The notes beneath the pieces were generated by a model. The model made no database searches. It was not told the DNA's origin and saw only the letters and a program-made list of their open reading frames with translations. Source: a virus. From it: a stretch of DNA of 61,005 nucleotides. The position numbers were made by a program, and so were the translations under genes. Below are positions 1 through 61,005 of this stretch, piece after piece; position 1 is the stretch's first letter; each line of letters opens with the position of its first letter. The stretch is taken from the IMG/VR virus record IMGVR_UViG_3300013286_000627, positions 1 through 61,005 of that record, one strand, 5' to 3'.

Positions 1-5722: not shown

Positions 5723-6742
5723 ATGACAACATTACACATTCTATCAAGTCCCTACAGCCCAGTACACGTAAAAAATAGAATGGATCCGTTTTCCATCTCT
5801 ACAATTAAGATGATTAACTACATGACCCAAATGGGGTGGGATTGTATTCATTACGATATTGTAGGCAGTGAGGTAAGTTGTCCCACTGTACGATGCTTGG
5901 CGGAAATAGATCCTGATAAAAATGTTAATATTAACAAATATAATCAACGTGCAGGACAGGCAATTGCATCACGTAAAAAACCCGGAGACATAATTTTATG
6001 TATGTACGGTATTGAGAATCAGGGGGCTGTCAACTGCAATAAAGATCTCAAAGCAATTGAACCAGGAATTGGTTATACAACTGCTGCTGTATTTTCTGAT
6101 TACAGAGTATTCACTTCATATGCACAGATGCATATGTTTTACGGTGAAAGAAAAATGGAACCAAATCCCAGTTGGTTTGATGCTGTTATACCTAATGGTA
6201 TTACTGCTAGCGAATTTGATTACACAGAAAATAAAGATGATTATTTTCTTTACTTTGGTAGAGTAGTTGCTGAAAAAGGATTGGATATTGCAATTCAGGC
6301 AACTAAAGTCGCTGGTAAAAAATTAATAATTGCGGGCAGTGGAGAATTATCTGATATCGGATATAAAACAATTCCCGAACATGTAGAAGTGGCGGGTCTG
6401 TGTAATGCAGATCAAAGACGTGAATTAATGTCCAAGGCTTGTGCTATCATAGGACCGACATACTATGTTGAACCGTTTGGCAATATGGTAGTAGAAGGTT
6501 ACTTCTCCGGCACTCCGGCAATTACAACGGACTGGGGCGGCTTTACAGAAACAGTAGTACAAGGCAAGACAGGTTTCCGTTGTAGAGAGTTTAGAGAGTT
6601 TGTTAATGCCATTAACAACATAGATTCAATCAATCCCAAAGATTGCTACGATTGGGCCATGACAAATTATGAAGATTCAGTAGTGCATAAAAAGCTGGAT
6701 CAATATTTCAAAAAAATTGCACAATCAAATTTTTATAGATAA
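5723..6742 (+). CDS. GT4-like glycosyltransferase
   Basis: A 339-residue GT-B fold enzyme. The C-terminal half carries FGRVVAEKGLDIAI and the nucleotide-sugar motif EPFGNMVVEGYFSGTPAI, matching the E-x7-E pattern of family GT4 retaining transferases. The start at 5723 is chosen because upstream in-frame codons run through tRNA-Arg and because the promoter points to this ATG. It heads a + strand series of sugar-related genes with one-base TAATG overlaps. The acceptor is unknown; virion protein or DNA decoration is plausible. Confidence 0.82.
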   Translation: MTTLHILSSPYSPVHVKNRMDPFSISTIKMINYMTQMGWDCIHYDIVGSEVSCPTVRCLAEIDPDKNVNINKYNQRAGQAIASRKKPGDIILCMYGIENQGAVNCNKDLKAIEPGIGYTTAAVFSDYRVFTSYAQMHMFYGERKMEPNPSWFDAVIPNGITASEFDYTENKDDYFLYFGRVVAEKGLDIAIQATKVAGKKLIIAGSGELSDIGYKTIPEHVEVAGLCNADQRRELMSKACAIIGPTYYVEPFGNMVVEGYFSGTPAITTDWGGFTETVVQGKTGFRCREFREFVNAINNIDSINPKDCYDWAMTNYEDSVVHKKLDQYFKKIAQSNFYR

Positions 6743-7503
6743 TGAAAAAAGCATTTATAGTAACCAGCGCAATCGACGTGGATAACAACTATCCATTAAC
6801 GTATAATCCTGTAAGATCTTATTTTTCTAATGAAGAAAGATTGCGACAAACAATATCAACTGTTGCGGCCCTAGATTTAAGGTCAGATCCGGATACCACA
6901 ATCTATATTTTAGATATAAGTGAAAATTGGATCACATACAAAGTATTTTTCCTTTATCAAAAAAATCTAAAATTCATTAGTATTAGAGATCAATTTCCAG
7001 AGATTGTCGACACAGTAAACACACATCCTAATAAGAGCTATTGCGAATGTTTGATCATGTCTTCATTTTTAAGAAAATATAAAGAAGAATTAGATCAGTT
7101 TGACTACACAATCAAATTAAGTGGCCGTTATTTTATAGACAGAACATTCGATATTGATATTTTTAACAAATATAATACAGATAAAATATTTTATAAAGAG
7201 CCGCATGTATGGGATTGGGATGATTCTTGGAATTACAGCATAGTAGATAACAGAGAAAACCAAGGTGATAATACCTTAAGACAATACTGTTCTGTATTAT
7301 ATGGCTGGGGCCGAAAACATAATAATACATTTTTAGATATTCTAACTGCTGCATCTACTATGCTAGGACAATCTAACATGAGCCATATGGATATAGAAAC
7401 ATTGAGTTATTATTTTACAAGACCTTACGAAAAAGATATCATAGAAACTGACTGGATTGTCTATGGTTGGGACGGTGCTTCTGGTCATTTTAAGAGATAT
7501 TAA
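6742..7503 (+). CDS. Putative glycosyltransferase-like protein
   Basis: A 253-residue protein that starts like a glycosyltransferase (MKKAFIVTSAIDVDNNYPLT) and holds the stretch TIKLSGRYFI, reminiscent of the KxSGRY element in phage and bacterial sugar transferases of poorly defined families. No clear DxD is seen, although DWDDSW (near 157-162) could bind metal. Coupled to the preceding GT4 gene by a TAATG overlap. Assignment rests on context as much as on sequence. Confidence 0.5.
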   Translation: MKKAFIVTSAIDVDNNYPLTYNPVRSYFSNEERLRQTISTVAALDLRSDPDTTIYILDISENWITYKVFFLYQKNLKFISIRDQFPEIVDTVNTHPNKSYCECLIMSSFLRKYKEELDQFDYTIKLSGRYFIDRTFDIDIFNKYNTDKIFYKEPHVWDWDDSWNYSIVDNRENQGDNTLRQYCSVLYGWGRKHNNTFLDILTAASTMLGQSNMSHMDIETLSYYFTRPYEKDIIETDWIVYGWDGASGHFKRY

Positions 7504-7504
7504 T

Positions 7505-8062
7505 ATGAATGTAAGTTTAATAATTGTTGACAATTTTTATGCCAACCCTGATTCGGTTAGAAATTTTGCACTATCACAGGAATTTAGTGTTCGCGGAAAC
7601 TATCCCGGTACAAGAACACAGCCGTTTCTTACTGATGATGTTAAGGAAGCAATAGAGTTCAATATGCAGTTTGCAGGAAAAGTAACTGACTGGATGAACT
7701 ACGACACTGGTACATCATATACTGGAGCTTTTCAAATTGCCACAGCATCGGATAGAACATGGATCCATGCCGACCATAACAATATGTGGGCGGCAGTATG
7801 TTATCTAACTCCAGATGCCCCCCATACTGGTGGTACTGCATTGTATCGACATAAAGCTACCGGACTACATAATAGAGTAGACGATAGCTTTGAAGGATAT
7901 GATTATACCAAATGGGATAAATTTGATGTTGTTGGTAACAAATACAATAGGCTAGTTATATATCGTGGTGACCTATTCCACGCTAGTATTGATTACTTTG
8001 GTGATAATTTACAGAACGGAAGATTGTTCCAAACATTTTTCTTTAACACAGAACGATACTAA
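7505..8062 (+). CDS. DUF6445-like protein, cupin/2OG-oxygenase fold
   Basis: A 185-residue protein. The pattern WIHADHNNMWAAVCYLT, followed by GGTALY and later YRGDLFHAS, matches a double-stranded beta-helix oxygenase layout with His-x-Asp and a distal His. Closest to what I know as DUF6445, common in phages and Proteobacteria. The start at 7505 is 1 nt after the upstream stop; the longer frame would overlap the previous gene by about 50 nt. Substrate unknown. Confidence 0.65.
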   Translation: MNVSLIIVDNFYANPDSVRNFALSQEFSVRGNYPGTRTQPFLTDDVKEAIEFNMQFAGKVTDWMNYDTGTSYTGAFQIATASDRTWIHADHNNMWAAVCYLTPDAPHTGGTALYRHKATGLHNRVDDSFEGYDYTKWDKFDVVGNKYNRLVIYRGDLFHASIDYFGDNLQNGRLFQTFFFNTERY

Positions 8063-8820
8063 TGATTTATAAGATTTGTCAAGTAATTTTTTCTACCAAT
8101 AGATTGCAATATCTAACCAAGACTCTAACCTCACAGACTAAATTAGATTTTGAAGGATGTGAAGTGGATAAGATTTTTATTGATGATTATCCGAAGGGCA
8201 GAAATGATATGCTAATTACTGCACTTGTTAAATCATTTGGTTACAATGAAACAATATTACACAAAGAAAATCAAGGCATTACAAAAACTTGGCAAGAATT
8301 TTATACACTAATTAAAGATAGGAATTACGATTATATATGGCAACAAGAAGATGATGCAGAAATTGTACATCCAATTAAAATTGTAGACCTAATTGATATA
8401 TTAAAACAAGATAGGACTTTATCTCAATTACAGTTAAAACGTAACAATTGGTATGCTTATGAAACTGAAGCTGTCATGTGTAAGGACGACGATCTTATCT
8501 TAAACAATTACAGATACGAAAAAGCAACTCCGTGGTTTTGGATGATGGCCGCATTATACCCTGCATGGATTTCTAGAGAGCCCATACTAGCGGCAACAGG
8601 AAACAACCCATCAGAATGTGTTGTTGCAAATTATCTGCAAGAACGTTATAATATAGGTTCAGGATTGTTAAAAACAATTGACGGTGATATTATGGTAAAT
8701 CACATAGGCGAGTTTAATAGAGGGCTACGAGTAGCCGAAGGCGAGCCAGGTTGGGAAGGATTTAAATTTATAGATCCGAATAAGAATTACAATTCTAGAA
8801 CAGGAGAAGAATATAAATGA
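8062..8820 (+). CDS. GT-A type glycosyltransferase
   Basis: A 252-residue protein beginning with a short hydrophobic strand and carrying the acidic metal site QQEDDAEIVHP (about 94-104) expected of GT-A nucleotide-sugar transferases. PWFWMMAALYP and ECVVANYLQERY resemble the acceptor half of phage GT2-like enzymes. It overlaps the previous stop by one base and the next gene by 4 nt. Acceptor not determinable. Confidence 0.72.
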   Translation: MIYKICQVIFSTNRLQYLTKTLTSQTKLDFEGCEVDKIFIDDYPKGRNDMLITALVKSFGYNETILHKENQGITKTWQEFYTLIKDRNYDYIWQQEDDAEIVHPIKIVDLIDILKQDRTLSQLQLKRNNWYAYETEAVMCKDDDLILNNYRYEKATPWFWMMAALYPAWISREPILAATGNNPSECVVANYLQERYNIGSGLLKTIDGDIMVNHIGEFNRGLRVAEGEPGWEGFKFIDPNKNYNSRTGEEYK

Positions 8821-9323
8821 AAGAAAAGTTCATAAACCTATACATGGACTGGGCAACCCGCACTGCCCAATTAAGTCATGCTAAACGATTACAAGTAGGT
8901 GCAGTCATTGTCAAAGACGACAGTGTTATTAGTTACGGCTATAACGGTATGCCTGCAGGGTGGGATAACAACTGTGAAGATAAGGTTTGGGATGCAGGTG
9001 CCGGTGGCTGGTTAGATCCAGACGAATTTGAAGCCAAATATCCTTATGAAGGATGGCATGAAGGTGCTCAACGTGAGGTCCGTTATGGACTGAAAACTAA
9101 ACCAGAAGTATTACATGCCGAATCAAATGCTATTGCGAAATTGGCAAAGTCTAACAACGGTGGTGCCGGGGCTGACCTATTTGTTACTCACATGCCTTGT
9201 CTCGACTGTGCCAAACTCATTTATCAGTCAGGTATTAGTCGTGTATGGTATGGTGCTAACTATCGAGATGATGCGGGGATCAATTTCCTCAAAAAATCCG
9301 GAGTAGAGATTAATCGGGTATGA
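8817..9323 (+). CDS. Deoxycytidylate (dCMP) deaminase
   Basis: A 168-residue zinc deaminase. The HAE motif is in LHAESNAIAKLA (catalytic Glu) and the second zinc site is MPCLDCAKLI (PCxxC). The N-terminal segment KRLQVGAVIVKDD and the insert around GYNGMPAGWDNNCED, which brings another Cys, are typical of dCMP deaminases such as T4 Cd. It makes dUMP for dTMP synthesis during phage replication. ATGA-coupled to both neighbours. Confidence 0.92.
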   Translation: MKEKFINLYMDWATRTAQLSHAKRLQVGAVIVKDDSVISYGYNGMPAGWDNNCEDKVWDAGAGGWLDPDEFEAKYPYEGWHEGAQREVRYGLKTKPEVLHAESNAIAKLAKSNNGGAGADLFVTHMPCLDCAKLIYQSGISRVWYGANYRDDAGINFLKKSGVEINRV

Positions 9324-9880
9324 AAATAGCAATAACCGGTTACACATCTGGAATAGGAAAATCATTATCCAAAGGTTTTGAGAATCAAGGGCACAAGATA
9401 ATCGGATTTAATAGATCCACTTCTGCAAATATATCTTCAGATCTTGGAATTGATAAGATAGTAGATGCTGTTAAGGATTGTGATATATTCATCAACAATG
9501 CATACGACACTCAAAAAATTAGAACTACATTAGGATTTGCACAAACTGTATTACTGTACAAAATTTGGTATATGTGGCAAGGACAAGCCAAGATAATTAT
9601 TAATATAGGTAGCAGAACTTCAGATGTTAATCATAATAAAATCTGGCCATATGCTATTCATAAAATTTCTTTAGATGAAGCTGTTAAACAATTAAGAAAT
9701 CTTAATACAACACGCCCCCAAATTATAAATTTAAAACCTGGATATGTAGATACTAATCAAGTTTCAGATATCTCCGGAGTTACTAAAATGGACCCTAACT
9801 ATATATTTGATATCTGTAATTGGGCAATAAATCAGAAACATTTGATTTTTGATTTATCATTCGAACCTAGACCACAATAA
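9320..9880 (+). CDS. Short-chain dehydrogenase/reductase
   Basis: A 186-residue SDR. The Rossmann motif TGYTSGIG (6-13), INNAYD (NNA-type strand 4 motif), the Ser region INIGSR and the catalytic YAIHK (YxxxK) are all present. It is shorter than classical SDRs (about 250), lacking much of the C-terminal substrate loop. Gly and sugar-gene neighbours suggest a nucleotide-sugar or lipid substrate, but this is a guess. Confidence 0.8.
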   Translation: MKIAITGYTSGIGKSLSKGFENQGHKIIGFNRSTSANISSDLGIDKIVDAVKDCDIFINNAYDTQKIRTTLGFAQTVLLYKIWYMWQGQAKIIINIGSRTSDVNHNKIWPYAIHKISLDEAVKQLRNLNTTRPQIINLKPGYVDTNQVSDISGVTKMDPNYIFDICNWAINQKHLIFDLSFEPRPQ

Positions 9881-9889
9881 GGAAATGCA

Positions 9890-10642
9890 ATGGCAATCAA
9901 GGGATTAGGTAGCAATAGGAAACCATTTTTCTATTTAGATGAATATGTAAAAGCACCAAACTGGGAACAATTACACGCAGATATATGTTATGGGTTAAGT
10001 CAAAGCCCGTGGGATAAAAAATTTGTATCTAGTGGAGTACATGTCGATTGGCTGAATAATGAAATTACTCCTTACATGGCAGAGATTGGTAAACATGTTA
10101 CTGAATATGAAAAAAGTTTATTTGACAAATGTGTAACTATTGCTGAAAAAATAAAATTTGTCCAAGCACTTCTACCAGTATCTCACCCATTTTGGACATT
10201 ATGTATACGAGACAATAAACGTGTAGAAATGACAGGAGTTATGAATAAGTCAGTAGGTGCAGATTGTTATTGGACTGAAGTTTCTAAATTTTTTCCTACA
10301 CTAGTTCAATTCATAGAAACATTACCGTTCGAACAAATAGGACGAGTTATTTTCTTTATAACAGAATCAAATAATCAAACTGTTCCGCATTATGATTATT
10401 ACGGAGATCCTAAAGATAAAACACACGACGACTTTATTTGGTTTACAACTAAATCTAATAGTAAATCAGTATATGTAATGGACGGAGGAACTAACGAAAA
10501 GTTCTATGCAGATCCTGATAAAAAGTTTGTATGGTTTAATGAAATGGATTTTCATGGTACTGATCCTGTTCCCCATTTTAGTTTTTCTATTAGAATAGAC
10601 GGAGTATTTAGATCTGATGTTCGAGATGAAGTTCGGGCTTGA
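9890..10642 (+). CDS. 2OG-Fe(II) oxygenase-like protein
   Basis: A 250-residue protein whose C-terminal half has the facial triad of a 2OG oxygenase: PHYDYYGD (His167, Asp169) and FHGTDP (His222), with Arg235 in SFSIRIDG for 2OG. This resembles the aspartyl/asparaginyl hydroxylase-like group of phages. The first 120 residues are helical and unassigned. Its 3' end overlaps the convergent gene by 35 nt. Confidence 0.7.
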   Translation: MAIKGLGSNRKPFFYLDEYVKAPNWEQLHADICYGLSQSPWDKKFVSSGVHVDWLNNEITPYMAEIGKHVTEYEKSLFDKCVTIAEKIKFVQALLPVSHPFWTLCIRDNKRVEMTGVMNKSVGADCYWTEVSKFFPTLVQFIETLPFEQIGRVIFFITESNNQTVPHYDYYGDPKDKTHDDFIWFTTKSNSKSVYVMDGGTNEKFYADPDKKFVWFNEMDFHGTDPVPHFSFSIRIDGVFRSDVRDEVRA

Positions 10643-11201
10643 ATAAGGTATTGATTATGCAATTGTCTTTTGAAATTGCTCGTTGAACAAAGTGTTTATA
10701 ATAACTCATTGCCTGCGGACGAGAAATTGTTTGGTGAGGGACCCAATTTCTTACTACAAATCCAGTATCAAGAATTCCTTTGTCTAGATTAATTTTATTT
10801 TCTTTTGTCCATAATGAACCATCAGGCAAAACAGAATCAGCTTCATTAAGTAAAAAATAATCATCAACTATCTTTTGAGTTTTCCATATTTCTATGTAAT
10901 CAATACTTTGAGATACAGTGTTCAATGTTTTTACACGCCAAACTAAATCACCATTGTTTCCGCTGATATCAAATAGTTTATTATGTTGATACCAGTATTC
11001 TTGAATATGCGTAGTAGATTTTCTAATATTCATTCCGGGAATGTCTTTTCCCGTAAAGTAATTTTTTAGGAACGTATCATTATCTGTTAAATGTTGTATC
11101 CATACATATCTAACTGCCCAATAATTACCATTGTCTGGTTCAATTAATGGGGTCATCTCTGCATCATATTGAAATGTTTGATTAGTAGTTGCAATTATCA
11201 T
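10608..11201 (-). CDS. Hypothetical protein, leaderless late-type start
   Basis: A 197-residue protein with no family I recognise; aromatic-rich (YWAVRYVWIQ, EYWYQHNKL), suggesting a beta-rich globular fold. The ATG lies 5 nt downstream of AATAAATA on the minus strand, implying a leaderless late transcript. It converges on and overlaps the oxygenase gene. Confidence 0.6.
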   Translation of the reverse strand: MIIATTNQTFQYDAEMTPLIEPDNGNYWAVRYVWIQHLTDNDTFLKNYFTGKDIPGMNIRKSTTHIQEYWYQHNKLFDISGNNGDLVWRVKTLNTVSQSIDYIEIWKTQKIVDDYFLLNEADSVLPDGSLWTKENKINLDKGILDTGFVVRNWVPHQTISRPQAMSYYKHFVQRAISKDNCIINTLFKPELHLEHQI

Positions 11202-11214
11202 AAATATATTTATT
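11199..11214. promoter_or_regulatory. Overlapping divergent late-type promoters
   Basis: The plus strand reads CATAAATA at 11199-11206 and the minus strand AATAAATA at 11214-11207. They serve genes starting at 11226 (+, SD gggag) and 11201 (-). The plus motif includes the minus start codon. Confidence 0.45.
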
Positions 11215-11225
11215 AGGGAGTATAT

Positions 11226-11603
11226 ATGAAGGTTATAAAAATTGTTACAACTATATCCAACGAAGTGGTTAACCGTAGTATATCATATAACGACTATATA
11301 AAAAGTATGGTTGGTGAAAATTTATTGGCAAGATTTGTTCCAAATATCGAAGATAGATCAATAATAGCATTTAAACAAACATTAACAAATTCAAAAACTA
11401 ATCTAGAACATGTAATGATAATAACCGACGAGTCAATGGATCAAATTATGACTATAATAGACGGGATTAAAACTGCTGCTGGATCTGAAATCTTCTTGAG
11501 TTCGTCTACATTCGATATGTCTCATGAAGAAATTATAAATTTTTTAAATACCGAAACTTCGGACGATCATCGATTACAGATTTATGACTTCAGCATATTC
11601 TAA
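11226..11603 (+). CDS. Hypothetical protein
   Basis: A 125-residue protein without a recognised domain, starting MKVIKIVTTISNEVV, with a strand-helix pattern suggesting a small alpha/beta fold. An SD (gggag) precedes the ATG. Overlaps the next gene by 20 nt. Confidence 0.6.
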   Translation: MKVIKIVTTISNEVVNRSISYNDYIKSMVGENLLARFVPNIEDRSIIAFKQTLTNSKTNLEHVMIITDESMDQIMTIIDGIKTAAGSEIFLSSSTFDMSHEEIINFLNTETSDDHRLQIYDFSIF

Positions 11604-12204
11604 TTTAACATCTAGAAACTTAACGATCAACGATATAGAGATAATAGAAAAATGTGTTAGGGCACATTCAACAATGTACAGTATTCTCATCGACCACGAT
11701 GTGTATATAGAAAGATTTAAAGATACATTAACCACAGGATATGTTATTGGCGCATTTAATTCAGATAATGTATGTGTCGGTATATGTACACAATCATTTT
11801 GGAAACGGATGCCAGTTTGGACATTCTCAAATGCCTTTATGCTAAACAGCCCAGAAAATAGACGATACGATAATAAGTGTATCGATACTGCTGGAATATT
11901 TTTAGAACAAATTGTAATTAACGGAGAAGCTCGAGATTGTGTCGAAGGGTATGCTATTATTCGAGATAACGCCAAACAAACAAGAATAAAACAATCTATT
12001 AAACGATACTACGGTTATAATAGTCCTGTATTAAACAAATACGATTTAATGATTATACAACATATTCAAAGCGTGGAAGATATAAAATGGGATTATGTTT
12101 TACCTATTATAGGAGACATAGGATTAAAGGCATTAAATCCTCCATACAATAAAACACTGTCTGTATATAGATTATCGATTAAACCTGAATATCGATTTGT
12201 TTAA
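11584..12204 (+). CDS. Hypothetical protein, possibly acyltransferase-like
   Basis: A 206-residue protein. The order of elements, an N-terminal ITxxDIEIIEKC-like region, a central beta meander around GYVIGAFNSDNVCVGI and a later helix-strand segment, recalls GNAT acyltransferases common in this part of the window. The acetyl-CoA signature R/Q-x-x-G-x-G/A is not evident, so this is a structural guess. Its 3' end overlaps the convergent oxygenase gene by 26 nt. Confidence 0.5.
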   Translation: MTSAYSNLTSRNLTINDIEIIEKCVRAHSTMYSILIDHDVYIERFKDTLTTGYVIGAFNSDNVCVGICTQSFWKRMPVWTFSNAFMLNSPENRRYDNKCIDTAGIFLEQIVINGEARDCVEGYAIIRDNAKQTRIKQSIKRYYGYNSPVLNKYDLMIIQHIQSVEDIKWDYVLPIIGDIGLKALNPPYNKTLSVYRLSIKPEYRFV

Positions 12205-12775
12205 TTAACTCTTTAAACGGTATATTGAATCCGTAGGTAATTAGATACCTCGGAATATTAATATCTCCAGAAACACTGTGCAATATATTGGTGTTTAGCA
12301 AGTAACCTACACCATCTTCCAATACATACTCTGTAGAGTCTGTATCAAATGTATTCCAATTGTTGTCATTACTAACTCTTGTTACTGCACTATTTGTATT
12401 TTTTAATCCAATATTAATACACGACAATCTTCCAGCTTCGTCTTTATGTTTATAAATGTTGCCGGTAGTTTTCATTAAATGTACCCTACGAGGATTTATT
12501 GTAATAACAGTTGACAATGCTAATACAATTTGTTCTGCCATTTCTTTTAATATTGGATTTTTCAAAGTGTTACGAGTAAAACTAATTGTACCTTCAAAAA
12601 AGTTTTCATCTCTAGGCCTACCTTGATATGATCTGTAATCCATCCAGCAGGTATAATCAGGTATATTAAACTCACTGCCATAAACATGAATTACTGTTTC
12701 TAATTTATCTGCTTCTGTAATATATTTTTCAAATTTAGCAGTATCAATTAATTTGCCAAGATTAATTAATGACAT
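12179..12775 (-). CDS. 2OG-Fe(II) oxygenase-like protein
   Basis: A 198-residue protein with His110 and Asp112 in IYKHKDEAGRL, distal His166 in NTNILHSVSG and Arg176 in IPRYLITYGF, matching a 2OG-dependent hydroxylase core of the aspartyl-hydroxylase/cupin type. It is the last gene of a five-gene minus-strand operon, overlapping the desaturase gene by one base. Substrate unknown. Confidence 0.68.
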   Translation of the reverse strand: MSLINLGKLIDTAKFEKYITEADKLETVIHVYGSEFNIPDYTCWMDYRSYQGRPRDENFFEGTISFTRNTLKNPILKEMAEQIVLALSTVITINPRRVHLMKTTGNIYKHKDEAGRLSCINIGLKNTNSAVTRVSNDNNWNTFDTDSTEYVLEDGVGYLLNTNILHSVSGDINIPRYLITYGFNIPFKELIKQIDIQV

Positions 12776-13551
12776 TATAATAAAGGTAAAAATATTCTAC
12801 AGGGATCATATTCCCACCATTTAACTCCAAAGTTAAATGCAGAAGGATCATTATGATGATTATTATGCCAACCCTGTCCCCATCCTAGATAACCAAAGAA
12901 CATATTGTTGTACGAGTTATCTTTAGTTTCAAAGTTTCTATAACCTATAGTACCCTTTATATGACCAAACACATTGACTAGATTATCTTGTAGTAATGAT
13001 AAACAAACCGGAAGGCAAATTAACATTAAACTTACCTGCCAATCAATCAATGCAATCAATAAAGGAACTCCCCATAGTATGCGCATCTGATTATTATGAA
13101 ACCAAATATGATTAGACTTGCGTAATAAGTTACTTGCATATTTCAAATTAATTCCGGGATTATTTTCTGTTATTAGCGTAGCCCATCCAAAAAATGCATG
13201 ATACAATCCGCGGACAGGACTATGCAAATCTTTTTCAGTATCAGTATATCTGTGATGATATCCTCTATGTATTGCAGCCCATGTTATACTAGACCCCTGA
13301 CCACTCAATGCTCCAAAGAATAATATAATATTTTCTTTCCATGTTGGAAGATTAGGATGAGTATTATGCGAAAATACCCTATGATATCCTACTGCAACTC
13401 CTAGTCCTGCAATTAATACCCAACCAATTAATGTTAAAAATAGATAAGACACCGGTATAATTTCTAGTGCTAATAGACAGATAGTGGCCATTCCTATTAA
13501 TACAAAGGGAACAAAACTTAACCAAGAATATTTTGATATATTTTTAAACAT
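12775..13551 (-). CDS. Fatty-acid (acyl-CoA type) desaturase
   Basis: A 258-residue integral membrane di-iron desaturase. All three histidine boxes are present: HRVFSH (57-62), HRGYHH (95-100) and HNNHH near the C-terminus, the order of delta-9 stearoyl-type desaturases. Hydrophobic segments near residues 10-50, 70-85 and 165-200 span the membrane. The enzyme introduces a double bond into acyl chains using O2 and an electron donor. As a phage cargo gene it could adjust host membrane fluidity or act on a lipid made by its operon partners. Confidence 0.92.
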   Translation of the reverse strand: MFKNISKYSWLSFVPFVLIGMATICLLALEIIPVSYLFLTLIGWVLIAGLGVAVGYHRVFSHNTHPNLPTWKENIILFFGALSGQGSSITWAAIHRGYHHRYTDTEKDLHSPVRGLYHAFFGWATLITENNPGINLKYASNLLRKSNHIWFHNNQMRILWGVPLLIALIDWQVSLMLICLPVCLSLLQDNLVNVFGHIKGTIGYRNFETKDNSYNNMFFGYLGWGQGWHNNHHNDPSAFNFGVKWWEYDPCRIFLPLL

Positions 13552-13566
13552 ATTACTATTTAATGG

Positions 13567-14166
13567 TTACAGGCGGCCACCATTAAAAAGTTCCGCTCGA
13601 TACTGTTGTTTTAAAAACGTGCATCGAACAATAGTATCTACAGGAACTAATGTGCGATTATATAATATTTGCCACGGCAAGGTAAACATGCATTGATGTC
13701 TTTCACTTACATAGAATTCATCAAAGTAATCATATCGTTCATTGCTAGTTTTACTAAATGCAAGTCTCCTGTAGATATGTTGGTACTTTAGTGGAAACAT
13801 ACTGTAGAACTTATATCTGCCCTGTTCTTCATTATGGGCTATTACCTGATCTAAAATAAGTTTAATTTCGGCAGGTTTATTGCCTGTAGTTCTTACATGA
13901 CTCCAATACCAACTTGCATCATCGTTTGATTCGTAAAATCCAATGAGAGAATTTATTTCGCCAGCGGCATTTTCTGCTCCGTATGCATGGTAATTTTTTA
14001 GCCCCGACATATATGTAGATATAAACGACTCGTGATAAAACTCTGAAAAGTCTTCTTCTGATCCAATAAAATAATTTTTAGAATGTTCAACACCCATAAA
14101 CTTCGGTAGTTTAAATAGATGTCTAATGGTGCTGGTATGTTTGTTAGTTAATTTAACTATTTTCAT
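13567..14166 (-). CDS. Putative GNAT-like acyltransferase
   Basis: A 199-residue protein starting MKIVKLTNKHTSTIRHLF, like many GNAT domains, with a central strand GEINSLIGFYES and a helix AEIKLILDQVIAHNEEQG where the acyl-CoA site would lie, then FYSMFPLKYQHIYRRLAF, reminiscent of the terminal GNAT helix (N/YxxAxxLYxxxGF). The signature is degenerate, so confidence is moderate. Overlaps the upstream gene by 4 nt. Confidence 0.5.
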   Translation of the reverse strand: MKIVKLTNKHTSTIRHLFKLPKFMGVEHSKNYFIGSEEDFSEFYHESFISTYMSGLKNYHAYGAENAAGEINSLIGFYESNDDASWYWSHVRTTGNKPAEIKLILDQVIAHNEEQGRYKFYSMFPLKYQHIYRRLAFSKTSNERYDYFDEFYVSERHQCMFTLPWQILYNRTLVPVDTIVRCTFLKQQYRAELFNGGRL

Positions 14167-15080
14167 TTTTTACCTTTAAGTATTTTAATGATACTATGAT
14201 ATTCTATTCCGTCTAAACTAGGTTCTAACCTGATAATTTGTTCATTAGCCAATTGCCTATAACTTTCAAAATTAAACCCTAGTAATTTTTCAAATCCGTG
14301 TGTTTTTTTTCTTAATCTAATATCTGGTAATAGCTTTTTTAGAATATTATTTTTACTGCTTACTGATGATAGTTTATAATTGTACTTGTTTGAAACTAGG
14401 GATTTTATATCTGGATCTTCTAGATAATATAATAACAATTCAGGAGTGTAACTAAAGTATTCATTCACCAAAGGAATATTGTATAGGTTACTGAACCGCA
14501 TAGCACTGGCATCTTCATTTTCTCTAAAACAATAATACCATGTACTAGGATCAGTACCTATATTTCTTTTCAACATAGCTTCGCCGCCCATAATAGCAGG
14601 TAATCCCAATTTTAAAATACTGTAATAAACCATTAAGTAGGTAATTTGTGTACATTGTAATTGTTTTCCAAATTCACTAGCTTCTCCGCTATACATGAAT
14701 TCTTTAACATCAAAATCAATAATGTGTAATGGGAGATTTAATTCTTTCGATAAATCTATTGCTTCATTCACATCGTCTGCATTATAATCGCCATTAAACT
14801 TTATGGTATAACAGGTAGGAATAATTCCTATATCTAAAAAATTACGAGCTACTATCTCGCTATCGGTTCCGCCGCTGAGAAACAATGCAAAGTCTTTTCC
14901 GTAATCTTTGTAGATTAAATCAGCGGTCCTAATTAATTCATTTTTAAAGTTACTTTGCCTAAAATGATCCTTATCTATTTTGCCTACACTGATATTAAAC
15001 AATTCTTGAGAATTTGTTCTATGACCAAATTCATTATTGCCTATAATATAAGATAAATGATTGTTATAGGTAAAGTTCAT
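14163..15080 (-). CDS. Asparagine-synthetase-like PP-loop ATPase
   Basis: A 305-residue protein with the PP-loop LFLSGGTDSEIVAR (about 65-78), the ATP pyrophosphatase signature SGGxDS shared by asparagine synthetase B and beta-lactam synthetases. The N-terminal glutaminase domain is absent, so it would use free ammonia, another amine, or form an intramolecular or intermolecular amide through an acyl-adenylate. RLRKKTHGFEKL near residue 255 fits the C-terminal AsnB-like part. Between two GNAT-like genes and ATGA-coupled to both. Confidence 0.75.
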   Translation of the reverse strand: MNFTYNNHLSYIIGNNEFGHRTNSQELFNISVGKIDKDHFRQSNFKNELIRTADLIYKDYGKDFALFLSGGTDSEIVARNFLDIGIIPTCYTIKFNGDYNADDVNEAIDLSKELNLPLHIIDFDVKEFMYSGEASEFGKQLQCTQITYLMVYYSILKLGLPAIMGGEAMLKRNIGTDPSTWYYCFRENEDASAMRFSNLYNIPLVNEYFSYTPELLLYYLEDPDIKSLVSNKYNYKLSSVSSKNNILKKLLPDIRLRKKTHGFEKLLGFNFESYRQLANEQIIRLEPSLDGIEYHSIIKILKGKK

Positions 15081-15616
15081 TGTTGATATTCTACGACATA
15101 TTGATCTGTATAATATACAGTTTTCATTCCCACAGGTGTAAACCTCTTATAGATTTCCGGCCAATTATTATAAAGGGCCGGACGCTTACCAGTCGATGCT
15201 CTTAAAAACCAATTATAAATTGCTTTATTATGCTCATTGCAGGTAATCCAGATCTTTTTGTAATTACTTGCTTCTTGTATTGCTTTAGGCAATATATGAT
15301 TACCTATATGGTATCTTGCACGATGTTCTGGAACAATATACATTCTAGTCAATACCAATACAACAGTTGGATCTAACTCATATTCATTCCATCCTGCGCT
15401 ACAGATATACTTTCCATCTTCCTCTATAATAAAGTATTTTCCACGACCTTTTTGATAACGACCTTGTGACAATATATAAAATAAGTTACCAGGCTGGTCT
15501 GAAAAATCTGGATGATAATTTTTTATGTATTTAGAATCATTTATTGTATCCAAACCAGTCTTTAACAAATTAACCAACACTTGATCTGTTAAATCGTGTA
15601 TACTGTGTATTATCAT
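15077..15616 (-). CDS. GNAT family N-acetyltransferase
   Basis: A 179-residue protein. YFIIEEDGKYICSAGWNEY, LTRMYIVPEHRARYHIGNHI and ITCNEHNKAIYNWFLRAS follow GNAT motifs A and B: strand-4 then a basic pyrophosphate-binding turn, then the Asn-x-x-Ala helix. The start at 15616 is preferred over 15649 because TATAAATA lies 4 nt upstream on the same strand, giving a leaderless late transcript. First gene of the minus-strand operon; its substrate is unknown. Confidence 0.75.
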   Translation of the reverse strand: MIIHSIHDLTDQVLVNLLKTGLDTINDSKYIKNYHPDFSDQPGNLFYILSQGRYQKGRGKYFIIEEDGKYICSAGWNEYELDPTVVLVLTRMYIVPEHRARYHIGNHILPKAIQEASNYKKIWITCNEHNKAIYNWFLRASTGKRPALYNNWPEIYKRFTPVGMKTVYYTDQYVVEYQQ

Positions 15617-15620
15617 CCTA

Positions 15621-15628
15621 TATTTATA
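15621..15628 (-). promoter_or_regulatory. TATAAATA late-type promoter of the five-gene minus operon
   Basis: An exact octamer on the minus strand, 4 nt before ATG at 15616. It is the only promoter-like signal before the GNAT/AsnB-like/desaturase genes. Confidence 0.55.
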
Positions 15629-15671
15629 GGGTAATTTATACCACACCATAATTTCAAGTTAAATAATTTAC

Positions 15672-16202
15672 ATGGCGTCATCTTCTATAATTTCATCATT
15701 TGATCACACAGAGATGTTATCAGAATATCAACGACTTGCTGATAAAATACAATGGTTAGACAGTCCAGAAAAAGGTCAGCAAACTGGAGTGCAATATGCA
15801 GATGGTGAGGATCCTTTTTTAAGTGCTGTAGGAAAACTACAACCTGGCAGAATAGAAACAGATTACAATGTAATAAATCCCCTATTTCAAAATACCATAT
15901 TTGAAGATGTTATAAAGAAATATAAGTTATACAGATCAAGGCTAATGTGGTCATCGGGTAAGTCTTGCTACAGTATACATAAAGATAAATCGCCAAGATT
16001 GCATATTCCGCTAATAACCAATCCAGATTGTATGTTTATTTTTCCGAATAATCCTCAACTAATTCATCTTCCGGCGGGTAATATATATGCAGTAAACACG
16101 TTAGAAAACCACAGTTTCTGCAATTTTTCCGATAGTTCTAGATTGCATTTTATGGGCTGTATATCTGTAAAAGACTACGGTATCCTTATAAAATCCTGCT
16201 AA
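15672..16202 (+). CDS. Aspartyl/asparaginyl beta-hydroxylase-like oxygenase
   Basis: A 176-residue protein. SIHKDKSPRLHIPLITN (His103, Asp105, Arg109) followed by LENHSFCNFSDSSRLHFMG (His147, Arg157) closely follows the AspH-type motif HxD...RxHxPxxTN...H...R. Such enzymes hydroxylate Asp/Asn or other side chains with 2OG and iron. Divergent from the minus-strand operon. Length is only the catalytic core. Confidence 0.75.
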   Translation: MASSSIISSFDHTEMLSEYQRLADKIQWLDSPEKGQQTGVQYADGEDPFLSAVGKLQPGRIETDYNVINPLFQNTIFEDVIKKYKLYRSRLMWSSGKSCYSIHKDKSPRLHIPLITNPDCMFIFPNNPQLIHLPAGNIYAVNTLENHSFCNFSDSSRLHFMGCISVKDYGILIKSC

Positions 16203-16227
16203 ATATTTAGGTATACAGGAGATATAC

Positions 16228-16962
16228 ATGGCTAGAAATACTGGAAAGTTTGATTGGTCATTGTTAGACCGCCAGAGTCTAATAGACGCCCTTGCCTTAA
16301 TCGCTCCAAAAGTAGTCAATAAGCAGCTCAAAGTTGACACATATCATAGAATATTTTCCAAACATATCAAATCAATGCTGCCTGTAATAGTTGCCAAACG
16401 TTCTGATAAAGCAGTAGAATTTAACTGTTCATATCTAGGTGGCGCATACTACAGCGACAATGATAAAGCTCGACAGAAATGCATTGAAATAGTCCTAGTT
16501 TATAACCCGTTTGACAAATTTATAACCGTTTCTAGGTCAAAATTCAACAGATTATGCAGTTTATTTGCAGATACTATCCTCCACGAAGTTATACACATGC
16601 GTCAGCATCGAAGAAGAAAGTTCAAAGATTTACCAGATTATGCCAGCACTGCTGAAAAGGATGAGCAAAATCAGGAACAAAGTTATCTAGGTAAGAGTGA
16701 TGAAATAGATGCATATGGATTTAACATTGCCTGCGAACTCCTAACAAAGTTCAATAGCGATCATCAGCTAATTTACCAATACTTAAACGAAGATCAAAGT
16801 AAGAAGAAAAGAAGAAGCAACTGCTGGAGAGAATATCTCAATGCATTTGACCATGATCACAATCACATTATTATCAAACGATTAAAGTCAAAGGTCATAC
16901 GCTATCTACCTCACGCAGAAGCAGGTAGGCCATATCGTAACAAAGAGTGGATAGGTCGATAA
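16228..16962 (+). CDS. Putative zinc metallopeptidase (HExxH)
   Basis: A 244-residue protein with TILHEVIHMRQH (HExxH near 119-123) and a downstream Glu in YLGKSDEIDAYGFNIACEL, the usual third zinc ligand of gluzincin/SprT-like proteins. The N-terminal 100 residues include strands and basic stretches; the C-terminus is Lys/Arg-rich (QSKKKRRSNC), possibly nucleic-acid binding. SD caggaga precedes the ATG. Known in phages as an uncharacterised metallopeptidase. Confidence 0.72.
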   Translation: MARNTGKFDWSLLDRQSLIDALALIAPKVVNKQLKVDTYHRIFSKHIKSMLPVIVAKRSDKAVEFNCSYLGGAYYSDNDKARQKCIEIVLVYNPFDKFITVSRSKFNRLCSLFADTILHEVIHMRQHRRRKFKDLPDYASTAEKDEQNQEQSYLGKSDEIDAYGFNIACELLTKFNSDHQLIYQYLNEDQSKKKRRSNCWREYLNAFDHDHNHIIIKRLKSKVIRYLPHAEAGRPYRNKEWIGR

Positions 16963-16991
16963 TTGACTTAACTTAAAATTCATGCTATAAT
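16963..16991 (+). promoter_or_regulatory. Sigma70-type promoter, leaderless, with palindrome
   Basis: ttgact (16963-16968), 17-bp spacer, tataat (16986-16991). The predicted start is 16998, the A of the ATG. A 6-bp inverted repeat catgct/agcatg (16981-16986 and 16995-17000) brackets the -10 and includes the start codon. Confidence 0.78.
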
Positions 16992-16997
16992 AGTAGC

Positions 16998-17225
16998 ATG
17001 ACATACACTGTTCACCAAAGCCAAATTCGCACTATCAAACCGGGCGATCCTAATTTTGTAATCATCGCTGGACTAGAGCAAGCACACCGAGCCGGGATTG
17101 AAATCAGTCAACGATGCCCAGAAAATTACAAAGATCTTATACTAGAGTGTATCCAGCACGGTTGGCTCAAACCTGTAGCCAATGTCACAGAGCGTGAACT
17201 TATTTTTATGGGGCTCACTAAATGA
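16998..17225 (+). CDS. Hypothetical protein, leaderless
   Basis: A 75-residue protein of unknown function. No SD can exist because the promoter -10 ends 6 nt before the ATG. Its stop overlaps the next ATG (ATGA), so it and the dehydrogenase are translated from the same mRNA. Confidence 0.68.
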   Translation: MTYTVHQSQIRTIKPGDPNFVIIAGLEQAHRAGIEISQRCPENYKDLILECIQHGWLKPVANVTERELIFMGLTK

Positions 17226-18091
17226 CCTTAAATATGTCCATGCCCGGCACTATAGGTGGTGCAAAGGTAATTTTTAAAAATCAAACAATGATAGAAAAAG
17301 TCGGAATAGTAGGAATGGGTTTTGTGGGTGGCGCAATTGATCATGCTATGGGACAGGGTATTTGTAGAACAGTAGCAGTAGACCCTGCTAAAGGATACCT
17401 AAATACATATAAAGATTTAGTCGACTGCGAGGGTGTATTTGTATGTGTGCCAAGTCCACAAGGTGACGACGGGACGTGCGATACTAGTATATTAGAAGAT
17501 GTGCTAGATAATCTAAAGAAAATCAATTACCAAGGTGTAATCATTAGTAAATGCACAGCACCCCCAGATGTATATGAACGTTTAAATGATCTATATCCTA
17601 ATCTTGTTCATGCTCCGGAATTCCTAACTGCGGCAAATGCTGTGATAGATTATATGAATGGATCATTTGCTATCATTGGTGGACGAGTTTTAGCATACCA
17701 ACGTGAGGCAGAACGTCTTATTCGCATAGGACAACAAGTGCTAGGAGATAATGTCCGATATTGTAGCATAGGTGAAGCCAGTCTTGCCAAGTATGCTATC
17801 AATTGTTTCATGAGCACCAAAGTTGTCTTCATGAATGAACTGCATCAAGCGGCAAGTGCAATGGATCTAGACTTTGATAAGATTGCCCATATGATGAAGA
17901 TGGACAAGCGTATTGGCAATAGTCATATGCAAGTACCTGGCCCAGATGGAGCATTTGGTTTTGGTGGAGCATGTTTCCCAAAGGATACCAGTGCCATGTT
18001 AAAGTTTGCAGAAGAATACGGTGTTGGGTTAAATGTATTGGACGCAGCCGTTAAGAAAAATACGCTACTTAGGTTGACCGGACCTAAATAA
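17222..18091 (+). CDS. UDP-glucose 6-dehydrogenase-like protein (short form)
   Basis: A 289-residue NAD-dependent sugar-nucleotide dehydrogenase. The Rossmann motif VGIVGMGFVGGAI starts near residue 26, FVCVPSP follows, SKCTAPP and HAPEFL correspond to family motifs, and the catalytic Cys251 is in GFGGACFPKDT. The family oxidises UDP-glucose to UDP-glucuronate. It stops about 38 residues past the catalytic Cys, whereas cellular enzymes (about 390-450 residues) continue into a C-terminal UDP-binding domain. It may be a phage short form, need a partner, or use another substrate. Its product could feed the UDP-xylose synthase at 28653. Confidence 0.78.
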   Translation: MTLNMSMPGTIGGAKVIFKNQTMIEKVGIVGMGFVGGAIDHAMGQGICRTVAVDPAKGYLNTYKDLVDCEGVFVCVPSPQGDDGTCDTSILEDVLDNLKKINYQGVIISKCTAPPDVYERLNDLYPNLVHAPEFLTAANAVIDYMNGSFAIIGGRVLAYQREAERLIRIGQQVLGDNVRYCSIGEASLAKYAINCFMSTKVVFMNELHQAASAMDLDFDKIAHMMKMDKRIGNSHMQVPGPDGAFGFGGACFPKDTSAMLKFAEEYGVGLNVLDAAVKKNTLLRLTGPK

Positions 18092-18148
18092 TACTGTATT
18101 ATAAACAAATAGGCAATCCTCTGCCTTAAAACATCGGAGAATAATAAA

Positions 18149-18892
18149 ATGAGTGAAAAACAAACAGGCCTAGATGCTATGCATGGTGATGGCGGATATT
18201 CAGAAGCATACTTAGGCGACCATCTTCGTTTTAAAATGAAACGTGAAGGTAAGAGATTTTGGGCAGGTGATAACATTAGTGAATACCTACACGACGGTGA
18301 CATAGAAAAACTAATTGACGAAGCAACACCAGCATTTGAACAAGTGCTAAATGCACTATTAATTGATCGTGAAAATGATCCTAACAGTAAAGGCACAGCA
18401 CGTAGACTGGCCAAAATGTATTTTAATGAAATAATGGCAGGTAGATATGATCCAGCTCCCGATGCAACCGCTTTTCCAAATGATTCGGAGGATCGTTACG
18501 AAGGTATGTTGGTGGTACGTAGTGAGTTGCGCTCTATGTGCAGTCATCATCATCAGCCCGTTAGCGGTGTCGCTTACATTGGCATCATCGCCGCACAAAA
18601 ACTTATTGGTCTTAGCAAGTATACTCGTATTGCTCAGTGGTGTGCTCGTCGAGGTACTTTGCAGGAGGAACTGTGTAACGACATTGCAAGAGAGATCGGC
18701 AAGGCAACAGGAGCAAAAGATCTAGGTGTGTATATTCAAATGATTCATGGATGCTGTGAGAATCGAGGCATTATGGCACATTCTAGTCTAACACAAACAA
18801 CAGTGTTAAAAGGTGCGTTTAAAGAAGATGGCAATACAAAAAAAGAGTTTTTTGATAACATTAAACTCCAACAAGAGTTTGCACCACGGTGA
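18149..18892 (+). CDS. folE: GTP cyclohydrolase I
   Basis: A 247-residue enzyme that converts GTP to dihydroneopterin triphosphate, the first step of folate and 7-deazaguanine synthesis. Zinc ligands are recognisable in MCSHHHQPVSG (Cys, His) and GCCENRG (Cys), and GIIAAQKLIGLSKYTRI is the conserved substrate-pocket region. The N-terminus is longer than E. coli FolE. SD cggaga precedes the ATG. Functionally linked to QueD at 27805; QueE and QueC are not in the window. Confidence 0.93.
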   Translation: MSEKQTGLDAMHGDGGYSEAYLGDHLRFKMKREGKRFWAGDNISEYLHDGDIEKLIDEATPAFEQVLNALLIDRENDPNSKGTARRLAKMYFNEIMAGRYDPAPDATAFPNDSEDRYEGMLVVRSELRSMCSHHHQPVSGVAYIGIIAAQKLIGLSKYTRIAQWCARRGTLQEELCNDIAREIGKATGAKDLGVYIQMIHGCCENRGIMAHSSLTQTTVLKGAFKEDGNTKKEFFDNIKLQQEFAPR

Positions 18893-18962
18893 ATACGAAT
18901 TTGGCAAAAATAGATTTGCAAAATATCGATAAATGTGTTACTATATATAACAAAGGAAACAA

Positions 18963-19691
18963 ATGAAAAACAAAGGTAAACTAAACATCCCGCAACGTCA
19001 GGTTCCAAATGCGGCTGCGTCCTTGCAACGCACAATGGGGCAACCTGCACAACAACCGGGTCAACGTCCTAGCATTATGATTGCTGTTCCAGCAATGGAA
19101 ATGGTCAATGCTGAATTTGCTCAACACTTGGCAATGGCAGCAGCCAACATGGTTGCTAACGGGATTAAGATCAACTGTGCATTCAACATTGGATCAGTTA
19201 TTACTATTGCTCGTCGTAACCTAGTTGACATCTTCTTGAAGTCAGATTTTGATTACATTTGGTGGGTCGATAGCGATATGAAGTTTCCAATTGATGCACC
19301 TATGCGTTTGTTGGCACGTAATAAAGATATTGTAGGTGCTAACTATCGTCGTCGCCGTTTCCCTAATCCTAACTTTACCGGTATGAGTGGTAAGGCAGGA
19401 TCGTTTACAGAGTTCCAAACAACAGATAATTCACCAGCAATGGAATTGATTGATGTTCTACCACATGGTATGGTTTTATGCAAACGTGAAGTTTATGAAA
19501 AAATTCCACAACCGCATTACCTACAAGAGTTTGTAAAAGAACTTAATCTTGAAATTGGTGAGGACATTTATTTTTGTCAACAGGCTCAAAAGACAGGATA
19601 TGAAGTTTGGTGTGATCAGGAACTTAGCCGCGAAGTAGCACATATCGGTATCTTCCACTTTAACTACAATTTGAGTGTTCCGCAACAATAA
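18963..19691 (+). CDS. GT-A family glycosyltransferase
   Basis: A 242-residue protein. After a Pro/Gln-rich N-terminal tail (1-36), the domain starts SIMIAVPAMEM and carries the metal motif FDYIWWVDSDMKFP, then DIVGANYRRR, as in phage GT2-like transferases. EDIYFCQQAQKTGYEVW resembles the catalytic-base region. Possible targets are glycosylated DNA bases or structural proteins. Confidence 0.78.
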   Translation: MKNKGKLNIPQRQVPNAAASLQRTMGQPAQQPGQRPSIMIAVPAMEMVNAEFAQHLAMAAANMVANGIKINCAFNIGSVITIARRNLVDIFLKSDFDYIWWVDSDMKFPIDAPMRLLARNKDIVGANYRRRRFPNPNFTGMSGKAGSFTEFQTTDNSPAMELIDVLPHGMVLCKREVYEKIPQPHYLQEFVKELNLEIGEDIYFCQQAQKTGYEVWCDQELSREVAHIGIFHFNYNLSVPQQ

Positions 19692-19705
19692 AAGAAAGGA
19701 TTCTC

Positions 19706-19870
19706 ATGTTTGAATCTATTGAAATACGCAAGGTTAAAAACGGTGTTATCGTCACTTTGCGTAGTGATGACGATGAAGATCAAGAATACGTGTATGATAC
19801 TGACCGCAAGGCTATCAAATTTGTCAAAGATCTTCTTGACGTTAAAAGCAGAGAACAAGCTCCGGCTTGA
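19706..19870 (+). CDS. Hypothetical small protein
   Basis: A 54-residue acidic protein with SD gaaagga 7 nt before the ATG. Three predicted strands then a helix (RKAIKFVKDLLDV). No family recognised; fills the gap between the glycosyltransferase and the next gene. Confidence 0.7.
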   Translation: MFESIEIRKVKNGVIVTLRSDDDEDQEYVYDTDRKAIKFVKDLLDVKSREQAPA

Positions 19871-19876
19871 TAAAAT

Positions 19877-20362
19877 ATGACAGTTAAGAAAAAATATAAT
19901 GTAGGCGATGTCGTTTGGATCTACGGTGTTCGTAGAGCTAATGATAAATCTACCCAAGGTACTGTAGTCAAATCATTTAACATTGAAGGTTATAATGATA
20001 TGCACTATGTTGTATCCATTCCTACAGAAATAGAACCTTTGCTCGAGATTCGAACATGGCAGACTATTAGTCAAACTAAAGACGGACATGTTGGTAGTTT
20101 GCGTGAAGCATTTAGTGATCCAGATGCGGCACATCGTATGTTAGCTAGGACTGGCGTAGCATTTATTTCAGATGCTGGAGAAGATTATACCGGTGATGGA
20201 CATGACGGAATGGGATCTTTTGCTGATGAGGACGATGACATTAGTACAGATGCTATCCATGCCGCTCTAGAAAAATCTCAACAGGATGCTAGCCACGGGC
20301 CGTTGGTAATTAAAGATGCCAAACCCAAGCGCCGCAATTATCCTAGAAAGAAAAAAGTTTGA
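19877..20362 (+). CDS. Hypothetical protein with SH3/KOW-like start and basic tail
   Basis: A 161-residue protein. Residues 1-55 (YNVGDVVWIYGVRR, GTVVKSF) resemble an SH3-like or KOW beta-barrel; the middle is acidic and the C-terminus is basic (KPKRRNYPRKKKV), suggesting nucleic-acid contact. Function unknown. Its stop overlaps the TTG start of the next gene. Confidence 0.65.
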   Translation: MTVKKKYNVGDVVWIYGVRRANDKSTQGTVVKSFNIEGYNDMHYVVSIPTEIEPLLEIRTWQTISQTKDGHVGSLREAFSDPDAAHRMLARTGVAFISDAGEDYTGDGHDGMGSFADEDDDISTDAIHAALEKSQQDASHGPLVIKDAKPKRRNYPRKKKV

Positions 20363-20667
20363 ACTTAGATTTCGTCGAATTAGATAAAGTCCTCATAAAG
20401 TGGGCTTATGAGCAGCCTATGATTAAACCTACTCTACATCGAAGAGCAAATGGTCCAAATTATTGGTACCGATTGCAGTTTATAGAAGAAACTGATGGCG
20501 AGCAACGGTGGTATAATCAACATTTAACTGACTGTGTGGAATGGGCAGCTGAAAAATTAAAAGATTGGCCCGATGTTAGGCGTATGGCATTTGACATGTG
20601 GGATTTTAAATCTAAAAAAGATGCTGAAAAGTTTATAACTGTATTTCATCTATCATGGCAGCAGTAA
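20359..20667 (+). CDS. Hypothetical protein, TTG start
   Basis: A 102-residue aromatic-rich protein with no recognised family. The TTG start overlaps the previous TGA by 3 nt and no in-frame ATG occurs before residue 20, so coupled initiation at TTG is the best reading. Overlaps the next gene by 13 nt. Confidence 0.62.
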   Translation: MNLDFVELDKVLIKWAYEQPMIKPTLHRRANGPNYWYRLQFIEETDGEQRWYNQHLTDCVEWAAEKLKDWPDVRRMAFDMWDFKSKKDAEKFITVFHLSWQQ

Positions 20668-20975
20668 GATTTAAAGTTATTGAACGAGACGGACAAAAAC
20701 TTGTTCAGGAAATTCACAAAGTGGTTGTGCATAAATTCAGTGTTGGAGATGTTGACGATCCTGAAATTTATGCTGCAGGACCTATTTGGGATTGGCAACA
20801 AAGCGACGCTGGTCAGTTTATTATGAAAAATTCTGTAGTTAAGCCCGAATGGCGTAGACATATAGATCATTCGTTATATGGGTATCAATATGCCATAACA
20901 GCAGAACTTGAAGCAAAGAAGTTGAGTGAATTCTATTTAAGATGGGGCAAAGATGGAAGTGGTAAGATACGGTGA
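20655..20975 (+). CDS. Hypothetical phage protein
   Basis: A 106-residue protein of a type I associate with T4-like phages: a strand-rich start, then IWDWQQSDAGQFIMKNS and a C-terminal helix. Function unknown. Overlaps both neighbours (13 nt upstream, 23 nt downstream). Confidence 0.65.
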   Translation: MAAVRFKVIERDGQKLVQEIHKVVVHKFSVGDVDDPEIYAAGPIWDWQQSDAGQFIMKNSVVKPEWRRHIDHSLYGYQYAITAELEAKKLSEFYLRWGKDGSGKIR

Positions 20976-21189
20976 GACCTGTACCGTTAAACAGGCAAAC
21001 TCAAGTAAAACAGTAGAAGCGGCTGTACACGAGTTTAAGGAACAAAAGAATCTAACTGTGGTCCTTAACAAAAGTGTAAAGTTGCCCATGACTTGGAATG
21101 GTAAAATGTATGAAGGTCGTATGGCCGGAATTGACTTTACCAGTGCAGGTCCTTCAATCAATAAAACAACAACAGGAATTAGAGGTTAA
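20953..21189 (+). CDS. Hypothetical small protein
   Basis: A 78-residue basic protein with no recognised domain. It starts inside the preceding gene and ends 1 nt before the next ATG, consistent with a coupled operon. Confidence 0.62.
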   Translation: MEVVRYGETCTVKQANSSKTVEAAVHEFKEQKNLTVVLNKSVKLPMTWNGKMYEGRMAGIDFTSAGPSINKTTTGIRG

Positions 21190-21190
21190 T

Positions 21191-21370
21191 ATGAATTTTA
21201 AAATTGGCGATAAAGTGGAAAAGGTCAGTGGCTACAAGTGGCCTGGTATTGTAATAGCGGCATTTGATACACTGGCAGGTGAACGCAGAGTTGTTGTGGA
21301 ATGTACTACTCCCGAAGTAGCAGGTGCGTTACATATCTATAACGAAAAACAATTGATGCTGGTAGACTAA
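21191..21370 (+). CDS. Hypothetical small SH3-like protein
   Basis: A 59-residue protein, MNFKIGDKVEKVSGYKWPGI onward, predicted all-beta like KOW/SH3 small proteins found in phages. The start at 21191 is preferred to 21098 because SD agagg precedes it and the longer version would lie inside the previous gene. Confidence 0.65.
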   Translation: MNFKIGDKVEKVSGYKWPGIVIAAFDTLAGERRVVVECTTPEVAGALHIYNEKQLMLVD

Positions 21371-21371
21371 T

Positions 21372-21791
21372 ATGAAATTCTTTGAGCCGTTACGAGACAA
21401 CTTAATGGTACAGCAACAGATCGCCAATTCTTGGGAACACATGGTGGGTGTGATAATGCTGAATCAAACTAGCCGTAAACCAGTCAAAATGACTTTACCT
21501 GAATTTCTTTATTGGTTTCCTACTCCACAGGCTTTAATCAATGCCGATTCAGACTTTGTCAAAACTATACTAGCACCCCTAGGTATGACGAACGTTCGAT
21601 ATGAACGGCTAGTGCGTATGAGCCAAGATTATCTATCCTGGGACGGTGAAGATGCTAAAAAGTTATACGGCATTGGCAAATATGGTAGTGATAGTTATGA
21701 AATATTTTTCAAACAAAACTACGCAGTAGATCCTACAGATAAAGAATTAAAAAGATATTTACAAGAGGAAGTATATGAATCCATTTCGTGA
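21372..21791 (+). CDS. MBD4-like HhH-GPD DNA glycosylase
   Basis: A 139-residue base-excision repair enzyme. The helix-hairpin-helix LYGIGKYGSDSY (98-109) and AVDPTDKELKRY match the glycosylase domain of mammalian MBD4, where the Asp in this last segment (Asp123 here) is catalytic. MBD4 removes T or U from G:T and G:U mispairs. Length is that of the glycosylase domain alone; no Fe-S cluster cysteines are present. It overlaps the MazG-like gene by 17 nt. Confidence 0.82.
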   Translation: MKFFEPLRDNLMVQQQIANSWEHMVGVIMLNQTSRKPVKMTLPEFLYWFPTPQALINADSDFVKTILAPLGMTNVRYERLVRMSQDYLSWDGEDAKKLYGIGKYGSDSYEIFFKQNYAVDPTDKELKRYLQEEVYESIS

Positions 21792-22143
21792 TCAAGAAAA
21801 ATTTATGAAGGCTTGCGATCAAAGTGTTGAAACTTTTAATCCCGGGCAATACGATATGTATCTCAATTTAATCGATGAAGAATTTAAAGAGCTACAAGAA
21901 GCAAGGGCGATGGGTAACGATGTCGAAGAGTTAGATGCTCTTATTGATATTCTAGTTGTTACTATTGGTGCTATTCATAGTGCTGGGTTTGATGCCGAGG
22001 GTGCTTGGAAAGAAGTTATGATGACTAACTTTGCCAAGATTGATAAAGAAACTGGCAAAGTTCGTAAACGCGAAGATGGTAAAGTATTAAAACCAGTTGG
22101 CTGGGTTCCGCCAAATTTACTACCATTTACTTCAAAAAAGTAA
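21775..22143 (+). CDS. MazG-like nucleotide pyrophosphohydrolase
   Basis: A 122-residue all-alpha NTP pyrophosphatase. The metal-binding pattern DEEFKELQEA (ExxE) followed by EELDALIDILVV (ExxD) is that of MazG/HisE-type enzymes. Phage members hydrolyse dNTPs or ppGpp-like nucleotides. Next to a mismatch glycosylase, a house-cleaning role is plausible. Overlaps the glycosylase gene. Confidence 0.83.
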   Translation: MNPFRDQEKFMKACDQSVETFNPGQYDMYLNLIDEEFKELQEARAMGNDVEELDALIDILVVTIGAIHSAGFDAEGAWKEVMMTNFAKIDKETGKVRKREDGKVLKPVGWVPPNLLPFTSKK

Positions 22144-22172
22144 TTGACATCCAATCCTGTTTAGCGTATAAT
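22144..22172 (+). promoter_or_regulatory. Sigma70-type promoter
   Basis: ttgaca (22144-22149), 17-bp spacer, tataat (22167-22172), starting directly after the MazG-like stop codon. The leader contains SD caggag before ATG 22198. Confidence 0.85.
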
Positions 22173-22197
22173 TAAATACATTAACAGGAGTTTTATT

Positions 22198-23040
22198 ATG
22201 GCACATCATACACATTATTGGAGTTGCAGTCCTTTTGCTGACTGGGTTCGTGGTACTAAAAAGCTCGGCGCTGGCACAGCAGAAGAATGGGATGAATGGA
22301 CTACTGCCGCACAAATGAAGCACAATTTTCGTTACTGGTTAGCTGAGGAAGCACTTGGACATATCCAAGATTTTGTCACCTGGCCTGTAAGGAAAATATA
22401 TGATATCAAATACTACATTAACAACCGTTGGGTTAGTCGCACTCATAGTCTTACCGCTCATGCCCGGGATATTAAACCGGGTCAATGGTGCGACGTGGGG
22501 AACCGCTTTCTGCCTTGCCTATTCAATGAGCTGGTTGATTTTGTTGAAGTAGAATCAGCATGGATGCACATTGCGTGGAGTGACGAAGGCAAAGCAAAAT
22601 ACAAAGCACCATTCTGGGCTAGTGGTTGGTTCCGTTGGAGAACTTGGCGTTGCCCGCAAGCAGGGCTGGATCACCTTGACTGGGCAATGTCTTTGACCTA
22701 TGGCAGCGACTATCCCGGTATGGTTGATGAAGATAAGCAAAACAAACCAACTCCGCAGGCAGAGCGCGCCAAGGAAATCAAAGAGCTCTACACATGGTGG
22801 ACTGTGACTTATCGTAATCGTCCTGATCCATATGATGCCAGTGGTTGGACTGATTACTGCGAAGCTGCTCGACTAGCCAACGGTGGCAAGTTGTTCTTTG
22901 GCACAGATAAAAGTCCCGAACTGAAGAAGGCCAGCGACAAGGCCCACAAACTGCTACAGAAGATGGAAGCAGCCTATGAGAAGGAAGATGAACAAATGAT
23001 GATCAGATTAATTAAGGTTCGTGGTAGTCTATGGACTTAA
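22198..23040 (+). CDS. Hypothetical conserved phage protein
   Basis: A 280-residue protein rich in Trp (about 20), including AHHTHYWSCSPFADWVRG at the start. It has no catalytic motif I recognise and no membrane segment; the C-terminal 50 residues are helical and charged. Good promoter and SD indicate strong expression. Confidence 0.7.
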   Translation: MAHHTHYWSCSPFADWVRGTKKLGAGTAEEWDEWTTAAQMKHNFRYWLAEEALGHIQDFVTWPVRKIYDIKYYINNRWVSRTHSLTAHARDIKPGQWCDVGNRFLPCLFNELVDFVEVESAWMHIAWSDEGKAKYKAPFWASGWFRWRTWRCPQAGLDHLDWAMSLTYGSDYPGMVDEDKQNKPTPQAERAKEIKELYTWWTVTYRNRPDPYDASGWTDYCEAARLANGGKLFFGTDKSPELKKASDKAHKLLQKMEAAYEKEDEQMMIRLIKVRGSLWT

Positions 23041-23201
23041 TCTGCCGATGCAATGGTGAGGAGAAGTATTCGCAAGAGTACGACACCTACTATTGTGAAA
23101 CTTGTAATAAATGGTCGGAGTCCAAGTGCGATGACCCAACTTGTGAATATTGTGTCAATAGACCCGAAAGACCCCATGACCAAATTGAGCCAAAGCCATG
23201 A
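23031..23201 (+). CDS. Small cysteine-rich (zinc-ribbon-like) protein
   Basis: A 56-residue protein with seven cysteines in CRC, CETC, CDDPTCEYC patterns, sufficient for a small treble-clef or zinc-ribbon fold. It overlaps the preceding stop by 10 nt and lies in a different frame from the next gene, whose upstream in-frame extension would overlap it fully. The cysteine spacing argues it is real. Confidence 0.6.
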   Translation: MDLICRCNGEEKYSQEYDTYYCETCNKWSESKCDDPTCEYCVNRPERPHDQIEPKP

Positions 23202-23739
23202 ACGTAATACGTTCCAACGAGATAATTACGTAAAGCGACAAATGGAGGAAGGCAAAATACCCGATCCAGAATATATTAAGATGTATGAAAATATTAATTT
23301 CGATAAGATGATTAAAGAAGAAGATCCCAATTGGAAGAAAGATAATATGGAGTATGATCTCCGTAGCACCGATTGGATTTTAGCAAAAGTCCGTGAAAGT
23401 CGTATCTACGCTCAAAATCTCTATGCCGCAATCTGTAATAACGAATTTCAGAAATTAGATGTCATGCCCATCTTGAAGGATCAGCGTTGGGGAGCCAGTT
23501 GGAGATATGCTGGCGGTATCATTGCCGACATGCAGGAAAAGGGTGACTACATCGATTGGTATTGTAGTGGTATTCGAAACAATGATCCACTAGAACCCGG
23601 AGAATGGGAAGGTTGGACATTAGAACAACAGACCTGGTACAAAGAAGGTCAAGCATTTGTAGGCGAAAGTGTAGTCACTGATGAAATTCGAGAAGACCTT
23701 AAAAAACTAGGTTGGATTGTGATAGACAGCAATGACTAA
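23176..23739 (+). CDS. Hypothetical protein
   Basis: A protein of about 187 residues, with no recognised family, Trp/Tyr-rich and acidic. The start is uncertain: 23176 limits overlap with the cysteine-rich gene; in-frame ATGs at 23053, 23131 and 23242 are alternatives. It ends within an 8-nt overlap with the next gene. Confidence 0.55.
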   Translation: MTKLSQSHERNTFQRDNYVKRQMEEGKIPDPEYIKMYENINFDKMIKEEDPNWKKDNMEYDLRSTDWILAKVRESRIYAQNLYAAICNNEFQKLDVMPILKDQRWGASWRYAGGIIADMQEKGDYIDWYCSGIRNNDPLEPGEWEGWTLEQQTWYKEGQAFVGESVVTDEIREDLKKLGWIVIDSND

Positions 23740-24037
23740 ACCTATAGTGTTATCCGAGGGAGCATGGCTTAAAATCTATAACCATATTGCCCGAACTCAT
23801 CCACCTAGCGTGTTGTTGATACGCGACAAGATGAGAGAGGTGTTGGGCTTTACTGCTAGACGACACGAAGCATGGTTGGATAGCGAAGTCGATACAAACG
23901 ATGCTAGCTACGGAACTAGATGGCGGGTGTTTAACATACATCTGGATTTCTACAATGAGCCAAAACGCACCATGTTCTTACTAAAATATAGCGAATATTT
24001 GGACAAATCTGGTAATTCCACTCTTGACATCAAGTGA
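23732..24037 (+). CDS. Hypothetical protein
   Basis: A 101-residue protein with no recognised domain. Its C-terminal coding region contains the -35 of the next promoter, which compresses the intergenic space. Confidence 0.6.
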   Translation: MTKPIVLSEGAWLKIYNHIARTHPPSVLLIRDKMREVLGFTARRHEAWLDSEVDTNDASYGTRWRVFNIHLDFYNEPKRTMFLLKYSEYLDKSGNSTLDIK

Positions 24038-24052
24038 AAATGAGTGTATAAT
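24024..24052 (+). promoter_or_regulatory. Sigma70-type promoter
   Basis: ttgaca (24024-24029), 17-bp spacer, tataat (24047-24052). The leader holds SD taggagag before ATG 24084. Confidence 0.85.
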
Positions 24053-24083
24053 TGATACATACACTAGCAAATAGGAGAGAAAC

Positions 24084-25304
24084 ATGGCAGTTGTTGCAGG
24101 CATTAAGATCAAGCCCAAAGTTAAAAAAGAAAAAGTTACTAGCATTAGTATCCGTGAACACGCAAAACGCGATCACAGTCCAAAGTGGGATGGTGCAGAA
24201 ACTTGGACAGGCGAGCAGTTCCTGCGTCACTTCCAATTTGCCATGCGCTACTACCGTATGGAATCCAGCGCCAAAGAACTCAAACCCAAAGTCGTTGACT
24301 GGATGGGTCGCAATGGTTATGCCCGGGCAGATATTCAGGCTTTTAAAGATACTCGTGATGGTCGATGTGAGTTAACTACTGGTTCTGTTGCAGCCTGCCT
24401 AATCAAAGGTATGCCAGATGTGCATCCAGAGTTTAACGATGGTCGTAGCACCGTGGCTTGGCTCAAGGCAGAGATTGCCAAAGTTGTAACATCTGGTGAA
24501 TACGATGAAGTACCCGAGGAAGAAGTTAAGGCAGTTAAGACAACAACAGTAGTCTATGTTCCGACTATTCAAGATCGGCTGCGTGAAGCCGCAGGTGGTA
24601 TGAGTGAAGAACTAGATGCTGCCATTGACAGTTTTATTACCGACCCGGATGCATTTAATCCCAAAGACATCAAAGTTATTAACTTGTTAAAAGGCAAAGG
24701 TGCCAAGGCTGCGCACTCACGTATCATCAAAGGTTATTTCCAACGCGGCTACGATGAGTTGGTTGAGTTGAGCACAGGTAAAGGTGATGAACAGTTGAAA
24801 GAAGCGTTCAAACATCTGCCACGTAAGAATGTCAACAAGCTGATTGAGTTCTATGCGGCCATAATGGCCGCTTGTGAGCAGATCGCCGCAGAACAGAAAG
24901 TGTTGAAGAAGCCACGTACTGCCAAGGTCAAGCCCGCAGAAGAATTGGTTAAGAAGCTCAAGTTCATGTTGACTGACACCAAATTGGGTGTGACATCAGT
25001 GCCGCCGGCTACCATTATTGGTGCTCAAGGTGTTGTTGTGCTCAATGTCAAGACACGCAAGATCGGCGTCTACATTGCCAAGAGCAGTGAAGGCCTGGGT
25101 GTTAAGAACAGTAGTCTTACCAACTTCACTGAAAAGAGTATGCAAAAGACTCTGCGCAAGCCTCCAGAACAGGTCAAAGAAATCAAAGAGCAGAATACGC
25201 AGAAACGTTTTGAAACTTGGTTTGCCAAGAGTGTCAAGACTACAGAGACTGTGCTCAACGGAAGATTTAGTGAAGATACAATCATCTTGAAGGTGTATAA
25301 ATGA
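24084..25304 (+). CDS. Hypothetical conserved phage protein
   Basis: A 406-residue Lys-rich protein with an N-terminal basic start, a helical middle (residues 150-300, many Ala/Lys/Glu) and a C-terminal beta-rich region with GAQGVVVLNVKTRKIGVYIA. No enzymatic motif recognised. Known to me only as a recurrent unknown in T4-like phages. It has its own strong promoter. Confidence 0.65.
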   Translation: MAVVAGIKIKPKVKKEKVTSISIREHAKRDHSPKWDGAETWTGEQFLRHFQFAMRYYRMESSAKELKPKVVDWMGRNGYARADIQAFKDTRDGRCELTTGSVAACLIKGMPDVHPEFNDGRSTVAWLKAEIAKVVTSGEYDEVPEEEVKAVKTTTVVYVPTIQDRLREAAGGMSEELDAAIDSFITDPDAFNPKDIKVINLLKGKGAKAAHSRIIKGYFQRGYDELVELSTGKGDEQLKEAFKHLPRKNVNKLIEFYAAIMAACEQIAAEQKVLKKPRTAKVKPAEELVKKLKFMLTDTKLGVTSVPPATIIGAQGVVVLNVKTRKIGVYIAKSSEGLGVKNSSLTNFTEKSMQKTLRKPPEQVKEIKEQNTQKRFETWFAKSVKTTETVLNGRFSEDTIILKVYK

Positions 25305-25333
25305 TTGACTTTGCAGTAGAACCCCTGTATAAT
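25305..25333 (+). promoter_or_regulatory. Sigma70-type promoter
   Basis: ttgact (25305-25310) directly after the previous stop, 17-bp spacer, tataat (25328-25333). SD aagga precedes ATG 25361. Confidence 0.82.
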
Positions 25334-25360
25334 ATATTAAACAACTTTTAAGGAACTAAA

Positions 25361-25873
25361 ATGCTAACACTAAAAGAATGGATGGAACTTGTTGATTATC
25401 GCATCACTGAAGGTGGTGACTACAATCTATTCAGCGATAATGCCTATGCACTGACATCATGGAATGGTGATCACGATGGCTACAGTTTGGAAATCATCTT
25501 TGATACAAAGACCCAAGTGGTCTATTGTGTTGAAGCATGTGACTACAAACATCAACGTGCCTACCGATTGTTCCACGAAGATTACAAGAACGTAGATCAG
25601 ATTAAAGAAGCGTGGGACACGGTTGAGTGGTGTGACCTAGAAGTGGATGACGACTTCATACAAAAGGCATTGGCTATTGTAGCAGGTGAAGATTATGATA
25701 CTCGTGTCACTATTCCAATTGACCTGCCTGATCACGAACTGATGGCTATCTTTAAAATGGCACATGAAGCTGATATGACATTTAACGATTTTGTTGAAAA
25801 GATTCTGCGTGAGAAATTGGCAGATGAAGGTTTTGTTGCAGGGATGAAAGCAGCCCATGAAGCAGGAAAATGA
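25361..25873 (+). CDS. Hypothetical protein with helical C-terminal module
   Basis: A 170-residue protein. The first 110 residues form an acidic alpha/beta region; the C-terminal part, from about 112 (TRVTIPIDLPDHELMAIFKM), looks like a ribbon-helix-helix style module, which would bind DNA if confirmed. Overlaps the next gene by 17 nt. Confidence 0.6.
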   Translation: MLTLKEWMELVDYRITEGGDYNLFSDNAYALTSWNGDHDGYSLEIIFDTKTQVVYCVEACDYKHQRAYRLFHEDYKNVDQIKEAWDTVEWCDLEVDDDFIQKALAIVAGEDYDTRVTIPIDLPDHELMAIFKMAHEADMTFNDFVEKILREKLADEGFVAGMKAAHEAGK

Positions 25874-26237
25874 AGACTACCTAAAACAGGTATATCCGCA
25901 GATGTTCTCGGAAGATTTCTGGGGCTTTGAGTGCAGTGACGGATGGTTTAATATCATCAATATGCTGTGTCGTAATATCCAAAGTCACCTCAAATGGAAG
26001 AAGGAAATTCCGCAGGTAGTTGTGACACAGGTCAAAGAAAAGTTTGGATCACTACGGTTCTACTATGATGGTGGTGATGAATACATTGCTGGACTTGTTA
26101 GCATGGCAGAAGCCATAAGTGAAGTCACTTGTGAAGTCTGTGGAACACCCGGCGAGACTCGTCAAGTTGGTTGGCACAAAGTATTGTGTGAAACGCATCA
26201 TCAAGAACGAGAAAAGGCTCGAAATGACACTCCCTGA
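25857..26237 (+). CDS. Conserved phage protein with zinc-knuckle-like C-terminus
   Basis: A 126-residue protein of a family I recall as recurrent in phages and prophages (FECSDGWFNIINMLC, VKEKFGSLRFYYDGGD). The C-terminus holds CEVCG and CETHHQ, a possible zinc site. Function unknown. Overlaps the next gene by 14 nt. Confidence 0.68.
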   Translation: MKQENEDYLKQVYPQMFSEDFWGFECSDGWFNIINMLCRNIQSHLKWKKEIPQVVVTQVKEKFGSLRFYYDGGDEYIAGLVSMAEAISEVTCEVCGTPGETRQVGWHKVLCETHHQEREKARNDTP

Positions 26238-26460
26238 CGAACGGTATCGTGCAGTAGTACAGACTCAAAGATTTTTATTACAGATCTTGACTACTCCTCG
26301 AGTTCCAAAAGCAATTAAAGATCAAGCAAGAAGTTGTTTGAGACATTATCCTAGCGATTGGGATATGCAAATAGTGGCTCGAGAAGTTCCGGGCGTGTTT
26401 CAAGAAAAGATGGAACCGTTGTATCGAATGGTTAAAAAATACGAACAGGATAAGGAATAG
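26224..26460 (+). CDS. BPSL0761-like small protein
   Basis: A 78-residue protein. TLPDERYRAVVQTQRFLLQI and the later ARSCLRHYPSDWDM match the pattern I know for the BPSL0761 family of Burkholderiales and their phages; function unknown. ATG 26224 is chosen because it lies at the end of the previous gene and matches the family N-terminus. Confidence 0.65.
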   Translation: MTLPDERYRAVVQTQRFLLQILTTPRVPKAIKDQARSCLRHYPSDWDMQIVAREVPGVFQEKMEPLYRMVKKYEQDKE

Positions 26461-26462
26461 AT

Positions 26463-26870
26463 ATGCGTATAGGTTTGAGCTATAGTCGCTGTGTTAGAGA
26501 CATTGTAGACGGTGTTGTAGATATGCGTGATGTGTTGGTTGTTATTAGCCGCACCGACTTCGATCCACGAGACGATGCACAATGGAAGGGCATTTGGGAA
26601 GGGTATCATTACGATAATCCCGAATGGTATAACTACACCGATGAGGACGAAGCTCGTTTCCGTCAAGTTAGCATTGATTTATGGGAACAGGGCAAACTGC
26701 ACCAGCCTCGTAAGTTTGGAGCACACCCTCGCCGTATGAACTACTACTGGATGGAGGCCGGTCTATCATCACACGATATTGACAGTAATCCCGCAGTGAA
26801 GCGAGCGTGGGAACAATTTCAAATAGTTGCAGGTCTTGCAGATACAAATACAATAAAGGATAATTTTTAA
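26463..26870 (+). CDS. Hypothetical protein
   Basis: A 135-residue protein beginning [20 protein letters not shown], seen elsewhere in phages without known function. Trp/Tyr-rich acidic middle. It lies 2 nt after the previous stop and 1 nt before clpP. Confidence 0.65.
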
Positions 26871-26871
26871 T

Positions 26872-27495
26872 ATGATTTCACAACTAGTACCAATGGTGGT
26901 CGAAAAGACCGGTCAAGGCGAACGAGCGTTCGATATTTTTTCCAGACTCTTGAACGAGAGAATAGTGTTCCTTAACGGACCAGTTGATGATCACAGTGCA
27001 AATCTTGTGGTAGCACAATTGCTACATTTAGAGAGTGCCGATTCAGAGAAAGATATTCATCTTTACATCAACAGCCCAGGTGGCGGTGTGACTGCTGGCT
27101 TGAGTATCTATGATGTTATGCAATTTATCAAACCTGATGTTGCAACCTATGTCATGGGGCAGGCTTGTTCAATGGGTAGTTTCCTTGCACAGGCAGGTGC
27201 AAAAGGCAAGCGATATGTATTGCCAGAAAGCCGCACAATGATTCATCGTGTTAGTTCGGGCACACCGGGTACTCGGGGTTCAGTTCATGTACAAGAACTA
27301 CAGTTCGAAGATGCAAAACGCAGCTATGATGAAAGTCAGCGTATCAATCAGCGTTTGACAGAACTGTATGTCCGTCACAATACTGCTGGCAAGACATATG
27401 AGGAATTGTTTGAGATCATGAAGTTTGACACATTCCTTTCTGCACAGGAAGCAGTTGCATATGGTCTGGCCGACAAGGTTGTTGAGAGTCGATAA
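26872..27495 (+). CDS. clpP: ATP-dependent Clp protease proteolytic subunit
   Basis: A 207-residue serine peptidase of full ClpP length. The triad is Ser100 in [11 protein letters not shown], His125 in RTMIHR and Asp176 in [23 protein letters not shown] is the oxyanion-proximal glycine loop. ClpP forms 14-mers that degrade proteins unfolded by ClpA or ClpX; this window also encodes a ClpA with a docking loop at 54316. The start at 26872 gives a normal-length N-terminus. Confidence 0.95.
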
Positions 27496-27554
27496 GTCGT
27501 AAGTAAATTCTCCTGTAAGTGCGAGTAAATATTGACACTTATGAGAGAAAAATT

Positions 27555-27728
27555 ATGGAACAACATTTAATATTGGCATTTTTAATAGTAGGCGGAATCG
27601 TAGGTTGGGGTTTGTTTGCCTTTACCTTATTGCAATTGATTTGCAATCGTCAAAAAGAAATCTCAATGATCAATGAAATCAAAGAAGATTTAAAAATTGT
27701 TCAGCAAGAAATTAAATTACTTAAATAA
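27555..27728 (+). CDS. Small membrane protein
   Basis: A 57-residue protein with one membrane helix (residues 5-28, LILAFLIVGGIVGWGLFAFT) and a charged C-terminal helix likely to coil. ATG 27555 is preferred to an upstream GTG because SD gagag precedes it. Function unknown. Confidence 0.6.
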   Translation: MEQHLILAFLIVGGIVGWGLFAFTLLQLICNRQKEISMINEIKEDLKIVQQEIKLLK

Positions 27729-27778
27729 CACTACAGCGGTCTTGACATCATTTCCCGCTATACAAACTCTGCTGTCTA

Positions 27779-27787
27779 TGCTATAAT
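27779..27787 (+). promoter_or_regulatory. Extended -10 promoter for queD
   Basis: TGC-tataat (27779-27787) is an extended -10; the -35 position holds the weak tataca (27759-27764). SD aggaga precedes ATG 27805. A ttgaca at 27742-27747 has no -10 at normal spacing. Confidence 0.55.
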
Positions 27788-27804
27788 TAACATAGGAGAT
27801 AAAG

Positions 27805-28332
27805 ATGGCAAAATATCTATCAACAAAAACATACGGTAATGACCGCGGCCTTTCATGCTGTTTTAGACAATGGCGTGCCACTCACAGCCACTGCTCACTA
27901 CTGCACGGATACTCAATTGGCATCAAATTAATCTTTGAATGCGATACATTAGACGAAAAGAACTGGGGCATGGACTTTGGTGGTCTTAAAGAATTCAAAG
28001 CATGGGCTGATTGGATGTTCGACCACACCACTGTGATTGCCGAAGATGATCCATTATTGGACCGTTTTAAACTGATGTCAGGTTGGAGCTCAAATCCAGA
28101 GCATGACGGCAACCCAGATCGTGTACAAGTAGAACCATACCGTAGATTGGGTATATGCGATCTACGCATTGTACCAGGTGTAGGTTGCGAACTGTTTGCC
28201 AAAATGTGCTATAACAAAATGGATTGGTTGCTAACGAATGGTGATCACCGGTATCCACTAAACCCATCAGTGAGAATTAAATCAGTTGAAGTATTTGAAC
28301 ATGCAGGTAACTCGGCTACGTACGAAGGCTAA
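27805..28332 (+). CDS. queD: 6-carboxytetrahydropterin synthase / PTPS family
   Basis: A 175-residue PTPS-family enzyme. Zinc histidines are in ATHSHCSLLHGY, with DFGGLK and FDHTTV following as in QueD. QueD converts dihydroneopterin triphosphate (made by FolE, encoded at 18149) to 6-carboxytetrahydropterin on the route to preQ0. Phages use this pathway for 7-deazaguanine DNA modification or queuosine. Longer than E. coli QueD (121 residues), as in several phage forms. Confidence 0.88.
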   Translation: MAKYLSTKTYGNDRGLSCCFRQWRATHSHCSLLHGYSIGIKLIFECDTLDEKNWGMDFGGLKEFKAWADWMFDHTTVIAEDDPLLDRFKLMSGWSSNPEHDGNPDRVQVEPYRRLGICDLRIVPGVGCELFAKMCYNKMDWLLTNGDHRYPLNPSVRIKSVEVFEHAGNSATYEG

Positions 28333-28486
28333 AAATTATTGGCGCCTTTGGGCCAAAGCATTGGGAGAAAAATCAGGCAATAACAATCAAGAGGCCGATC
28401 GTGTTGCCTTAATTCGCACCCTAGTGGTTCTTTGCTACATAATTACTAATGCATTTATTGTAGCAGGGGTAGTGCGTCACTGGTAA
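28301..28486 (+). CDS. Small membrane protein
   Basis: A 61-residue protein with a basic N-terminal half and one C-terminal membrane helix (TLVVLCYIITNAFIVAGVV). It begins inside queD in another frame; a TTG at 28286 is an alternative start. Function unknown. Confidence 0.5.
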   Translation: MQVTRLRTKAKNYWRLWAKALGEKSGNNNQEADRVALIRTLVVLCYIITNAFIVAGVVRHW

Positions 28487-28512
28487 TCATTGCAGGTGTA
28501 AAAGGAATTAGA

Positions 28513-28656
28513 ATGAAAGATAAAGATTGGTTAGAGAAAGTAAGTATTGCATACAAAGTATATTCAGATCAAGTAGGTCCAAAATTGCCTATTGAACACT
28601 TTATTGCCTGGATGTATCGACAATATGGCATTGTAGAACCTACAGATAAAAAATGA
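28513..28656 (+). CDS. Hypothetical small protein
   Basis: A 47-residue helical protein. SD aaggaatt precedes it and its stop overlaps the next ATG (ATGA). No recognised family. Confidence 0.62.
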
Positions 28657-29579
28657 AAAAAATATTAGTAACCGGGGGTGCTGGATTTCTTGGTAGTCAC
28701 CTTTGCGATAGACTAGTGGCACAAGGACATCATGTCTTATGTGTTGACAATTACTTCACCGGCAGTAAAAAGAATATTGAGCACTTGCTCGACTATAAAA
28801 ACTTTGAAGTTATCCGTCAAGATATCTACATTCCATTATATGTAGAAGTAGACGAGATATATAATCTGGCCTGTCCTGCAAGTCCCTACTACTATCAGTT
28901 AGATCCTATTCAAACAATGAAAACATCAGTAATTGGTGCGTTCAATATGTTAGGACTTGCTAAACGCACGGGTGCTAAAATCCTGCAGGCTTCGACAAGT
29001 GAATGTTATGGTGATCCTGAAGTGCATCCGCAACCCGAAGAATATTGGGGCAATGTAAATCCTATTGGTATCCGCAGTTGTTATGATGAGGGGAAACGAT
29101 CAGCTGAAACATTGTTTATGGATTACTATCGTAAGCACAATGTTGATACAAAGATTATGCGCATCTTTAACACCTACGGTCCCAGAATGAATACCAATGA
29201 CGGTCGGGTTGTCAGTAACTTTATTGTTCAAGCCCTACGCGGTGAAGATATTACCATCTACGGTGATGGCAGTCAAACTCGAAGTTTCTGCTACTTTGAA
29301 GACAACCTAGACGGCATGGTAAAACTTATGGATACCGAATATCATTTGCCAATAAACATTGGTAATCCCGGAGAGTTTAGTATGCTAGAATTAGCAGAAA
29401 AAGTTATTCAATTAACTGGAACTATAAGTAAAATTGTTTATATGCCGTTGCCAAAAGATGATCCAAAACAACGAAAACCTAATATCGAACGTGCTAAAGA
29501 TATTTTAAATTGGGCGCCGAAGATCAATTTAGAACAAGGGTTGATTAAAACTATTGACTATTTTCGTAAGGTAATATAA
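28653..29579 (+). CDS. UDP-glucuronate decarboxylase (UDP-xylose synthase)-like
   Basis: A 308-residue extended [14 protein letters not shown] (NAD binding), NLACPASP, the catalytic region [15 protein letters not shown] and YDEGKRSAE (YxxxK), and [10 protein letters not shown] are hallmarks of UXS. It converts UDP-glucuronate to UDP-xylose. The length is complete for the family. Its substrate could come from the UDP-glucose-dehydrogenase-like protein at 17222. Coupled to the following 2OG oxygenase by a one-base overlap. Confidence 0.9.
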
Positions 29580-30172
29580 TGGAAGATTTTATTAGAACAT
29601 GGCCGGGAAAAGTAACACCCAACGATTGTCAGGAAACAATTGATGCGTTTGAGGAAATAGTTAATAACCCAGAACTTGCAGAGCATGTATCTAATAATGC
29701 AACCCAATTTTCTAATTCAAATCTAGGAAGAAAAGATCTAGCAATTTTTTTAGAAAACCATGTATTCAATAAATCAGATCTTTGTTCAAAATATTTGTAT
29801 TATCTAAATGATTGTGTAACTGAATACGTTGAAGAATTTGGTCAGTTAAAAGAAGTAGCATTAAGTAATAATTATTGCTTAAAACTGCAAAGAACTTTGC
29901 CAATGGGTGGATATCATGTATGGCATTACGAAAACGGAGACCTCCCAAGGCATTTTAATCGAGAGCTAGTTTGGATGATTTATCTTAATGATATGCCCGA
30001 AGGTGAAGCAGAAACTGAATTTCTTTATCAAAAAAGGCGTATTCGTCCAACTCAAGGGACTGTAGTGATCTGGCCTGCAGGTATGACACACCCACATCGA
30101 GGATTAACTGTTTATTCTCAGCCAAAATATATATTAACAGGTTGGTATGTAAAAAGTCGAACGCATGATTGA
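29579..30172 (+). CDS. Prolyl-4-hydroxylase-like 2OG oxygenase
   Basis: A 197-residue protein whose last 100 residues follow the phage P4H-like pattern: YHVWHYENGD (His113 or His116, Glu118), then EGEAETEFLYQKRRIRPTQG, VVIWPAGMTHPHRG (distal His) and a basic residue near 183 for 2OG. Phage P4H-like proteins are widespread but their substrates are unproven. Sitting beside a nucleotide-sugar gene, in a phage with Pro-rich collagen-like fibres, it is a candidate fibre hydroxylase. Confidence 0.75.
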   Translation: MEDFIRTWPGKVTPNDCQETIDAFEEIVNNPELAEHVSNNATQFSNSNLGRKDLAIFLENHVFNKSDLCSKYLYYLNDCVTEYVEEFGQLKEVALSNNYCLKLQRTLPMGGYHVWHYENGDLPRHFNRELVWMIYLNDMPEGEAETEFLYQKRRIRPTQGTVVIWPAGMTHPHRGLTVYSQPKYILTGWYVKSRTHD

Positions 30173-30197
30173 TCTTTTTCTTGAGATAGTGTATAAT
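30169..30197 (+). promoter_or_regulatory. Sigma70-type promoter
   Basis: ttgatc (30169-30174), 17-bp spacer, tataat (30192-30197); -35 overlaps the oxygenase stop codon. SD caaggag precedes ATG 30220. Confidence 0.78.
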
Positions 30198-30219
30198 AGT
30201 ATTTTACAAGGAGCGTATT

Positions 30220-30396
30220 ATGGGTCAGTTTAGAAATTGGTATGTTCGCAACCAAGATGCGATAACATGGTTCCTTATTGGTTGGTGTACATTTGCAGGT
30301 CTTGATGACTTGATTAATGGAAAGTATGTTTGGGCGGCACTTAATTTTGCAATCGCATACATCAACTACAAAACAAACGATTTTAAAATGCAATGA
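30220..30396 (+). CDS. Small membrane protein
   Basis: A 58-residue protein with two short hydrophobic segments (AITWFLIGWCTFAG and AALNFAIAYI). Strong promoter and SD; ATGA overlap with the next gene. Function unknown. Confidence 0.65.
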   Translation: MGQFRNWYVRNQDAITWFLIGWCTFAGLDDLINGKYVWAALNFAIAYINYKTNDFKMQ

Positions 30397-30563
30397 CACA
30401 ATGGACAGTGAATATTGAAGAAGCCGATGACGGCACCGGTGATCTTGTATTACCGTTGCCTCAAGAATTACTCAATCTGCAAGGTTGGGTAGAAGGTGAC
30501 ACATTAGAATGGATCGATAATAAGGACGGCACATGGTCTATCCAGAAAGTTCAAAATGGGTAG
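30393..30563 (+). CDS. AbrB/MazE-like small DNA-binding protein
   Basis: A 56-residue protein. GDLVLPLPQELLNLQGWVEG followed by DTLEWIDNKDGTW is the swapped-hairpin pattern of SpoVT/AbrB or MazE-type proteins. No toxin partner is recognisable next to it, so a small transcription factor is more likely than an antitoxin. ATGA overlap upstream, 8-nt overlap downstream. Confidence 0.65.
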   Translation: MTQWTVNIEEADDGTGDLVLPLPQELLNLQGWVEGDTLEWIDNKDGTWSIQKVQNG

Positions 30564-30657
30564 TGATAAAATATTCTACGGTACTATTCTCGCTTTGTTT
30601 GCCTTTACTATAGGGCATCCATATATTGCTTTATTCATTTTTATTTTAAGTATATGA
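30556..30657 (+). CDS. Membrane microprotein
   Basis: A 33-residue, almost wholly hydrophobic protein (FYGTILALFAFTIG, PYIALFIFILSI). It overlaps both neighbours (8 nt and ATGA), which supports translation. Function unknown. Confidence 0.5.
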   Translation: MGSDKIFYGTILALFAFTIGHPYIALFIFILSI

Positions 30658-31682
30658 CTAAGAAAATCGGATTCGCCTGCAAGTGGATTGATACTCCTGC
30701 ACAAGTTAATGGTATCAAGCCCAATGACGATGCCAAGCAATATAATACCGGCAGTACCACTGTTGCATGGTTAAATAGACAGAGCAAAGAAGTTGCGGAA
30801 CAAAAACTATGGGACCTAATGGTAGGTAATATCGAAGCTGTTCGCAAGCTCGTCAACCGTGTGGGAGCACTTGATGAAAATCTTAGAATGGTACGACTCG
30901 GCAGCGATATACTACCTGTGTATACTCAGCAGGATTGGAGCTGGTTTTGGCGGCTTCCCGCTACCAGAGAATATTGCGAAAGAGCATTTAGAGAAGTGGG
31001 AGATGTGGCTCGCAAGAATGGTGTTAGGCTCTCTTTTCATCCTGGTCAGTTCACTGTGTTGGCAAGTGATAATCCAGATATCGTTAATCGTAGTATAGAG
31101 GAGTTTGAATATCATGCAGATATGGCCAGGTACATGGGCTACGGTAAATCGTTCCAAGACTTTAAGATCAACGTCCATATCTCCGGTCGCGCCGGTCCAG
31201 AAGGTATCCGACAAGCCTACAAAAGACTCAGCCCCGAAGCCCGCAACACCATTACAATCGAAAACGAAGAAAATGCGTGGGGACTAGATGATTGCATTAG
31301 CATATCTGATCTTGTTCCAATTGTTTTGGATCTACATCATAATTGGGTGCGAGAAGGAGAATACTTGGCGCCATCCTCGGAGCAGGTTCAGCGGGTTGTT
31401 GATTCTTGGCGCGGTGTTCGCCCTACTTTACATTACAGTGTTTCACGTGAAGATTGGCTTGTTGGTCACGACCCGTTAGTTGCCCCAGATTATAAACTGT
31501 TGTTAGAAAACGGATACCGTAAGCAAAAACTTCGGGCCCATAGTGATTTCTACTGGAATACAGCAGTAAATGAATGGGCTTTGAGCTTTTTAGATCAGTT
31601 CGACATCATGGCGGAGAGTAAGGGCAAGAACCTTGCGAGCTTTGCCCTTGCTGATCAAGCTAAAAAGTTAAGCCTTCTTTGA
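30654..31682 (+). CDS. uvsE: UV-damage endonuclease (UVDE family)
   Basis: A 342-residue TIM-barrel endonuclease. LSFHPGQFTVLAS, NVHISG, ITIENEE and IVLDLHHN carry the metal-binding His/Glu/Asp residues of UVDE. The family nicks 5' to cyclobutane dimers and 6-4 photoproducts, starting an alternative excision repair. This suits a phage of sunlit water. Its end overlaps the convergent basic-protein gene by 15 nt. Confidence 0.92.
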   Translation: MTKKIGFACKWIDTPAQVNGIKPNDDAKQYNTGSTTVAWLNRQSKEVAEQKLWDLMVGNIEAVRKLVNRVGALDENLRMVRLGSDILPVYTQQDWSWFWRLPATREYCERAFREVGDVARKNGVRLSFHPGQFTVLASDNPDIVNRSIEEFEYHADMARYMGYGKSFQDFKINVHISGRAGPEGIRQAYKRLSPEARNTITIENEENAWGLDDCISISDLVPIVLDLHHNWVREGEYLAPSSEQVQRVVDSWRGVRPTLHYSVSREDWLVGHDPLVAPDYKLLLENGYRKQKLRAHSDFYWNTAVNEWALSFLDQFDIMAESKGKNLASFALADQAKKLSLL

Positions 31683-32012
31683 ATTAGCTTTTGGAGCAGC
31701 TTTAATAGCAGCAGCCTTCTTTACAGGGGCTGCTTTTTTTGCGGCTGGCTTTTCTGCAGGAGCAGCTTTAGGAGCACGTGGTTTACGTGGCTTCTTGGCA
31801 GGTATCTCAATAGCTACAGGAGCTTCTACCGCAGGAGTAACTTCAACAACAGCTTCTACAACCGGAGCAGGTGTTTCAACCTTAACTTCTTCAACAACTG
31901 GTGCAGGTGCTACAGGAGTTGCAAGTGCAGGAGTTTCTACTTTGTAAGCTACTTCGGCTACAGGAGCTGGAGCAGGCTTTCCGACGAAGAACTCTTTAAT
32001 TTTTTTAAACAT
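31668..32012 (-). CDS. Histone-H1-like Ala/Lys/Pro-rich protein
   Basis: A 114-residue low-complexity protein. The first 70 residues are Pro/Val/Ala/Glu-rich; the last 45 are Lys/Ala/Pro-rich (KKPRKPRAPKAAP, AAKKAAPVKKAAA), like the tail of bacterial H1-type proteins or AlgP. It probably binds DNA or RNA non-specifically, or acts as a structural linker. SD aaagga precedes the ATG. Alone on the minus strand. Confidence 0.62.
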   Translation of the reverse strand: MFKKIKEFFVGKPAPAPVAEVAYKVETPALATPVAPAPVVEEVKVETPAPVVEAVVEVTPAVEAPVAIEIPAKKPRKPRAPKAAPAEKPAAKKAAPVKKAAAIKAAPKANSKKA

Positions 32013-32152
32013 GACAATTTCCTTTAAGAATTATGTACGTTTATTTAACCACTGATAAATATCATTGTGAATAAACTGATATGGAGGGCAACCAGATCCG
32101 AATACGATGATAGATTCGTTCTATCAACCCCATGTTTTATATTGGAATAAAA

Positions 32153-32377
32153 ATGCCTAACAATGTCGCAGCAATGTCTGTGGAAATAGAAGAAATTGAA
32201 GATAACGATGATTTCGGTCGTGATGATTTTGGATTTATCATCGGACCAGATGGGAACTTAAAAACCTTTATGATTCCCGAACACCTAATGTCAGACCCGC
32301 CCGAAGAGGTGCTAGCCATATTAGAAATGTTTGGTATTGACGATATACACGAGATAGAGCACAAACTGCTACATTAA
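32153..32377 (+). CDS. Hypothetical acidic protein
   Basis: A 74-residue, very acidic protein (EIEEIEDNDDFGRDDFG). ATG 32153 has a weak GGA 8 nt upstream; ATG 32132 in the same frame is an alternative. It precedes the structural block. A late-like GATAAATA at 32054-32061 could drive it. Confidence 0.55.
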   Translation: MPNNVAAMSVEIEEIEDNDDFGRDDFGFIIGPDGNLKTFMIPEHLMSDPPEEVLAILEMFGIDDIHEIEHKLLH

Positions 32378-32452
32378 TTTTAGTTAAAGCTGTACATAAA
32401 CAGCTAAACTGGTAAGGGCTAAATATGTTTAAAGAGAAAACTCTACCTAAAC

Positions 32453-35400
32453 ATGCCTACCAATAACTATACTTTTAAAAAAATAGCAGGAAGCGCACAT
32501 CCGCAACCTGATAACATAGTATCATCTGTTCCGCTAGATCTTAACGAAACTATTACCATTACAATAGTAGTTCGTAGACCCACTACAGAGATTACCTTAA
32601 AAGATTATGCTCAAGGTGTGATGGATGGAGTTTATACAACTTTATCTCATGACGAGTTCAAGGCTAAATTTGGTACCGATGCCGAAGATTTTGCCGCCGT
32701 TAGAGAATTTATAGAATCATTTGGCATTACAGTAGTTGATCAATATCGTAGTAGTAGTCAAATAAAATTAACAGGAACCGCTGATCAATTCAATCAAGCA
32801 TTTCAAATAACTTTGTTGTCTGTCGAAACTGACCAACAAACCCATATCAGTCACATAGATGATATTAGTATACCCGATAGCCTTGAAAATATTATTGATC
32901 ATGTTATTGGATTTGATACATCTTGGAGATTAAAACCGTTATATCATGTTGTTCCGGAAAATGGAGTTTTTCCGGCTGCTGTAAGTGGGTTAACACCGTC
33001 TCAAGTCGCTACTGCTTATAAAATGCCAAACAACACAGGTTCAGGACAATGCATTGGTATTCTAGAATTTGGTGGCGGATGGACACAGGATAACCTGAAT
33101 AGCACGTTTGCTAATTACGGACAAACTCCGCCTACCGTGGTAGATGTGTTTGTTAATGGTGGTTATAATTATCCAGGCGACCCTAGTGGCGCTAGTGTAG
33201 AAGTTATGCTAGATATTGCAGTAGCAGGTGGTGTTGCGCCCGGAGCAAAACAAGTTATATACTTTGCTCCAAATACATTTGGAGACTTTGCAACTTGCTT
33301 CAGTGCTGCAATTAATGATAATACTAACAATCCGTCTATATTATCATTAAGTTGGGGAGCAGGTGAATCTGCGTGGAGTGGTTATTTCACTGCAATGGAT
33401 AGTGTACTCCAAACATCAGTCGCAAAAGGCATAACAATATTTGCTGCGGCAGGCGACTGGGGTTCTGCTGCGCCGGGTGGTAACAGTTTTGATCCGTTGT
33501 TCCCTGCTACTAATCCTTACATAATTGCCTGCGGCGGAACAACTTTAGAATTAAACCCGGATGGTTCCATTGCTAGCGAAGTAGTTTGGAATAACACAAA
33601 TCAAGGATATGCCACTGGAGGGGGATTAAGTGTTCAGTACGGGGCACCTTCATATCAAACTGGAAAAGGATTAAGGTATAGCCAACATTCATCATCAGGA
33701 GATATTGGACCAGCTGCGTTTTCTACTAGAGGTATACCAGATTGGGGCGGAAATGCAGACGGAGCTAGCGGATACCAATTTTATTATGGATCCGGTAATC
33801 AACTTATTGTCGGAGTCGGCGGTACAAGTGCAACTGCACCGCTCTTTGCCGGGTGTGTTGCTAGATTAAACAATGCAATAAGCCCATCCAAAGTTGGATT
33901 TGTACACACATTAAGTTACAATAACCCAGGTGCTTTTAGAGATGTTACTTCTGGTAACAATTCAGGTCCTAACAATTTTTGGTATAATGCTACTATAGGA
34001 TGGGATGCTGTTACTGGATTAGGAAGCCCTATAGGTATTTCATTAATATCAGTTTTGAACGGAATATCTGTCGATGCTACTTTATCTAATTTAAGTATAT
34101 CTGGTGGGGGATTAAATCCAACATTTACTTCAAGTATAACATCATATACAGATACAGTAGATTATGGTACAACATCGGTCACAATTACAGCAACTTGTAA
34201 CGAATCACATGCAACAATAACTGTTAACGGAACCACTGTAACATCCGGATCTGCTTCCGGTGCTATCAGTTTAAATGTTGGGGCAAATATTATTAATGTG
34301 GTAGTTACTGCTCAAGATGGCATAACCATAAAGACCTATACTATTACTGTAACTAGAAGGACAGGTAGTGTTGCTACTTTGGCTGCATTATCAATTTCAA
34401 GTGGAACATTAATTCCAACATTTAATGCCAATACAATATCGTACACTGATACTGTATTAAATGCTGTTACATCAGTTACAGTTACACCAGTGCGTAGTGA
34501 TCCACATGCTACTATAACTGTCAACGGAACTCCAGTATCATCGGGATCCCCATCTGGTACTATTAGTTTAAGTGTTGGTTCAAATACTATCACCATAATT
34601 GTTACTGGTCAAGATGGCGTAACTACAAAAACATATACCATTACTGTAACTAGATTAAGTAATGATGCTACGTTATCTGCATTAACAATTTCAAACGGAA
34701 CATTGAGCCCTTCATTTAGTTCGGGCACGACAGCATACACAAATTCAGTAGGAAATCTTGTAAGTTCAGTCACTATTACACCTACTAGTAACGAGTCACA
34801 TGCTACAATAACAGTAAACGGCGCTCCTGTAATATCTGGATATGCTTCCAGTGCTGTTAGTTTAAGTGTTGGATCAAATACTATTACTGTGATTGTTACT
34901 GCACAAGACGGTACCACAAAAACATACACTATTACTGTAACTAGAGCAATAAGTAGTGATGCCACATTATCTGCATTAACAATTTCAGATGGCACATTAA
35001 GTCCAACATTTAATTCTAATACAATATTGTACACAGATTCTGTGGGTAATTTAACCACTGCTGTTACAGTTAGACCTACTACTAACGAATCACACGCCAC
35101 AGTTACAGTTAACGGAACACCGGTAATCTCTAGATCTTCGTCCAACGCTGTTAATTTAACGGTTGGTTCAAATACCATTACCATAGTTGTTACAGGTCAA
35201 GATGGTATAGCTACAAAAACATACACTATTACTGTAACTAGAGCATCTAGCAGTGATGCTACATTATCCTCATTGATATTATCAAAGGGGGAATTGAATC
35301 CGTTGTTTATTCCGGGTAGAACTTCTTATACATCTTCTGTACTAAATGAAATACGTTCAGTTACTGTTACTCCCACAGTACATGAGTCAAACGCCAGTAT

Positions 35401-37108
35401 AGTAATTAATGGTAATTCTGTAATTTCCGGAGCCAGTTCCAAGGCTATTAATTTAAATGTAGGAGAAAATTCAATTACTTTAGTAGTTACTGCCCAAGAT
35501 GGTACAATAAATTCTTATAGTATTGTTGTAACCAGAGAAATAAGTAACGATGCTACATTGTCTTTATTAAATATATCTTCCAATTCGTTATCTCCAAAGT
35601 TTAATCCTTCAGTAGTTTTTTATAATGCCTATTCTGTATTTCACAGTTCAATTACAGTTACTCCTGTCCATAATGAATCACATGCTACAATAACTGTCAA
35701 AGGTGATACGGTATTGTCAGGAGCCACTTCTGATCCAATTAATTTAAATTTTGGTTCAAATATAATTACAATAGAAGTTACTGCTGCAAACGGAACAACC
35801 AAAAAATCATATACTTTACTAGTAACTAGAACTACTTCTACCGGAATGGTAGATTTAGGAACAGTTCGTGCTAGTAATAATCAAGTTATAAATGCAACGG
35901 CTAATAATTTATCACCCACCAAAGAAGGTAAATTTACCTATACATTTGCAGACGGGCAATTACCAGAAGGATTGTCCCTAGATCCTATTGCAGGTTATAT
36001 TTACGGATTTATTCCATATCAACCTGCATACGTATTAAACTACAAGATTGCAATTCTAACAACTAAAACTATTACAACATCTAGCCAGGTGCTTGTTGAA
36101 ACAAAAACGTTTAATTTAAATGTTAGAGGTGAAGTTGAAAGCAGTATAGAATGGATCACTGGTAGTAATCTAGGAACTATAGAAACTGGAATAATAAGTG
36201 AATTAGCAGTGGTTGCTAAACATATATTATCTAACTATACAATAAAATATACTTTAAAAAGTGGTAGTTTGCCACTAGGATTAACTTTAGAACGTGATGG
36301 AAATATATCTGGAAAAGTTAATCATAACAGTACAGGTGTATATACATTCATAGTATCAGCCAGTGATGTATATCAACTCAGTGTTATAGATCGCACATTT
36401 ACTATTACTGCTGTGCAAAGAGATTCTAAAAAATATACAGAAATGTATTTTAAACCATTGTTTTCTAAACAACAAAGAGCAAGTTATAAAGAATTTATAT
36501 CTAATGAATTTACATTTGATCCTAAACTTATGTACAGATATTTTGACTCAAACTTTGGTGTACAACATGATATAAAATTAGTATTAGAATTTGGAATTGA
36601 GCAATTAAATATCGATGATTATTTGCCTGCATTACAAAATAATTTTGATAGAAAACGATTCTATTTCGGAGATATTAAAAAGGCCATTGCTATAGATAGC
36701 ACGGGATCTGTAATCTATGAAGTTGTATACATAGATCCAATAGATGACCTAGTTAATAACAACGGAATTAGTGTTAGCAATGCAGTATATTTTGGCAATA
36801 ATATTCTTGTTTATCCTAATAGCATCGATAACATGCGTTATAATTTAGAAGATAACTTATTCATTAGTGTAAATGAATACAATAAACCTAGGTATATGCG
36901 TACACCACAATTGGGAGATTATAAACCCCCTGCTTATATGCGAGTAATTCCGTTGTGTTATGCATTGCCCGGACAAGGTGACAAGATTATTAGTCGTATT
37001 AAATTAAGTGGATTTGATTTTAAATTGTTAAATTTTGAAGTTGATAGATTAATTGTGCAAGAGAGCATAGGTAATACTACAGCTAAATATCTAATGTTGA
37101 GAGGATAA
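32453..37108 (+). CDS. Giant virion protein: sedolisin (S53) protease plus cadherin-like repeats
   Basis: A 1551-residue protein. Residues 1-180 resemble the pro-domain of kumamolisin-type proteases; 185-535 form an S53 domain with the catalytic Glu250 and Asp254 (EVMLD), Asp335 (AGDWGS) and Ser459 (GGTSATAPLFAG), and a C-terminal DVTSG/GWDAVTGLG calcium-site region. Residues 540-1125 hold six cadherin-like beta-sandwich repeats; then a putative Ig-like section (FADGQLPEGLSLDP, GSLPLGLTL) and a unique C-terminus (MYFKPLFSKQQRASYKEFI) like T4-like phage structural proteins. The fusion suggests a tail or fibre protein that digests cell-surface protein. No signal peptide. Confidence 0.85.
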   Translation: MPTNNYTFKKIAGSAHPQPDNIVSSVPLDLNETITITIVVRRPTTEITLKDYAQGVMDGVYTTLSHDEFKAKFGTDAEDFAAVREFIESFGITVVDQYRSSSQIKLTGTADQFNQAFQITLLSVETDQQTHISHIDDISIPDSLENIIDHVIGFDTSWRLKPLYHVVPENGVFPAAVSGLTPSQVATAYKMPNNTGSGQCIGILEFGGGWTQDNLNSTFANYGQTPPTVVDVFVNGGYNYPGDPSGASVEVMLDIAVAGGVAPGAKQVIYFAPNTFGDFATCFSAAINDNTNNPSILSLSWGAGESAWSGYFTAMDSVLQTSVAKGITIFAAAGDWGSAAPGGNSFDPLFPATNPYIIACGGTTLELNPDGSIASEVVWNNTNQGYATGGGLSVQYGAPSYQTGKGLRYSQHSSSGDIGPAAFSTRGIPDWGGNADGASGYQFYYGSGNQLIVGVGGTSATAPLFAGCVARLNNAISPSKVGFVHTLSYNNPGAFRDVTSGNNSGPNNFWYNATIGWDAVTGLGSPIGISLISVLNGISVDATLSNLSISGGGLNPTFTSSITSYTDTVDYGTTSVTITATCNESHATITVNGTTVTSGSASGAISLNVGANIINVVVTAQDGITIKTYTITVTRRTGSVATLAALSISSGTLIPTFNANTISYTDTVLNAVTSVTVTPVRSDPHATITVNGTPVSSGSPSGTISLSVGSNTITIIVTGQDGVTTKTYTITVTRLSNDATLSALTISNGTLSPSFSSGTTAYTNSVGNLVSSVTITPTSNESHATITVNGAPVISGYASSAVSLSVGSNTITVIVTAQDGTTKTYTITVTRAISSDATLSALTISDGTLSPTFNSNTILYTDSVGNLTTAVTVRPTTNESHATVTVNGTPVISRSSSNAVNLTVGSNTITIVVTGQDGIATKTYTITVTRASSSDATLSSLILSKGELNPLFIPGRTSYTSSVLNEIRSVTVTPTVHESNASIVINGNSVISGASSKAINLNVGENSITLVVTAQDGTINSYSIVVTREISNDATLSLLNISSNSLSPKFNPSVVFYNAYSVFHSSITVTPVHNESHATITVKGDTVLSGATSDPINLNFGSNIITIEVTAANGTTKKSYTLLVTRTTSTGMVDLGTVRASNNQVINATANNLSPTKEGKFTYTFADGQLPEGLSLDPIAGYIYGFIPYQPAYVLNYKIAILTTKTITTSSQVLVETKTFNLNVRGEVESSIEWITGSNLGTIETGIISELAVVAKHILSNYTIKYTLKSGSLPLGLTLERDGNISGKVNHNSTGVYTFIVSASDVYQLSVIDRTFTITAVQRDSKKYTEMYFKPLFSKQQRASYKEFISNEFTFDPKLMYRYFDSNFGVQHDIKLVLEFGIEQLNIDDYLPALQNNFDRKRFYFGDIKKAIAIDSTGSVIYEVVYIDPIDDLVNNNGISVSNAVYFGNNILVYPNSIDNMRYNLEDNLFISVNEYNKPRYMRTPQLGDYKPPAYMRVIPLCYALPGQGDKIISRIKLSGFDFKLLNFEVDRLIVQESIGNTTAKYLMLRG
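34070..35830 (+). repeat. Six tandem cadherin-like beta-sandwich repeats (coding)
   Basis: Units of about 94-96 residues each start near DATLSALTIS and end with KTYTITVTR. Repeats 2-4 are most alike at DNA level, suggesting recent duplication; 5 and 6 are more diverged. Confidence 0.85.
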
Positions 37109-37121
37109 GCCCTCAATTAAT

Positions 37122-37129
37122 AATAAATA
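37122..37129 (+). promoter_or_regulatory. Late-type promoter before the collagen-like fibre
   Basis: AATAAATA lies in the loop of a 7-bp inverted repeat (gataagc 37104-37110 with gcttatc 37131-37137), about 35 nt before ATG 37164. Confidence 0.4.
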
Positions 37130-37163
37130 CGCTTATCGAGTAAAATGATAGGTAATAAAACAC

Positions 37164-40100
37164 ATGACCAATAGATCGCCACTGTCCCAAGTATTACAAC
37201 CTCCTGGTTTAACTACCCCTACACCGGGCGAAACCAAGTTTATTGTAGCAGATTCTTCCGTAGAACAGTACCTTACTGTAGCACAAACTGCGGAATTATT
37301 AGGAACTAAAGGTGATACTGGTAATCAAGGCCCACAGGGCCCTCAAGGTATTCAGGGACCACAAGGCCCTCAAGGCAATCAGGGACCGCAAGGACCACAA
37401 GGGAATCAAGGACCACAAGGACCATCGGGCCCGCAGGGACCACAGGGCAATCAAGGTCCACAGGGCAATCAGGGACCAAGTGGGCCACAAGGTATTAGAG
37501 GCAATCAAGGACCGCAAGGAAATCAAGGACCGCAGGGACCAAGTGGACCAAGTGGGCCAAGCGGACCTAGAGGGAATCAAGGACCAACTGGTCCAGTATC
37601 AACTGATTTGACAAATCTTGTAGGTGGCGCTATAGGTAGCATACCTTATCAAATTGCCCCAAGCACTACAAAATTTATTCCAATTGGTCCACAAGGATAT
37701 CTATTACAAAGTAATGGAACTACTGCAACCTGGGTAAGTACATCTACTATTATTCCAGGGCAAGCTGGAAAAGTATTAATTGAAAATATAACCAATTCGT
37801 CAACTGTACATTATCCCACATTGGCAATCGGGCCTGGAGAATATCTAACTCCAGGCGTTGATAGTCATTTAAGTTATACAGGCGATACTGGAGTTTTATC
37901 AACTCCTAAATTAGTTACAACTAGTACAGTTAATGCAACATCTACCCAAACAGGCGCCGCAGTAGTTGCCGGTGGGCTAGGTGTTGGAAAAGACATTTAT
38001 TTTGGTGGAAATCTTTATCAAAACGGTGTATTGTTTAATCCAGGCGGACCGCAAGGACCTAGCGGACCACAGGGACCTAGTGGACCTCAAGGAAATCAAG
38101 GACCGCAAGGAGTATCTGGGCCAACTGGACCAAGCGGACCAAGCGGACCTAGAGGACCACAAGGATCATCGGGCCCTCAAGGACCACAAGGGAATCAAGG
38201 ACCACAAGGCCCACAAGGGAATCAAGGCGCTTCAATTAATATAAAAGGGCATGTACCATTTTTTAATAATTTGCCCCTAACTGGAAACACAGTTAACGAT
38301 GCATATGTTGTCGACGGTGGCGGAACTGCGGGACATCTTTATGTTTCAAATGGTACCGACGGTGTAGGGCAATGGATTGATGTTGGACAGTTTGTAGGTC
38401 CAAGCGGACCACAAGGACCAAGTGGACCACGCGGTAACCAGGGACCACAAGGACCACAGGGTGTGTCGGGGCCACAAGGACCTAGCGGACCACAGGGCAA
38501 TCAGGGTGATCAGGGAAATGCAAGCACAGTGTCTGGACCACAAGGACCAAGTGGACCGCAAGGACCACAAGGACCACAAGGACCACAGGGTGTGTCGGGG
38601 CCACAAGGACCTAGCGGACCACAGGGCAATCGGGGTGATCAGGGAAATGCAAGCACAGTGTCTGGACCGCAAGGACCAAGCGGACCACAAGGACCGAGCG
38701 GACCGCAAGGACCAACTGGGCCACAGGGACCAACTGGACCAACTGGGCCACAGGGACCTGCAGGTCAATTTATTAAAGTTGTAGGCACAATCACTACCAG
38801 CACAGAGTTAAGTGGTATTTTAGGGCCAGTAATTGGTGATTCTTATGAAGATACTACTAATAACAATATTTGGTATTGGAACGGAACTACCTGGATAAAT
38901 TTAGGACATGTCACAGGGCCAACTGGCCCGCAGGGACCATCGGGCCCACAAGGACCACAAGGTAATCAAGGCCCACAAGGCCCACAAGGCCCACAAGGAA
39001 ATGCCAGTACAGTATCTGGGCCACAAGGACCAACTGGTCCGCAGGGACCAACAGGTCCACAAGGCAATCAAGGACCACAGGGACCAACTAGCGATGTGTC
39101 CGGGCCGCAAGGACCAACTGGGCCACAGGGACCAACTGGACCAACTGGACCACAGGGACCTCAAGGAAATGCTAGTAATGTAGCCGGACCTCAAGGTAAC
39201 AGAGGACCGCAAGGACCACAAGGTAATCCAAGTAATGTTAGCGGGCCACAAGGCCCTCAAGGTAATCAAGGTATTCAGGGACCACAAGGCCCTCAAGGCA
39301 ATCAGGGACCGCAAGGAAATCAAGGACCACAAGGACCACAAGGGAATCAAGGTAATCCAAGTAATGTTAGCGGGCCACAAGGACCAAGTGGACCACAAGG
39401 TATTGGTAATCAAGGCCCACAGGGACCGCAAGGACCAACTGGACCGCAAGGTAATCCAAGTAATGTTAGCGGGCCACAAGGCCCTCAAGGTAATCCAAGT
39501 AATGTGTCTGGTCCACCGGGTAATCAAGGACCGCAGGGACCACAGGGCAATCAAGGTAATCCAAGTAATGTGTCTGGTCCACCGGGTAATCAGGGACCAC
39601 AGGGCAATCAAGGTAATCCAGGATCTGTTTCATTGTCAGATGGATATATAGCATTTGGTACAGGTACCGGACTTACTGGCAGTAGTAAGCTAAGGTGGGA
39701 CGGTGCTAGTCTTATTCTTGACGCATCTATTAGTGGCGAAAAACGTGTTTGGTTTGGAAACGAATCTAGCGGTGCTGCTGTGTATCTAGTAGGAACTGCA
39801 GGCGGTGCATGTTCTTTATATAATGCTAGTAACGGCGGCGGTACTAGTGCTCGATGGACAACCGATTCAACAGGCAACTTTACAGCATTGGGTAACGTTA
39901 CTGCATATTCCGATGAAAGATTAAAAGAGAATATCGAAGTTATTACGGATGCGTTGGGAAAAGTTTGCGCTATTAGGGGTGTAACTTATAATAGAACAGA
40001 TACCGGTATTAGGCAAGTAGGTGTGATTGCGCAAGAAGTCCAAAAAGTATTACCAGAAGCTATATTAACAGCAGACGACGAAATGGGCACTTTATCAGTA

Positions 40101-40187
40101 GCTTACGGAAACATGATAGGTTTGTTAATCGAAGCTATTAAAGAACTAAAAGCAGAAGTCGACGACTTAAAGAAAAAAGTATCATAA
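37164..40187 (+). CDS. Collagen-like tail fibre with S74 intramolecular chaperone
   Basis: A 1007-residue fibre. Residues 1-48 are a virion-attachment-like N-terminus. Gly-X-Y repeats ([18 protein letters not shown]) occur in blocks from about 49, interrupted by globular segments near 150-290, 355-405 and 535-575. The C-terminal 100 residues are an S74 chaperone: [11 protein letters not shown] with the Ser916/Lys921 dyad for self-cleavage after trimerisation, ending in a coiled coil ([15 protein letters not shown]). Collagen triple helices probably form the shaft. Pro in the X position and Gln/Asn in Y are typical of phage collagens. Confidence 0.93.
37305..39630 (+). repeat. Collagen-type Gly-X-Y coding repeats
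   Basis: Degenerate 9-nt periodicity (gga-cca-caa and variants) runs in blocks. A unit of 129 nt is duplicated almost exactly: tgtgtcgggg recurs at 38462 and 38591 with near-identical flanks. Confidence 0.85.
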
Positions 40188-40202
40188 ACACGGAGTTATA
40201 TA

Positions 40203-41615
40203 GTGTCCAGTACAGCTACAACATATTTGTCAAAAATAAAACAGAACTATCCCCTAAAAGGACAGAATAATGACTCGCAGGGGTTTCGTGATAATTTCCA
40301 TAATATCTACGGAGCAGTTACTGCGGTTAATACACAAGTTGAAGACCTTGACAAGTACACTATTAAAACTAGAGGAACTGGAACGTTCTACGGTAATACT
40401 ATAAAAGATGTTAATTTAGAAAATACATCAAACACACTGTACGAATACGAATTACAAACTGCCGATATTAGCATAGACTATACCTTGGGCAATTATCAAG
40501 TAATGACTGTTACTCCGGGATTGCATAATTTAACTGTATCAAATTGGCCTGGGCTGGGAAAGTCCGGTCGCTTAACATTGGCAATAACTCCGTCAGATAC
40601 GGTATATACTGGTATTAATTTTAATGCAGATGAATTTCGTTCGTTGGAAACAACTGCATCAACTGTAACACTGTATGACTTATTTCCAGGAACTAACTTA
40701 TTTGAATTGTGGAGTGAAGAAGGATTAAATCACCGAGATTCATTATACTATGTTAAACAAGTAGGTCGCACAGCATCAACTGCAACCAATTGGAACAAAA
40801 TAGGAACCAATACCTATAGTACATCAACTCGCGGTGAAAACGTTATATCTGGAAATAATAAGTTTGGCACTATAGGATTATTACATAATTTCAACACTGC
40901 TACAGTTAGTAGTGTTAATCATGTTAGTGCAAACACTACAACAATTACTGTATCTTCTGTTGCAGGAATTGCAGCAGGTGCTAAATTCTATGCTAAAAAT
41001 AAAGATATTAATACTACTTCATCTTACAGTGTTTATACTGTTACCAGCATAACTACTGTATCAAATACAATTTCAACGCAAGGTAGTGCAGATCCGGTCG
41101 GTGGATCAGTACTGTATTTTACAAATCCAAGATTTGATCAACCCGCAGTATTGAATCTAATATCTACTAATCCAAATACTGCAACTTCTTTAGCTAACGA
41201 AATCAAAGGGCAAGTATATGCAGACAGCAGCACCGTATATGTTGTCTATGCTGACGCTGATTTTAGCACAAGCAATGTAGTTAACAAGATTCAGATAAGT
41301 GGAGATCGGTCTGGTAACCCACTATGGTTAGGAACTGCTACCACAGCAACTACCTCATTGCTTGCTGGTTCAACAGCATCTACCGTTGTTGCCACAAATC
41401 AATTTGTATGGAACGTGATAAATGATTCTACTACAACAGTAGCCTACGCATATACAGCAACCTATGTCATGACTGCTACAACGGCAATCACAGCAACCTA
41501 CGCAACAACTGCCACTTCGATGATTCCCGGCGCAAATGGATTTGGAACTAGGACAGTTTCCTATAGCGCACCCTCTGGAGGTATTGATGGCGACATTTGG
41601 TATCAAATCATATAA
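40203..41615 (+). CDS. Virion structural / tail fibre protein
   Basis: A 470-residue protein with GTG start just after SD cggag. The N-terminal LSKIKQNYPLKGQNNDSQGF with the following RDNFHNIYGA is a fibre/baseplate attachment motif I associate with T4-like environmental phages. The rest is Thr/Ser-rich beta structure; a late region of TATYVMTATTAITATYATT repeats suggests a beta-helical fibre. One base overlaps the next gene. Confidence 0.72.
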   Translation: MSSTATTYLSKIKQNYPLKGQNNDSQGFRDNFHNIYGAVTAVNTQVEDLDKYTIKTRGTGTFYGNTIKDVNLENTSNTLYEYELQTADISIDYTLGNYQVMTVTPGLHNLTVSNWPGLGKSGRLTLAITPSDTVYTGINFNADEFRSLETTASTVTLYDLFPGTNLFELWSEEGLNHRDSLYYVKQVGRTASTATNWNKIGTNTYSTSTRGENVISGNNKFGTIGLLHNFNTATVSSVNHVSANTTTITVSSVAGIAAGAKFYAKNKDINTTSSYSVYTVTSITTVSNTISTQGSADPVGGSVLYFTNPRFDQPAVLNLISTNPNTATSLANEIKGQVYADSSTVYVVYADADFSTSNVVNKIQISGDRSGNPLWLGTATTATTSLLAGSTASTVVATNQFVWNVINDSTTTVAYAYTATYVMTATTAITATYATTATSMIPGANGFGTRTVSYSAPSGGIDGDIWYQII

Positions 41616-43231
41616 TGCAAAATTCATATGTTCATAGTGCAGGACAATGGCATTTAGTTAATAATGCATATGCTCATACTGCAGGACAATGGCATTTAGT
41701 TAATAATGCATATGTTCATTATAATGGCAGTTGGCACCTAGCAAAATCAGCAGGGTCGAATCTTGATGAAATATATGACAATCCGGGGGCATACACCTAT
41801 GTTGTTCCAGACGGAGTGTACAATGTGCAAGTTCAATATCCCACTCCTTCGGGAAAACAATCATTAAATCTATACAAGGTTATCCCGGGACAAGAGATCA
41901 AGGTAAATGTCGGTATATATGCTAGTACAAGTTCAATTGTTGTAAACACATCAACATATGTATTACCAGCGTTTGATACACTAGTAGCAACAATAAACAC
42001 AGAAATTCCCAGTCAATTAGATGTAGAATTTTCAGCAGCCACTCCTACAGGAGCAGCAGTTTCAATAAGTTCCACCAATGCTGGTGCAAAGGACATTGCG
42101 GCTGCGTCTGGGGCAATATACAATGTGTTGTATTATTCAACTTATCAAGATCAAACTTATAATGCAACCATAAACCTAACTCCAGTAAAATCTGAATTAA
42201 TAAATTGGCCCAACGCACGAATTGTTCGAACAGCTTGGTCGGGTAGGAACAGGGTATCAACAACAATACCATTAGATTTAAAAACTGGTAATTTTTATAC
42301 AGCTGGATTTACACAAAATGACGATGGCCCAGGTAGTGGGTCAGCGCCTTATAGTTTTGTTTTTAATGTACAGCAAATTTTAAAAATAGTTATTACTCCA
42401 ATTGCACCCGACTTGGCAGTGTCTAGTATGTCAATTCCCACAGTTCTTAATAATGCCATTGCAGGGGTTGTATTCAATACACAGTTTAACGTGATTGGGG
42501 GACAAGCTCCGTTTACATGGACTTCCACTCCTAGCACATACGGCAGCGGAGTTACATTAATTACTTCAGGCGGTTTGTTCAGCTATACTACTTCATCTGC
42601 AGGGACATATTCTTTTAGTGTTAGAGTTACAGATAGCACAGGTGCATATGTTAGTAAATCATATAACTTATCTATCACAGGTGTAAGTGCTCAACCTAGC
42701 ACAACTCCTGTAATTAGCAGTATTACACCGACATCTGGATCGGTAGACGGCGGAACAAGTATAACTATTAATGGAAGTAACTTTACAGGGGCAACCGGTG
42801 CTACATTTGGCGGCGCCGCTGGAACAGGATTTAATGTACTAAGTGATACTGTAATTTCTGTTACAACACCGGCTGGCAGTGCAGGAACCGCAGATGTTAG
42901 AGTATATAACGATATCACATATGGCGACGGTGGAAACATATTTACATATGTGGCGACAGGTCCAACACTAACTATCTTCCCAGGATTTACGGTCAGCCCA
43001 GGCAACTACCCTATACCATTTACTCCAATTATTACATTATCTTCAGGCAGCGGTAATTTAACTTGGCAACTAAGCAACGGAACTTATACATACAGTGGTA
43101 GCCAAAGTATTACTGCTGGTACATCTGTAACACTAAGTATAAATGCACATACAGGAACAAACTATACACTAACTGCAAACGTAGGAAGTATTGTAGCAAC
43201 TCCTGCAACAGGCATGCCGATAGGAAGTTAA
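41615..43231 (+). CDS. Fibre/adhesin protein with IPT/TIG domain
   Basis: A 538-residue protein. Three 14-residue repeats (xYxHxAGQWHLVN) open it, followed by a beta-rich region, an Ig-like segment (GGQAPFTWTS, GTYSFSVRVTDSTG) and an IPT/TIG domain (ITPTSGSVDGGTSITINGSN). Such domains occur in phage tail and surface-binding proteins. Start 41615 overlaps the previous stop (TAATG). Probably a receptor-binding accessory protein. Confidence 0.75.
   Translation: MQNSYVHSAGQWHLVNNAYAHTAGQWHLVNNAYVHYNGSWHLAKSAGSNLDEIYDNPGAYTYVVPDGVYNVQVQYPTPSGKQSLNLYKVIPGQEIKVNVGIYASTSSIVVNTSTYVLPAFDTLVATINTEIPSQLDVEFSAATPTGAAVSISSTNAGAKDIAAASGAIYNVLYYSTYQDQTYNATINLTPVKSELINWPNARIVRTAWSGRNRVSTTIPLDLKTGNFYTAGFTQNDDGPGSGSAPYSFVFNVQQILKIVITPIAPDLAVSSMSIPTVLNNAIAGVVFNTQFNVIGGQAPFTWTSTPSTYGSGVTLITSGGLFSYTTSSAGTYSFSVRVTDSTGAYVSKSYNLSITGVSAQPSTTPVISSITPTSGSVDGGTSITINGSNFTGATGATFGGAAGTGFNVLSDTVISVTTPAGSAGTADVRVYNDITYGDGGNIFTYVATGPTLTIFPGFTVSPGNYPIPFTPIITLSSGSGNLTWQLSNGTYTYSGSQSITAGTSVTLSINAHTGTNYTLTANVGSIVATPATGMPIGS
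41621..41746 (+). repeat. Three 42-nt tandem repeats (14 residues each)
   Basis: gcaggacaatggcatttagt recurs at 41639 and 41681, with a diverged third copy; unit NAYxHxxGQWHLVN. Confidence 0.85.
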
Positions 43232-43234
43232 TTT

Positions 43235-43477
43235 ATGTATCATCCACTGCTAAACGATCCCAGTAAATTAAAAGATCAAGATTTAGAAAATAAAATTCTA
43301 GACCTTAGTCGCAAATATGGCATTGCTGCCAGAATGGGATCAGGTGGAGTAGCTAATCAAATTATTGTAGCATTGGATATGTATCGTTCGGAACAATCAC
43401 GCAGACAAATGGAACAATCTAGAAATACCATGACGAAACAAAACAAAGGCCTGGACGATTTAATCAATGTTGACTGA
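43235..43477 (+). CDS. Hypothetical conserved phage protein
   Basis: An 80-residue helical protein (MYHPLLNDPSKLKDQDLENK) of a kind recurrent in T4-like environmental phages between fibre and neck or chaperone genes; function unknown. Overlaps the next gene by 11 nt. Confidence 0.68.
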   Translation: MYHPLLNDPSKLKDQDLENKILDLSRKYGIAARMGSGGVANQIIVALDMYRSEQSRRQMEQSRNTMTKQNKGLDDLINVD

Positions 43478-44021
43478 AGTAGAAGAAGTTGTCTGGCCCA
43501 CAGACTTTAGCTGTACGCTAATTACCGATAAATTAATTTTATCAAATCTCTATTCCATTACTATTAGTGTTGAACCAATTGGCAACACTATGGGTAACAT
43601 AGGTTTAGGATTTAGGAAGATGCGCCACTTTGTGGACTACTGCCTAAACAACAGTGTAATAATTAGTGCCGATAATCCAATATTAGATGTATTGGGATCA
43701 ATGGATACCAATATAGTTGTATTGCCATCCGAACCATATGACTACTATGTGGGTGCAATCCTATATTCCAAATTCCTTAAAATAACCGAAAAATATTTTC
43801 ACATAAATCATTTTACCATTGACAGCCTTGTAGGAGATCGTGTACAGTATAGTATATTAGATCCGGAAGAGAGCGGATTAGAACTACAAGGCGATCATTG
43901 GTGGAATATGGATTCAGTAAACACAGGTTCGGGCGAACACACAACCTGGGAAGATCTAAACATCAGCGATGGTCCTCGTTTCGAACCGAGAATTATCAAA
44001 GGTGGATTGAGTGAAAAGTAA
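43467..44021 (+). CDS. Hypothetical protein
   Basis: A 184-residue alpha/beta protein with no recognised motif; DEPIGNTMGN-like phrases are absent and no active site stands out. It overlaps both neighbours by 11 nt, indicating co-translation with the DnaE-like fragment. Confidence 0.6.
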   Translation: MLTEVEEVVWPTDFSCTLITDKLILSNLYSITISVEPIGNTMGNIGLGFRKMRHFVDYCLNNSVIISADNPILDVLGSMDTNIVVLPSEPYDYYVGAILYSKFLKITEKYFHINHFTIDSLVGDRVQYSILDPEESGLELQGDHWWNMDSVNTGSGEHTTWEDLNISDGPRFEPRIIKGGLSEK

Positions 44022-44529
44022 CAGCTACAGTCAAGCAGAGATATCAGAACAAGAAGCGTTTACCGCATTATATACCAACAAGATACAATCTCTAGATGGT
44101 ATATACATAGACAACATCGATGTCATTGATCAATACAATCGAGCAAAACATACAAACGCAGACAGAATTGCCCTATTAGAACAACTAATAGACCCTGCTG
44201 TTTCTTTAAGTGAGTTTGATGCAACTAACCAAGAAAATTGGTTTATGTCAGATGAATATAAAAATATGGACATCGAAGAGTTTTTAGTCGATGCTTGTCC
44301 TAAACAAAACTATGAACGATTAGTTGATGAATTAGTATTGTTCCGCCAACATAATATGATGGACTTATTAAAATACCTTAAATACTTGGTAGACACACTA
44401 CGTGAAAATAAAGTCATGTGGGGTGTAGGTCGTGGAAGTTCAGTTGCAAGTTACTGTCTATATTTGATAGGCGTGCATAAAGTAGACTCTATTAAATACG
44501 ATCTAGACATACATGAATTTTTAAAATAG
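44011..44529 (+). CDS. DNA polymerase III alpha (DnaE)-like fragment
   Basis: A 172-residue protein with GTG start. Its C-terminus VMWGVGRGSSVASYCLYLIG followed by VHKVDSIKYDLDIHEFL mirrors the conserved palm-region stretch of bacterial DnaE (GxGRGSAAGSLVAY...DPLKYDLLFERFL), and the preceding helices fit the segment before it. The metal-binding aspartates that follow in DnaE are absent, so it cannot be a polymerase on its own. It may be a remnant or a repurposed domain. An SD-containing gene follows after 9 nt. Confidence 0.65.
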   Translation: MKSNSYSQAEISEQEAFTALYTNKIQSLDGIYIDNIDVIDQYNRAKHTNADRIALLEQLIDPAVSLSEFDATNQENWFMSDEYKNMDIEEFLVDACPKQNYERLVDELVLFRQHNMMDLLKYLKYLVDTLRENKVMWGVGRGSSVASYCLYLIGVHKVDSIKYDLDIHEFLK

Positions 44530-44538
44530 GAGAATATA

Positions 44539-44853
44539 ATGTCATACAGAACAATGCAAGGCAAAGTAATTGACTTGGAAAAGTTAATGAACCAACATGA
44601 ATTAATGCCAGCGATTGGCAATATGAAAGTTAATGCCAGAGGTGACGAATTAGGACCCGGTGGAAGGATTATTAAGAAGCGCGAAGATATTGTTGCTGCT
44701 TATTATGAAGATAATCCAAATGCTCAAATTAAAGTACAGGCTGCTCCGGTAGTAGAGGATACTCCGGTGGTAGAAGATAAACCAATTGTAGAAGAAAAAA
44801 CTGCACCAGTTGTATCTACCACAACAAAACAATCAAAGAAATTAGAGGAATAA
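44539..44853 (+). CDS. Hypothetical conserved phage protein
   Basis: A 104-residue protein. The first 60 residues (MQGKVIDLEKLMNQHELMPA, NARGDELGPGG) recur in T4-like environmental phages; the tail is an acidic Pro/Val/Glu repeat (VVEDTPVVEDKPIVEEK). Function unknown. SD aggaga; stop adjoins the groES-like ATG. Confidence 0.68.
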   Translation: MSYRTMQGKVIDLEKLMNQHELMPAIGNMKVNARGDELGPGGRIIKKREDIVAAYYEDNPNAQIKVQAAPVVEDTPVVEDKPIVEEKTAPVVSTTTKQSKKLEE

Positions 44854-45234
44854 ATGAAACCAATAGAAGGCAATCTACGTCCATTGGACAAAAAAGTTCT
44901 TGTTACTGACATGGAATTTGGTATGGAAACGTCCAAGGGCGGAATTGTTCTACCCTCCGACGATGGCAAAAGTGCAGGCATCCATCCTCGCTGGGCCAAA
45001 GTTTACGCAATTGGTCCAAATCAAAATGAGGTGAAAACAGGCGAATGGGTATTACTTGAACACGGACGATGGAGTCGAGGCATTAACTATCGCACACCAG
45101 AAGGTGATGATATTGTTATTCGACTAGCAGATAACAATGCAATCCTAATGTCTGCTGATGAAAAACCAAGTGGTGCGCAACGCGAGATTGCAGTTGGTGC
45201 CGGTTCAAACTTTAATTTTAATATACCAGGTTGA
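44854..45234 (+). CDS. GroES-like co-chaperonin
   Basis: A 126-residue Cpn10-fold protein: LRPLDKKVLVTDMEFG at the start, KGGIVLPSDD where the GroEL-binding mobile loop ends, and a Cpn10-like core WAKVYAIGPNQ, GEWVLLEHGRW. It plays the role of T4 gp31, replacing GroES to fold the phage capsid protein in GroEL. Ends before an intrinsic terminator. Confidence 0.85.
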   Translation: MKPIEGNLRPLDKKVLVTDMEFGMETSKGGIVLPSDDGKSAGIHPRWAKVYAIGPNQNEVKTGEWVLLEHGRWSRGINYRTPEGDDIVIRLADNNAILMSADEKPSGAQREIAVGAGSNFNFNIPG

Positions 45235-45250
45235 TTATAACTTGGAGAAT

Positions 45251-45275
45251 AAGGGCCTTGACTGGCCCTTTTTTT
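45251..45275 (+). terminator. Intrinsic terminator after the groES-like gene
   Basis: 7-bp stem aagggcc/ggccctt with loop ttgact, then a run of T. The loop itself is the -35 of the next promoter. Confidence 0.85.
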
Positions 45276-45286
45276 ACGTCTATAAT
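45258..45286 (+). promoter_or_regulatory. Sigma70-type promoter nested in a terminator, leaderless
   Basis: ttgact (45258-45263) is the terminator loop; 17-bp spacer; tataat (45281-45286). The predicted start is 45293, the A of the ATG. Confidence 0.8.
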
Positions 45287-45292
45287 AGTTAC

Positions 45293-45757
45293 ATGATCTT
45301 CAACAAAATAAAACAACTAAAACAAGATGGATTGACTATTGGCATTGTATTCAGCAGTTTTGATCTATTCCACGCAGGGCATGTAGCCATGTTAGCAGAG
45401 GCCAAAAATCATTGTGATTACCTTATTGCCGCACTGCAAACTGATCCAACTATTGATCGGCCTGATAGTAAAAATCCTCCAATCCAAAGTATTGTAGAAC
45501 GACAAATACAGGTCAGCACTAATCGCAATGTGGACGAAGTTGTTGTCTATCAAACAGAAAAAGACCTAGAAGATCTATTGCTAATCCTGCCTGTAGATGT
45601 TAGAATATTAGGTGTAGAATACGCAGACAAAGACTTTACAGGTAAAGACATCTGTAGAGCACGGGGTATCGAAATCGTGTACAACGGTAGAGATCATAGT
45701 TTTAGTTCATCAAGCCTACGAAAACGCGTGGCAGAAGCAGAAAGGAATAAGAAATGA
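45293..45757 (+). CDS. Cytidylyltransferase-like nucleotidyltransferase
   Basis: A 154-residue Rossmann-like nucleotidyltransferase with HxGH (FDLFHAGHVAML) and the C-terminal GRDHSFSSSSLRKRV (ISSS-type), as in glycerol-3-phosphate cytidylyltransferase and RfaE/HldE C-terminal domains. It activates a phosphorylated sugar or polyol with CTP or ATP. The leaderless start at 45293 replaces a longer frame that would run through the terminator. The sugar substrate is unknown. Confidence 0.82.
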   Translation: MIFNKIKQLKQDGLTIGIVFSSFDLFHAGHVAMLAEAKNHCDYLIAALQTDPTIDRPDSKNPPIQSIVERQIQVSTNRNVDEVVVYQTEKDLEDLLLILPVDVRILGVEYADKDFTGKDICRARGIEIVYNGRDHSFSSSSLRKRVAEAERNKK

Positions 45758-46107
45758 ATTTGGGTACAGCATATGCAACAGAGTCAGATAGTCGTCAATC
45801 GGTAAAGCCTAAGAAACGTCAAGGTTGGATTAAAAGAATGTTATCACGCAGCAGAGATGTCGAAGCCGACTCTGCTATGAGTAATGTAATCATGAGTTCT
45901 AGAGCAGAGCGCGGAGATCCACAGATTGATCAACCAGAACGTGCTATTCAATTTACTGTGTATAATGCCAACGGTGGCCGAGTTGTCGAAACACGCCGCT
46001 ATGATCGTCAGAAGGATCGTAGCCAAACTGGACTGTATATCATTACCAGTGATCAAGATTTTGGTCACGAGATTGACAAGATTATTACTATGGAAGCACT
46101 ACGATGA
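45754..46107 (+). CDS. Hypothetical basic protein
   Basis: A 117-residue protein with a basic N-terminal region (KPKKRQGWIKRMLSRSRD) and a beta-rich C-terminal half. No known family. ATGA overlap with both neighbours. Confidence 0.6.
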   Translation: MNLGTAYATESDSRQSVKPKKRQGWIKRMLSRSRDVEADSAMSNVIMSSRAERGDPQIDQPERAIQFTVYNANGGRVVETRRYDRQKDRSQTGLYIITSDQDFGHEIDKIITMEALR

Positions 46108-46352
46108 AATGTAATACCTGCAATAAGGAATATACGGCAGAATGTGATTACAACCAAGGAAGGTGTCCGCATCATCCTCCGTTATTAAACATACAGCCAA
46201 AAGATACAAGTAAGGGGCATTTCTATGTCAGCATTGTAAAGAGCGCTGTACGTATTGTAGCAGGCGGTTGTTTGATTACAGGTAACTTGCTAATGGCAGG
46301 TATTTGTTTTATACTTGCTGAAGTGTTGGGAATTGTTGAGGAACTAGTATGA
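46104..46352 (+). CDS. Small membrane protein with Cys/His N-terminus
   Basis: An 82-residue protein: CNTCNKEYTAEC and CPHHPP could bind a metal, followed by one or two membrane segments (KSAVRIVAGGCLITGNLLMA, GICFILAEVLGIV). ATGA-coupled to the clamp loader. Function unknown. Confidence 0.62.
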   Translation: MKCNTCNKEYTAECDYNQGRCPHHPPLLNIQPKDTSKGHFYVSIVKSAVRIVAGGCLITGNLLMAGICFILAEVLGIVEELV

Positions 46353-47272
46353 AAGAATTATGGACTGAAAAATACCGTCCGAAAACTATTGAAGATTATG
46401 TCTTCAAAGATGAGGCACAGAAACGACAAGTCAAATCTTGGATTAAAGAAGGCAGCATTCCGCATCTGTTGTTCAGCGGCAGTGCAGGCATCGGTAAGAC
46501 CACACTGGCCAAGGTATTGATTAATGAATTAGGTATTGAAGATTTTGATGTTTTAGAAATTAACGCATCACGTACTAATTCCGTAGACGACGTTAGGGAC
46601 ACAATCACTAGTTTTATTCAAATGATCCCGTTTGGTCCATTTAAGGTTGTGCTGTTAGACGAAGCTGATTATTTGACAATTAATGGACAGGCAGTGCTAC
46701 GGGGTCTAATGGAAACATATTCTGCTCATAGCAGGTTCATCCTAACCTGTAATTATAAAAATAAAATTATTCCGGCAATACATAGTCGTTGCCAAGGTTT
46801 CCATGTTGAGAAAACTGATCAGGTCGAATTTACTGCTCGTGTTGCAACTATTCTACTAACTGAAAATATCGACTTTGATATGGATACGCTCGACACCTAT
46901 GTCAAACTTACATATCCAGATTTACGTAAGTGTATCAATGCTGTGCAACAAAATGTTACTGAAAATAACGGACTTGCTAGCCCAACAGCAGGTAATAGCG
47001 ATTCAGCTGATTACAAGATTGAGATGGTCGAACTGTTCAAACGTGGCAAGATTAGGGAGGCTCGGACCTTACTATGCGGTCGTTCTCGTCCAGAAGAAAT
47101 GGAAGACATCTATACGTGGATGTATCAGAACTTAGATCTGTTTGGAAAGAGTGAAGAACAGAAAGATGCGGCTTTGTTGATTATCAAACAAGGTTTAGTT
47201 GATCATACACTGATTGCAGATCCCGAGATCAACCTTGCTGCTACGCTTGTGAAATTAGCTCGCATACAATAA
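46349..47272 (+). CDS. Sliding clamp loader ATPase (T4 gp44 / RFC small subunit-like)
   Basis: A 307-residue AAA+ protein. WTEKYRPKTIEDYVF is the RFC-box start, Walker A is GSAGIGKTT, Walker B LLDEADYL, sensor 1 LTCNY and the arginine finger HSRCQ. It loads the phage sliding clamp onto DNA with a gp62-like partner, not seen here. The C-terminal helical domain follows. Length matches T4 gp44 (319). Confidence 0.93.
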   Translation: MKELWTEKYRPKTIEDYVFKDEAQKRQVKSWIKEGSIPHLLFSGSAGIGKTTLAKVLINELGIEDFDVLEINASRTNSVDDVRDTITSFIQMIPFGPFKVVLLDEADYLTINGQAVLRGLMETYSAHSRFILTCNYKNKIIPAIHSRCQGFHVEKTDQVEFTARVATILLTENIDFDMDTLDTYVKLTYPDLRKCINAVQQNVTENNGLASPTAGNSDSADYKIEMVELFKRGKIREARTLLCGRSRPEEMEDIYTWMYQNLDLFGKSEEQKDAALLIIKQGLVDHTLIADPEINLAATLVKLARIQ

Positions 47273-47277
47273 TTAAA

Positions 47278-47322
47278 AAACCGCATAGTCGATTGCAGGT
47301 CGGTACTATGCGGTTTCTTTTT
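47278..47322. terminator. Bidirectional intrinsic terminator
   Basis: 12-bp stem (aaaccgcatagt/actatgcggttt) with A-rich 5' and T-rich 3' flanks. It can stop the clamp-loader transcript (+) and the phoH transcript (-). Confidence 0.9.
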
Positions 47323-47339
47323 TAAGTTAAGTAGTTGGA

Positions 47340-48095
47340 TTACTCGTCGTCATCTTCCTTATAGATTCTTAAAATTTCTTTGACTACTGGATGACGTTCA
47401 ACGTCTCTAGTTTCAAACCATGCCATAGCAATCATACGATAATCACCCCCTTGTCCGTATAGGTTGCAAAATTCTAGCAGTCCATTCTCTCTAGGACGAT
47501 CAGCTTGATTTAAGTCTCCGGTCACTACCATTCTAGAATTATCTCCCAGTCTAGTCAGCAACATCTTCATTTGTGATGGCGTTGCGTTCTGCATTTCGTC
47601 AGCAATAACAAAAGCATTCTTAAAAGTCCTCCCCCTCATGTAGGCTAATGGGCTGATTTCAATCACTCCATCTTCTAGCATCTCTGCGATTTCTTTTGGA
47701 TGGTAATATTCTTCAAATACATCCATAATGGGTCTTGTCCATGGAGCCATCTTAGCATTAAGATCTCCTGGTAAGAACCCATGGTCTTCATCTACACTAA
47801 CAGCTGGCCTTGTGATAATAATTTTGTTAATCACCCCCTCTTTGTACAGTTTAATGGCCATCTGAACACCAAGCATAGTTTTACCCGTACCGGCTGGTCC
47901 GATGGCAAATACTATAAATTTCTTGGGGTTTTTCAACAGTTCCAAGTAAGTTTCTTGCGCTAAATTGCGCGGAACTATTGTTACCTGTTGTTTTCTCTTT
48001 AGGTATGGCTTGATAGCAATCAAGTTACCTGCATCAGTAGCGAATCGTGGGTCTCGCTGAACCTGATTTTTTTCGTGTCTTCTAGCTCTAGGCAA
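47340..48095 (-). CDS. phoH: PhoH-like ATPase
   Basis: A 251-residue P-loop protein with AIGPAGTGKTMLG (Walker A) and FVIADEMQNATP (Walker B), typical of phage PhoH. The start is TTG at 48095-48093: a strong SD (gggagg) lies 7 nt upstream, while the longer frame from ATG 48173 has none and adds 26 unrelated residues. PhoH proteins are RNA helicase-like or RNA-associated ATPases, common in marine phages; the role is not settled. Confidence 0.9.
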   Translation of the reverse strand: MPRARRHEKNQVQRDPRFATDAGNLIAIKPYLKRKQQVTIVPRNLAQETYLELLKNPKKFIVFAIGPAGTGKTMLGVQMAIKLYKEGVINKIIITRPAVSVDEDHGFLPGDLNAKMAPWTRPIMDVFEEYYHPKEIAEMLEDGVIEISPLAYMRGRTFKNAFVIADEMQNATPSQMKMLLTRLGDNSRMVVTGDLNQADRPRENGLLEFCNLYGQGGDYRMIAMAWFETRDVERHPVVKEILRIYKEDDDE

Positions 48096-48215
48096 TTGTA
48101 CCTCCCTATGAATGAAGATCGACCTGCATAGATATTTACATCCAATATCCAAAACTGGGCTCAAACAGCCCAAAAACGGAACCAGGCAATTACTGCATTT
48201 TAGAAGTTATATCAG

Positions 48216-48223
48216 TATAAATA
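48216..48223 (+). promoter_or_regulatory. TATAAATA late promoter of the lysis-side gene block
   Basis: Exact T4-like late octamer 19 nt before ATG 48243, preceded by no sigma70 -35. Confidence 0.6.
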
Positions 48224-48242
48224 TATTATAACGGAAACCACC

Positions 48243-48767
48243 ATGCACGATATTGTTGATGTAATTAAGAACCTACAAACGCTAGGCGAAAATAACACTG
48301 CATTTAAAGTACTCAAAGACTTCGAAAGAGTCCTAGATGAATTAGATGTCTATGTGTTTAAGAACTGGGAAGAAGGCGAATTAGTCGCTGGTCCAGATGT
48401 GTCTAGATATGGCGTTAAATGTACATTTATGTGGGACGAAAAAGAGATGCCTGATCCAGAAGGTGCAAAACGTTTGTACGATTATGGATGCCAAGTTGTC
48501 TATACTAAAGAGAATATTCTGATTCCTCGCAAGATTAAAGATCCTAGCGATTATCGTCCGGGAACAAAGAAGGGCAAGATTGATGCACATCCTATTTGGA
48601 CTGTGGAAATTACCATGCCAAAGAAATTGATGCAAGATGTCTATACAGGCAAAGAGAATCAAGAACACAACCAACATGCTGAAATGATGCGTCATCAAAA
48701 TATTGAAATGAGCGCAGACGAAGCAGCACAGGAGACACCACAAGATGCCGAACAACCAGCACAATAA
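48243..48767 (+). CDS. Hypothetical conserved phage protein (late)
   Basis: A 174-residue protein conserved in T4-like environmental phages by my recollection (DVIKNLQTLGENNTAFKVLK, YGCQVVYTKENILIPRKIK). The C-terminus is a His/Gln/Glu-rich tail. It is the first gene after a late promoter, suggesting a virion or assembly role. Confidence 0.68.
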   Translation: MHDIVDVIKNLQTLGENNTAFKVLKDFERVLDELDVYVFKNWEEGELVAGPDVSRYGVKCTFMWDEKEMPDPEGAKRLYDYGCQVVYTKENILIPRKIKDPSDYRPGTKKGKIDAHPIWTVEITMPKKLMQDVYTGKENQEHNQHAEMMRHQNIEMSADEAAQETPQDAEQPAQ

Positions 48768-48768
48768 T

Positions 48769-49503
48769 ATGATTACAGAAAGCCTACGATACGGTGACCT
48801 AAAAGAATATGTCAGCGATCTATTCACTGTAGATCAATACCGCAGCAAGATGGGCGAGGATGCCGATATTGTAGTATTAGGATTCCGTGTTAAAGAAAAG
48901 CACCCTGCTACTGACCTAGTAGAGTTTATCGAAAAAGGCTACAAGTTTATTCTAGATGCTGATATGAGTGCAGGCGAAGAAGCCGACGGACAATATCAAG
49001 TGTTTGTAGAAATGGAAAGAACTCCAGAACTACCTAGACAAATGAAAGACCTGTTGAACGGTGTTGGACATTTATGCGCCTGCAGAGATTGGCGATTCCG
49101 TTATCAGAAAAGTCCTAACAGTATAGAGTTTGACGAGTCTAGTGTTATGGAACATATTCCAACAACACCTGCAGAATACGCTGCCAAAATTACAGAAATT
49201 AAAAATGCAGATGTAAATGATTTCTTTGACCAGGGCGCTGTAGCAGTGGCATTAGAGTCCAACAATAACATTACATTTAGCCGCCCTTATTCAGGTGACA
49301 TCACTGCAAAATTTATTGCAATTGGTGATTATGAGAACGTTAAAAACACATTGCCAGGTGCATTGAGTTTAGATGAATCTAGTCAAAGTCAAGTATTGTT
49401 TCTAAACAAATATATTGGCAACTACGATATAAATAAAATTGGGAATAAGTTCCTAATTAGAAACGGGAAACGTGCAGTAGTCATCGAAAAAGATAGGTGG
49501 TAA
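48769..49503 (+). CDS. Hypothetical conserved phage protein (late)
   Basis: A 244-residue protein starting MITESLRYGDLKEYVSDLFT. The start at 48769, 1 nt after the upstream stop, is preferred to 48745, which lies inside the previous gene. The N-terminal 110 residues look like a conserved alpha/beta domain found in cyanophage-like myoviruses, function unknown. Confidence 0.65.
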   Translation: MITESLRYGDLKEYVSDLFTVDQYRSKMGEDADIVVLGFRVKEKHPATDLVEFIEKGYKFILDADMSAGEEADGQYQVFVEMERTPELPRQMKDLLNGVGHLCACRDWRFRYQKSPNSIEFDESSVMEHIPTTPAEYAAKITEIKNADVNDFFDQGAVAVALESNNNITFSRPYSGDITAKFIAIGDYENVKNTLPGALSLDESSQSQVLFLNKYIGNYDINKIGNKFLIRNGKRAVVIEKDRW

Positions 49504-49504
49504 T

Positions 49505-50014
49505 ATGTGGCAGATCCAATGGGCATTGAGTTTAATTCCGGATAGTGTTTTAATTTATATATATCATACTTTTATTCTCATAGGATTACTGTGCTACACA
49601 GGCAGTAAACTTGCCAGCAAGTTCCCATTTAAATACATCCCCATTCTAGGTCAGTATAGATTCATAAGTGAAATCGTTGGAGTTATTTTATTAACACTAG
49701 GTGCTTGGTGCATAGGCGGCTATGATGTTGAAATGGCATGGCGTGATAAGGTCAAACAAGTTGAGGCCAAAATAGAAACTGCCAAAGAAGAAAGTAAAGA
49801 AGCCAACGTTCAAATACAAACTAAAATTGTAAAACAAAAAGAAATTGTTCACGATGTTCAAATTCAGGTGCAGAAAGAGATCCAAGTAGTTGAAAAACAA
49901 ATCGATGCTGAATGTAAATTAGATCCTGTTGTTCCTACAATACACAACAAGGCTGCTAAAAATCCATTTAATCCTGTTTATCTAGATCCAAGAGATGCGG
50001 GAGGTAAACGATGA
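49505..50014 (+). CDS. Membrane protein with coiled coil (candidate inner-membrane spanin)
   Basis: A 169-residue protein with two membrane helices (about 13-33 and 53-72), then a long charged coiled coil (VKQVEAKIETAKEESKEANV and onward to 135). Membrane anchor plus periplasmic coiled coil is the i-spanin layout, and the next gene is an Rz1-like lipoprotein overlapping by 4 nt. Two helices instead of one is unusual. Confidence 0.6.
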   Translation: MWQIQWALSLIPDSVLIYIYHTFILIGLLCYTGSKLASKFPFKYIPILGQYRFISEIVGVILLTLGAWCIGGYDVEMAWRDKVKQVEAKIETAKEESKEANVQIQTKIVKQKEIVHDVQIQVQKEIQVVEKQIDAECKLDPVVPTIHNKAAKNPFNPVYLDPRDAGGKR

Positions 50015-50289
50015 AAAAATTATTATTAGTATCATTATTGCTTCTTATGCTAGCAGGTTGTGAGAAGGATGAAATTCCTGTTGTAATACCGTTCCCGGAG
50101 GTGCCTGCTGATCTAATGATAGCATGTCCAGACCTAGGACAATTAGATCCTAGTTCAGAAAAGATTAGCGAACTGCTAACAGTGGTTACTAAAAATTACG
50201 GCGAATACTACGATTGTAAAGTTAAAGTAGATAACTGGATCGAATGGTATACAACACAAAAGAAAATTTTTGATAAGGTAGGACGATGA
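50011..50289 (+). CDS. Rz1-like outer-membrane lipoprotein (candidate o-spanin)
   Basis: A 92-residue lipoprotein: signal peptide MKKLLLVSLLLLMLAGC with lipobox LAGC (Cys17), a short Pro-rich stretch (VVIPFPEVP) and a helix ending DNWIEWYTTQKKIF. This matches Rz1-type outer-membrane spanins that disrupt the outer membrane at lysis. ATGA overlaps on both sides. Confidence 0.75.
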   Translation: MKKLLLVSLLLLMLAGCEKDEIPVVIPFPEVPADLMIACPDLGQLDPSSEKISELLTVVTKNYGEYYDCKVKVDNWIEWYTTQKKIFDKVGR

Positions 50290-50690
50290 AAAAATTACTT
50301 ACAGCTCTAGCAATAACCATGTTGTCGGGTTGCAGTGTATTAGATGCATATCTAATGACTCACTACGATCCTAACGAATACAGTTTAATTACCAGCATAC
50401 GAGCAGAAGCACAGCAGTTTAAAGCACAATGCGATGATGCTGTGGCCAGTAAAACCAATGCTGTTAAACTGGCAACTGATACACAATTGTTTGTCCTATA
50501 TAGCGAACACGTTCCGCGTAATGCCGAAGTTATCAGTGCCAGCAAAGACCTACATACCCTGGCACAGGGGCTTGTTGATCAGTATGCCAAGAACGATAAA
50601 GTAAGTCCAGGATTTTGTAAGATCAAATTTAACAATGTAGAAACAAGTGCAGACAAAATGCAACAGGTTATCGCAAGGAGACCACGATGA
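50286..50690 (+). CDS. Second small lipoprotein in the lysis cassette
   Basis: A 134-residue lipoprotein with lipobox LSGC (Cys16) after a short signal peptide, then a mostly helical body with two further cysteines. No family recognised. It may be a spanin partner or an exclusion-type surface protein. ATGA-coupled to both neighbours. Confidence 0.65.
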   Translation: MKKLLTALAITMLSGCSVLDAYLMTHYDPNEYSLITSIRAEAQQFKAQCDDAVASKTNAVKLATDTQLFVLYSEHVPRNAEVISASKDLHTLAQGLVDQYAKNDKVSPGFCKIKFNNVETSADKMQQVIARRPR

Positions 50691-50944
50691 GCGTAGAAAC
50701 ATTCCAAGGGCAACTAGGACAGGCTTTTACTAGCCCAGATCCTGCTATTCAACAGGCAGCTACAGAAGCCAATCAATATACAGAAATGTTTAAAGAAGGG
50801 CAACTTAACAAAGACGAGTATCAGCAGGCAATGGCAGATATCTCTACCAAGGCAAGAATTAATCAAAGTATGAACGATTTAGCCAGTTTAGAAATGTTAA
50901 ATACTGCTATAAACGGGTTAATAAACCTTGCAACATTAGTATAA
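50687..50944 (+). CDS. Hypothetical helical protein
   Basis: An 85-residue, Gln/Ala-rich helical protein between the lipoproteins and the endolysin. The C-terminus (AINGLINLATLV) is mildly hydrophobic. Function unknown. Confidence 0.6.
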   Translation: MSVETFQGQLGQAFTSPDPAIQQAATEANQYTEMFKEGQLNKDEYQQAMADISTKARINQSMNDLASLEMLNTAINGLINLATLV

Positions 50945-50953
50945 GGAAATTAC

Positions 50954-51577
50954 ATGTCAGATTTTATTTTATCAAGAGAGCAACTAGATCAACTACTACC
51001 AGGTAATCCATATTTGGATCATTGGTATCACGCACTAGAGCAAGCATTGCCAGACTATGATATCAATACACCTCAACGTGTCGCATCCTTTATGGCACAA
51101 TGCGCTCACGAGTCGGGTGGTTTTCGTGCGTTAAAAGAAAACTTAAACTATCGTGCTGTGACACTACGCAAAGTATTTCCTAAATATTTCCCTAATGATG
51201 AATTAGCAAATGCATATGCAGGCAAACAAGAAATGATTGCCAATCGTGTATACGGTGGACGCATGGGCAACGGTGACGAACATAGCGGCGACGGATATCG
51301 CTATTGCGGCCGTGGACTAATTCAATTGACAGGTAAGAGTAATTATCAATCATTTGCAGATAGTATCGAAACACCTATTGAAGACTTGCCAGAATACCTA
51401 GCAACATTTGAAGGTGCAGTTCAATCTGCCTGCTGGTTCTGGGAATCAAATAACCTAAACCAATTTGCCGATAAAGGTGATATTTTAACAATGACCAAAC
51501 GTATCAATGGTGGTACAATTGGACTTTCGGATCGAGAATCGCATTATAGCCATGCCCTTCATGTGTTAGGTGTATAA
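50954..51577 (+). CDS. GH19 chitinase-like endolysin
   Basis: A 207-residue GH19 muramidase/chitinase-fold enzyme: FMAQCAHESGGF carries the catalytic Glu53, with Glu62 nearby in LKENLNYRA, then YGGRMGNGDEHSGDGYRYCG and RGLIQLTGKSNYQSF, the substrate groove typical of phage endolysins. No signal peptide, so holin-dependent release is expected; a holin-like gene lies at 52197. SD aagga precedes the ATG. Confidence 0.92.
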   Translation: MSDFILSREQLDQLLPGNPYLDHWYHALEQALPDYDINTPQRVASFMAQCAHESGGFRALKENLNYRAVTLRKVFPKYFPNDELANAYAGKQEMIANRVYGGRMGNGDEHSGDGYRYCGRGLIQLTGKSNYQSFADSIETPIEDLPEYLATFEGAVQSACWFWESNNLNQFADKGDILTMTKRINGGTIGLSDRESHYSHALHVLGV

Positions 51578-51578
51578 T

Positions 51579-52163
51579 ATGTCGTTAATAGATTCAGTAT
51601 TGGGGTTAGTAAATAAAACTCCAAAAGATCCGGATGCGCCAAAGCCTCCAGTTGGTTCACGTTCAGAACGTGAAGCAAAGATCAAAGACAAAGCAGGTAT
51701 GGTTATTAATATCTTTGCTCTTTGTCTAGCAGTTAATTCTTGGTATGGCGGTAAATTAGGCAGCACAATATTAAACAATACTATCAAAGCCAACGATACT
51801 TATGGCTTTTATCAAGCTAAATCTATTAAACAAAGTCTAGCAGAACAAAACCTATACGAAGCACAGCATAACGGTGATAAGAAACGTGCCGAGGAAATGG
51901 CTGCTAAAATTGACAAATACGAAAACGAACCTAAAGATGGTAAAAAAGATTTGTTAGTAAAAGCTCGTGCATTAGAAGCAGAACGCGATGATGCTAAACA
52001 GCGTAGCCCATGGATTGGATATGCATCAACAGCATATCAACTGGCTATTGTATTGCTATCTGCAAGTATTTTAGCTGTTAGTATGCCCCTGTTTTGGGGT
52101 AGTTTTGTAGTAGCAGGATTGGGTTTATTATTAAGCCTACAGGGTGCATTACTCTGTTTCTAA
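51579..52163 (+). CDS. DUF4337-like membrane protein
   Basis: A 194-residue protein. INIFALCLAVNSWYGGKLGS then NDTYGFYQAKSIKQSLAEQN is the DUF4337 signature, followed by a charged helix and two C-terminal membrane helices (YQLAIVLLSASILAVSMPLF, GSFVVAGLGLLLSLQGALL). Role unknown; position suggests a lysis or membrane-remodelling accessory. Confidence 0.72.
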   Translation: MSLIDSVLGLVNKTPKDPDAPKPPVGSRSEREAKIKDKAGMVINIFALCLAVNSWYGGKLGSTILNNTIKANDTYGFYQAKSIKQSLAEQNLYEAQHNGDKKRAEEMAAKIDKYENEPKDGKKDLLVKARALEAERDDAKQRSPWIGYASTAYQLAIVLLSASILAVSMPLFWGSFVVAGLGLLLSLQGALLCF

Positions 52164-52170
52164 ATAAATA
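52163..52170 (+). promoter_or_regulatory. Late-type promoter before the holin-like gene
   Basis: AATAAATA just after the previous stop, 26 nt before ATG 52197. Confidence 0.35.
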
Positions 52171-52196
52171 AAAGTACATTATAATTGGAGCAAGCA

Positions 52197-52706
52197 ATGG
52201 CAAACGAAGTAACAAGCGAACAGAAAAAAGAAGATTGGATGAATTCGAAATGGCGTCCAATGATGGGTTGGATGTACATGCTAATCTGTACAATGGACAT
52301 GGTAGTATTTCCAATCTTATGGAGCTTATTACAAGCCATGGTTCACGGTGCAGTTAACACACAATGGCAACCACTAACACTTCAAGGTGCTGGATTATTC
52401 CATATTGCAATGGGCGGTGTATTGGGATTAGCCGCATACGGCCGTACACAAGAAAAACTAGCAGGAGCAAATAATGGCGGAGCAACGACCCCAGCAACAG
52501 GATCACCGAGCGGAACAACAGCACCTAGCGCACCTTCGACAGGAGGCTTCGGCTCTACCGGCGGTTTTAGTTCACCAGCGCCAGCACCAGCCGCAAGTAG
52601 TTTTGGCGGAGGCGGCTTTGGAGGCACATCTTCAACAGGGCCAGCGGTTGTAGCAGGATTTGGCGGCAAGCCAGCGCCTGCTCCAGCAGCACAACCTGCA
52701 ATTTAA
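52197..52706 (+). CDS. 3TM-type holin-like protein
   Basis: A 169-residue protein. Residues 15-85 (KWRPMMGWMYMLICTMDMVV, QGAGLFHIAMGGVLGLAAYG) match the 3TM holin family (WRP start, ending before a conserved EK). The remainder is a low-complexity Gly/Pro/Ala/Ser tail. ATG 52197 has SD ggag at a 6-nt distance; the TTG at 52185 is less likely. It would release the GH19 endolysin. Confidence 0.75.
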   Translation: MANEVTSEQKKEDWMNSKWRPMMGWMYMLICTMDMVVFPILWSLLQAMVHGAVNTQWQPLTLQGAGLFHIAMGGVLGLAAYGRTQEKLAGANNGGATTPATGSPSGTTAPSAPSTGGFGSTGGFSSPAPAPAASSFGGGGFGGTSSTGPAVVAGFGGKPAPAPAAQPAI

Positions 52707-52717
52707 AGGAAATTAAA

Positions 52718-52924
52718 ATGAAAAAATTATTAGTAACACTATTGGCAACAGCATTTGTTGGACTGGCATTTGCCGAAGCAGAAAAGAAAGAAGTATGTCA
52801 TGACAAAATGGACAAAGCAGGCAAGCCTGTAATGGACAAGAAAACTGGCAAAGCAGCACAAGAATGCAAAATGATCAAAGTGCATAAAAAATTAGAGGGA
52901 ACAGAAGTTCCAGTTAAGAAATAA
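52718..52924 (+). CDS. Small secreted periplasmic protein
   Basis: A 68-residue protein with a cleavable signal peptide (MKKLLVTLLATAFVGLAFAEA, likely cut near Ala19) and a Lys-rich mature part with two cysteines. No family recognised. SD aagga precedes it and a terminator follows. Confidence 0.7.
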   Translation: MKKLLVTLLATAFVGLAFAEAEKKEVCHDKMDKAGKPVMDKKTGKAAQECKMIKVHKKLEGTEVPVKK

Positions 52925-52929
52925 AACTC

Positions 52930-52958
52930 TTTACATCTATCAAAAGGTATAGTATAAT
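52930..52958 (+). promoter_or_regulatory. Sigma70-type promoter overlapping a terminator
   Basis: tttaca (52930-52935), 17-bp spacer, tataat (52953-52958). The -10 spans the hairpin's 5' arm end and loop. The leader to the dnaJ ATG is about 15 nt with no SD. Confidence 0.68.
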
Positions 52959-52974
52959 TTACTATACCTTTTTT
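52944..52974 (+). terminator. Intrinsic terminator ending the lysis block
   Basis: Perfect 10-bp stem aaggtatagt/actatacctt followed by T residues to 52974. Confidence 0.82.
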
Positions 52975-52979
52975 CAATT

Positions 52980-53807
52980 ATGGACCACTATTCAACATTA
53001 GGCGTAGATCGCGGCGCAAGCCCCGATGATATTAAACGTGCATACCGCAAGGCGGCGGCTCAACATCACCCAGACCGTGGAGGGGATACTGCCAAGTTCC
53101 AAGAAGTTCAGGCAGCATACGAGACTCTAAGCGATCCGGGCAAACGACAACAATACGACAATCCGCAACCACAATTTGGCGGTGGTGGATTCCACTTTGG
53201 AGGAGGTGTTCCTCCAGGCTTTGAAGATATCTTTAATGCCTTTGGTGGGGGACCATTTGGAGATATATTCGGTCGTAGGCAACAGCCACAACGTAACAGA
53301 ACTCTAAACATGCAGACTACCATTACATTGGAAGAAGCATTTAGCGGTAAAGATATGATGACCACAGTGGTATTGCCCAGTGGTCGTGAGCAACTACTGG
53401 ATATTAGAATTCCTGCAGGTATTAACGAAGGAACTACACTGCGACTATCCAGTCTAGGTGATGATACTATTCCAAATATACCACGCGGTGATATCCACCT
53501 CACTGTTCATGTTCAACCACATCCTGTATTCCAACGACAGGGTGATGATTTGGTCAAAACAGTAGATGTTAGTTGCATAGATGCTATGTTAGGAAAAACT
53601 ATTAACGTAGAAACTATCGACAAACGAATGTTAGAGATTGCTATCAAACCTGGAACACAGCCGGGTTCAACTCTAGCAGCCGCGGGTTATGGTATGCCCA
53701 ACGTCAATGACAATAGGTTCAAGGGTCGTATGCTGATACAGATCAATATAACAATCCCTACTGTAACGGATTACCAAGCAGATATTATCCGATCACTCTT
53801 TCCTTAA
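52980..53807 (+). CDS. dnaJ: DnaJ-like co-chaperone (type II)
   Basis: A 275-residue Hsp40. The J-domain (1-60) has HPD at 30-32; a Gly/Phe-rich linker (GGGGFHFGGG) follows; two C-terminal substrate-binding domains run from about 100 to 270. There is no zinc-finger region, so it is CbpA/type II-like. It would recruit host DnaK. Start directly downstream of the fused terminator-promoter; part of a run of proteostasis genes. Confidence 0.92.
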   Translation: MDHYSTLGVDRGASPDDIKRAYRKAAAQHHPDRGGDTAKFQEVQAAYETLSDPGKRQQYDNPQPQFGGGGFHFGGGVPPGFEDIFNAFGGGPFGDIFGRRQQPQRNRTLNMQTTITLEEAFSGKDMMTTVVLPSGREQLLDIRIPAGINEGTTLRLSSLGDDTIPNIPRGDIHLTVHVQPHPVFQRQGDDLVKTVDVSCIDAMLGKTINVETIDKRMLEIAIKPGTQPGSTLAAAGYGMPNVNDNRFKGRMLIQINITIPTVTDYQADIIRSLFP

Positions 53808-53815
53808 ATATTAAT

Positions 53816-54316
53816 ATGTTAGATATAGTTAAATTCCCCTCCACTATACTTCGAGAAAAACTTCCAGAGTTTGATTTTGCAAATCCCACAATGGATCCAG
53901 TTGAACTAGAACGATCAATGATCGAAACCATGATGGCACACGACGGTATCGGGCTAGCTGCTAATCAAGTTGGCATAGCTGCTCGTATGTTTGTCATGGG
54001 ACACAGAGACAATCCAGAATCAGCACAGGCTTTCTTTAATCCAATTGTGGTCGCTAATGTAGATACCGTAGCAGATATGGAAGAAGGATGTTTGAGTTTC
54101 CCCGAGATTTATGTTACAATTAAACGTCCTATAAAGATACTAGCTCGCTGGCAGAACTCTAAAGGTGAATGGCAAGAAAGTGAATTTGATGGATATAACT
54201 GCAAGTGTTTTCTACATGAGTTAGATCATTTAGAAGGCATTGTATTCCAAGATCGTGTCAGCACTCTTAAATGGGCGCTGGCTGTCAAGAAAACCAAGAA
54301 AAGGAAATATCGGTAA
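53816..54316 (+). CDS. def: Peptide deformylase
   Basis: A 166-residue metallopeptidase that removes the N-formyl group from new proteins. All three motifs are intact: GIGLAANQVG (44-53), EGCLSFP (Cys92) and HELDHLEG (His134, Glu135, His138). Phage deformylases are best known from cyanophages. Unlike many short viral forms it keeps a basic C-terminal extension (KKTKKRKYR). One-base overlap with clpA. Confidence 0.95.
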   Translation: MLDIVKFPSTILREKLPEFDFANPTMDPVELERSMIETMMAHDGIGLAANQVGIAARMFVMGHRDNPESAQAFFNPIVVANVDTVADMEEGCLSFPEIYVTIKRPIKILARWQNSKGEWQESEFDGYNCKCFLHELDHLEGIVFQDRVSTLKWALAVKKTKKRKYR

Positions 54317-56589
54317 TGTTGGAACCAAATAAAGATCTAGAAGAAATCTTCGAGAAAGCTGTTCAAGTAGCAAGCGTAAATAGTCACGAATATGTTACAC
54401 TCGAGCATTTTTTATTCAGTATGTTGAACAATGATGCATTTTCAAAATTACTGACTGCATTTGGAACGGATGTAAAAGTCTTAAAAGATGAAGTAGAGAA
54501 TTATATCTCTAATGAACTAAAAGAAATTGTCAATCCCGATATCGAAAAACCCAAGAAGACTTCGGCTGTAGATAGAATGTTGAATCGTGCATTCACACAT
54601 GTTCTATTTGGTGGTCGACAGGTTATCGAACCCGCTGATTGTTTTATCAGTATGTTTGCAGAAAAGAAAAGCCATGCACATTTCTTTGTTCGCAAGGCCA
54701 ATATTGATAAAGATCAGTTTATCAACTTCATCAAGAAGGATACTGTAAAGGATGAAGAACTTACCGACGAAGGCATGACTCGTCAACAGGCACAATTAGA
54801 AAAGATGATTGTGCAGTTCTGCACAAACCTCACTACTAAAGCCAAGAACAAGAAAATTGATCCTGTCATCGGTCGTGAAAAAGAGATCGAGGACATTCAG
54901 TTGGTATTGGCACGCCGTACCAAAGCCAATGCTATTATGATCGGTGATCCGGGTGTGGGTAAGACTGCTATTGCAGAAGGACTAGCACGTAAGATTGTAG
55001 AAGGCAATGTTCCAAAGTTCATCCAAGACCATACAGTTTATAGCCTAGACATTAGTGCTATGCTGGCTGGTAGCAAGTATCGCGGTGACTTTGAAGAACG
55101 TCTGAAGTCTGTTATTGGTGCTATTGAAAAACGCGGCAAATGTATCCTGTTCATTGACGAAGCACACATGATGAATGGTGCAGGTGCTAGCAGTGGTGGC
55201 AGTAATGACATGGCCAATATGCTAAAATCAGCATTAGGCAAGGGTACAATCAAAGTTGTAGCAAGCACTACATGGGATGAATACCGTAAACACTTCGAAA
55301 AGGATCGTGCCCTAATGCGCCGATTCCAACGTGTTACTATTGATGAGCCAGATGAGGCTACTGCTATTAAGATTATCAAAGGTCTTAAAAAGTATTACGA
55401 AAAGCATCATAATGTTAAGATCACTAATCAAGCTGTTATTGACAGCGTCAAGTATAGTGTCAAGTATATGACTGATAAAAAGTTGCCCGATAAGGCAATT
55501 GACTTGATTGACTGCGCCTGCGCTCGCTTTAAGATCAAAGACGAAGACGGTGGTGTTGTTGATCACGAAGAAATCTTATTTGAAGTCAGCAAGATTGCAA
55601 ACTTGCCAGTAGAACAGGTCAGCAACAAAGAAAATGCTAACCTAGCTACGCTGGAAAAGAACATGAAGGCCAAAGTGTATGGGCAAGAAAAAGCCATTGA
55701 TACATTGTTGGACAAAGTGTTTATTGCACAGGCAGGATTGAAGTCACCTAATAAACCAATTGGTAGTTTCTTATTTGTTGGTCCAACAGGTGTAGGTAAG
55801 ACAGAAGCCGCTAAACAATTGGCTGCTAACTTAAACACCAAATTGATCCGCTTTGATATGAGCGAATTCCAAGAAAAGCATAGTGTTGCCAAGTTTATCG
55901 GTGCACCTCCGGGCTATATCGGATTTGATGACAATGCAGGTCAGTTGATTACCAGCTTGCAGGAAAATCCAACCTGCGTATTGTTGTTGGATGAAGTGGA
56001 AAAAGCTCACCCAGACGTGCTGACTGTTATGTTGCAGTTGATGGACAATGGCTTTATCACTGGATCTAATGGTAAGAAAGCCGATGGTCGCAATGCTATT
56101 ATCATCATGACCAGCAATTTAGGTGCTAGCGATGCCGAAAAGAACAGTGTGGGCTTTGGTAGTTTAGAACGTGATAGTGATCCCAAAGATGCTGTCAACA
56201 AGTTCTTTGCACCAGAATTCCGCAATCGTTTAGATGGTATGATCCGCTTTGGTAAGTTGGACCATGTTACTATGGTTAAAGTTGTTAAGAAGTTTATCGA
56301 CGAATTAAACGCATTGGTAAAAGACAAGAACATCCATATCAAGCCAAGTGTAGAAGCTGTTGAGTATTTAATTGCCAAGGGCTTTGATGCTAAAATGGGT
56401 GCTCGTCCGTTGCAACGCACTATCGATGAAATGATCAAGAAGCCCATGAGTAAGGAAATCTTGTTTGGACAGTTGGTCAATGGCGGTGTAGTGGAAGTAA
56501 CTGTAGAAGAAGATAAATTAAAACTCAACATTGTTGATATCCTACCAGTAAAGGTTAAAAATGAACCTGCTCAAACAGAAGACCAGTAA
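54316..56589 (+). CDS. clpA: ClpA-type AAA+ unfoldase
   Basis: A 757-residue, two-AAA+ Clp ATPase of ClpA length. It has the N-domain (1-150), Walker A GDPGVGKT (near 210) and GPTGVGKT (near 490), with Walker B FIDEAH and LLDEVE, and no ClpB-type middle coiled coil. [11 protein letters not shown] near residue 610 sits where ClpA has its IGL ClpP-docking loop and fits the Val-Gly-Phe variant. The start at 54316 overlaps the def stop (TAATG); the upstream frame is inside def. It likely feeds substrates to the ClpP at 26872. Confidence 0.93.
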
Positions 56590-57247
56590 GCTCTACTACG
56601 GTAAGTGGCCTTATAAAATTGCCTGTTACCTGCCCAAGAGCTGTATGATTGTTAGGATCGGTCCCTCCAAGTTTCGCACCTGGATCGACGCTACTGACAA
56701 TTACAGACACTGGAGTGCAAATCAAAATATAACTAACGAGATGAAGGAAAGTCTCGTTAGATTTATGGATCATGTAGAACCTTTCCTAGAAAAGGATATA
56801 CAGATTAGGGCAGAAGGTTCGCATTTTAATATATTCTGCCGTGATACACTGTTGCGGGATCGGATGATAAAAGCTCTAAACGAGTGGATTACTGATGTAT
56901 ATGGGCCGGAAAGTGACGAAGAACTGGCCTTTATGATGTCGAATAGTAGCAAAAAAGTAGTCTGCAATAAACTACCCTACGAACAGTATAGATATAAAGT
57001 CTATTTAAAATCATCTATGCCCATGGACAGCAGAAATCAGTTCCTGTCTTGGGTATTAAAATATCCCGATACAACTCGTGTATCTGACACCAGTCAATAT
57101 TGGTTAAACAGTAGGAAGTTTTGGATGCAATCACCTTTTATGTATGTAGAAGATGATAAAACTTTGGCCATGATTGGACTGTTTCTAGGCCACAACATTA
57201 AAAAAGTCGAAGAATTTATCCTGCGTTCCAGTATAAGTTCTGCATAG
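56561..57247 (+). CDS. Hypothetical conserved phage protein
   Basis: A 228-residue protein starting [20 protein letters not shown], a start seen in proteins of T4-like environmental phages. Mixed alpha/beta with many aromatics, no catalytic motif recognised. Overlaps the clpA end by 29 nt. Confidence 0.65.
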   Translation: MNLLKQKTSKLYYGKWPYKIACYLPKSCMIVRIGPSKFRTWIDATDNYRHWSANQNITNEMKESLVRFMDHVEPFLEKDIQIRAEGSHFNIFCRDTLLRDRMIKALNEWITDVYGPESDEELAFMMSNSSKKVVCNKLPYEQYRYKVYLKSSMPMDSRNQFLSWVLKYPDTTRVSDTSQYWLNSRKFWMQSPFMYVEDDKTLAMIGLFLGHNIKKVEEFILRSSISSA

Positions 57248-57266
57248 TTTATAACTTAATGGATGG

Positions 57267-57274
57267 CATAAATA
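57267..57274 (+). promoter_or_regulatory. Late-type promoter, leaderless
   Basis: CATAAATA 7 nt before ATG 57282, inside an inverted repeat ggcata/tatgcc. Confidence 0.45.
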
Positions 57275-57281
57275 CTAAATT

Positions 57282-57749
57282 ATGCCAGCATTAAGTCAAA
57301 ACTTCACATTTACAGTCAATTCTACATCGACTGTTCAAATAGCCTACCCTGTCAATACAGCAACAGGCGCATTAGTCTACACAAGTAACAACCTAAAAGG
57401 GGATGGTTACTTCAGCAACAGCGATGGCTTCCATACTGTTCAAGTCAACCTAACAGAATTCACAGGTGCTGTAGATATCTACGGCACACTTGCAACTGAA
57501 CCTACAGAAGGTGACTGGATTTCAATTCCGTTAGAAGCACCTGGTTCGTTGGCATCAAACAGATATGTAATGGATACTACTGGACTTATTAGTCTAGCTG
57601 GATCTTCGCCAACATCAAATATAAACTATTCAATAACAGCCACTACAATCTCGAGCACTTTTAACTTCGTGGGCAACTATGTTTGGTTAAGAGCAAAGAT
57701 TAGTAATTGGACCGGCGGTGCTGTTACAAGTATAGAACTAAATCGTTAA
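57282..57749 (+). CDS. Putative virion structural protein
   Basis: A 155-residue, Ser/Thr-rich all-beta protein (FTFTVNSTSTVQIAYPVNTA) without signal peptide. It lies between a late promoter and a tail-fibre gene, so a head decoration or fibre accessory role is likely. No family recognised. Confidence 0.6.
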   Translation: MPALSQNFTFTVNSTSTVQIAYPVNTATGALVYTSNNLKGDGYFSNSDGFHTVQVNLTEFTGAVDIYGTLATEPTEGDWISIPLEAPGSLASNRYVMDTTGLISLAGSSPTSNINYSITATTISSTFNFVGNYVWLRAKISNWTGGAVTSIELNR

Positions 57750-57758
57750 GGGATAGGC

Positions 57759-61005: not shown

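Follow-up and report, generated by a model that had tools for sequence, protein, structure and literature searches.

Why a T4-like virus of bacteria should carry a sedolisin gene among its tail genes is the question raised by positions 32453-37108 of the window, by which we mean the whole 61,005-nucleotide stretch analyzed (IMG/VR record IMGVR_UViG_3300013286_000627). Sugar-cleaving and wall-cleaving enzymes are familiar from phage tails; tail-borne proteases are, to our knowledge, barely characterized. The reading that we favor, with a probability of a little under 60%, is that the gene encodes a tail-anchored S53 zymogen which would trim host-surface proteins at adsorption. The gene is a single uninterrupted open reading frame, and its features and neighbors are as follows.

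30654-31682, plus strand: UvdE-like endonuclease, upstream synteny marker (domain match, synteny)
32132-32377, plus strand: short conserved ORF immediately before the gene, used as synteny marker (present in L009-L021 and L100)
32453-37108, plus strand: whole gene, S53 zymogen with six cadherin-like repeats, He_PIG and phage structural C-terminal module (ATG start, 1551 aa)
32531-32917, plus strand: Pro-kumamolisin activation domain, residues 27-155 (Pfam PF09286, E 7e-17)
32978-34060, plus strand: S53 catalytic domain, about residues 176-536 (47% identical to kumamolisin)
33200-33202, plus strand: catalytic Glu250 (invariant in all natural S53 compared)
33212-33214, plus strand: catalytic Asp254 (alignment with kumamolisin)
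33455-33457, plus strand: oxyanion Asp335 (alignment with kumamolisin)
33827-33829, plus strand: nucleophile Ser459, in GTSATAP (alignment with kumamolisin)
33941-34006, plus strand: calcium-site segment, Asp497 to Asp518 (alignment with kumamolisin)
34073-35830, plus strand: six cadherin-like (PF12733) repeats, residues 541-1126, period about 98 aa (Pfam)
35873-36424, plus strand: He_PIG-like Ig domains, residues about 1141-1324 (PF05345, two stretches)
36425-37105, plus strand: C-terminal structural module, residues about 1325-1551 (homology to phage structural proteins)
37164-40187, plus strand: collagen-repeat tail fiber with S74 chaperone, next gene downstream (domain match)

In a phmmer search, residues 10-535 matched 1t1e, a kumamolisin zymogen in a mutant form with Ala at the nucleophile Ser position (E 1.4e-99), with 47% identity in the catalytic domain and 27% in the pro-domain. 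The preceding pro-domain claimed by the first-pass annotation was recovered by Pfam as Pro-kuma_activ, scoring 62.4 bits where the cut-off is 23.5. In the alignment, Glu250 and Asp254 occupy the positions of the catalytic Glu and Asp of kumamolisin, Asp335 that of its oxyanion Asp and Ser459 that of its nucleophile, and the calcium-site residues Asp497, Gly516 and Asp518 are retained, as are the kumamolisin-type Glu205 and Trp301. The annotation had thus named the nucleophile correctly, and the full Glu/Asp/Asp/Ser set and calcium-site region that it described are intact. The four catalytic residues did not vary in any natural S53 compared, divergent phage S53 included. Judged by these alignments, the N-terminus of the window ORF is a pro-kumamolisin-type S53 zymogen with an intact active site. 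Kumamolisin and kumamolisin-As (MEROPS S53; PDB 1t1e, 1sio) share with it the pro-domain and catalytic domain, the Glu/Asp/Asp/Ser set, the Glu-Trp extension and the Ca-site aspartates; they are free bacterial exoenzymes, whereas in the window the zymogen forms the N-terminal part of a phage structural protein of 1551 residues, in which no signal segment is evident.

Folded domains are known to be taken up by tail proteins as binding modules, and the S53 domain might likewise sit on the tail as a catalytically idle binding domain or spacer. We regard this as improbable, as every catalytic and calcium residue is retained, purifying selection in the phage S53 relatives is strong (pairwise dN/dS 0.03-0.15), and the enzymes that occupy the place of S53 in related phages also retain their active-site motifs.

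Behind the zymogen, a Pfam search of the 1551-aa protein returned six PF12733 repeats (E 4e-113, the first starting at residue 541/544), which are the six beta-sandwich repeats seen at first pass, and He_PIG stretches, the best at residues 1263-1319. He_PIG is kept across the family of the C-terminal module. Pfam, phmmer and the homology of the module together bear out the earlier description of a sedolisin fused to cadherin-like repeats and a phage structural C-terminus. As the source is a metagenomic contig and base composition declines along the ORF, a chimeric assembly or annotation artefact was considered. However, the reading frame is uninterrupted and in a syntenic place, its S53 belongs to a phage clade, and looking for the fusion elsewhere among phages, as had been proposed, gave a positive result. 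L100 (IMG/VR 3300022602_002877), from a different metagenome, carries the same S53, six PF12733 repeats and C-terminal module at the same locus, with 47% identity to the window protein over 1115 aa. It differs in its length (1327 aa), in having no He_PIG match, and in its S53, which groups with different stand-alone relatives. L021 shares the cadherin-module part (52% over 594 aa). Because L100 carries the same fusion at the same locus, an assembly join is very unlikely, which answers the earlier concern about a join as far as sequence allows; we rejected an assembly chimera on L100 and L021, and hold an artefact of any kind to be highly improbable.

The C-terminal module bears on where the protein resides. 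Residues about 1217-1551 are homologous to 163 IMG/VR sequences, and also to entries named 'virion structural protein' from the RaK2-like phages RaK2, K64-1 and XbC2, as well as gp329 of Atu_ph07. The family was aligned with 31 sequences. The profile phrog_13911 matched the module (E 2.4e-8, over a short stretch only), and a profile search of the module against the PDB gave no sequence match. In related phages the position of the module gene in the tail region is conserved, and homologs of the downstream tail fiber gene adjoin the locus in L009, L015, L016 and L100. According to PMC6102473, CDS 284-329 of Atu_ph07 form one of three clusters that together account for most of the virion proteins detected by mass spectrometry; gp329 sits at the edge of this cluster. 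Homology of its anchor lends good support to a predicted virion location of the 1551-aa protein.

The relatives of the module carry either no enzyme or an enzyme of another fold: subtilisin (S8), YHYH domains or an alpha/beta-hydrolase. Thus RaK2 ORF160 (phrog_13911, 'virion structural protein') has the module at about 24% identity, but no enzyme domain was found in it. Atu_ph07 gp329 and Sinorhizobium phage Phosso XYS97278 resemble the window protein in having an N-terminal serine protease, the same C-terminal module and adjoining tail genes; they differ in that the protease is an S8 subtilisin and the module is about 27% identical. He_PIG was seen in gp329 as in the window, whereas gp329 gave no cadherin-like match.

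These relatives also bear on whether the protease could act in virion maturation, processing phage tail or fiber proteins, or itself alone, at assembly. Autoprocessing is normal for kumamolisin and the gene sits among tail genes, both of which would suit such a role. Against it, the close relatives L016 and L009 share the tail genes, and no S53 was found in their contigs (63.5 and 102 kb, both maybe incomplete), so that S53 is seemingly not needed for assembly; the same anchor bears S8, YHYH or alpha/beta-hydrolase domains instead; and the window already has a head maturation protease-like gene at 26872-27495. A maturation role is therefore unlikely. Since neither of these two contigs shows an S53, we also rejected the idea that it is an invariable part of such tails.

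The window S53 fell in a phage S53 clade, not a cellular one (support 100/99), in a tree with 11 cellular and 6 other sequences in which cellular sampling was limited and plasmid-borne cellular S53 were used. Phage sedolisins are mostly stand-alone proteins, of which dozens are relatives of the window S53. These were reached in viral contigs only by alignment-based search; a peptide-pattern search with S53 alone gave no match there. By tblastn, the S53 domains of the window and of L105 had no match among 50,697 public phage records, and no paper on phage sedolisins turned up in the literature library searched.

The stand-alone S53 relatives end in a conserved tag of about 30 residues (type FPKxNYxxRPxTGxxYPR), common to unrelated S8 proteases, and the tagged proteases come after a fiber or 'tail pin' gene whose product is conserved in its C-terminal domain. 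When pin genes were retrieved without regard to the enzyme, a protease followed in 61/61, and S53 or S8 was found directly behind the tail-pin/fiber gene in other phages. Tag and pin domain were found by HMMs, used in place of a single-linkage clustering of neighbors, which merged promiscuous domains. A profile search of the pin domain against the PDB gave nothing useful. Subtilisin-like serine protease genes of the cyanophages S-H38, Sf-FR1, S-WAM2 and S-CREM1 are, as in the window, tail-region serine proteases of T4-like phages, and three of the four lie directly behind a gene for 'baseplate wedge subunit and tail pin'; they differ in their S8 fold, in standing alone with the C-terminal tag or a variant, and in the pin gene before them. 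HMMs found neither the tag nor the pin C-terminal domain in the window, where the enzyme is fused to a structural module instead. A general scheme, whose chances we judge evenly balanced, is that in many T4-like and larger phages a pin C-terminal domain of about 130 residues receives the tag carried by S53 and S8 proteases, and by one or more alpha/beta-hydrolases, the enzymes being exchangeable, and that the window represents an alternative, fused to a different tail module. C-terminal fusion and C-terminal tag alike leave the N-terminal pro-domain free for removal.

For the S53 protein we infer a virion location, an activation step, an activity and a substrate. The C-terminal module would be built into the virion as a tail or baseplate component, and the six cadherin-like repeats would form a stalk displaying the kumamolisin-type protease. 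The protein would be made intracellularly as an inactive zymogen. No strongly hydrophobic N-terminal segment was found in the 1551 residues, so release is probably by lysis, after which the pro-domain would be removed, probably autocatalytically; such autoprocessing is plausible. Because the anchor is at the opposite end, the mature enzyme would stay on the tail, where it may cut host-surface or extracellular-matrix proteins and open a path to the receptor. S-layer, biofilm or capsule anchor as target, and activity in acid, are guesses. Characterized sedolisins have their optimum at acid pH, and activity in neutral water is therefore doubtful unless the niche is acidic. A search for the metagenome identifiers, as a clue to the habitat of the contigs, found no paper that cites them.

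Release by lysis would equally suit a later action, in which lysate debris, extracellular matrix or competitor proteins would be broken down by released virions or by free enzyme, aiding spread and not adsorption, and a surface enzyme on the virion would aid dispersal too. C-terminal anchoring and the coupling to pin or fiber in relatives point instead to a particle acting at the cell surface; we think the later action rather unlikely, though less so than a role in maturation.

The window, L100 and dozens of stand-alone relatives show that phages carry sedolisins, a family without a match in the public phage records. With the window fusion, and with end-tagged two-gene units in related phages whose protease is either a sedolisin too or of another family, protease arming of tails looks like a recurrent phage strategy, which raises the question of which host protein barrier would make it pay to carry a protease on the tail. 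A protease cassette with a common C-terminal tag on unrelated folds offers a direct test of tail enzyme recruitment, and the tag itself is a possible means of mounting proteins on phage particles.

The open reading frame at 32453-37108 (+) of the window is a single open frame of 1551 aa. Pfam placed a Pro-kuma_activ domain at residues 27-155 and also detected six PF12733 repeats and He_PIG, and the kumamolisin zymogen (1t1e) matched residues 10-535 by phmmer (E 1.4e-99). The catalytic domain shares 47% identity with kumamolisin, and comparison of the two showed that the catalytic set (Glu250, Asp254, Asp335, Ser459) is present and that the Glu205-Trp301 extension and calcium aspartates are kept. 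The first-pass annotation, which had described a sedolisin (S53) fused to cadherin-like repeats in a virion protein and named Ser459, was correct on the fusion and the residue, and a virion location is probable by homology. No strongly hydrophobic segment stood out at the N-terminus. The window separately carries a head maturation protease/ClpP-like gene at 26872-27495 (phrog_94, E 3e-44).

The last ~335 residues, a phage structural module hereafter called the anchor, were matched by 163 IMG/VR sequences and, in PHROGs, by phrog_13911, "virion structural protein". Proteins so named in RaK2, K64-1, XbC2 and Kaldavass, as well as Atu_ph07 gp329, matched at ~24-27% identity. Most of the family are about 820 aa long and without a large N-terminal enzyme; those scanned with Pfam had He_PIG domains only. 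Atu_ph07 gp329 shares the anchor with the window protein, but its enzyme is a subtilisin, and Sinorhizobium phage Phosso has a similar subtilisin-type (S8) arrangement. The Atu_ph07 study reports that, by mass spectrometry, three clusters contain most virion proteins, one of them being CDS 284-329 (PMC6102473). The position of gp329 in that cluster is suggestive of a virion location, though not proof of it.

Many of the viral contigs compared with the window (L-numbers) were syntenic, with QueD-like, GDP-mannose dehydratase, 2OG oxygenase, UvdE and small ORF genes on one side and collagen fibre, clamp loader, PhoH and endolysin genes after the window gene; the occupant of the window-gene position differs among them. 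The closest relative by gene identity, L016, has a 1018-aa He_PIG protein there; L021 has an alpha/beta-hydrolase with He_PIG, eight cadherin repeats and the anchor; and in L004, L005 and L022-L024 the occupant is 2270-2277 aa long, with YHYH and cadherin repeats where scanned.

YHYH domains flanking nine cadherin-like repeats, same anchor (domains scanned for L005)
L004:8975-15787
L005:4032-10865

S53 was not found in the contigs of L016 and L009, both of which may be fragments. The search for the fusion elsewhere, as the first-pass annotation had proposed, recovered S53, cadherin repeats and anchor in L100 (3300022602_002877; 1327 aa, 47% over 1115 aa to the window protein). Because this independent contig has an equivalent fusion between the same neighbours, the S53-anchor fusion is confirmed. 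In contig 3300013093_002126 (L095:7983-10562 and L021:4427-11128), an S53 gene ends abruptly inside its first cadherin repeat and the hydrolase-cadherin-anchor gene follows ~20 nt on, an arrangement that may be a module insertion; at the contig end come a pin gene (see below) and the beginning of another S53.

Among 50,697 phage records there were no S53 matches at E<=0.1, and a full-text literature search on phages with sedolisin, kumamolisin or peptidase S53 found no relevant paper. In viral contigs, an alignment-based scan found S53 in 15 and a C-terminal tag pattern in 37, four of which were already among the former. When 11 cellular sequences and 6 others were included in a tree, the phage S53, window included, formed one group (support 100/99), the cellular sampling being limited (Hymenobacter, plasmid-borne S53, kumamolisin). 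Fused and stand-alone forms were intermixed within it, and the fusion was therefore gained or lost more than once. Catalytic residues were invariant in the S53 compared, and dN/dS was 0.03-0.15. Tagged S53 of ~408 aa without a pro-domain, with Ser at the Glu205 position, occurred in L108, L111, L122, L125, L129, L131, L134 and L138. A second viral-contig group outside the window's clade (L101-L105) apparently has no pro-domain and carries a short C-terminal region of a different kind.

Stand-alone phage S53 end in a conserved ~30-residue tag of the type GxTFPKxNYGFRPxTGxxYPR. All 37 loci retrieved with a DNA pattern for the tag gave S53 proteins, or S53 stubs where the locus begins late. Among ORFs of the retrieved loci, a looser regex also found the tag on S8 proteases and one alpha/beta-hydrolase, and it found it on the cyanophage S-CREM1 "peptidase", within a baseplate cluster; a second scan of the collection gave S8 proteins or apparent S8 ends, besides very short chance ORFs. 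An HMM of S8 tags only, run against 1126 ORFs, picked S53 proteins alone (E 3e-9 to 6e-6; L099, 7e-4), and L091-L094, L096 and L099 had been retrieved independently of the tag. The tag is common to proteases of unrelated folds, and it is absent where the enzyme is fused to the structural module; HMMs found neither tag nor pin in the window.

Tagged enzymes
S53: L091-L094, L096, L099, L107-L143
S8: L018, L033, L048, L077, L106

Tagged enzymes are directly preceded by a gene for a fibre or a "baseplate wedge subunit and tail pin", whose product has a conserved C-terminal domain.

Two-gene cassettes: fibre/tail-pin gene (~130-aa conserved C-terminal domain), then S8/S53 serine protease, usually 1 nt on
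L106:7402-9081
L160:4007-5659
L159:3998-5710
L077:4482-7457
L091:7986-9641
L236-L315

In loci retrieved mostly via the enzyme, 51/51 distinct pins had an enzyme after them, at a median gap of 1 nt; it was S53 in 25 cases, S8 in 25 and a hydrolase in 1. When retrieval used the pin domain only, a protease followed 61/61 distinct pins (60 S8, 1 S53), these coming from the best 80 of at least 568 matches to a cyanophage pin, with distant pins outside the sample. The strict tag regex was failed by 19/51 complete S8 enzymes of this retrieval, some having a changed tag and some another C-terminal domain. The pin domain had no convincing match in Pfam or PDB; we infer that it and the tag bind each other. 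Cyanophage S8 enzymes at L161:3518-5524 and L164:3995-6919, behind a pin gene, have an apparent plastocyanin-like end replacing the tag. L010:11865-14045, also behind a pin gene, encodes a BD-FAE-like alpha/beta-hydrolase with He_PIG and a variant tag. A ~203-aa gene family recurs directly after the tagged enzyme, at S53 loci and one S8 locus.

Members of the ~203-aa family
L091:9697-10305
L117:2279-2887
L173:2834-3448

The window protein would probably leave the cell by lysis as a particle component, and S53 on the particle would likely cut host-surface or matrix proteins during adsorption. Since fusion and tag are both C-terminal, the N-terminal pro-domain could be removed without loss of the enzyme. 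Characterised sedolisins have an acid optimum, and this is the main difficulty for an adsorption protease. Novelty is limited in that cyanophage subtilisin-like genes are already annotated and tails with enzymes are already known. Among enzyme-bearing tails, the anchor-fused S53 is a new form, and the pin-protease pair may hold novelty beyond it.
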